Below, in pieces: positions 1 through 35,206 of a stretch of DNA of 35,206 nucleotides. Numbering within the stretch: position 1 is the first letter of the stretch; every line of letters begins with the position of its first letter. The translations under genes were made by a program, and so were the position numbers. A model generated the notes under the pieces. It did not search any database and was not told where the DNA came from. It was given only the letters and a program-made list of their open reading frames with translations. Source of the stretch: Kiritimatiellia bacterium (lineage in GTDB: Bacteria > Verrucomicrobiota > Kiritimatiellia > CAIQIC01 > Lenti-01); assembly GCA_017458625.1 (NCBI GenBank), contig JAFTAH010000007.1:1-35206 (forward strand), read 5' to 3'.

Positions 1-242
1 AAGCCCCCTTGGTAAACCGTTCTCCCGCCATCCTTTGGATTTTCGCGGGCGGGACGCCCGCGCCCCCAGGCGTCTCCCTCGACCGCGAAAGGCCAAATGA
101 TATGTCTATATTTACATAGACATGCGATTTTCGACTGTTTTCAACAAACGAGGCCATTTTCTGCCCGTCCTCCATTGAAACCCTTACACTTTTTGCTCAC
201 ACCCGCGCCTCTTGGGGAAATCCATTTGCAGAGGCATGTGGG
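1..242. other. Intergenic region upstream of the UvrA-like gene
   Basis: No supportable gene is seen. The region holds a GC hairpin at 44-62 (CGCGGGCG / CGCCCGCG with loop GGA). It has no T-tract after it on either strand, so it is not a clear intrinsic terminator. An AT-richer stretch follows, with the palindrome at 102-123. No convincing paired -35/-10 promoter was found. Confidence 0.5.
102..123. promoter_or_regulatory. Operator-like inverted repeat
   Basis: Two perfect 8-bp arms, ATGTCTAT (102-109) and ATAGACAT (116-123), are separated by six AT-rich bases. The site lies about 120 bp upstream of the UvrA-like gene in the only AT-rich part of this spacer. The size and symmetry suit a dimeric repressor site. 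No regulator gene is adjacent in the window, so the binding protein is unknown. It could also form a short hairpin. Confidence 0.4.
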
Positions 243-2738
243 ATGGGCTATCGTTGCGGGGTCATGCCAGCCAGTCAACCCTCTTGCATTTCCATCCGCG
301 GCGCGCGCGTCCATAACCTGCGGAACCTCGACCTCGACCTTCCGCTGGGCAAGCTCGTCGGCATCGCGGGCGTCAGCGGCTCGGGCAAGAGCTCGCTAGC
401 CCTCGGCGTCCTCTATGCGGAGGGCTCGCGGCGCTATCTCGAGGCCCTCTCCACCTACACGCGCCGCCGCCTCACCCAGGCCGCCCATGCGGACGTCGAC
501 ACCATCGAGCACGTCCCCTCCGCCCTGGCGCTCCACCAGCGACCTGCCGTCCCGGGCATCCGCTCGACGTTCGGCACGATGAGCGAGCTGCTCAACGCCC
601 TGCGCCTCATGTTCTCGCGCCTCGCCTCCCACCCCTGCCCCAACGGCCACTACTGCCCGCCCTCGATGGCCGTCGCCACCATGCGCCCCGAGCGCTGCCC
701 CGTCTGCGGCGCGGAGTTTCTTGGCCCCGGCGCCGAGGACCTGGCCTTCAACTCGCGCGGCGCGTGTCCCGCCTGCCAGGGCACCGGCACCATCCGCGAA
801 CCCGACGAGTCCACCTTCGTCCCGGATCCCTCCCTCAGCATCCGCGACGGCGCGGTCGCCCCCTGGAACCAGCTCATGTGGGACCTCATGAAGGACGTCT
901 GCGCCAAGATGGGCGTGCGCATCGACATCCCCTTCCGCGACCTGACGCCTCACGAGCGCGACATCGTCTTCCGGGGCCCGCGCGTCAAGCAGCACATCCT
1001 CTACCGCTCCAAGCGCGGCGACGACGCGGCCGAGCTCGACTTCACCTACTACAGCGCCCGCGAAACCGTCCTCAACGCCCTCTCCAAGGTCAAGGACGAA
1101 AAGGGCCTCGCGCGCGTCGCCAAGTTCCTCAAGGAGTCCCCATGCCCCGACTGCGGCGGCACGCGCCTCTCCGTCGCCGCCCGCGCCCCTCGCATCGGCG
1201 GCCTCTCGCTGGCCGACGCCACCGCCATGACGCTGGACGCCCTCGTCCCCTGGGTGGCGGCCGTCCCGGACACCCTGCCCGCCCCGATGCGCCCGATGGC
1301 CCGGAGCATCTGCGGCGCATTCCTGGACGTCAGCCGCCGCCTCCGCGAGCTAGGCCTCGGCTACCTCTCCCTCGACCGCGCCGGGGCCACGCTCTCCACC
1401 GGCGAACGCCAGCGCGTCCAGCTGGCCCGCGCCGTTCGCAACCGCACCACGGGCGTCCTCTACGTTCTCGACGAGCCGACCGTCGGCCTGCATCCGGCCA
1501 ACGTCGACGGACTTCTGGGCGTCGTGCGCGACCTCCTCGCCGACGGCAACACCGTCGTCATGGTCGACCACGACCTCCGTCCCCTTCGCGCCTGCGACTG
1601 GCTCGTCGAGCTCGGCCCCGGTGCCGGCAAGGAGGGCGGCACCCTCGTCGCCCAAGGCCCCGTCACCCGCGTCGAACAGGCCCCGGGAAGCCGCATCGGC
1701 CCCTTCCTGTCTGGCCGCGAACGCGTCCGCCAACCCCGTCCCACGCCACCCGACGCCGAAATCTTCGCCCATGGCGCCCTCCACCTCCGTACCCGCCCCC
1801 TGCACACCGTCCACGCCCTGGACATCTCCATTCCCCGCGGCCGCCTGACGGCCGTCACCGGCGTCTCCGGCTCCGGCAAGACCACGCTCGTCCTCGAGCA
1901 GCTCGTCCCTGCGCTCCAAGCCGCCGCCGCCGGCACGCCCCTGCCCGATTCCGTCGAGTCCGTCGACGCCCCGGGCATCCGCCGCGCCAACCTCATCGAC
2001 GCCACGCCCATCGGCATCAACGTCCGCTCCACCCTCGCCACCTACAGCGGCGTCCTCGACCCCCTCCGTCGCCTGTTCGCCGCCACCCCCGCCGCCAAGG
2101 CCGCCCACCTCGGCCCCGGTGCCTTCTCCTACAACACCGGCAGCCTCCGCTGCCCCACCTGCGACGGCACCGGACGCATCTCCCTCGACGTCCAGTTCCT
2201 CCCCGACGTCGACATCCCCTGCCCCGACTGCCACGGCCGCCGCTACGCCCCCGATGCCGCCCACTACCCCTGGCACGGGCACGCCCTGCCCGACCTCCTC
2301 GCCCTGACCGTCGACGAAGCCCGCGCCACCCTCTCCGCCCGCCCAGTCCGGACGCCTCTCCAGACCCTCTCCGGCCTTGGCCTCGGCTACCTGACCCTCG
2401 GCGAAGCCACCCCGGCCCTCTCCGGCGGCGAGGCCCAGCGACTCAAGCTCGCCGCCGAGCTCGGACGCGCCCAGAACGATGCCGTCTTCGTCTTCGACGA
2501 ACCCACCATCGGCCTCCATCCCCTCGACGTCCGGACGCTCCTCTCGACCTTCGACGCCCTACTGGCCCAAGGGGCCACCCTCGTCGTCATCGAACACGAC
2601 CTCGACCTCATCGCCGCCGCCGACTGGGTACTGGACCTCGGCCCCGGCGGCGGCGATGCCGGCGGCCAGCTCGTGGCCGCTTGTCCACCCTCCCGCCTCC
2701 CCGCCTGCCCCGCCAGCGTCACCGGCCGCTTCCTCTAG
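243..2738 (+). CDS. UvrA-like double ABC ATPase without UvrB-binding domain
   Basis: A tandem ABC ATPase of the UvrA family, 831 aa against about 940 for canonical UvrA. Walker A motifs GVSGSGKSS (about 43-51) and GVSGSGKTT (about 540-548) are visible. The first ABC signature is LSTGE (about 384), a variant of LSGGE; the second is canonical LSGGEAQR (about 726). Both Walker B/D-loop segments read DEPT(V/I)GLHP. The C-terminal zinc module is intact (C637, C640, C660, C663). Only about 40 residues separate the CPNGH segment (about 132) from AFNSRGACPAC (about 169), where canonical UvrA carries the UvrB-binding domain, so that domain is absent. Proteins of this class (UvrA2/UvrA paralogues) are linked to damage or drug tolerance rather than core UvrABC repair; that role is inferred. 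ATG 243 has a GAGG 8 nt upstream; ATG 264 is the alternative. The gene converges with the glycosyltransferase. Confidence 0.88.
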   Translation: MGYRCGVMPASQPSCISIRGARVHNLRNLDLDLPLGKLVGIAGVSGSGKSSLALGVLYAEGSRRYLEALSTYTRRRLTQAAHADVDTIEHVPSALALHQRPAVPGIRSTFGTMSELLNALRLMFSRLASHPCPNGHYCPPSMAVATMRPERCPVCGAEFLGPGAEDLAFNSRGACPACQGTGTIREPDESTFVPDPSLSIRDGAVAPWNQLMWDLMKDVCAKMGVRIDIPFRDLTPHERDIVFRGPRVKQHILYRSKRGDDAAELDFTYYSARETVLNALSKVKDEKGLARVAKFLKESPCPDCGGTRLSVAARAPRIGGLSLADATAMTLDALVPWVAAVPDTLPAPMRPMARSICGAFLDVSRRLRELGLGYLSLDRAGATLSTGERQRVQLARAVRNRTTGVLYVLDEPTVGLHPANVDGLLGVVRDLLADGNTVVMVDHDLRPLRACDWLVELGPGAGKEGGTLVAQGPVTRVEQAPGSRIGPFLSGRERVRQPRPTPPDAEIFAHGALHLRTRPLHTVHALDISIPRGRLTAVTGVSGSGKTTLVLEQLVPALQAAAAGTPLPDSVESVDAPGIRRANLIDATPIGINVRSTLATYSGVLDPLRRLFAATPAAKAAHLGPGAFSYNTGSLRCPTCDGTGRISLDVQFLPDVDIPCPDCHGRRYAPDAAHYPWHGHALPDLLALTVDEARATLSARPVRTPLQTLSGLGLGYLTLGEATPALSGGEAQRLKLAAELGRAQNDAVFVFDEPTIGLHPLDVRTLLSTFDALLAQGATLVVIEHDLDLIAAADWVLDLGPGGGDAGGQLVAACPPSRLPACPASVTGRFL

Positions 2739-2809
2739 CCCGTTGCCGCACTCTTCCTCCCCTTTTCCCTCTCTCTCGAGGGCAAGGGAATCGCCCTCTT
2801 CCCGCCCTC

Positions 2810-3805
2810 TCACTCTCCCGCGAGCTCCCGCACGGCCGCCAGCCGCCGCGCCGCATGAGCGTCCGGCAGCAGCTCCGCCTGCACCTGCACCAACGCCCGC
2901 GCTCCCATCGTCTGCCGTCGCTCCCGGTTCGCCAGCAGTCCCTGGACAGCCTTCGCCATGTCGAGCGCGTCCCCCGGCGCCACCAGCAGGCCCGTCTCGC
3001 CTTCCCGCACATAATCCACCGTCCCCGTCGTCCGGGTTGTCACCACCGCCTTGCCCAGCGACATCGCCTCCAGCAGCACCACCTGTCCCGTCGAACGCTC
3101 GCTCGCCAGCAGCGGCAACGCCACCACTGCCGCCTGCCCCAGCTGCTCCAAATACGCCTCCCACGCACATTCCCGCACCACCCGCAGATTCTTCGGCACC
3201 TCCCCCGCCGGTAGCGCCTGCCCCCGCCCCACAATCGCCACAAACTCCGCCTCCGGCACCCGCCGCGCCACCTCCCAGAACGTCGCCAGGTCTCGCCCCG
3301 TCCGCCCCGCCGTCAGCACCTGCGGCCGGCCGGCCGCCCCCACCTGTTCCACCTCCTGCCGCACCTCCGCCACCGTCGTGCACAGCGGCACGAACACGAC
3401 CTTTTCCTCCGGAATCCCGAACCGCACCGCCACGCGCCGCCGCTCCGCCGAGCTGTTCACAATCACCCCCAGACTTCTTCCCGCCACCCACTGGAACAGC
3501 CGCCGCTTCGCCCGCCACGTCCACTCCCCCTCCCGCGCCTCGTCCAAAAACACCTCGCAGAGCACCTGCCGCGACCTAAGTCCCAGCACCCCGCACCCCA
3601 CTCCGTACGCCAGACTCGCCCGCGGCCCCATCGTCACCACCGCCGCCACCTCGCCCCCCCGCCGTCGCAGTTTCAGCAGCCGCCACGCCTGCCGCATCGC
3701 CCCCAGCGTGTCCGGACTCTCCCCCTCCCGGCAAATGCTCTCCGTCGCACCCTTCCAGACCTCGCTCTGGAAAAAGGCCATGTTCGTCAAGATTCTGCCG
3801 CTCAT
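2810..3805 (-). CDS. Glycosyltransferase, GT-B fold, family 4-like
   Basis: A 331-aa protein of the GT-B type. The C-terminal half has the family's nucleotide-sugar segment STGQVVLLEAMSLGKAVVTT followed by GTVDYV and GETGLLV. The usual first Glu of the E-x7-E motif is replaced by Ser, while the second Glu (LLEAM) is kept. The N-terminal acceptor half starts MSGRILTNMAFFQSEVW. I chose ATG 3805 because an AGGA stands about 7 nt upstream and the upstream extension is low-complexity Arg/Gly; a GTG at 4045 is possible but unlikely. No membrane segment is evident, so the enzyme is probably cytosolic or peripheral. Donor and acceptor cannot be told from the sequence, and no polysaccharide cluster surrounds it. 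Confidence 0.8.
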   Translation of the reverse strand: MSGRILTNMAFFQSEVWKGATESICREGESPDTLGAMRQAWRLLKLRRRGGEVAAVVTMGPRASLAYGVGCGVLGLRSRQVLCEVFLDEAREGEWTWRAKRRLFQWVAGRSLGVIVNSSAERRRVAVRFGIPEEKVVFVPLCTTVAEVRQEVEQVGAAGRPQVLTAGRTGRDLATFWEVARRVPEAEFVAIVGRGQALPAGEVPKNLRVVRECAWEAYLEQLGQAAVVALPLLASERSTGQVVLLEAMSLGKAVVTTRTTGTVDYVREGETGLLVAPGDALDMAKAVQGLLANRERRQTMGARALVQVQAELLPDAHAARRLAAVRELAGE

Positions 3806-4111
3806 GCTGGTTCCTGTTCGGTTCCGATGCGTCTGCGCCCAGACACTTTTTCCCTGTGCGCTACCCCTTGTTCGGTGCCGGGGCGCTTGCGCCCCGATTC
3901 CTCCCGCCTCCCCCGCCACGGGGCCAGTACCTTTGCGCTTGCGTCGCACGCTCCCACGTCCCGCGCCTCCGCCCCTCGCTTCGCCCCGGTCGCTGGGGTC
4001 GAGGCCCCAGCGCGTCAAGCCTCCTCCGCCCCATTGCGCGCGCACCTCCCACCGCTGGCCGCGCGGAGCCGGGGCACTCGCGCCCTGGCCCCATCGGCCC
4101 GGCCATCGGTC
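3806..4111. other. GC-rich intergenic stretch with two strong hairpins
   Basis: No gene is seen. It contains a hairpin at 3879-3896 (CGGGGCGC / GCGCCCCG) and another at 3991-4012 (CGCTGGGG / CCCCAGCG, 6-nt loop). Neither is followed by a T-run. They look like REP-type hairpins rather than terminators. Confidence 0.45.
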
Positions 4112-4269
4112 CTAGTGTCCTGGATGATAAACACTTGTTCAAACGACGGCATGGTGTTTCCCGACGAGGCGCCGGATTGAAGGCGCAGTTTCCTGCGTCG
4201 AAATCCGGCAACGACGTGGGGGAACATCAGGGCAAGTTTGGACAAGGAATTTTGAATTCAGGACACTAG
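4112..4269. mobile_element. MITE-like near-palindromic element at a CTAG site
   Basis: A 158-bp unit is bounded by CTAG at 4112-4115 and 4266-4269. Terminal inverted repeats read CTAGTGTCCTG (4112-4122) and CAGGACACTAG (4259-4269). The whole unit is an imperfect palindrome centred near 4190. The core is CCGGATT (4172-4178) facing AATCCGG (4202-4208), and the flanking arms also match, for example TTGTTCAAAC on the left against TTGTCCAAAC on the complement of the right. It encodes no protein. IS630 is known to target CTAG and duplicate the central TA, which fits the ends here, so this is probably a non-autonomous IS630-type derivative. The right end supplies the last base of the lexA stop codon. 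Confidence 0.72.
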
Positions 4270-4859
4270 TACTTGCGCACCACGGACCGGACAATGCCGC
4301 CGATAATCAGCGACCGCTTCGCCCGGAGGAACTTGTACTTCGGATTCGCCGGCTCCAGCCGAATCCCCGCCTGGTCGGGCACATAGTACTTCAGCGTCCA
4401 CTCCCCGTCCACGCATGCCACCACCACGTCATGGTCCTTCGGCTGCGCCTCGCGCTCCACGATCACCAGATCGCCTTCCAGAATCCCGGCGTCCTTCATC
4501 GAGTCGCCCCGCACGCTCAGCATGTAGTACCGATCCTGCCGTGTCGCCGGCACCAGATACTCGTCCAGCGAAATCGCCGGCGCATCCGCCAGCTGGTCTT
4601 CCTCCACCGGGAACCCTGCCACCACCGAGCCCAGCTGCCGCACTGGAGCCAGCAGCTTCGGCAACAGCGAAAGCCGCCCTTCCGTCCGCTTCACATAGCC
4701 CAGCCGTTCCAGCTTCCCAATCACCTGCGAAACCGAATTCTTCGACTTGTAGTGGAAAAGCTTGACCATCTCCTCGAACGTCGGGGCCCGGTGTTCCTGC
4801 GCCCAGAACTTGCGAAGGTCCTGCACGCGTTCCATGATGTTGATGCGGCGTAGTGCCAT
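4266..4859 (-). CDS. lexA: LexA-type SOS repressor / S24 self-cleaving protein
   Basis: A 197-aa protein with an N-terminal winged-helix region (about 8-60: FEEMVKLFHYKSKNSVSQVI, then KLERLGYV) and a C-terminal S24 autoprotease domain. The cleavage site is Ala81-Gly82 in VVAGFP, the nucleophile is Ser120 in RGDSM, and the general base is Lys157 in TLKYY. Spacing is almost the same as in E. coli LexA (84/85, 119, 156). RecA-stimulated self-cleavage and SOS derepression are the expected behaviour. The recognition helix differs from the usual LexA sequence, so the DNA target may differ too. ATG 4859 has GGAG 7 nt upstream. A promoter with a GAACGTTC palindrome in its spacer lies at 4896-4924, suggesting autoregulation. 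The TAG stop sits inside the CTAG target of the mobile element. Confidence 0.88.
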   Translation of the reverse strand: MALRRINIMERVQDLRKFWAQEHRAPTFEEMVKLFHYKSKNSVSQVIGKLERLGYVKRTEGRLSLLPKLLAPVRQLGSVVAGFPVEEDQLADAPAISLDEYLVPATRQDRYYMLSVRGDSMKDAGILEGDLVIVEREAQPKDHDVVVACVDGEWTLKYYVPDQAGIRLEPANPKYKFLRAKRSLIIGGIVRSVVRKY

Positions 4860-4895
4860 GTTGTACTCCTCTGGTTCAATACCTTTGATGACCCC

Positions 4896-4924
4896 ACTTT
4901 AGCGGAACGTTCGTCCATCCGCAA
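4896..4924 (-). promoter_or_regulatory. Candidate lexA promoter with GAACGTTC operator
   Basis: On the minus strand a -35-like TTGCGG (4919-4924) and a -10-like TAAAGT (4896-4901) are separated by exactly 17 bp. The spacer contains the 8-bp palindrome GAACGTTC (4905-4912), which resembles the half-sites of known LexA boxes. A repressor bound there would block RNA polymerase. The site lies between the divergent lexA and thiL genes and could affect both. Confidence 0.5.
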
Positions 4925-5006
4925 GCCTTTTTTTGCCATGCAGGACATTCCGCCCCTTGCTCCCGCGTCCCCCCCACGCTATAGTCGCGACGGAGCTTCT
5001 CTACCC

Positions 5007-5969
5007 ATGAAACCCTTGAGCGATGTCGGCGAAATCGGCCTCCTGCGCGTCATCCTGCCCACCCTCCGCCAGCGGCGTGACGTCGCTCGCGGCCCTGGCG
5101 ACGACTGTGCCGTCCTCCGCCTCCCCGACTCCCCCTTCGACCTCCTGGCCACCACCGATCCCGTCATCGAGGGCCGCCACTACCTCCCCGACACTCCCCT
5201 CGCGCTGGTCGCCCGCAAAGCCGTCGCCCGCGCGCTCTCCGACCTCGCCGCCATGGGCGGCACGCCCCGCTGGCTCCTCACCGATGTCACCGCCGCCCCC
5301 GACACTCCCGCCGACAAGGTCTCTGCCCTCTACGCCGGCCTCGAAAAGGCCGCCCGCCACTTCCACGTCTCGATCGTGGGCGGCGACCTCGCCGAGGCCC
5401 GCGAACTCCAGGTCCACATCGTCGCCCTGGGCACCTGTCCGCGCGGCACCGCCGTCCTTCGCTCCACCGCCCGTCCCGGCGACCTCCTGCTCGTCACCGG
5501 TCGCCTCGGCGCTTCCTGGGCCGACGGCAATCTCCACCAGTTCACCTTCCTCCCGCGCCTCGCCCAGGGCCGCTGGCTCGCGCAAAACGGCTATGCCACA
5601 GCCATGATGGACCTCTCCGATGGCCTTGGCGCCGACCTCCCGCGCCTCCTCGACGCTTCCGGGGGCCTGGGCTGCCTCATCCGTCCCGATGCCATCCCCT
5701 GCTCCCCCTTCGCCCGACGCCTCGGCGGCTCTCCCGAACGCGCCATCGCCCGCGCCTGGAACGATGGCGAAGACTTCGAGCTCCTCCTGGCCATCCGTCC
5801 CCGACGGCTCCCCCAGCTCCTCCAGGACTGGGCCGCCGCCTTTCCCCGCCTCCCTCTAACCCCCATCGGCCAGGTCCTCCCGCCCTCGGAGCCGCGCGTA
5901 CTCCTCTCCCCCGACGGCACCTCCCGCCCCTTTCCCAAGGGCGGCTTCGACCACTTCAGCCAAGCCTAA
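5007..5969 (+). CDS. thiL: Thiamine-monophosphate kinase
   Basis: A 320-aa protein of the ThiL/PurM-like fold. ThiL phosphorylates thiamine monophosphate with ATP to give thiamine diphosphate, the active cofactor. Motifs seen in order: DVGEIGLL near the N-terminus, GDDCAVL (31-37), TTDPVIEGRHY (49-59, the Mg-binding Asp), ARALSDLAAMGG (75-85), VGGDLAEA, MDLSDGLGADL and the C-terminal NDGEDFELLL. I chose ATG 5007 because the family begins close to the DVGEIGLL motif; a GGAG lies about 11 nt upstream. An in-frame ATG at 4938 would add an unconserved extension. No TPP riboswitch and no other thiamine gene are visible nearby, so the gene stands alone, divergent from lexA. Confidence 0.92.
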   Translation: MKPLSDVGEIGLLRVILPTLRQRRDVARGPGDDCAVLRLPDSPFDLLATTDPVIEGRHYLPDTPLALVARKAVARALSDLAAMGGTPRWLLTDVTAAPDTPADKVSALYAGLEKAARHFHVSIVGGDLAEARELQVHIVALGTCPRGTAVLRSTARPGDLLLVTGRLGASWADGNLHQFTFLPRLAQGRWLAQNGYATAMMDLSDGLGADLPRLLDASGGLGCLIRPDAIPCSPFARRLGGSPERAIARAWNDGEDFELLLAIRPRRLPQLLQDWAAAFPRLPLTPIGQVLPPSEPRVLLSPDGTSRPFPKGGFDHFSQA

Positions 5970-6066
5970 CCCCTGCGCTCTGGGTTCGGTTGCGGGACGC
6001 TGGCACCCCACCGCGCCCCTCCCGTCCCCTCCCCCTTCGCCCCCATTCTCCCGGCCCCCAATTCTT

Positions 6067-6086
6067 GTGATTCTACGTGAAACATT
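6067..6086 (+). repeat. Copy 1 of the intergenic GTGATTTTACGTGAAA motif
   Basis: The sequence reads GTGATTCTACGTGAAACATT, followed by TGGCTTTTTTGCCAT. It lies between the convergent thiL and rseP genes. It matches the four other copies in this window (17635, 17828, 21478, 29520). Confidence 0.5.
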
Positions 6087-6144
6087 GGCTTTTTTGCCAT
6101 TTTATGTTTCCGCCTGCGGATGCACCGCCTCCCTTCCTTCCCCG

Positions 6145-6157
6145 CCCCCCCCCCCCC
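6145..6157. repeat. C13 homopolymer tract
   Basis: Thirteen consecutive C bases stand four nucleotides beyond the rseP stop codon (a poly-G tract in the rseP transcript). It is non-coding. Such a tract could vary in length by slippage, or its length could be an assembly uncertainty. Confidence 0.8.
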
Positions 6158-6161
6158 GGCC

Positions 6162-7523
6162 TCACGGCGCTTCCGCGCTCCTTGTCGGCAGCGAATCCCG
6201 GATCATCGGCCAGAGTTGCCGCTTCGAATCCCGGAACGTCAAAAACAGGAACAGCACAATCAGCAACATCGCAAACGCGTTCGATAGCGCGTTCACCACC
6301 GCCGCAGGTACCGGCTTGCCCCGGACCCATGCCCACAGGTTCAGCACCACATGCCCGCCATCGAGCACTGGCAGCGGCAGCAGATTGATGATGGCCAGGT
6401 TCACGTTCAGGAACCCCGTGAACCACAACGCCAGCACGAAGCTCGCCTTCACCATCAGGTAGAGCATCACGAAAATCGACACCGGCCCGCCCACGGCCCC
6501 CGCCGCGCTCTTCGCCGTTCTGGGCGTCACCAAGGCCGTCAGAAACTGCCAGATGGACCGCACATGCGCCCCCACCTGCTTCCACGGCGTCGGATGCGAC
6601 AGCACCGCATAGTTCAGATCCCCCACCGTGTTGAACATCACCCCGATCAGATGCCGCTCCAGCTTCTCGTCATACGCCGCCGAAACGCGTCCTTCCACCC
6701 GTTCCCCGCCGCGCAGCACGACAATCGACGCCTCCTGCTCCCCCTTCGCCTCCACCATCGACGCCAGATGCGCCCGACTGAAAACCTCCTGCCCTCCATA
6801 CTCGACGATCTGGTCCCCCGGCCGCACCCCCGCCGCCTCCGCTCCGCTCCCGGCCGACACGGCCGCCACGTTGCACATGTCCATCCCCTCCACCCCGGGC
6901 AGCACCCACGTGTCCCACTTCGACTTCTCCAGTGGCACCGTCAACGCCAGCCGCTCGCCCTCCCCGCGCACAATGCCCAACTCCGCCGGACGCCCATCGG
7001 ACAGTGCCACCTCCGTCACGATGTCCACCCAGTTCCCCACCTGCTTGCCGTTCACGCGCATGATCTCGTCCCCGACCCGCAACCCCGCCGCCTCCGCCGC
7101 GCTCCCCGGCTCCACGAACCCGACCACCCCGTTCAGCTCCTCCAGCGACGACGGCTTGCCCGCAATCCACACCACCACCCCCAGCAGGAGGGCAAACACG
7201 ATATTCCCGGCCGCCCCCGCCACCGCCACCAGGATCTTCTTCCACGGCGCCACCTGCGGCAGCCGTTTCAGCTCCTCCGGCGCATCCTCCAGAAACGAGT
7301 TCGGATCCATCTGCGGCAACGCCACGTAGCCCCCCAGCGGCAGCCATCCGATCTGCCACCGCGTCCGGCCCACCTGACGGCTCCACAGCGCCTTCCCCAT
7401 CCCGATGGAGAACACCGTCGCCTCCATCCCCACCGCCCGCGCCACCAGATAGTGCCCCAGCTCGTGCACGAACACGCTCACCCCGAAGAGCAGCACCATT
7501 AGCACCACAAACGCCACCGCCAT
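6162..7523 (-). CDS. rseP: Site-2 membrane zinc protease, RseP family (M50)
   Basis: A 453-aa intramembrane metalloprotease with two PDZ domains, the RseP layout. The zinc motif HELGH (His20, Glu21, His24) lies in the first membrane segment, and the third ligand motif PLPVLDGGH (Asp388) lies in the C-terminal membrane region. PDZ repeats are seen at about 125-200 (GFVEPGSAAEAAGLRVGDEI) and about 215-300 (AGSGAEAAGVRPGDQI). Family members cleave anti-sigma factors and remnant signal peptides within the inner membrane. ATG 7523 has GAGG 6 nt upstream. It is the last gene of uppS-cdsA-rseP; dxr, often present between cdsA and rseP in other bacteria, is missing. A C13 tract follows the stop. Confidence 0.93.
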   Translation of the reverse strand: MAVAFVVLMVLLFGVSVFVHELGHYLVARAVGMEATVFSIGMGKALWSRQVGRTRWQIGWLPLGGYVALPQMDPNSFLEDAPEELKRLPQVAPWKKILVAVAGAAGNIVFALLLGVVVWIAGKPSSLEELNGVVGFVEPGSAAEAAGLRVGDEIMRVNGKQVGNWVDIVTEVALSDGRPAELGIVRGEGERLALTVPLEKSKWDTWVLPGVEGMDMCNVAAVSAGSGAEAAGVRPGDQIVEYGGQEVFSRAHLASMVEAKGEQEASIVVLRGGERVEGRVSAAYDEKLERHLIGVMFNTVGDLNYAVLSHPTPWKQVGAHVRSIWQFLTALVTPRTAKSAAGAVGGPVSIFVMLYLMVKASFVLALWFTGFLNVNLAIINLLPLPVLDGGHVVLNLWAWVRGKPVPAAVVNALSNAFAMLLIVLFLFLTFRDSKRQLWPMIRDSLPTRSAEAP

Positions 7524-7613
7524 CGCCTACCTCAATCTCGCCTTGCTTCCGCCCGCCCGCTCACAACCACTTCCCATGCCCTGGAAACCTGTTGCCCCCG
7601 CTCCGCAGCCCCC

Positions 7614-8507
7614 CTACACCCACCCTTCCATCGCCACCAGGAACACATACACCATCGGCGCGGTGAACAGCAGACTGTCCAGCACATCCATCAGCCCGCC
7701 CATGCCGGGAATCACTCCTCCCGAGTCCTTCACGCCGGCCGCCCGCTTGATCAGCGACTCCGTCAGGTCCCCGACCACCCCCATCGCCCCCGCCGCAATG
7801 CCCAGCGGGATCGCCCGCATCCACGTCAGTCCCACCGAGGCGAACGGCGCCCCCGCCGCCCACCGGTTCACCCCCCACACCAGCAGACATCCGCACAACG
7901 TCCCCCACGTGATGCCGCCCACGACGCCCTCCCACGTCTTCGCCGGCGAAATCCTCGGACACAGCTTGTGCCGCCCGAACAGGCACCCCGTCATGTACGC
8001 CCCGATGTCCGTCCACTTCGCCATGAACACCGCATAGAGCAGCAGACACCGCCCCGTCCAGCTGATCGCCCCCCACCCCGCGTGCGCATACGCCGTCCGC
8101 GGATACAGCACCAGCTGCGCCATCGCCGACCACAGCAGCCCCACGTACATCAGCCCGAACAGCGTCCCCGAGATGGTCTCCAGCGGCTTCGGATTGTTCT
8201 TCTGCGGAAACGTCCGCAACAGCACCGCCACCGTCATGATCAGCAGCACGGCCGCCCCCCATCCCGGCTGCGCGAACCACGTCACCAGGATCATCGCCAC
8301 ACAGCCGATCGTCCCCAGGCAGCGGTAGTTGCTCACCCCGCTCGCCGCCAGCAGCCCGTAGAACTCCCATGCCAGCAGCCCTCCCAGCCCCGCCAGCACC
8401 ACCGGCATGAACGCATCCGGCAGAAAGAAAAACGCCGCGAAAAGGGCCCCTGCCAGCGAAAACCCGCTGACCAGCCGATGTCCGATGGACGGCAGCTTCT
8501 TGCTCAT
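7614..8507 (-). CDS. cdsA: Phosphatidate cytidylyltransferase
   Basis: A 297-aa polytopic membrane protein that makes CDP-diacylglycerol from CTP and phosphatidic acid, the branch point for phospholipid synthesis. The C-terminal CdsA signature region is present: KWTDIGAYMTG, then PAKTWEGVVGG, then GDLTESLIKRAAGVKDSG and IPGMGGLMDVLDSLL. Two positions depart from the usual PGHGGxxDRxDS pattern: His is Met and Arg is Val. About eight hydrophobic segments fill the chain. ATG 8507 was chosen because its first base overlaps the uppS stop (TGATG), implying translational coupling; an upstream in-frame start would add a Gly-rich extension. The next gene is rseP, 90 bp on. Confidence 0.9.
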   Translation of the reverse strand: MSKKLPSIGHRLVSGFSLAGALFAAFFFLPDAFMPVVLAGLGGLLAWEFYGLLAASGVSNYRCLGTIGCVAMILVTWFAQPGWGAAVLLIMTVAVLLRTFPQKNNPKPLETISGTLFGLMYVGLLWSAMAQLVLYPRTAYAHAGWGAISWTGRCLLLYAVFMAKWTDIGAYMTGCLFGRHKLCPRISPAKTWEGVVGGITWGTLCGCLLVWGVNRWAAGAPFASVGLTWMRAIPLGIAAGAMGVVGDLTESLIKRAAGVKDSGGVIPGMGGLMDVLDSLLFTAPMVYVFLVAMEGWV

Positions 8508-9223
8508 CACTCGTGCCCTCCGTAGCGGCGGCTCCGCCGCGAATACTCCTCCAGACATGCCACAAATGCCTCCTCCCGGAACTCCGGCCACGGCACCGGC
8601 GTGAAAATGAACTCGCTATAGCTGACCTCCCACAGCAGAAAGTTGCTCAGCCGCACCTCCCCGCTCGTCCGGATCATCAGGTCCGGATCCGGCACGTCAG
8701 GCAGGTACAGCCGCTCCGCGATGGCCTGCTCGTCCACCGCCTCCGGGGCCAGCCGTCCCGCCGCCACGTCCTCCGCGATTCGCCGCGCCGCGTCCGCGAG
8801 CTCCGCGCGGCCCCCGTAGCTCAGTGCCAGCACCAGCTGCCCCTTCGTGTACTTCTCCGTCGCCGCCATCACCCGCCGCAGCTCCGCCTGCACATCGGCC
8901 GGCAGGTCCCCCAGCCGCCCCGTCACCCGCAGCCGGGTCTCGTGCTTGTGCAGCTCCTTCTCGTCCTTCTTCAGGAACTCCTTCAGCAGCCGCATCAGCC
9001 CGTCCACCTCGTCCTTTGGACGCCCCCAGTTCTCCGTCGAGAACGCATACACCGTCAGAATCTCCACCCCATGCTTTCGGCACGCCTCCAGGATCACCCG
9101 CAGCGACTCCGCCCCTTCCCGATGCCCGAACAGACGTGGCCGATGCCGGGCCTTCGCCCATCGCCCGTTCCCGTCCATGATGATGGCCACATGCCGTGGC
9201 CCTGCTACCTTCTCGTCGCTCAT
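8507..9223 (-). CDS. uppS: Undecaprenyl diphosphate synthase (cis-prenyltransferase)
   Basis: A 238-aa cytosolic enzyme that adds isopentenyl units to farnesyl diphosphate to build the C55 lipid carrier for peptidoglycan and polysaccharide synthesis. Family motifs: HVAIIMDGNGRWAK (11-24, catalytic Asp17), LTVYAFSTENWGRP, and the C-terminal DLMIRTSGEVRLSNFLLW with YSEF. ATG 9223 begins 10 residues before the HVAIIMDGNG block, as is usual, with AGGAAG about 9 nt upstream. The longer in-frame reading upstream is low-complexity sequence from the intergenic repeat region and is not coding. It is the first gene of uppS-cdsA-rseP. Confidence 0.95.
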   Translation of the reverse strand: MSDEKVAGPRHVAIIMDGNGRWAKARHRPRLFGHREGAESLRVILEACRKHGVEILTVYAFSTENWGRPKDEVDGLMRLLKEFLKKDEKELHKHETRLRVTGRLGDLPADVQAELRRVMAATEKYTKGQLVLALSYGGRAELADAARRIAEDVAAGRLAPEAVDEQAIAERLYLPDVPDPDLMIRTSGEVRLSNFLLWEVSYSEFIFTPVPWPEFREEAFVACLEEYSRRSRRYGGHE

Positions 9224-9415
9224 GCGTGCATTCTTCCTGTTCCCCTTATCCTGCCACCCCCTCCCCCCCGATTCAAGCCCAAACCCCTCCCCTGTGTCTT
9301 CGTGCCTCTGTGTGAGCCTAAACAGTTTGCCCGTTTGGCCGTGTGTCTCCCCCTCTTGTTCTCCACCTTGGCGAACTTCGCGGACTTCTCGCGAGCCATT
9401 ATTCCCCCTTCTCGA

Positions 9416-9457
9416 ATCCGAAATTCGTAAAACACAATATCCGCCAATCGTAAAACA
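9416..9457 (-). repeat. Pair of 19-bp direct repeats containing TTTTACG
   Basis: On the plus strand ATCCGAAATTCGTAAAACA (9416-9434) and ATCCGCCAATCGTAAAACA (9439-9457) match at 16 of 19 positions, with starts 23 bp apart, about two helical turns. On the minus strand each contains TGTTTTACG, related to the core of the five-copy motif. They lie about 200 bp upstream of uppS and could be regulator half-sites. Confidence 0.4.
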
Positions 9458-9550
9458 ACAGGTTGGCCAATTCTCCCATCTGTTCCAGAACCAGGCCTGA
9501 TTCTCTGTCGCCATTCCCCCATGCTTCCCCTTGTTTTTGCGACACGAGGA

Positions 9551-9580
9551 ATAAAAAAGGCCGCTCCATAAGGAGCGGCC
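9551..9580 (-). terminator. Intrinsic terminator of the pilus-like operon
   Basis: On the minus strand a perfect 9-bp stem (GGCCGCTCC / GGAGCGGCC, 4-nt loop) is followed directly by TTTTTTAT. It lies 19 bp beyond the secretin stop codon. This is a textbook Rho-independent terminator. Confidence 0.92.
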
Positions 9581-9598
9581 GGGAGGCTTGCAGGCCTG

Positions 9599-12500
9599 TT
9601 ATTCCACCGGGGAGGTGTCGACGCCAGCACCCGGGAGGACGGCGTTGTCGCCGTGGATGGGACGACCGGCGGGGTCAACCAAGCGGGCGGTCACGAAGAT
9701 CAACAGGTTCTTCTTCTGGCTGTATTCGCCATTGGAGCGGAAGAACCAGCCCAGCAGCGGGATGTCGCCCAGGATCGGAATCTTGTCGTGGAAGGTGATG
9801 ACTTCCTCGCGGATGAGACCGCCCATGACAACCGTCTGGCCATCCCAGATCACGAGCGAGGTGTTGACCTTGCTGGAACGGAAGACCGGCTGGTCCATCT
9901 TGAAGTTGTAGCTCTGAGTCTGCGCCTCAGTCAGCGACCCCATCGCGGATGCCGACTGCGTCTGGACCGTGAAGGAGGAGCCGTAGTCGATCCACTCGAC
10001 CAGGTCGCAGACTTCCGGCTCGAGCATCAGGTCGATGGTATAGCCATCGGGACCGACGGTCGGGGTGACGTTCAGGATGACGCCGGTAGGCCGCATCTGG
10101 AAGTCCGTAGGCTGGACGACCGGGCCCATGGTGACGTTACCATCGGAGTCGGTGGTCGGCTGCGTCAGGTCATAGTCGTTCGGGTAGCGGATTTCGCGAA
10201 CCACCTGAATGATGGCGGGAGCACCAGACCGGGTCGTGACCTTCGGCGCGGAAAGCAGGTCGCTGGCACCGTGCTGCGAGAGCGCGTTGATGGTCAGACC
10301 AACTTCCGGATTCGTGAGCACCGAGGCGAACGTGGCAATGTTGCCGATGGGGGCCTGGTTGACCGTATCGATCACAGACGAGGAGGTCGACGTGATGATG
10401 TCCTTCGAGTTGTCCTGGACGAAGAAGCGGTTGCCGCGGGTGACGGAGCCGGCATTCATCTGGATGGTTCCACCAGAGCCATCGTTCTTGGTGGCGATTT
10501 CCCAGTTGTCGTTCAGCGACCACTGGAAGCCGAGTTCCTCGAGGTCGTTCTGGTTGACCTCGATGAAGCGCGCCTCGATCTCAACCTGGTTGGGAATCTG
10601 GTTGATGTTCTGGAGGATACGCTCGAAGGATTCCAGATTCTCGGCAGTATTGGCGACGATCAACTGGGAGATCGTGGGGTTATAGGTGATGGAGGCACCG
10701 GTGGGGAACGGAACGCCCGCGCTCTCGAAGAACTCTCTGACATCGCCCTTCTTGAGGGTGACATCCTGGCCCATGGAGACGAAGTCGCCACCATTATCCT
10801 GCTCCAACGGCTCCTGGATGACGTTCATGAAGGACGGCTGGACGGGATACATGCGGGTGATGATGTTGCCGACAGGAGCATCCTTGCGGGTGATGATGAC
10901 GGCGGCATCCTCGATGCGGTACTTCAGCTGGGCGACTTCCGTGATGAACTGGACGGCATCGGCCATGGTGATGTTGCGCAGGTTGAGGGTGATGGGCGGA
11001 ATGCCCGAACCACCAGCATCCGCCATCGGCGCGGAGGAGCCATAGTCATCGGCCTCGCCCATGCCCCAGTCGTCATCGCCCCAGGAGCTGGAAGCGGCCG
11101 GTGCGGCAGAAGCGGTCGGAACGGCGGCGGAACCACCGACGTTGAGGATGATGTTGACGCCTTCGCCGGCCGGATCGGCGGCAATCGAGGCATCGACGAG
11201 GTAGTTCACCACGTCCGCGATGTTCGCCTGGCGGAACTCCAACTTCGGAATGACGATGTTCTTCATCTTCTCGTTGATGACAGACGCGCGCGGCTTGGTG
11301 GAGACGGCACCCTGGCCCTCGCCTTCCTCAGGAATCTCGATGGTCTGGCGGTTCGGAGGCGACCACGTGCGGCGGATATCGGCAACCATGTTCTCGCGGC
11401 GCGCATGGTATTCCATCGTCGCCAGCTTGTATTCGCTGTGCCCCAGCTTCTCGAGATAACGGAGGGCGGCACGATTGTACGGATCGATCTCGAGCATCTT
11501 CTCGAAGAGCGCTTCGGCGCGGTCGTAGTCATGCAGCGCGTACCACTGACGAGCTTCACGATAGAGATCCTTCAGGTCATCCGCCTTGGCAATCGTCCCC
11601 GCCTGCTTCTTCGGGGGCTTGGGCTGAGCTTCCTTCTCCTGGAGCTTGGTGAGCTTGGCATCCAGACGCTGGAGGACGACGCTGTCGGGCGCATAGACCA
11701 GACCATCGTCGATGTACTTGCGAGCCACTTCATACGTGGCGGGATCCTTCATGGCCTCCACGGCCTGCTTGGCCTTGATGCCGGCGAGGTCGCGGGCGAT
11801 CTGCGCGCGAATCTCCTCGTTCTGCTCGCGGGCGGGCATGCGCTCCAGAGCCTCGGCGAGACGCTCGGCTGCCAGCGGGAGCTTGCCGGCGTCGATGGCC
11901 TTGCCGCCTTCCTGGGCCAGGCGATCAGCCTCGCTCTGCTCGGCGGCGCGGCGGACGCGCTCCATCTCCTCGAGTTCCTTGGCCAGCTTCTTGGCCGCCT
12001 TGCGGTCAGTGCGCTTGTCCTCGGGCAGGGCCGGAGCCGCCTCTTCCTCTTCGACTTCCTCGACCTCCGGCACATTCTCGGCAAAGGCATCGGCGGCCTC
12101 GGCGACATCGGCGGAGAAATCATCGTCGAACCCATCAAATGCATCCGCTGCATCCGCGGGCTCGTCGGGAATCTCCGGCGCGGCATCGGCAACCGCGTCC
12201 GACGCGCCGAAAAGATCATCCTCGACTCCACCAAAGGGGTCATCGGCGATCTCCTCGGGAATGTCGGCCGGAGCGGCATCGTCCGCCGTCAGGTCGTCGA
12301 AGGCGTCGAAGGTGTCATCCACCGGGGCTTCGGCAACATCCGCGTCCAAGTCACCGAACGCGTCGCCCAAGTCGTCGGCGGCATCGGCCGTGGTCTCGGC
12401 CACGTCATCCACCACCTCTTCGACCGCAGCACCCGCGTCGGCGGAAGCGTCATCGAATTCGCCGAAAAGGTCATCCAAGCCATCGCTGGCGGCGTCTGCC

Positions 12501-12658
12501 GCCCCGGCCGGAGCATCGGCGAAAGCGTCAATGGCCTCCTCCGCAGGCGGGGCATCCTCGCCGAGGAGCGCGTCCAGGTCATCAAAGTCGTCCTGGGCGA
12601 GCGCACCCGAGGCGAAGACAAGGGCGAGTGCCATAGTTGAAGCAGTTAACCATTTCAT
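9599..12658 (-). CDS. Amuc_1098-like secretin, outer-membrane channel
   Basis: A 1019-aa secretin expected to form the outer-membrane ring of a type IV pilus-like apparatus. Order of parts: signal peptide (1-22, ending ASGALAQ); a very acidic Asp/Ala/Glu region (about 23-214) with recurring DDLFG/AFDDL-type units; a Lys/Glu-rich helical stretch; a TPR-like helix pair (about 365-415, YALHDYDRAEALFEKMLEIDP); an STN-like domain (LEFRQANIADVVNYLVDAS, then LRNITMADAVQF); a secretin N-domain (ITYNPTISQLIVANTAENLE); and the secretin beta domain (about 775-992), with SAPKVTTRSG, PTGVILNVTP and DKIPILGDIPLLGWFF. ATG 12658 has AAGGAGG 8 nt upstream and starts a clean signal peptide; the in-frame start at 12724 does not. 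It is the last gene of the operon and is followed by a strong terminator. The acidic N-terminal region is unusual for secretins. Confidence 0.93.
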   Translation of the reverse strand: MKWLTASTMALALVFASGALAQDDFDDLDALLGEDAPPAEEAIDAFADAPAGAADAASDGLDDLFGEFDDASADAGAAVEEVVDDVAETTADAADDLGDAFGDLDADVAEAPVDDTFDAFDDLTADDAAPADIPEEIADDPFGGVEDDLFGASDAVADAAPEIPDEPADAADAFDGFDDDFSADVAEAADAFAENVPEVEEVEEEEAAPALPEDKRTDRKAAKKLAKELEEMERVRRAAEQSEADRLAQEGGKAIDAGKLPLAAERLAEALERMPAREQNEEIRAQIARDLAGIKAKQAVEAMKDPATYEVARKYIDDGLVYAPDSVVLQRLDAKLTKLQEKEAQPKPPKKQAGTIAKADDLKDLYREARQWYALHDYDRAEALFEKMLEIDPYNRAALRYLEKLGHSEYKLATMEYHARRENMVADIRRTWSPPNRQTIEIPEEGEGQGAVSTKPRASVINEKMKNIVIPKLEFRQANIADVVNYLVDASIAADPAGEGVNIILNVGGSAAVPTASAAPAASSSWGDDDWGMGEADDYGSSAPMADAGGSGIPPITLNLRNITMADAVQFITEVAQLKYRIEDAAVIITRKDAPVGNIITRMYPVQPSFMNVIQEPLEQDNGGDFVSMGQDVTLKKGDVREFFESAGVPFPTGASITYNPTISQLIVANTAENLESFERILQNINQIPNQVEIEARFIEVNQNDLEELGFQWSLNDNWEIATKNDGSGGTIQMNAGSVTRGNRFFVQDNSKDIITSTSSSVIDTVNQAPIGNIATFASVLTNPEVGLTINALSQHGASDLLSAPKVTTRSGAPAIIQVVREIRYPNDYDLTQPTTDSDGNVTMGPVVQPTDFQMRPTGVILNVTPTVGPDGYTIDLMLEPEVCDLVEWIDYGSSFTVQTQSASAMGSLTEAQTQSYNFKMDQPVFRSSKVNTSLVIWDGQTVVMGGLIREEVITFHDKIPILGDIPLLGWFFRSNGEYSQKKNLLIFVTARLVDPAGRPIHGDNAVLPGAGVDTSPVE

Positions 12659-12753
12659 GAGGAATTCCTCCTTGCGGACAGACCTGAGGCCGGCAGGCGG
12701 GGTCTTGTGGGTTATCGGTGTCATTCTAAATCGTTGGGTGGGTTCGTGGCGGA

Positions 12754-13905
12754 CTAGTTGCCGAAGATGTCATCGCCCGGAGCGGCCCCCGGAGGCGGCG
12801 GGAACGGAGACAACGTCGGGGCAGGCGCAGGACGGGCCGGAGCCGCCATGGAAGTCCCGGGGGGCGGCATGGCGGCAGCCGGATCGCCCGAGCGCTCCGC
12901 CTCAGTGATCTTGGGAATATTGATGGTCTTCATGGTCTCCACGTCTTGAATTATCACGTTTTGACCCTTGATGTCAACGACCTTGTACTGCTTGCCGTTG
13001 TCGGCCAGCGTGAAGCTGTCACCTTTCCGCTTGACGGGAAGCTTGGTGCGGTTGATGAGGGAGACGAAGAGGATGGCAATCTCGTTTTCCGTGACAGGAT
13101 GTCCCTGGACAAGATTGACGACACGGTTGTCGGAGACGCGGATGAGCGTGAGGGTCGGGCCATTTTCGCCATTGGGATCGAACTTGGCGATCTTGTAGCC
13201 CAAGGTGACGTCATTGAGCTTGACGAAGAGCGTCGGCGCCTTTTCGCTCTGCATGTTGAGCTGGAAGCGAAGCGACTTGTCGGCAAGTTCGGAAACGGAG
13301 ACGAAACGCAGATAGAAGGGAATGGGTCGGGTGGCCCAGACACGGAGTTTCACCACGGGATCAGGCCGGGAAGCCGGGTCGCGCAGGTCGGTGCCCGCCT
13401 GATATTCCTCGATGTTGGTGAAGCCATCGTTGTCCAGGTCGCCATAGGCATCCGCCGGATTCTGCGGATCAAGTCCCAATGTGAGCTCAAGCTTGTCGGG
13501 CATGCCATCCTGATCGGTGTCGATGGTATCAGGATTAATGATCTCGGGCTGGTCTTGCAGGCAGAACGGGCACTTGAGCGCCTCGTAGGGGATGGGCTTG
13601 CCGCACTTGACGCAGGCAACGCGGCGTTCCGAAACGAAGGAGCGCTTCGGATTCGCCAGGGGCTTCGTCGCCGTCTTGCGGGCATTGGCTAGCATGGTGT
13701 CGAACTGGAGCGTGTCCTGCAGGGCGTAGGCTTCTCCGCCGAGTTGGGTGTTGGCCACAAAGTTGTCGTTGGAGCCACGCTGGTCGATGATCAGGCGCGA
13801 GAGGAAGGCGCAGGAGGCGATGAGGAGGACAAGCAGGACGAGAAGAATGACCTTCTCGTAGTTGTTCTTGAGAGGACTGCTGGACGGCTGGGCGTTTTGG
13901 CTCAT
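12754..13905 (-). CDS. Amuc_1099-like pilus-system protein with zinc ribbon and Ca-binding repeats
   Basis: A 383-aa bitopic membrane protein. One membrane helix (about 18-38) places most of the chain in the periplasm. A four-Cys zinc-ribbon-like motif follows (C98, C101, C112, C115: CVKCGKP and KCPFC). Next come two thrombospondin type 3/EF-hand-like loops, DTDQDGMPDKLE (129-140) and DLDNDGFTNIEE (156-167), which normally bind calcium. A beta-rich region and a Pro/Ala-rich tail complete it. The placement between the Amuc_1100-like and secretin genes matches Amuc_1099; the exact role is unknown. The start overlaps the stop of the upstream gene by ATGA, so translation is probably coupled. A periplasmic linker that senses metal or assembly state is a guess only. 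Confidence 0.82.
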   Translation of the reverse strand: MSQNAQPSSSPLKNNYEKVILLVLLVLLIASCAFLSRLIIDQRGSNDNFVANTQLGGEAYALQDTLQFDTMLANARKTATKPLANPKRSFVSERRVACVKCGKPIPYEALKCPFCLQDQPEIINPDTIDTDQDGMPDKLELTLGLDPQNPADAYGDLDNDGFTNIEEYQAGTDLRDPASRPDPVVKLRVWATRPIPFYLRFVSVSELADKSLRFQLNMQSEKAPTLFVKLNDVTLGYKIAKFDPNGENGPTLTLIRVSDNRVVNLVQGHPVTENEIAILFVSLINRTKLPVKRKGDSFTLADNGKQYKVVDIKGQNVIIQDVETMKTINIPKITEAERSGDPAAAMPPPGTSMAAPARPAPAPTLSPFPPPPGAAPGDDIFGN

Positions 13906-14999
13906 GGCGTAGGCTCCTGCTGGTCTTCGGCGCTGGCGAGGTCGAGGAAGCGGTAGACGTCGACCTTCATGGAGATGACAGGAAGTTCGCGGCCAGCGGA
14001 GACGCGGAGGTCGCGCGGGAGAATGGCAGGGGCCTCCTTCTGGGCGACCGGCGCGGTCGGCGAACCCACCGCCCGGAAGCCACCGGCGGAAGCGGCCGCG
14101 AAGGGAGCGGGCGCGCCCCCCATGGCCGGAGCGCCCAGGCCATTAGCCTCTCCGGCAGGCTCCTCCTCGGTCCCCTGCGGCGAGAGGATGCTGGGACGCG
14201 CAGCATTGACCACTTCCAGCGCGGTGACCACGGCGAACGGCTGGCCCTGCGCCAGCTTGTCGAGTACCTTCTGGAGGGCGGCATCGGAGGCCTTGAACGA
14301 GAACGTGTAGGACTCGCGCGTGAAGAGGCCGTCCGGATCCTTGTAGAGGGCGCCGGGAGTGGCCTGGGCAACCTCGTCGTCGCCACCCCGGTTGCGACGG
14401 CGGCTCGAGCGGCGCGAGTCTTCCTCGGACGTCGAACTGGCGAGAGCGGCGGCGGTCTCGAATTCGGTGCGGGTCACACCTATCATCTCGGCAATGCCCG
14501 CATCGTAGAGGGCCAGGCAGATGGCCTTGATGTCCTGCATCTGGCAAATGACGCGCGGCAGGTCGTTTTCGCTGGGCGGCGTACCCGTCTCGTACAGGCC
14601 AAAGCCGAACAGCTTCTGCACGGAAGTGCCAGCCGGCGGCGCAATCACGATGCCACGCTTGCGGCCCCCGTAGAGGGTGTAGAGGGTCTCGTTGTATTCG
14701 GTGAGGAAGCGGTCGCGGGTGATGTCGCCATCGGAAGGCTGGCCCTTGCCCAGCTCCTGGGTAAGGTCGACGAGGTAGTCCTTGAAATCCTTGACCTGCG
14801 TCTGCATGGTCTTCGCGTTCTGGCGGGACGGGAAGACCGGGCGGACCTGGAGCTTGTGGAGCTGCGCATTGGAGGAGACGATGGCTTCCCCGGCCTCGTC
14901 ATAGGCCTGGTAGGAGGCAAAGACCATGTAGGCGAGGCCGATGGCCAGCACGCCGACGATGGATGCGCCGACGATGACGGGGGTGTTCTTGCTGCTCAT
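13902..14999 (-). CDS. Amuc_1100-like pilus protein (PilO-like)
   Basis: A 365-aa protein with one N-terminal membrane helix (about 7-29), a coiled-coil stretch (about 30-90), and a periplasmic body broken by a Ser/Arg/Asp-rich linker (SSTSEEDSRRSSRRR, about 188-202). Its locus position and layout match Amuc_1100 (about 317 aa), the Akkermansia envelope protein reported to act on host TLR2 and to resemble PilO/GspM-type folds. In this apparatus it should pair with the PilN-like domain of the fusion encoded upstream. The start ATG overlaps the PilM-N stop by ATGA (14996-14999), and the stop overlaps the next start in the same way. No residues important for host signalling can be judged from sequence alone. 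Confidence 0.82.
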   Translation of the reverse strand: MSSKNTPVIVGASIVGVLAIGLAYMVFASYQAYDEAGEAIVSSNAQLHKLQVRPVFPSRQNAKTMQTQVKDFKDYLVDLTQELGKGQPSDGDITRDRFLTEYNETLYTLYGGRKRGIVIAPPAGTSVQKLFGFGLYETGTPPSENDLPRVICQMQDIKAICLALYDAGIAEMIGVTRTEFETAAALASSTSEEDSRRSSRRRNRGGDDEVAQATPGALYKDPDGLFTRESYTFSFKASDAALQKVLDKLAQGQPFAVVTALEVVNAARPSILSPQGTEEEPAGEANGLGAPAMGGAPAPFAAASAGGFRAVGSPTAPVAQKEAPAILPRDLRVSAGRELPVISMKVDVYRFLDLASAEDQQEPTP

Positions 15000-16774
15000 G
15001 ATTCCTCCGTGGATGCGGCGGCGGCATCGCGCGCGGCGACCGGCTGGGGCTCGTCGTGGGCGAGGGGAACGCGGATGGAGAAGGTGAAGGTCGGGGCACC
15101 GGGCATCCCGAGCTGCTGCCAAGCAATTTCCGTCTTGTCCGAGCTGAAGAGCGGAGATTCCCGCAGGGCATCGCGGAAGGCCTTGATGGTGGCGTCCGGA
15201 TTCTTGGCCACATCGGTGTAGCCAATGCCCGTGACCGAAATCCCGAGCAGGGCGCGCGGATTGCTGGGGTCTGGCGGAGCCTCCGTCTTGGGGGCCTCCC
15301 GCTGACGCCGACGGGCGGCGCGGTCATCCTCCTCCTCGACCACGATGGTGCGCTCGGGATTCAGCGGAGCCACCTGGCTCAGCCATACGCCGTCGGGCAG
15401 GCGGCTCGTGATCTCGGCCAGCATCTCTCGCCAGGCCCCGCGGCCATCCTCGATGACGGCCAGCCGCTCGACCTGCGCCTTGAGCTGCGCGACCTCGGTC
15501 TCGGTCTCGGCCAGGCTGGCCTCGTCGGCCTTGAGCTGGTGAACACGGCTGTCGACCTTTTCCTGGGCGGTCTGGGTGCTGGCGGCGACCGTGCGATAGC
15601 CGGCAATCCAGAGGCCCAAGGTAATCAGCAGCGTGGCAGCGGAAATCGCGAAATACGGCAGCTTCTGCTTGAACTTCTTCTCCTCCTCGTACACGGAAGG
15701 GATGAGGTTGAGGGCAACGGGGCAGGTGCGGCACTTGCGCAGGGCGAGGCCTACCAGAGGACCCAGCTCGCACGCATGGGCGGCAATCTGGTCGGTGGGA
15801 ATCGCCTCGGAGACGGCGACGTTGTTGAAGGGATTGAAGTAGTCGACGTCGAGGCGCAGCTTTTCGCGGAGGAAGCTGTCGGCATAGGGAATGACGGAGG
15901 AGCCGCCGGTGAGGAGAATCAGACTCGGGGTCTTGCCGCCTTGCTGGCCGCGATAGAAGTTGATGGAGCGGTTGAGCTCGAGGTGGAGGCGGGTCATCAT
16001 GGCGCGGACGGCCTTGGAGACCTTGTCCGTGGTCTCGCTCTGGGGGGCCTCGTAGGGACCGCCGAAGCCGACGTAGGCGTGCGCCTTCTTGAGGGCCTCG
16101 GCATCGTCGTAGGAAACCTCGAACTCCTGCTGGATGGCCTGGGAGATCTGGTTGCCCGCGACCGGCACGCTACGGGAGAAGATGCGACCGGCCTCGAGGA
16201 AGATGAGATCCGTCGAGCGGGCGCCGATGTCGACCAGCAGCGTGCACTCGGGCAGGTTGTCGTAGTTGTAGCGGACGGCGTTGTAGAGCGCCATCGGGGC
16301 GACATCGACCATCTCCGGCTTGAGCCCGGCGAAGGTCACGCAGTCGCAAATCTTCGCGATGTCCTCGGACTTGATGGCGACAAGCATGACTTCCGCGTCG
16401 CCGTCCTTGCCGGTGACAATCTGGTAGTCCCAGACGACCTCGTTGAGCGGGAACGGAATGTTCTGCTGGGCCTCATAGCGAATCAGCTCGGTCACCTTGT
16501 CGGGCGTGGTGGGCGTGAGCTTGACGAACTTGGAAAAGATTGAATGGCCGGAGATGGAGATCTGCACGGGCCCGGGCTTGCAGCCGGACTCGTCGATCAG
16601 CGAGTGGATGGCCTGGATGATGTACTGCGAACGGTCTTCCTCGGACTGGGGGTCGAGGCCGAGGTCGGTGACCGCGTAGCGGGTCATCTCGAGGCCGCCG
16701 CGCGTCTCGACGAACTCGGCGAGCTTGAGGTTGTAGGCCCCGATGTCGAGGGTCAGGATGGGCTCTTTAGCCAT
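14996..16774 (-). CDS. Amuc_1101-like PilM-PilN fusion protein
   Basis: A 592-aa protein joining two type IV pilus alignment proteins. Residues 1-350 are a PilM-type actin-like ATPase (LTLDIGAYNLKLAE at 7-20, LLVDIGARSTDL at 179-190, LLTGGSSVIPY at 287-297). Then comes LNLIPSVYEEEKK (355-367), the motif by which PilN N-termini bind PilM in classical systems, here inside one chain. A membrane helix (about 373-392), a coiled coil (about 400-445) and a PilN-like periplasmic domain follow, with an Arg/Glu-rich linker (DDRAARRRQREAPK). ATG 16774 has AGGA about 7 nt upstream. It ties a cytoplasmic ATPase ring to the periplasmic arm. No assembly ATPase gene is nearby. Confidence 0.88.
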   Translation of the reverse strand: MAKEPILTLDIGAYNLKLAEFVETRGGLEMTRYAVTDLGLDPQSEEDRSQYIIQAIHSLIDESGCKPGPVQISISGHSIFSKFVKLTPTTPDKVTELIRYEAQQNIPFPLNEVVWDYQIVTGKDGDAEVMLVAIKSEDIAKICDCVTFAGLKPEMVDVAPMALYNAVRYNYDNLPECTLLVDIGARSTDLIFLEAGRIFSRSVPVAGNQISQAIQQEFEVSYDDAEALKKAHAYVGFGGPYEAPQSETTDKVSKAVRAMMTRLHLELNRSINFYRGQQGGKTPSLILLTGGSSVIPYADSFLREKLRLDVDYFNPFNNVAVSEAIPTDQIAAHACELGPLVGLALRKCRTCPVALNLIPSVYEEEKKFKQKLPYFAISAATLLITLGLWIAGYRTVAASTQTAQEKVDSRVHQLKADEASLAETETEVAQLKAQVERLAVIEDGRGAWREMLAEITSRLPDGVWLSQVAPLNPERTIVVEEEDDRAARRRQREAPKTEAPPDPSNPRALLGISVTGIGYTDVAKNPDATIKAFRDALRESPLFSSDKTEIAWQQLGMPGAPTFTFSIRVPLAHDEPQPVAARDAAAASTEES

Positions 16775-16794
16775 GGCGTAGTCCTTTCAGACGG

Positions 16795-17442
16795 CTAGCG
16801 GACGGCGGGAACGACAGGCTTGATGGTCGGATGCAGATCGTAGTCGACGAGCGCGAAGGGAGTCTGGCCGCGGTTGAGCAGGACGCCGTCGATGGGCGAG
16901 AAGCCCTCCCACCAGCTGCCGCCGCCCTGCTGAATGGACGACTTCTGCGCCACCACCGCGCCATTGATCTTGACGATGACTGCCGTGGCCTTGGGCGCAC
17001 CGAAACGCTGGACGCTGTGCGGGTGGAGGAAGCAGTCGGCGACGTGGCGGCCCTTGGGAATGTTGACGTAGGTCACCATGGCGCGGAAGAGCTTCTTGCC
17101 CTGCTTGGGATCCTCGACGTAGGCGTAGAAGGTGAACTCGAGCTCGTCAATCCACTCGGCGGCTGTCTCGAACTCGACGACGCCCTGCCACCAGTCGACG
17201 GTGGAGGCGTTCTGGGTGCCGACGGAGACCTTGTAGATGGGGGACTTGGCCTTCTTGGGCTCCGGCGCGCTCTTGAGCACGAGGGGGACGCCACCGGGCA
17301 CCGTAGCCGTCGGCGCGGGCCGCGTCGAGGTCGGAAAGCCGCCCGTCGTGCGGAACGCTCCCTGCGCCAGCGCACCCTGCAAAAGGCCTGCGCACACCAC
17401 TGCCGCCGTCATTTCCAGCCCGATTTTCCATGCCTTTTGCAT
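16795..17442 (-). CDS. Amuc_1102-like secreted pilus-system protein
   Basis: A 215-aa protein with a signal peptide (about 1-27, ending LLQGALAQ) and a beta-rich body with aromatic strands such as ASTVDWWQGVVEFE and LEFTFYAYVED. This agrees with the immunoglobulin-like fold described for Amuc_1102. It is the promoter-proximal gene of the operon, 20 bp before the PilM-N start, as in Akkermansia. ATG 17442 has AGGAGA about 9 nt upstream. The product should be periplasmic or surface-exposed; its function is not known. I assign it mainly from locus position, size, signal peptide and beta-rich composition. Confidence 0.75.
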   Translation of the reverse strand: MQKAWKIGLEMTAAVVCAGLLQGALAQGAFRTTGGFPTSTRPAPTATVPGGVPLVLKSAPEPKKAKSPIYKVSVGTQNASTVDWWQGVVEFETAAEWIDELEFTFYAYVEDPKQGKKLFRAMVTYVNIPKGRHVADCFLHPHSVQRFGAPKATAVIVKINGAVVAQKSSIQQGGGSWWEGFSPIDGVLLNRGQTPFALVDYDLHPTIKPVVPAVR

Positions 17443-17509
17443 CTTTTCGTGTCTCCTAGAACCGCTATAGCCTTCCAGTGCCGCTTATTCGTGCGGCCCA
17501 TCGCAGAAG

Positions 17510-17538
17510 ACTATAGGACTGTGGCAAAAGGGAGTCAA
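17510..17538 (-). promoter_or_regulatory. Near-consensus sigma-70 promoter of the pilus-like operon
   Basis: On the minus strand TTGACT (17533-17538) and TATAGT (17510-17515) are separated by 17 bp, matching the consensus at five of six positions each. Transcription would start near 17502, giving a leader of about 60 nt before the Amuc_1102-like start codon. It is the strongest promoter-like sequence in the window. Confidence 0.8.
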
Positions 17539-17634
17539 CCGCCATTTTCCTCCACAAGAAAGAAAAACGTTTTACCATCGCCCCGCCCCTGTCCCTGCCC
17601 CTTCCGCCCCGGCCCTCCGACGCCCCTTATCGCG

Positions 17635-17654
17635 GTGATTTTACGTGCAAAACT
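17635..17654 (+). repeat. Copy 2 of the intergenic GTGATTTTACGTGAAA motif
   Basis: It reads GTGATTTTACGTGCAAAACT and is followed by TAGGCATTATCCATT, similar to the sequence after copy 1. It lies about 100 bp upstream of the pilus-operon -35 box. Confidence 0.5.
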
Positions 17655-17827
17655 TAGGCATTATCCATTGTTTGCCAGGATCTTTCCCCGCCGGGCCACC
17701 CCCTCCCATGCCGCCCTCTCCCCGCCCCGTTCTCGCTGTCTCCTTGGTCCCCAGCGTCCCCTCCCCCTTCCCCTCCCCTCCGTGCCTCCGGTCGTTGCGG
17801 GGACAACCCGAATCCGCCTCAATTCGC

Positions 17828-17847
17828 GTGATTTCACGTGAAATCAC
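17828..17847. repeat. Copy 3 of the motif: perfect 20-bp palindrome
   Basis: GTGATTTCACGTGAAATCAC is a perfect 20-bp palindrome. It is the most symmetrical member of the five-copy family and looks like a binding site for a dimeric regulator. It lies between the pilus operon and the pullulanase gene. Confidence 0.55.
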
Positions 17848-17908
17848 TTGATTTTGCGGCTGATTTCAGGCACGAAACCACCCCGCGCCACCACGCCTGT
17901 CGACTGTC

Positions 17909-18002
17909 GGTTTTCCAGACAATGGAACCCTGTTTCGGGGGGTTTTCCATGGAATGGAACCCTGTTTCGGCGGTTTTCCATGGAATGGAACCCTGTTTCG
18001 AC
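17909..18002. repeat. Three-copy 31-32 bp tandem repeat
   Basis: ATGGAACCCTGTTTCG begins at 17922, 17954 and 17985 (periods 32 and 31). Between copies stands GGTTTTCCATGGA, so each unit contains the palindrome TTCCATGGAA. A partial unit (GGTTTTCCAGACA) precedes the first copy. There are no unique spacers, so it is not a CRISPR array. A related GTTTTCCATGG phrase occurs once more near 29684. Confidence 0.85.
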
Positions 18003-18136
18003 ACTTTTCGAGACCATGCGAATCCGAGCGGAAGCCCAAGCCCGCAGGGGGCCCGGGCGCTCGCAAAGATTGGACTTGCCGCAGGCAAGGAACGAGCGGA
18101 GCCGCGCGACGCGGAGGGGACCAAACGTGTTTCCGT

Positions 18137-18158
18137 CCTCCCGTGGACGTGCGGGAGG
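18137..18158 (-). terminator. Hairpin just downstream of the pullulanase gene
   Basis: On the minus strand CCTCCCG (18152-18158) pairs with CGGGAGG (18137-18143) across an 8-nt loop. It lies 4 bp past the stop codon. No T-run follows, so it may stabilise the transcript end rather than terminate by itself. Confidence 0.35.
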
Positions 18159-18162
18159 CGGC

Positions 18163-21117
18163 TCAGAAGCCGTTCATGAGGATGAGGGAGCTCTTCGCGG
18201 GGACGGTCAGCGAAGCGGAGGCCCCGGCCTGCCAGGCGGGAGGCTTCGCGCCGGAAGGCGCATCGGGAGCGGGAACGCCCGCACGGTCGACGCGCACGCC
18301 GTTGGCGATGAGCCGCCAGCCGGTCGGGCCCGGGAACGTCAGCGCGAAAGGTTGTGGGCGGACGTCGGCATTCAGGAGGACGATGAAGCCACGTCCGGCG
18401 TGGAGCTCCGGGACGTTGACGACGTAGCCCAGCAGCGCCTTGTTGGCGGGGAGCAGCCACTGGTAGTAGCTGGACGGCGGGCGCGAGGCCACGCGGAACG
18501 CCGCGCCTTCCTCGCTCATGCGCAGATGCAGAAGCCCGGCGTAGTAGGCCTCGGCCTCGGCCGCCAGGGGCCGTTGGCGGTCGGTCCAGCGGATGGCGTT
18601 GACGGCATCGCCCCGGTTGTAGGTGTTGTTGATGCCCCACTTGGAGCGCAGGAACTCCTGCCCCTCGTAGAGCATCGTCCGCCCCAGCGAGGTGAACAGG
18701 ATGGTGGCCGCCAGCCGGTTGAGGGCGGCATCGGCGGCGGTGAGCTGGCGTCCGTCGTGGTTGGGCGCGGAGGAAATCTCGTCGGCGAAGGCCATGTCGT
18801 CGTGCGACTCGAGGTAGTTGACGGGCTGGAGCGGATTCTGCGCCCAGGTGGCGACGGAGCCGAAGATGGCCCCGCGCAGCCAGTCGCGGTCGGCCCCGTC
18901 GCGCGCGAAGTTCTTGGCGGCGTAGCGGAAGTCGTTGTTCCAGGCGGACCAGCCGGTGCCCTTGAGCAGGTACTTGTTCTCGCCGCGGCCGGGCGACCAG
19001 GGCTCGGAGATGAGAATGACGTTGGGGTTGACTTCGCGGGCGGCGTCGATGATGTCCATCATCGTGTACATGTCGATGAGCTCGGCGAGGTCGAAGCGGA
19101 ACCCGTCGATGTGGAACTCGCGCATATAGTAGAGAATATTGTCGACGATCATGCGCCGCATCATCGGGAATTCGGTCCGCACGTCGTTGCCGCAGCCGGA
19201 ATGGTTGGAGTAGCTGAGATCGGGCAGCAGGCGGAAGTACGCCTTCTTGTCCGTCAGCGCGAACACGTTGGGCCCGCCGACGTGGTTGTAGACGACGTCC
19301 ATGATGACGGCCAGCCCCGCATTGTGGAGGTCGTTCACCAGCTGCTTGAACTCGTAGTAGGCCGCCCCGTTGGTCGGATTGGAAGCATAGGAGGACTCGG
19401 GCGCGAAGAAATAGGCGGTCGAGTAGCCCCAGTTGTAGGGGTCGTCGCTCTCGGAGAACTCGGACACCGGCAGCAGCTCCACCGCGTTCGCCCCGAGCGC
19501 CTTGGCATGGCCGATGCCGACGTCGGTGCCGATGCTCCGGCGCAGTCCCTCGAAGGTGCCGCGCAACGCCAGCGGCAGCCCGGAGGTCGGATGGATGGTC
19601 TGGCCCCGCACATGGCATTCGTAGACCACCAGGTCCTGCGGCGCGGGCGACTTCCACGCCCCGTCCGTCCATCCCGCGAACCAGCGGTTGGTCGCCTGCG
19701 GGTCGATCACGATGGAAAGCCCGTTGGCCGTGGCCTCGGCGCGCGCGTAGGGGTCGCCGATGACGTGGTAGGGGTCGAAGATCTCGCCATTCCCCGTGGG
19801 CCCGGCCACCCGGAAGCCATAGTACTTGCCGAAGTCGAGTCCGTTCATCGTGAGCGACCAGGTGCCCTCGGCGGCGTCGCGGCGCATGCGATACTCCACG
19901 TCGGGCCGGAACCGCTTGAACTTGGGCGTCCAGGTCATCGCCTCGGCGCGGTCGAAGAAGCACAGCCACACGTCCGTCGCACGCGGGGCGAACAGCCGGT
20001 AGGTCGTCGTGCCGCGCGCCCGGTCGACGGTGACCCCCAGGGGCTTGTCCGTCACGAACTTGTCCAGCACCGACCCCGGCGTCGTCTGCACGCCCAGCGG
20101 GCGCGGCCCGATGCCGTCGAGGCGCAACGTGTAGTTCTGGCGCACGTCCAGCGGCTCCGAGGTGTGCACCCGGATCTCCGCGCCGCCCGTCCGCCCCAGG
20201 TCCACGACGAGATTGCGGGTCCCGTTCTCCTCGATGGCCACGTTCGCGGCCTCGGACGGCGGCGGCAGCCAGGTCTTGCCGCCCACGACGAACTTGAACA
20301 TCAGCTGCTTCTCGCCCTTGGGCAGACGCATCCCGTCCAGCTGGGCCGAAAGCTCCCAGAGCCCTTCCGACTGCGACGGCTTGAGGCGCCACTTCTCCCG
20401 GTAGCCCCCATTCGCATCCCAGCCCGTGAAGTTGCCCGCCACCACCACCTGCGTGTTGGTCGCCAGCCGCCGCAGCCCGTACGCCGCCGGATCGAACAGG
20501 AAGGTCACCACGCCCCGGCTGAACAGATAGCCCGACACCCGCGCGTCCTCCATCTCCGTCACCAGCTCCGTCCACACCACAGGAACCGGCGGATCCAGGC
20601 TGGCCACCGGATGCGCCCCCTCCGGCAGCTTCTCGCGGAAGAACACCCGGATCATCTTGAGGTCAGCCACCGTCGCCTGCAGGATCGACTCCGGCGCCAC
20701 CTCGATCTCGCCGTCCAGGTTGATGGGCAGGGCGCGGTTCGCCCCCTCCTCCCACGCCCCGTTGACGATGAACTTGAACTCGTGCAGCCCCAGCCGCGCG
20801 CCCAGCTGGCGCGTATCCAGCCGCCACAAGGCGCCCGGGCCCGACTTCACCATCGCGTGCCGCCCCGTCCACGCCGACCACGACCCCGCCACCACCACGC
20901 TCGTCGCGCAATTGCCGGCCGCCCGCCACGCCTTCAGCGGGATGGCCGACGTTGGCGCCACCGACGCATCGAACTCCAGCCAGGGCGTCGGCTCCTCCTC
21001 GCCCAGGTCGGGGGCCAGGGCAAACGACTGCACGGCCGCAGCCTGGGTCCACACCGCCGTCATCGCCAGCGCCATGCCAACCGACCATCCGCCCAGAACT
21101 CGCATTATCCGGCTCAT
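18163..21117 (-). CDS. Exported pullulanase-type GH13 alpha-glucan debranching enzyme
   Basis: A 984-aa secreted enzyme. A signal peptide (about 1-27, ending WTQAAA) is followed by tandem starch/glycogen-binding E-set modules (VVVAGSWSAWTGRHAM near 75, VVVAGNFTGWDANGGY near 225) and a CBM48-like module (TTTYRLFAPRATDVWLCFFD). The GH13 barrel has the pullulanase motif YNWGY, region I DVVYNH, region II GFRFDLAE (nucleophile Asp676), region III ISEPWS (acid/base Glu705) and region IV ESHDD (Asp773), so all catalytic residues are present. Debranching of alpha-1,6 links in pullulan, starch or glycogen is expected. ATG 21117 has GGAG 9 nt upstream; the in-frame GTG at 21132 has an AGGA only 4 nt away and is less likely. 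The gene stands alone, with no transporter or regulator next to it. Confidence 0.9.
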   Translation of the reverse strand: MSRIMRVLGGWSVGMALAMTAVWTQAAAVQSFALAPDLGEEEPTPWLEFDASVAPTSAIPLKAWRAAGNCATSVVVAGSWSAWTGRHAMVKSGPGALWRLDTRQLGARLGLHEFKFIVNGAWEEGANRALPINLDGEIEVAPESILQATVADLKMIRVFFREKLPEGAHPVASLDPPVPVVWTELVTEMEDARVSGYLFSRGVVTFLFDPAAYGLRRLATNTQVVVAGNFTGWDANGGYREKWRLKPSQSEGLWELSAQLDGMRLPKGEKQLMFKFVVGGKTWLPPPSEAANVAIEENGTRNLVVDLGRTGGAEIRVHTSEPLDVRQNYTLRLDGIGPRPLGVQTTPGSVLDKFVTDKPLGVTVDRARGTTTYRLFAPRATDVWLCFFDRAEAMTWTPKFKRFRPDVEYRMRRDAAEGTWSLTMNGLDFGKYYGFRVAGPTGNGEIFDPYHVIGDPYARAEATANGLSIVIDPQATNRWFAGWTDGAWKSPAPQDLVVYECHVRGQTIHPTSGLPLALRGTFEGLRRSIGTDVGIGHAKALGANAVELLPVSEFSESDDPYNWGYSTAYFFAPESSYASNPTNGAAYYEFKQLVNDLHNAGLAVIMDVVYNHVGGPNVFALTDKKAYFRLLPDLSYSNHSGCGNDVRTEFPMMRRMIVDNILYYMREFHIDGFRFDLAELIDMYTMMDIIDAAREVNPNVILISEPWSPGRGENKYLLKGTGWSAWNNDFRYAAKNFARDGADRDWLRGAIFGSVATWAQNPLQPVNYLESHDDMAFADEISSAPNHDGRQLTAADAALNRLAATILFTSLGRTMLYEGQEFLRSKWGINNTYNRGDAVNAIRWTDRQRPLAAEAEAYYAGLLHLRMSEEGAAFRVASRPPSSYYQWLLPANKALLGYVVNVPELHAGRGFIVLLNADVRPQPFALTFPGPTGWRLIANGVRVDRAGVPAPDAPSGAKPPAWQAGASASLTVPAKSSLILMNGF

Positions 21118-21598
21118 CTGCTCATGCTCCACGAAGTCCTTCTCTTATCGCACACTCCTCCCCGACATGGCGAGAAAAATCCGCACCCGGAAACGACCCG
21201 AGGCGCATCTGAGTTATTTGCCACCTCGCTCGAGAGCCATTCCGGGATAGATGCAAACGCCCGGCAGGCTTGGCAGGGGCCGCCCGCCGGGCGGCCCGCA
21301 TGCAAGGACAGTTTCCGGCATGATGGTTCCGAATCCCCTGGGCCCGGCCCGCCCGGCGGTCGGGCCCAAAAGCCTCTCCTGGTATGGAGCCAGAAGCAGA
21401 AGGGTCAACGGGACAAAAAGCGACTCCACGCGACCGGGCCGGACTGCCCAGGAGAGGCAATAGATGCAAGAACGCCTATGTTCTACCGTAAAATCACCGC
21501 TTTTCCGCGCCGGACGACCGATGCTCGCCGGTGTTCGAGTTTCCGACGGAGGCTTGCACGACCCGGCCGGCAAGCGGGAGGGAAAACGCCAGGGCGGA
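21118..21598. other. Intergenic region between ribonuclease E/G and pullulanase genes
   Basis: No gene is seen in 481 bp. It carries two GC hairpins, 21277-21297 (GGGCCGCCC / GGGCGGCCC, 3-nt loop) and 21340-21367 (GGGCCCG / CGGGCCC), neither with a T-run. It also holds copy 5 of the recurrent motif (21478-21497) and a loose inverted repeat GCTTGC / GCAAGC (21552-21575) beyond the ribonuclease stop. I see no clear promoter for the pullulanase gene. Confidence 0.45.
21478..21497 (-). repeat. Copy 5 of the intergenic GTGATTTTACGTGAAA motif
   Basis: On the minus strand it reads GTGATTTTACGGTAGAACAT, followed by AGGCGTTCTTGCAT, which resembles the sequence after copies 1 and 2. It is the only copy on the minus strand and lies about 360 bp upstream of the pullulanase start. 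Confidence 0.5.
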
Positions 21599-23191
21599 CT
21601 AGTTGTTGTCCTGGGAGGCGTCGTAGAGGAGTTCGCCGGTGGTACCGTGGGTGATGCGGAAGTCCTCGATGTGGATGTTGGCGTCGGAGACGAAGGTGAG
21701 CTGGGTGCCGCAACGGCGTTCGAGGTCGATGAGCACCTGCTCGTCCTCGCGGCGGAGGCGGTCCATGATCATCGGGTTGACCGAGATGCGCAGGGGCAGG
21801 TCGCCGCGGTGGGCGTTGCGCTTGAGCACCTCGATGATGCGGCGCTGGATGCGGACGGACATCGAGAGGGTGGAGAGCACCTTGCCGCGGCCGTGGCAGT
21901 AGGGGCAGTCGGAGAAGGAGGCGGCGCGGAGGCTCTCCTCCATGCGCTGGCGGGTCATCTCGATGAGGCCGAGGGCGGAGACGGGCAGTACGTTGGTGCG
22001 GGCCTTGTCCTTGCGGAGCGCCTCCTTGAGCGTGTGGTGGAGGGTGGCCTGGTTCTTGCGGGACTTCATGTCGATGAAGTCGATGACCACCAGCCCGCCG
22101 ACGTTGCGGAGGCGCAGCTGCCGGGCGATCTCGATGGCAGCCTCGATGTTGACCTCGAGGATGGAGTCCTCCTGGGTCTGCCCGCCCTTGTGGCGCCCGG
22201 TGTTGACGTCGACGGCGACCAGCGCCTCGGTCTCGTCGAAGTAGAGGTAGGCGCCGGACTTCAGCCACACCTTGCGACGGTAGACGTTGTTGAGCTGGCG
22301 CTCGGCGTCGAAGTGCTCGAAGATCGGGGTCGGGCCGTCGTAGAGCTTGATCTTGTTGCGGGCGCCGCGCGAGATGCGGGAGGTCAGGTCGCGGGTGCGG
22401 TCGAAGGTGTCGCGGTCGTCGATGACGACCCGGTCGATGTCCTCGGTCAGGTAGTCGCGGACGACGCGCTCGACGAGGTCGGGCTCGCGGTAGAGCAGGG
22501 CGGGGGCGGGCGAGTTCTTGATGCCGTTCTCGATCTGCTGCCAGACGTCGAGCAGGCCGCGCAGGTCCTGGACGAACGAGGTGGGGCGGGTGCCCACGCC
22601 GGCGGTGCGGATGATGAAGCCGAGGTTGGTGGGAATGGGCAGGCGGGCAAGCACCTTCTTGAGGCGGTCGCGCTCCTCGGGGTCGGACACCTTGCGGGAG
22701 ACGCCCTTGAGCTTGGAGCCGGGCATCATGACGAGGTAGCGCCCGGGGATGGAGAGGTTGGCGGTGACGCGCGGCCCCTTGGTGGAGATGGCCCCCTTGG
22801 AGACCTGGACGATGATCTCGGAGCCGGGCGGATAGAGCTTGGCCATCTCGCCGGGCTGCATCTTCTTGCGGCGGTTGCGGCCAGGCTGGACGCCCTCCTC
22901 GGCCTCGAGCCGCGCGGCGTCCTCGGGAATCATGTCCCAGTAGTGGATGAAGGCGTTCTTCTTGAGGCCGATGTCGACGAAGGCGGCCTGGAGCCCGTCC
23001 TCGAGGTTCTGGATGCGGCCCTTGTAGACGGAGCCGACGATGCGCTCCTCGCTGGGGCGCTCGATGAAGTACTCCTCGAGGTGGCCCTCCTCGAGGACGG
23101 CGACTCGAGTCTCAAGGCTTTCGGCGTTGACGATGATTTCGCGCTTGACCTTCTTGCGGAGGCCGAGCATCTGGAGGAACTTGTCTAGCAT
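21599..23191 (-). CDS. rng: Ribonuclease E/G family endoribonuclease
   Basis: A 530-aa protein, the size of RNase G rather than full RNase E: there is no long disordered degradosome scaffold. An S1-type RNA-binding region lies at about 48-145 (GSVYKGRIQNLEDGLQAAFVDIG). The DNase I-like catalytic part carries the Mg-binding aspartates at 328 (VAVDVNTG) and 371 (VVIDFIDM). The zinc-link CPYCHGRG uses Cys429 and Cys432, which join dimers into tetramers in this family. The enzyme processes rRNA and tRNA precursors and turns over mRNA. ATG 23191 has AAAGG about 7 nt upstream. A possible minus-strand -10 box TATGAT (23319-23324) lies upstream, with a weak -35. It sits next to the mre/rodA cluster, a common arrangement for rng. 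Confidence 0.92.
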   Translation of the reverse strand: MLDKFLQMLGLRKKVKREIIVNAESLETRVAVLEEGHLEEYFIERPSEERIVGSVYKGRIQNLEDGLQAAFVDIGLKKNAFIHYWDMIPEDAARLEAEEGVQPGRNRRKKMQPGEMAKLYPPGSEIIVQVSKGAISTKGPRVTANLSIPGRYLVMMPGSKLKGVSRKVSDPEERDRLKKVLARLPIPTNLGFIIRTAGVGTRPTSFVQDLRGLLDVWQQIENGIKNSPAPALLYREPDLVERVVRDYLTEDIDRVVIDDRDTFDRTRDLTSRISRGARNKIKLYDGPTPIFEHFDAERQLNNVYRRKVWLKSGAYLYFDETEALVAVDVNTGRHKGGQTQEDSILEVNIEAAIEIARQLRLRNVGGLVVIDFIDMKSRKNQATLHHTLKEALRKDKARTNVLPVSALGLIEMTRQRMEESLRAASFSDCPYCHGRGKVLSTLSMSVRIQRRIIEVLKRNAHRGDLPLRISVNPMIMDRLRREDEQVLIDLERRCGTQLTFVSDANIHIEDFRITHGTTGELLYDASQDNN

Positions 23192-23360
23192 GGGACAACC
23201 TTTGGGGTTCGGGGTGAAATGGGTCGCGGCTGAGCGGCGACAGGACTATGAACGGAAAAGCGTGGACGACATGGGCTCCGGGGAGGCAGGGGACTGATTG
23301 GGAACTGGTAAACAAGGAATCATAGGATGCAGGGGCGGGAAAGGAAAGTACAAATGAGGG

Positions 23361-24509
23361 CTAGCCAATGGTGTCGGAAGAGGGCGCGCGGGCGCGGCGG
23401 ATGAAGACGGACTGGACCAGCCCGAAGGCGGCCAGGGTGGACAGCATGAAGGAGCCCCCGCTGGAGACCAGCGGCAGCGGCAGCCCCGTGATGGGCAGCA
23501 GGCCGATGGTCATCCCGATGTTCACGAAGACATGGCTGAACAGCAGCCCGGCCAGTCCCGTGGCCAGCAGGCTGCCGGCCGGATCCGGGGCGACGAGGGC
23601 CGCCCGGACGTAGGTGGCCAGCAGCAGCGCGAACAGCCCCAGCAGGATGCAGGCCCCGACGAACCCCGTCTCCTCCGCGATGACCGGGAAGATGAAGTCA
23701 CTCGGCGACACGGTCCGCGGCAGGAAGCCAAGCACGTTCTGGGTGCCATTGAGGAAGCCCTTGCCATGAATCCCGCCGGAACCGACAGCGATGGCGGCCT
23801 GCAGGGCGTTCCAGCCGGAGTTCAGGGGATCGCGCGCGGGATCGAGAAAGGTCAGGATGCGCTCCTTCTGGTAGTCGCCCAGGATGAAGTACCAGCCCAG
23901 CGGCGCGGCGGCCAGGGCGGCCACGGCCGCGCTGAAGAAGTAGCGCCAGCGCATGCCGGCGGCGAACAGCATGAAGAAGATCGTCGGGCCCAGCACCAAG
24001 GCTGTCCCGAGGTCGGGCTCGACCAGGATGAGCATGAACGGCACCGCCGCCAGCAGCAGCACCACCAGCATGAGGCCCAGGGAATGCGGGGGCAGCGCCG
24101 GATTCCCCAGAACATGGGCGACCAGAATGACGAGGGCGACCTTCGCAAACTCGCTGGGCTGGACCGGCACGCCGAAGAGCACCAGCCAGCGGTAGGCCCC
24201 GTAGACCTTCCGGCCGGCGACCAGCACCAGCACCAGCAGAACCACGCTGACCAGGAACAGCAGCCAGGCATGGCGCGTCCAGAAATGATAGTCGACCAAG
24301 GCCAGCGTCAGGGCCAGCGCCCCCCCCAGGCTGGCCCAGACGATCTGCTTGTGGAACCACGCGCCCACGATGCCCGTGTCCTCGCCCCGCCACGACGCGC
24401 TGTAGATGAAGGCCAGGCCGATGCCCAGCAACGCAACCGCCGTCAGCACCGCGATCCAGTCCTGCCGCAGGAAGAGCCGCCAAAGACGCTTGAGCCAGCC
24501 GAAGGTCAT
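23361..24509 (-). CDS. rodA: Peptidoglycan glycosyltransferase RodA (SEDS family)
   Basis: A 382-aa polytopic membrane protein of the SEDS family. RodA polymerises lipid II into glycan strands during lateral wall growth together with PBP2. Family motifs are seen: VQPSEFAKVALV, LVEPDLGTALV (conserved Asp), SPSDFIFPVIAEETG, and the terminal GLPLPLVSSGGS. About ten hydrophobic segments are visible. ATG 24509 overlaps the mrdA stop by ATGA, indicating coupled translation with its partner. It is the last gene of mreB-mreC-mreD-mrdA-rodA; 170 bp separate it from the ribonuclease gene. Confidence 0.94.
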   Translation of the reverse strand: MTFGWLKRLWRLFLRQDWIAVLTAVALLGIGLAFIYSASWRGEDTGIVGAWFHKQIVWASLGGALALTLALVDYHFWTRHAWLLFLVSVVLLVLVLVAGRKVYGAYRWLVLFGVPVQPSEFAKVALVILVAHVLGNPALPPHSLGLMLVVLLLAAVPFMLILVEPDLGTALVLGPTIFFMLFAAGMRWRYFFSAAVAALAAAPLGWYFILGDYQKERILTFLDPARDPLNSGWNALQAAIAVGSGGIHGKGFLNGTQNVLGFLPRTVSPSDFIFPVIAEETGFVGACILLGLFALLLATYVRAALVAPDPAGSLLATGLAGLLFSHVFVNIGMTIGLLPITGLPLPLVSSGGSFMLSTLAAFGLVQSVFIRRARAPSSDTIG

Positions 24510-26416
24510 GCGGCGGGCTCCCGGATGGAGGGGACGGTCGCCGCGTCTTCGGCGTCGGCTTCGAGTTCGTCGCGGATGGCCAGGAAGAGCTTGCGGACGA
24601 GCGGAGCGACGGTGGATCCGCCCGAGGCGCCATCCTCGGCCAGGAACGCCAAGGCGTAGCGCGGGGCCTCGTAGGGCGCAAAGGCGATCATCCAGGTCAT
24701 CTTCTTGCCGGAACCTTTCAGGCCGTACTCGGCGGTGCCCGTCTTGGCGGCGATCTCGAAGCCGTCGATGCGGGCGCGGCGGCCGGAGCCGTCGGGAGCC
24801 TGGACGACATCGCGCATGCCCCGGCGAATCACGTCGAAGTCGGCGTCCGACCACAGCTTTTCGCGCGCGACGGCCTTCGCGGGCACGGGGAGCTGGCGGC
24901 CGTCGGGGCTCGTGCGGGACAGCACCAGACGCGGCTTCCAGAGCGTGCCGCCGTTCGCCAGGGCCGCGCAATAGGTCGCGGCCTGGAGCGGGGTGACGAG
25001 CATCGCGCCCTGGCCGATGGCGAGGTTGCAGGTGTCGCCGTCGCGCCAGCCCTCGCCGCGATTCTTGCGCTTCCAGGCGTCGTCGGGCACCAGTCCGGGC
25101 CGCTCGTAGTCCAGCTCGATGCCCGTCTTGCGGCCGAACCCGAAATGCCGCGCCATCGTCTGGATGGGCTCCGGGCCGCAGGCCAGGGCGGCATGGTAGA
25201 GATAGACGTTGCAGGAGTAGCGGACGGCCAGCGCCAGGTCGATGCTGCCGTGCCCCCACGTCTGCCAGCACCGGAAGCGGGCATTACCCAGCTGGAAGAC
25301 GCCGGGGCAGTTGAAGCGCGTCTCCGGGCGGATCTTGCCGGCCCGCATTGCCGCCAGCAGCGTGACGGGCTTGAAGGTCGAGCCGGGCGCATATTCCCCG
25401 GCGGTCGCCCGGTTGTAGAGCGGACGGTCGGGCCCTTGCAGCTGCCGCCACTGCTCCGGGGCAATGGTGGGCACGAAGTCGTTGGGGTCGAAGGTCGGCG
25501 CCGAGGCCATCGCCAGCACGTCGCCGTTATGCGGGTCGAGAATGACGACCGCGCCGCGCTGCCCCTCCAGGGCCGCCTCCGCCGCCCGCTGCACGCGGAC
25601 ATCCAGCGCAAGGGTGACATCGCTGCCAAGTCCCGCCGGCCGGCTGGACTCCTCGATGGTCTGGTACTTGAATCCGGCCACGTCCACCTGGATCTCGAGC
25701 CGCCCGCCCGCCGGGGCGCGCAGGTCCTCGTCCAGCGCCTTTTCCAGGCCAGAGCGGCCCGCCACGTCGGAAAGATAGTAGTGGTAGCGCTCCGGCGCCT
25801 CCTGCCCGGCATCCATCGCCTCGGCCGCCTCCTCCTCGGCCAGCCGCTCCTCGTCGGCACGTCCGACATAGCCCAGGACATGCGCCGCCAGCGTCCCCTC
25901 CGGATAGACGCGCACCGGCTCCACCGTCAGCGAAACCCCCGGAAACTCGTGCTCGTGCTCAATGAAGCGCGCCATCGCCACCGCGTCGAGGTCGCGCCAG
26001 GCCACCAGCGCCAGCGGCGTCCGGCGGCGAAGGTGCGCCCAGACGTCCTGCTCCGCCAGATGCAGCGGCCTGTCCATCACCTCCGCCAGCCGGTAGAGCG
26101 TATCCATCACCGCGTCCACCGTGCGCTGCCGCGGCCCCGGACGGCGCAGCTCCTCCAGATAGAGCGACAGGCAGTAGCTCGGCCGGTTGTCCGCCAGCGG
26201 CACCCCGTTGCGGTCGAACAGCTTCCCGCGCCGGCCCGCCAACCGGATGCTCCGCAGCGACTGCTTGGCCAGCCGCGCCTGGTGCTCCGGAGCCTGCTCG
26301 ACCTGGAGCTTCCAGAGCCGCGCCACCAGCACGCCGCCGCACCCCAGCATCACCAGCACCAGCAGCGCGATGCGCCACGGGAAGAAGAGCTGTAGCTGGT
26401 CGTCGCGCCCGCTCAT
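24506..26416 (-). CDS. mrdA: Penicillin-binding protein 2, peptidoglycan transpeptidase
   Basis: A 636-aa class B PBP that cross-links peptidoglycan for elongation. A cytoplasmic tip and one membrane helix (about 11-32) lead into the pedestal (RRGKLFDRNGVPLADN) and the transpeptidase domain. The active-site motifs are complete: SxxK at Ser346 (GSTFKPV), SxN at Ser401 (YSCN) and KTG at Lys558 (AAKTGTAEY). ATG 26416 follows the mreD stop by one base; a GGAGG lies about 12 nt upstream. The next gene, rodA, overlaps by four bases, so PBP2 and RodA should be made in equal amounts. A Glu/Ala-rich insert (about 195-215, ERLAEEEAAEAMDAGQEAPE) in the pedestal region is slightly unusual. Confidence 0.94.
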   Translation of the reverse strand: MSGRDDQLQLFFPWRIALLVLVMLGCGGVLVARLWKLQVEQAPEHQARLAKQSLRSIRLAGRRGKLFDRNGVPLADNRPSYCLSLYLEELRRPGPRQRTVDAVMDTLYRLAEVMDRPLHLAEQDVWAHLRRRTPLALVAWRDLDAVAMARFIEHEHEFPGVSLTVEPVRVYPEGTLAAHVLGYVGRADEERLAEEEAAEAMDAGQEAPERYHYYLSDVAGRSGLEKALDEDLRAPAGGRLEIQVDVAGFKYQTIEESSRPAGLGSDVTLALDVRVQRAAEAALEGQRGAVVILDPHNGDVLAMASAPTFDPNDFVPTIAPEQWRQLQGPDRPLYNRATAGEYAPGSTFKPVTLLAAMRAGKIRPETRFNCPGVFQLGNARFRCWQTWGHGSIDLALAVRYSCNVYLYHAALACGPEPIQTMARHFGFGRKTGIELDYERPGLVPDDAWKRKNRGEGWRDGDTCNLAIGQGAMLVTPLQAATYCAALANGGTLWKPRLVLSRTSPDGRQLPVPAKAVAREKLWSDADFDVIRRGMRDVVQAPDGSGRRARIDGFEIAAKTGTAEYGLKGSGKKMTWMIAFAPYEAPRYALAFLAEDGASGGSTVAPLVRKLFLAIRDELEADAEDAATVPSIREPAA

Positions 26417-26417
26417 C

Positions 26418-26921
26418 TCAGATTCTCGCCTCCAGCGTGCCCAGATAGCGCTCCATGCTCCGCAACAGGGCAAAGAGCAACGGCATGATCACCGCCCCCA
26501 GCACCGCCGAGCCGCCCATCCGCGTCAGCACTGCCTGCGCCCCCAGCGTCGTGAGTCCCCACGTCTGGAGCAGCATCCCCATCACCAGCGTGCTCGCCGC
26601 GCAGCAGAGCGCCCCCAGCGCCATCGCCACCACGGCCCGGTCCGGATAGAAGTCCTCCCGCAACACCATCGCCACCGTCGCCGAGGCCAGGAACGACAGC
26701 GACGACACCCCGAACGGCACCAGGCTCATCGCGTCCGCCAGCACCCCCGCCGTCAGCGCCACCCACATGAAATGCCGTGCCTTCTTGTGCGTCGCCACAT
26801 ACAGCACCACCCCCAGCAGAACCGGGAACGCGGGCTCTCCCAGATGCCCCCACGTCGGGATCAGCGCCTGCACCGTCCCCCCCACCAGCAGCCAGAAGAC
26901 CATCAGCAGAAACGCCATCAT
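26418..26921 (-). CDS. mreD: Rod shape-determining membrane protein MreD
   Basis: A small (167 aa) highly hydrophobic protein with about five membrane segments, encoded between mreC and mrdA, which is the standard position for MreD. The sequence itself is poorly conserved in this family, so the call rests on size, topology and context. MreD joins MreC in the inner membrane to link MreB filaments to PBP2/RodA. ATG 26921 overlaps the mreC stop (ATGA); a second ATG follows at once at 26918. The upstream in-frame reading would lie inside mreC and is not needed. Confidence 0.85.
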   Translation of the reverse strand: MMAFLLMVFWLLVGGTVQALIPTWGHLGEPAFPVLLGVVLYVATHKKARHFMWVALTAGVLADAMSLVPFGVSSLSFLASATVAMVLREDFYPDRAVVAMALGALCCAASTLVMGMLLQTWGLTTLGAQAVLTRMGGSAVLGAVIMPLLFALLRSMERYLGTLEARI

Positions 26922-27940
26922 GCCGCCCCCCCGGCGTCCTCGCCCGACGGTCCTGCCCTGAGCGCCAGCCAACACCCCGCGCCACCCGGCTGCGGCCCGG
27001 CCTGGCTGACCTCCCCTTCCGTCCCCTCGACATCCACGTCGCCGCCCACATCGGACGCGTCCCCGCTCTCGTCCGCCGTCCCCTCGCCCGCCAGACGGAG
27101 CTCATGCGCCCGTTGCAAATCCTCGTCCGTGGCGATCACGAACGCATACTCCAGCAGTCCCATCTCCGCCGAAAGCTCCACCCACGCGCTCTGGTAGAGT
27201 CCGCCCTCCTCCGACTCCACCGCCACCACATGCCCCACCAGCAGCCCGCGCGGGAAGATGCCGCCCAGCCCGGACGTCACCACCTCGTCGCCGATGCGGA
27301 CCGACTCGAGCCGCGGAATGTAGTCCATCCGGCAAAGCGGCGCCTTCCCCTCCCCCGCCGGATCCTCCCCCGTCGCCCCCTGCAACACGCCGAACACCGC
27401 CGTCTGCGCCAGCTGCACCGACACCTTGCACGACGGGTCCGTCAGCAGCAGCACGTCCGCCGTGCGCCCCGACGCCGACACCGTCCGCCCCATCAGCCCG
27501 TCCGCCGTCAACACCGCCCGGTCCGCCGCCACGCCGCCCTCCACGCCCTTGTCCAGGCGCGCCGTCTGCCACCAGCCCGTGCTGTCGCGTCCGACCACCT
27601 CGCACGACACCAGCCGCCGCGCGCTCCGCTGCCGGAACCCCATCTGCTTGCGCAAGTTCTCGTTGTCCCGCTCCGCCTCCGCCAGCCGTCGCACCTCCCC
27701 CCGCAAGTGGGCCACCTCCTCCGTCAGCGCCCGGTTCTCCTGCGCCAGGTCGCCCAGGCCCCGGATGTAGCGGATGATCTCCCGCACCTCTCGCATCCCG
27801 CCGCTCGCCACCAGCTGCAGCGGACTGAGACCGTCGCGCACGGCCCCCTTCACCCGGGCGCTCGTCGCGTCCGGCAGGTTGAGCATCACCAGCACCACCA
27901 GTGCCACGATGCAGATGGCAATCCACTTCTTCTCTTTCAT
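26918..27940 (-). CDS. mreC: Rod shape-determining protein MreC
   Basis: A 340-aa bitopic protein: short cytoplasmic start (MKEKKW), one membrane helix (about 7-23), a coiled coil (about 60-105, ENRALTEEVAHLRGEVRRLAEAERDNENLRKQM) and the MreC beta domain (GRDSTGWWQTARLDKGVEGGV, then VTADGLMGRTV-type strands and GDEVVTSGLGGIFPRGLLVG). MreC scaffolds PBP2 in the elongasome. The C-terminal tail is long, acidic and Gly-rich (about 285-340). I chose ATG 27940; it lacks a good Shine-Dalgarno sequence. A TTG at 27976 is the other option. The gene lies 128 bp after mreB. Confidence 0.9.
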   Translation of the reverse strand: MKEKKWIAICIVALVVLVMLNLPDATSARVKGAVRDGLSPLQLVASGGMREVREIIRYIRGLGDLAQENRALTEEVAHLRGEVRRLAEAERDNENLRKQMGFRQRSARRLVSCEVVGRDSTGWWQTARLDKGVEGGVAADRAVLTADGLMGRTVSASGRTADVLLLTDPSCKVSVQLAQTAVFGVLQGATGEDPAGEGKAPLCRMDYIPRLESVRIGDEVVTSGLGGIFPRGLLVGHVVAVESEEGGLYQSAWVELSAEMGLLEYAFVIATDEDLQRAHELRLAGEGTADESGDASDVGGDVDVEGTEGEVSQAGPQPGGAGCWLALRAGPSGEDAGGAA

Positions 27941-28068
27941 CGGCTTGTCCGGTCTGAATCCATGTCCCGGCCCCAAGCCCGCCTACCAGGCCTTGCGCGA
28001 TCCCGCGCCCGCCAGCTCCGCGCCACGACTGCCTCCTCGCCGGACCTTCCGCCCGGCGCCGGCCGCCG

Positions 28069-29094
28069 CTAATCGCTGCTTTGCAGCCGCGTCAGGTAGT
28101 TGAGTTCGCTGAGGACCTTCCCCGTCCCCTCGGCAACGGCGCTCAGCGGGTCGTCGGCCACATGCACCGGCAGGCCCGTCTGCTCCGCGATCAGCTTGTC
28201 CATCCCCCGCAGCTGCGACGTGCCGCCCGCCAGCACGATGCCGCGGTCGATCAGATCCGCCGACAGCTCGGGCGGACAACGTTCCAGCGTCACCCGGATG
28301 CCCTCGATGATCGCCCGCACGGGCTCCTCCAGGGCCTCCCGGATCTCCTCCGACGTGATGGTCAGCGTCTTGGGCAGCCCCGCCACCAGGTCCCGCCCCT
28401 TGACCTCCATGCTCTGCTCCTCCCCCATCGGGTACGCCGAACCGAGCACGATCTTGATCTGCTCCGCCGTGCTCTCGCCGATCTGGAGGTTGTAGACCCG
28501 CTTCATGTACTGCACGATGGCCTCGTCCATCTCGTCCCCGCCCGTCCGGATGCTCTTGCTCTGGACGATGCCGGACAGCGAGATGATGGCCACTTCCGTG
28601 GTGCCGCCGCCCATGTCCACGATCATGTTGCCCGCCGGATCCATGACCGGCAGCCCCACCCCGATTGCCGCCGCCATCGGCTCCTCGATCAGCAGCACAT
28701 CGCGCGCACCGGCGTGCATGGCCGAGTCCTTGACCGCTCGCTTCTCAACTTCCGTGATCCCGCTAGGCACCGATATGACCACCCTCGGCCGCACCGCCCA
28801 CTTGCGCGGCTGCGACTTCTGGATGAAATACCTCAGCATGGCCTCCGTGACCTCGAAATCGGCAATCACGCCGGCCTTCATCGGGCGAATCGCCACGATG
28901 TCGCCCGGGGTGCGCCCCAGCATCTTCTTCGCCTCCTCGCCCACCGCCAGCACCCGGTTCGTGCCCTGGTGGATGGCGACGACCGACGGCTCCCGGATGA
29001 CGATGCCCCTGTCCTTGACGTAGATCAGGATGTTGGCCGTCCCCAGGTCGATGCCGATGTCGTTCGAAAAATATCCCAAAAGCCCGCTGAACAT
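28069..29094 (-). CDS. mreB: Actin-like rod shape-determining protein MreB
   Basis: A 341-aa MreB of typical length. Phosphate-binding motifs are intact: [18 protein letters not shown] (14-31), the second phosphate loop [16 protein letters not shown], and the adenosine motif [29 protein letters not shown] is also characteristic. MreB forms membrane-bound filaments that orient wall synthesis, so the cell is probably rod-shaped or ovoid. It is the first gene of mreB-mreC-mreD-mrdA-rodA. ATG 29094 has an AGGA 13 nt upstream, a little distant. No consensus promoter is visible immediately upstream. Confidence 0.97.
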
Positions 29095-29886
29095 ATCTGG
29101 ACTTGATTCCTAAAGGGTCTCTTACCTTCTTCTTGTTGCTAAAAACGTCCCCCCTATATCACCCCGCCCTCCTCCCGTCAAGCCTGCGTCGCTCCCCACC
29201 CCATTTTTTCTCCCCCTTCTCTTGCCCGCTCCCCCCGTGGGAGGGCGGCCCTCCGTGGCTGCCGCCATCTCCTCCGCCGTGCGTCCCGCCCCCTCTTCCC
29301 CCGCCCGTCGCCTGCCGCAAGTCGTCAGCGAGGGGGGCGTCGCCCCGAGGCCTGACGGAAACCCGAAATCCGTTCGCACCTGCGTGTGAGCCTCCCTCCC
29401 CCCCATCTCATAGATTCTGTAATTCTGTCTCAAAACATCGTCTCCTCGTCCCCCTCGTCCTCCCACCCTCGCCTCCTTCCTCCGCCCCTTTCTGCCCCCC
29501 CCCTCATCCCCAAACCCGTGTGATTTTACGGTAAAATCAAGTGTTTAAGTCCATTTTTTCTCGTCATGGAACACCTGTCCATGCATTCTCCCCTCGGCGC
29601 CCCCTGCTTTCAGCGACTCTTCTCGACTCCTCTCACTTGCACTCGACCGCCCTCTTCCGAAGCCGCCAGCTCCGCTGTCTGTTTTCCATGGGGTTTAGCA
29701 CCCTTCACGGTGATGGGCCAATAACGGGACGCCTTTTCTTCGAATGCAACAACAAAATCGTGCTCGAATGGAAAAAGTTTTCCCCTCCCTTTCGATTCCC
29801 TGCCACAATTTGAAATCGCACCCCGCGCGCTATTCCCACCGAATGTTTTGTTGCAAGCCGTGCCCCTCTTCCGCTAGGATGAAAGG
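29095..29886. other. Long pyrimidine-rich intergenic region between divergent genes
   Basis: No gene is seen in 792 bp. The first 400 bp are C/T-rich on the plus strand with little structure, apart from a phrase TTCTGTAATTCTGTCTC near 29407. Copy 4 of the recurrent motif stands at 29520-29539. The last 350 bp are richer in A/T and contain a GTTTTCCATGG phrase (about 29684) like the tandem repeat at 17909. Promoters for mreB and the 29887 gene must lie here, but none can be named with confidence. Confidence 0.5.
29520..29539. repeat. Copy 4 of the motif: 19-bp palindrome
   Basis: TGATTTTACGGTAAAATCA (29521-29539) is a palindrome with a single central base, preceded by G. It is followed by AGTGTTTAAGTCCATTTT, loosely similar to the tails of copies 1 and 2. 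It lies about 350 bp upstream of the 29887 gene and 425 bp upstream of mreB. Confidence 0.55.
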
Positions 29887-31326
29887 ATGATGAAGGTATT
29901 GGTGCGTCTCATGTGCGCGGCGAGCGCGGTCCTGATGGTCGGCGGGGTGGCCTCGGGGGCCCGTGTGCCCCAGTGGCGCGACTGGTCCGGAGAGGTCCAG
30001 CTCTCCGGCGGTAGCCCCTTCGAAAACGACCTCGGTCTCGACGAAGTGCTGCGCCTCGATCGCCGGACGACGCCCATCCTGGAACATATCGGCGAAAGCG
30101 TACTCGCCGTGCAGCTGCTTCATTCCACCCGCCCCGTCTCCTCGACCGCCGCCTTCGGCCTGGCCACCCCTCGGGCCATCGCCTCGCCCGCACAGGACAA
30201 CGACCGCCAGCGCGGCCAGGACATCGCCCGCCTCATGCGCGAGCTGAACCTCCCCAGCGTCTCCGGCAACAAGAGCAAGACCTCAATGGCCAGTCTCGCG
30301 CTCGGCCGCGAGGACGACGACCAGAAGCAATCGGCCTGGGGCTGGCTCGCGGACGAGTTGCGCGACAATCCCCAAGCCGCCAACGTCCTCGCCGACAGCG
30401 AAACGCTAGACCCCAAGCTCAATTCCCTCCTCGACCAGCTCGCCAGCCAGGATTCCCCGGCCTCATTCCGCCCCACCGACGCTGGCGACACTACCGATAC
30501 GGCTTCTCGCGGCAAGGCGGCCCTGGACAACCTCACCACAGCAGACGCCTCGCTTGAGTTCATGCCCGCAGGCAATCTCTACGGCGGCATCGCGGCCTTC
30601 GCCAACGCTCCCCTCTCTTCGGATCGCACGCGCGACCTCATGGCCAATCTCGCGGGCCCCAGGAAATCCGCCGACACCCGCGGCTCGTCCGCCGATTCCT
30701 CCTCCGAAACCGCTGACGCCACCCCCGTGAATCCGCAAAATCTGGCCCCGAACTGGGATGATCTGATGGCCGGCGGCAAGACCATTTCCTGGCAGGAGGC
30801 CACCGGCTTCGTCAACGCCTCCGACCTCGCCAGCACCTCCGGGAAAAAGAACTCATCCGCCTCCACTTGGGATCTGTCGGCAGACCATGCCGGCACAGAC
30901 GGCGGGAACTGGCAACTGTCTGACCTCTCGGGGGCGGCGGACCGGACTGATTTCTTTGCCTTATCCTCACCCTCGGACGCCAGCGACTCGTTCTCCAGCT
31001 TCGGCCAAGACACCTCCCGGGCGAGCGACGGGTCCGGTTGGAGTCCTGCGCCTCCCTCCTTTGGCGGCAACGGCTACGGCAGCCTTCAGACCCCGCCCAA
31101 CAGCACCCCTGCGAACATCTGGAGCATCGGCGGCCTAGGAACCGGTCCCAGCCCTGGCGCCACCCCGTTCGGCACCGGGACCACCCCCTCCTATGGCGTA
31201 AACTGGAACGCCGCCAACAGCACCCCACGCCTGCAAAGTCCCTTCGATGCCGGCAGTTCCGGCTCCATGCTGCGCGACACGCTCAAGCCTCCCACAGGTG
31301 GCGGCGCAAAACCCGCTTGGTACTAG
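29887..31326 (+). CDS. Secreted Ser/Asp/Gly-rich protein of unknown function
   Basis: I do not recognise this 479-aa protein. It has a signal peptide (about 1-25, VLMVGGVASGA), then a moderately ordered region (about 26-120) with VPQWRDWSGEVQLSGG and RTTPILEHIGESVLAVQLL. The remaining 350 residues are low-complexity, rich in Ser, Asp, Ala, Gly and Pro, with many short D-L-(A/S) segments. The C-terminal 100 residues are Gly/Pro/Ser/Asn-rich with scattered Trp, Phe and Tyr. The only Cys is inside the signal peptide and is not in a good lipobox. ATG 29887 has AGGA about 8 nt upstream; a second ATG follows directly. It is 21 bp before the TPR gene, and the two probably form an operon. A periplasmic or surface location is inferred. 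Confidence 0.75.
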   Translation: MMKVLVRLMCAASAVLMVGGVASGARVPQWRDWSGEVQLSGGSPFENDLGLDEVLRLDRRTTPILEHIGESVLAVQLLHSTRPVSSTAAFGLATPRAIASPAQDNDRQRGQDIARLMRELNLPSVSGNKSKTSMASLALGREDDDQKQSAWGWLADELRDNPQAANVLADSETLDPKLNSLLDQLASQDSPASFRPTDAGDTTDTASRGKAALDNLTTADASLEFMPAGNLYGGIAAFANAPLSSDRTRDLMANLAGPRKSADTRGSSADSSSETADATPVNPQNLAPNWDDLMAGGKTISWQEATGFVNASDLASTSGKKNSSASTWDLSADHAGTDGGNWQLSDLSGAADRTDFFALSSPSDASDSFSSFGQDTSRASDGSGWSPAPPSFGGNGYGSLQTPPNSTPANIWSIGGLGTGPSPGATPFGTGTTPSYGVNWNAANSTPRLQSPFDAGSSGSMLRDTLKPPTGGGAKPAWY

Positions 31327-31347
31327 TCATCCCGTCATTCCCATCTG

Positions 31348-34119
31348 ATGAGCAAGCTTCCCTCCATTCATTCGCGATTCCCGGCAACGGCCACGGACCT
31401 GCCGCCCGTTTCGCGCCTGTCCCGCCTCGCCCTTTTGCCGGTGTTCCTGCTATCAATGACCGCCATGGTGGCCACCGCACAGGAGTTGGCCGGCGAGCCT
31501 GCCCAGCCTTCTCCTGATGCGGACTCTTCTCCCTCTCCTCCGGCCCCACCGCCCGTCCCGGACCCCCTCTCCGTGGAAGCGTCGGATCTTTTGCTGACCC
31601 GTGGCCGTGCCGCCCTCGAAGACAACCTCCTCGACATCGCCGAAACGAATCTTGCCCAGGTGGCCGCTAAATCGATTGACCGCCGCCGCCGCACCGAGGC
31701 GACGGTCTGGCTCGCCCGTACTTGGCTTGCCGCCGGTCGGCCGGAGGACGCCCTGGCCGCCATCGATGGCATGGATCCGACCACCCTCAAGGACGCCCAG
31801 CTACGGTCCAAAGCGGCCTGCGTCCGCGCGGAAATCCTCGCCCGCCTGGCGCGCACGGACGAAGCGCTGGCGGTGATCGAGGCACTCCCCTCCCCCCCCG
31901 AGCATACGCTGGCCTGGGCCGCGCGCCTCGCCACCGAAGCCACCAACTTCGATGCCGCCCTCGCCCTCTACGCGCGCATTCCGACGAACTCGCCCGAGCT
32001 CCCCCCGGCCACCTTTGCGCTAGCCTCCGCCCTCGACGCCGCCGGGCGCCCGGACGAGGCCGCCCCGCTCTGGACCGCGTTGGAGTCCCCGGAAACGCCC
32101 GCCGTCTGGCGCGAACGAGCCGACTGGACGCGTTTGCAGAAGTCCCTGAATGCCGGCGAGCCCACGGCCCTCGCCGAGGTCGAGCGCTGGGCCGCCGTCC
32201 CCTCGCGCACTCCCGAACTGGCCCGCCTGGCCTGGCACCGCCTGGCCATTGAGGCCGCCGCGAAACAGCGCTATGCCGACGCCCAGCTCTACGCCTCCCG
32301 CGCCGCCGCCAATGCCGCCGATGCCCCTCAACGCCTCCAAGATCGTCTGCTCCTCGCCCAGATCGAGCTCAAGGCCGGCGCACTCGCCGAAGCCACCGCC
32401 GCCATGCGCTCCCTCGCCACCGACATCCCGCTCCCGGACGAAGCCGCCGCCGTCCAGCGCGAACTTGCCACCGCCCTCCTCGCCGCCGGTGCCTACGATG
32501 ACGCCCTCGCCGAGGCGCAGCACTGGCTCGACGCCTTCGAGGGACGTGACGGCACCCGCGACCTCCGCGTCGTCCAGGCCGAGGCCCTCTCCCATCTGGG
32601 ACGCAATGCCGAAGCGGCCAAGGCCTGGCAGCGGATGATGGGCGCCCCCCACGACGATGCCGACACCAGCGATTCCGACCTCCTGCGCCGCGCCGCCGAC
32701 GCCCTCTTCTCCGCCCATCAGCTGGACGATGCCCAAACCGCCTACGAGAAGGTTCTCGCCCTGGTCGGCCCCCGCTCCCCCGATGGCTATGCCATCCGCC
32801 TCCAGCTCGCCGAGGTCGCCCTCGCCTTGCATCCCGAGGAGTCCAAGGGCGAACTCATCCTCCAGGAGCTCTCGCGAGAACCCGATGCCGGCAAAACCGC
32901 CTGGATTGCCGCCCTGCGCCTCGGCCGCCTCTACGAGGAACGCGGTGCCGACGCCCTCGCCGAAACCCAATACGGCCAGATTGCCGACGCCCCCACCGCG
33001 TCCGCCGCCACGCCCCCCGCCTCCCCCTCTCCCGCCGCCCCCGGTGCCTCGGCTGACGCCACCACCTCCCCGCCCGCCCTCGCCCCTGCCCCCACGCCTT
33101 CCGCACCCCCTCCCTCCCTTCGCGCCGAAGCCCTCCTCGCCCGCGGCCTCGTCCGTCATCGCCTAGGCGACGAGAATGGTGCTCTGGACGACTTCAGCCG
33201 CCTCCTCGCCGACCATCCGGCCTCGCCCGGCGCCCCCCAGGCCCGCTACATGTGCGCCTGGTGCTACCACGCCCTCGGCCGCGTCGACGACGCCCAGGCC
33301 GCCGCCGAAGCCCTCCTCGCCGACCCAGCCGCCGCCGCCTGGGCCCCCCGCACGCGCTTCCTCCTCGCCGAACAGGCCTTCAACGCAGGCGATTTCCCCA
33401 CCGCCACCAACCAGTTCGCCCGCATCGCCGCCGATGCCCCCGACTCCCCCCTCGCCCCCGACGCCCTCTACTGGGCCGCCCGCGCCTGCGCCGCCATGGA
33501 CGACTATCTCTACGCCGAACGCCACCTCGACGCCCTGGTCGCCGCCTACCCCGACCACCCCCGCATCGCCGACGCCCTCCTCGCCCAGGGCGACGTCCTC
33601 TGCCGTCTCGGCAATTTCTCCGCCGCCATCGCCGCCTACACCGAGGTCATCAACTCCTTCCCCCGCACCCCGCAGGCCATCGCCGCCTGGGGCCGCAAAG
33701 GCGACGCCCAGTTCACCCTCGGTCAGGACGACCCTGCCCGCTACGAGGAAGCCCTCCTCTCCTACCGCACCCTCCGCGAATACGCCGCCGTCCCGCCCGA
33801 CTTCCGCCTCCAGGCCGACTACAAGATCGGTCGTTGCCTCGAGAAGACCGGCCATCATTCCGACGCCATCGCCCAATACATGTCCACCGCCTACGACTAC
33901 CTCCAGCAGACCGCCCCCGCCCCCGAATCGGCCGTCTGGTTCACCCGCTCCGCCTTCGCCGCCGCCGCCTTGCAGGAGGCCGCCGGCAACTGGCGCGAGG
34001 CCCTCGGCATCTACCGCCGCGTCGCCGACGCCCACGTCGCCGCCGAACCCGAGGCCCTCGACCGCATCCGCCGCATCCGCGACGACCACTGGTACCAGCT
34101 CCCCTCCCCCGCCCCATGA
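31348..34119 (+). CDS. Large exported TPR-repeat protein
   Basis: A 923-aa protein. A signal-like segment (about 25-45, ALLPVFLLSMTAMVATAQ) has a rather long N-region; a Pro/Ser-rich linker follows. The rest is built of tetratricopeptide-type helix pairs, for example LLDIAETNLAQVA, RPEDALAAIDGM, NFDAALALYARIPTNSP and, near the C-terminus, NFSAAIAAYTEVINSFPRTP and HSDAIAQYMSTAYDYL. A Pro/Ala-rich linker at about 549-591 splits the solenoid in two. C-terminal repeats resemble those of YbgF/BamD-type periplasmic TPR proteins. A scaffold role in the envelope is inferred; no enzymatic domain is seen. ATG 31348 has no Shine-Dalgarno match. The stop overlaps the next start by ATGA. Confidence 0.85.
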   Translation: MSKLPSIHSRFPATATDLPPVSRLSRLALLPVFLLSMTAMVATAQELAGEPAQPSPDADSSPSPPAPPPVPDPLSVEASDLLLTRGRAALEDNLLDIAETNLAQVAAKSIDRRRRTEATVWLARTWLAAGRPEDALAAIDGMDPTTLKDAQLRSKAACVRAEILARLARTDEALAVIEALPSPPEHTLAWAARLATEATNFDAALALYARIPTNSPELPPATFALASALDAAGRPDEAAPLWTALESPETPAVWRERADWTRLQKSLNAGEPTALAEVERWAAVPSRTPELARLAWHRLAIEAAAKQRYADAQLYASRAAANAADAPQRLQDRLLLAQIELKAGALAEATAAMRSLATDIPLPDEAAAVQRELATALLAAGAYDDALAEAQHWLDAFEGRDGTRDLRVVQAEALSHLGRNAEAAKAWQRMMGAPHDDADTSDSDLLRRAADALFSAHQLDDAQTAYEKVLALVGPRSPDGYAIRLQLAEVALALHPEESKGELILQELSREPDAGKTAWIAALRLGRLYEERGADALAETQYGQIADAPTASAATPPASPSPAAPGASADATTSPPALAPAPTPSAPPPSLRAEALLARGLVRHRLGDENGALDDFSRLLADHPASPGAPQARYMCAWCYHALGRVDDAQAAAEALLADPAAAAWAPRTRFLLAEQAFNAGDFPTATNQFARIAADAPDSPLAPDALYWAARACAAMDDYLYAERHLDALVAAYPDHPRIADALLAQGDVLCRLGNFSAAIAAYTEVINSFPRTPQAIAAWGRKGDAQFTLGQDDPARYEEALLSYRTLREYAAVPPDFRLQADYKIGRCLEKTGHHSDAIAQYMSTAYDYLQQTAPAPESAVWFTRSAFAAAALQEAAGNWREALGIYRRVADAHVAAEPEALDRIRRIRDDHWYQLPSPAP

Positions 34120-35206
34120 CCACCTACTCCCGCCTCCTCGCCGCCGCCCGGCGCGAACACTGGGCCACCCGCCTCTGGTGGGCCGCCATGGCCCTCCTGA
34201 GCGCCGCCGCCCTCGCCATCCTCCTCCAACTCGTTGGCATCCGCACCGAGTTCATCCTCTGCGGCCTCCTCCTCTGGGGCACCGCCTGGCTTGCCCCATG
34301 GACCGCCATGGCCTCCCTCCGCCGCCGCCCCACCGCTCCCCCTCCCGCCTCCGCCTCCGACGACCTCCCTGCCTGGCGCACTTACGCCAGCGCCCTCGCC
34401 TCACGCCTCGACTGGGCCATCCACGTCCTCGCCGACCACCAGGCCCGCGCCGTCGTTGCCACCGCCCATGCCGACTTCGTCAAGCTCATCCGCTCGCACC
34501 CCTCCGCCCGCGACCTCGAAGCCGCCTGCGCCCGCATCTCCACCGAGACCTTCCCCGAGCTCCGCCGCGCCCTCTGGTGCCAGCTCATCCCCGAGATCAT
34601 GCCCATCGCCGCCACCGCCTACGAACGGGCCCGCGCCGCCGCCAACCCCGTCATCGCCCGCCGCCACCGCATCGAGGCCGTACGTGATGCCGCCGCCGTC
34701 GCCCTCTGCCGCCTCCATCCACAGCTCCTCATGGCCGACCTCCTCCGCGGCGCCGACGAATGCACCCTCTCCGCCCTCACCTACGCCTCCCCGCAACAGC
34801 CCCTTGTCCCTCTCGCCGCCGCCCTCGCCATCGACTGGGGCAACCCCGCCCTCCCCTGGCATCCCATCGACGCCCGTGCCGCCGCCCTCGACCTCGTCGC
34901 CTCCGTCGACCCCTACGCCTCCCTCAAGTTCCCCTCCCCCGCCACCACCCTCGGCGACCTCGACCAGCCCGTCGCCCCCAATGCCGACGCCATGCCCCTC
35001 GTCGCCGCCCCCGTGCCGCCTCCCGCCACGGCCCCCACCCCCACGCCCGCCCCGGAACCCTCAGCTTCCCCGGCACCTGCCGCCCCTTCCTCCTCCGCCG
35101 CCCCCTCCCCGGCCTCCCGCCACCATCATCATCAACATCACCACCACCATCGCCATCGCCATCGCCACCACCGCTCATCCCTGCACCTCTTCCTTTCGCC
35201 TTTCCG
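34116..35206 (+). CDS. Membrane protein with histidine-rich tail, 3' end cut by window
   Basis: An open frame of 363 codons reaches the window edge without a stop, so the product is incomplete. I do not recognise the family. Two membrane segments lie near the N-terminus (about 20-41, AMALLSAAALAILLQLV; about 46-66, FILCGLLLWGTAWLAPW). A helical region of about 180 residues follows (HADFVKLIRSHPSARDLEAAC, RALWCQLIPEIMPIAATAY), then a Pro/Ala/Ser-rich linker, then a tract of 18 residues containing 13 His (336-353). The start overlaps the TPR gene stop by ATGA, so it belongs to that operon. The His tract could bind metal ions, or it may be a product of trinucleotide expansion. Confidence 0.75.
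   Translation, partial: MTTYSRLLAAARREHWATRLWWAAMALLSAAALAILLQLVGIRTEFILCGLLLWGTAWLAPWTAMASLRRRPTAPPPASASDDLPAWRTYASALASRLDWAIHVLADHQARAVVATAHADFVKLIRSHPSARDLEAACARISTETFPELRRALWCQLIPEIMPIAATAYERARAAANPVIARRHRIEAVRDAAAVALCRLHPQLLMADLLRGADECTLSALTYASPQQPLVPLAAALAIDWGNPALPWHPIDARAAALDLVASVDPYASLKFPSPATTLGDLDQPVAPNADAMPLVAAPVPPPATAPTPTPAPEPSASPAPAAPSSSAAPSPASRHHHHQHHHHHRHRHRHHRSSLHLFLSPF
35118..35174 (+). repeat. CAY/CGC trinucleotide repeat encoding the His/Arg tract
   Basis: Repeated CAC/CAT codons with interspersed CGC form a degenerate microsatellite within the partial membrane-protein gene. CATCGC is repeated three times in a row at its centre. In-frame slippage here would lengthen or shorten the His-rich tail without breaking the gene. 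Confidence 0.8.

Follow-up and report, generated by a model that had tools for sequence, protein, structure and literature searches.

The element that follows lexA in this Kiritimatiellia genome is very probably a non-autonomous MITE of the IS630/Tc1 kind, inserted at the native stop codon of the gene. It represents a new MITE family derived from IS630/Tc1, which is moderately interesting and ordinary in kind. Its CTAG target and terminal G rebuild TAG on both sides of an insertion, and this offers a mobile element a simple route onto essential genes without harm. The window, i.e., the whole stretch of DNA that was analyzed, is 35,206 nucleotides long, and the features relevant to the element are listed in table 1.

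Structure of the element and the lexA stop codon

The sequence CTAGTGTCCTGG...TTCAGGACACTAG was found at positions 4112-4269 of the window. CTAGTGTCCTG is present at both ends in inverted orientation (starting at 4112 and 4259), and no further occurrence was detected in the window with up to one mismatch. The outermost bases, C4112 and G4269, belong to the target, in agreement with the matching ends and the CTAG on both sides described by the initial annotation. At 152 bp the MITE proper is well under the size of about 300 bp that bounds elements of this type lacking a transposase gene, and it has no room for a transposase; its terminal inverted repeats are represented by the GTGTCCTG ends, which are inverted in most copies.

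Table 1. Coordinates of the element, its target bases and the adjacent genes in the window
Feature	Position	Strand	Remarks
MITE proper, 152 bp	4115..4266	+	Ends GTGTCCTGGATG... / ...GAATTCAGGACAC; single long imperfect hairpin
Left TA copy of duplicated target	4113..4114	.	Complete copies keep TA at the ends; outer bases can vary
Right TA copy of duplicated target	4267..4268	.	Also supplies TA to the TAG stop of lexA
C of CTAG target	4112..4112	.	Left target base
G of CTAG target	4269..4269	.	Right target base
lexA, 197 aa	4266..4859	-	Ends ...VVRKY, TAG at 4268-4266; Peptidase_S24 domain
Glycosyltransferase gene (predicted start)	2810..4045	-	Pfam Glyco_trans_1_4; same direction as lexA, element between the two

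For the plus strand, folding gave -90.4 kcal/mol, where shuffled sequences averaged -45.4 (z -11.5); the minus strand gave -65.9 kcal/mol (z -7.3), and no shuffle reached either value. When the element was compared with its own complement by self-BLAST, the arms matched at approximately 68%. A repeat search with ungapped seeds returned no inverted repeat, which is an effect of the seeds, as both folding and self-BLAST reveal one. The element had been described as fully palindromic: the long hairpin, the inverted ends and the strong fold hold, whereas arms that match at only about 68% make the palindrome an imperfect one.

Predicted RNA stability is very unequal between the strands of the hairpin (-89 vs -64 kcal/mol), and related copies show the same direction of difference. 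One strand folds better in the copies of this genome and of a relative from another genus (G001), and also in a Proteobacterial set aligned by the ends, with a single exception (L143). This strand difference comes in part from the difference between the left and right IS ends.

As proposed previously, the TAG stop of lexA consists of a TA copy and the terminal base of the element (4268-4266), and it was rebuilt because the element starts with G. LexA orthologs of the same family (58-63% identity) end with VIRKY at the same position, some with one extra residue, and their genes have TGA, TAG or TAA as the stop, followed by no element; one of these genes (L097) itself ends in CTAG. Since the orthologs stop where LexA does, at ordinary stop codons and without the element, the lexA stop is native, and the claim that the insertion left LexA unchanged is borne out. 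The same orthologs provide the empty sites that had been sought in relatives, in a comparison between genera. The element forms the start of the lexA 3' untranslated region, where it is probably close to neutral. Elsewhere in the window, type IV pilus genes (PilM, secretin) and an RNase E/G family gene were identified by Pfam on the minus strand (9599-16774 and 21599-23191).

Genomic copies, target site and stop codons

A search of the host genome (a 2.69-Mb draft in 165 contigs, 80% complete) detected 40 scored copies, mostly 96-100% identical. The exact end CTAGTGTCCTG occurs 53 times, compared with 0 for the reversed control. Many contigs stop inside the element, as expected because repeats break short-read assembly. 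Leaving out one duplicated flank and two unusable flanks, we counted 31 left-end and 31 right-end distinct junctions, which correspond to at least 31 dispersed insertions. This copy number rules out chance as the source of the element, and it answers the genome-wide search suggested by the initial annotation.

The predicted TA duplication was also observed, TA being present at both ends of 17 of the 18 near-complete copies. Flanks with TA retained read CTAG, TTAG or CTAA. Two copies (C136 and C145) keep TA but have an outer base that deviates from CTAG at just one of their two sides, indicating that TA is the duplicated unit and CTAG the preferred target.

We also observed a second type of hairpin repeat of approximately 140-200 bp, with ends CTAGAGCGGTTT... 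/ ...GCAAAATGCTCTAG and CTAG junctions, which adjoins the element in about eight copies. It was seen beside the element at L004, L016 (just before 1501), L006, L009, L050 and L051, and some of these pairs are linked by CTAGATGT-like arrays.

The position at lexA is one of many of its kind: 20 of the 62 junctions form the TAG stop of a coding-like ORF, including those of glyA, proS, ffh, lpxA, an ftsQ-like gene and lexA. Genes with Pfam support at junctions encode GlyA (SHMT), ProS, Ffh (SRP54), a NUDIX protein, a CNNM/CBS protein, an FtsQ-type POTRA protein and an LpxA-like acyltransferase. C-termini are intact at the other junctions too; in proS, the match to the ProRS-C_1 domain runs through to the final residue ahead of the stop.

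Of the 267 called genes, 133 end in TAG, which makes it the most frequent stop codon of the genome, and 65, or about a quarter, end in CTAG; these gene calls are approximate and derive from a codon model seeded on Pfam-supported genes. The landing on the lexA stop, which is not unique, is largely explained by this frequency together with the CTAG target preference. CTAG itself is under-represented, with 231 sites away from elements vs 525 expected (Markov estimate; 351 kb sampled), and 59-63 of the 231 are stops. The background rate of stops per side was 12.8% when all CTAG sites were counted and 17.7% when only non-coding sites were. The stop-codon excess at junctions is about 1.8-fold over the non-coding CTAG background (P about 0.007), a value that may be inflated because 71 of 254 CTAG sites cluster within 20 bp and gene calls are approximate. 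The excess is thus modest, and we attribute the placement at stop codons to a preferred target and to the survival of insertions that do no harm. When the element inserts on a C-TAG stop, the protein stays intact because the initial G of the element and CTAG keep TAG on both sides; such insertions would survive selection, and those inside genes would mostly be lost.

Alternatively, the hairpin may serve the upstream gene as a portable 3' end, acting as an RNase processing site, transcript stabilizer or attenuator, with its placement selected and not merely tolerated. The proportion of junctions that end coding ORFs, set against the 17.7% at non-coding CTAG sites, points in this direction, as do the retention of the hairpin with compensatory changes in another genus (G001, see below) and the consistently better folding of one strand. 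However, the copies show no preferred orientation with respect to the upstream gene (12/31 vs 8/31, P = 0.42), the element has no terminator signature, many copies lie away from stops, and the excess has the weaknesses given above. We consider such selected placement unlikely. The broader proposal that hairpin MITEs at CTAG are portable 3' ends in general, and that TAG stops of essential genes are favored since the hairpin sets the end or stability of the mRNA, appears somewhat less likely still; if true, an IS630 transposase would have spread 3'-UTR regulation as a layer across the whole genome.

The initial annotation had offered terminator or mRNA stabilizer as possible roles. The terminator role found no support, as the region 3950-4400 contains no promoter-like site, no terminator-like site (0 found) and no T-tract; no credible Rfam match was obtained within the element. 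Should the element be transcribed, RNases (e.g., RNase III or RNase E) may cleave its hairpin, and processing of this sort at a 3' hairpin is plausible by analogy with NEMIS or ERIC. RNase III cleaves transcripts containing Correia elements, and in Yersinia ERIC in one orientation lowers the stability of the upstream transcript; for ERIC at gene 3' ends, the best-studied comparable case, the reported effect is destabilization (PMC10969869, PMC2229807).

IS630-type ends and distribution

The preferred reading, a MITE of IS630/Tc1 origin, rests on the ends as well as on the at least 31 insertions and the TA duplication. IS630 is described as preferring TA in CTAG (Tenzen and Ohtsubo 1991, as cited in PMC2170065), and the element has both the TA duplication and the CTAG preference. 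The host genome carries IS630-family transposases (NCBIfam). One CTAGTGT-ended element (C133) is 1188 bp long with ends CTAGTGTTCCG and CTAGTGTCTCG, and a multi-copy type (C128) has ends CTAGTGTACTGAATT and CTAGTCTACTGAATT, which agree with the MITE right end at 20 of 26 positions. An IS630-type transposase with the same ends as the element had been anticipated; the genome contains IS630 with CTAGTGT ends, but no transposase gene with exact CTAGTGTCCTG ends was found in this assembly, whose completeness is 80% and whose contigs break at repeats.

Ends shared with an autonomous IS630-family element were found in Comamonas composti, whose 1169-bp IS630 (L135) has a 383-codon frame and matching ends on both sides. 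The right end of the MITE agrees with the left end of L135 at 23 of 26 positions; the first 20 lay in the search pattern, and the independent evidence is the extension and the second end. In L135, C133 and C128 (loci L135 862-2030, L060 and L062), the transposase itself ends at a TAG to which the right end and the CTAG target both contribute, so that the same geometry of CTAG and terminal G supplies the stop of three CTAGTGT-ended transposase genes examined. IS870 reportedly needs CTAG for the same reason, its end and the target together supplying the stop codon. One copy of the MITE (C164; L013, around 1501-1677) directly abuts an IS630 of the C128 type at its CTAG end. These features are consistent with a model in which a DDE transposase encoded elsewhere would recognize the CTAGTGTCCTG ends, cut the element out and insert it at TA within CTAG, duplicating TA; since the element starts with G, insertion into CTAG would keep TAG on both sides.

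Transposase groups other than IS630 also use CTAG targets, such as the IS427 group of the IS5 family. Mobilization by a different class that uses CTAG or TA, with convergent likeness to IS630 ends, is nevertheless very improbable: the L135 match covers both ends and continues beyond the search pattern, and NCBIfam assigns every CTAGTGT-ended transposase examined to IS630. A precedent for it would be MITEPsy1, which targets CTAG or YTAA and has been tentatively tied to the IS5-family ISPsy2 (PMC3189936).

Among 16 other genomes of the family, clear relatives of the element were detected only in G001 (three copies, 80-88% identity). These copies keep the hairpin, with six pairs changed on both sides (e.g., U-A to C-G at alignment columns 46-117). 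One of them follows a reading frame ending GIPSSKGVL-TAG, presumably the C-terminus of HisB.

An exact search for the element core in genome contigs gave no match, and neither did searches of viral contigs and plasmids for the element. CTAGTGTCCTG itself matched in two distant genomes, where no paired end was seen on reading; these matches look like chance. A degenerate end pattern matched 18 loci among 84,980 genomes. Eleven of them have an inverted partner end at a distance of 100-276 bp, and one more pairs at 49 bp and looks like two ends lying close together. Loci with paired ends occur in Proteobacteria, Planctomycetota, Candidatus Kuenenia, Acidobacteria, Chloroflexi and Verrucomicrobiota. 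The presence of MITEs with shared ends in several phyla points to an IS630 subgroup that may have produced hairpin MITEs repeatedly, often of about 165 bp. Four MITEs of 163-166 bp from various Proteobacteria (L128, L129, L137 and L140) are 71-91% identical to each other along their length, and they share the ends of the window element and not its interior.

That the element is instead an immobile intrinsic terminator or conserved lexA regulatory structure, as a strong predicted hairpin directly after a stop codon might suggest, is hardly credible, since it is contradicted by the number of insertions beside unrelated genes and by the empty orthologous sites at lexA, and the element lacks a T-tract and an Rfam match. 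The initial annotation had named an absence of other copies together with conservation at lexA in distant relatives as the outcome favoring a regulatory structure, and the opposite was observed.

Comparison with known systems

Several known repeats resemble the element in part. It is set apart from Correia/NEMIS, ERIC and RUP by sizes and hosts taken from the literature, and by its lack of an Rfam match. Correia/NEMIS elements of Neisseria have a similar size (forms of 107 and 155 bp), TA ends, a palindromic RNA hairpin and locations near genes; they differ in end sequences and host, and RNase III processing has been shown for them. ERIC of enterobacteria (127 bp) is likewise palindromic, duplicates TA and can sit at gene 3' ends in mRNA, but has another sequence, and its effect on upstream transcript stability in Yersinia was shown in one orientation, whereas the element described here has no orientation bias. 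MITEPsy1 of Pseudomonas syringae is a MITE inserting at CTAG or YTAA; unlike our element, it is 100 bp long with a reported 4-nt duplication and a possible IS5-family origin. RUP of Streptococcus pneumoniae is a MITE with IS630-type ends (IS630-Spn1) and a TA target that lies near other repeats and IS elements, although it is 107 bp long and has other ends and another host. The CTAGTGT-ended IS630 elements (L135, and C133 and C128 of the same genome) share with the element both the TA target in CTAG and the CTAGTGT ends. L135 and C133 are approximately 1.17-1.19 kb long and encode a transposase, whereas the element encodes none and no similarity was seen in its interior.
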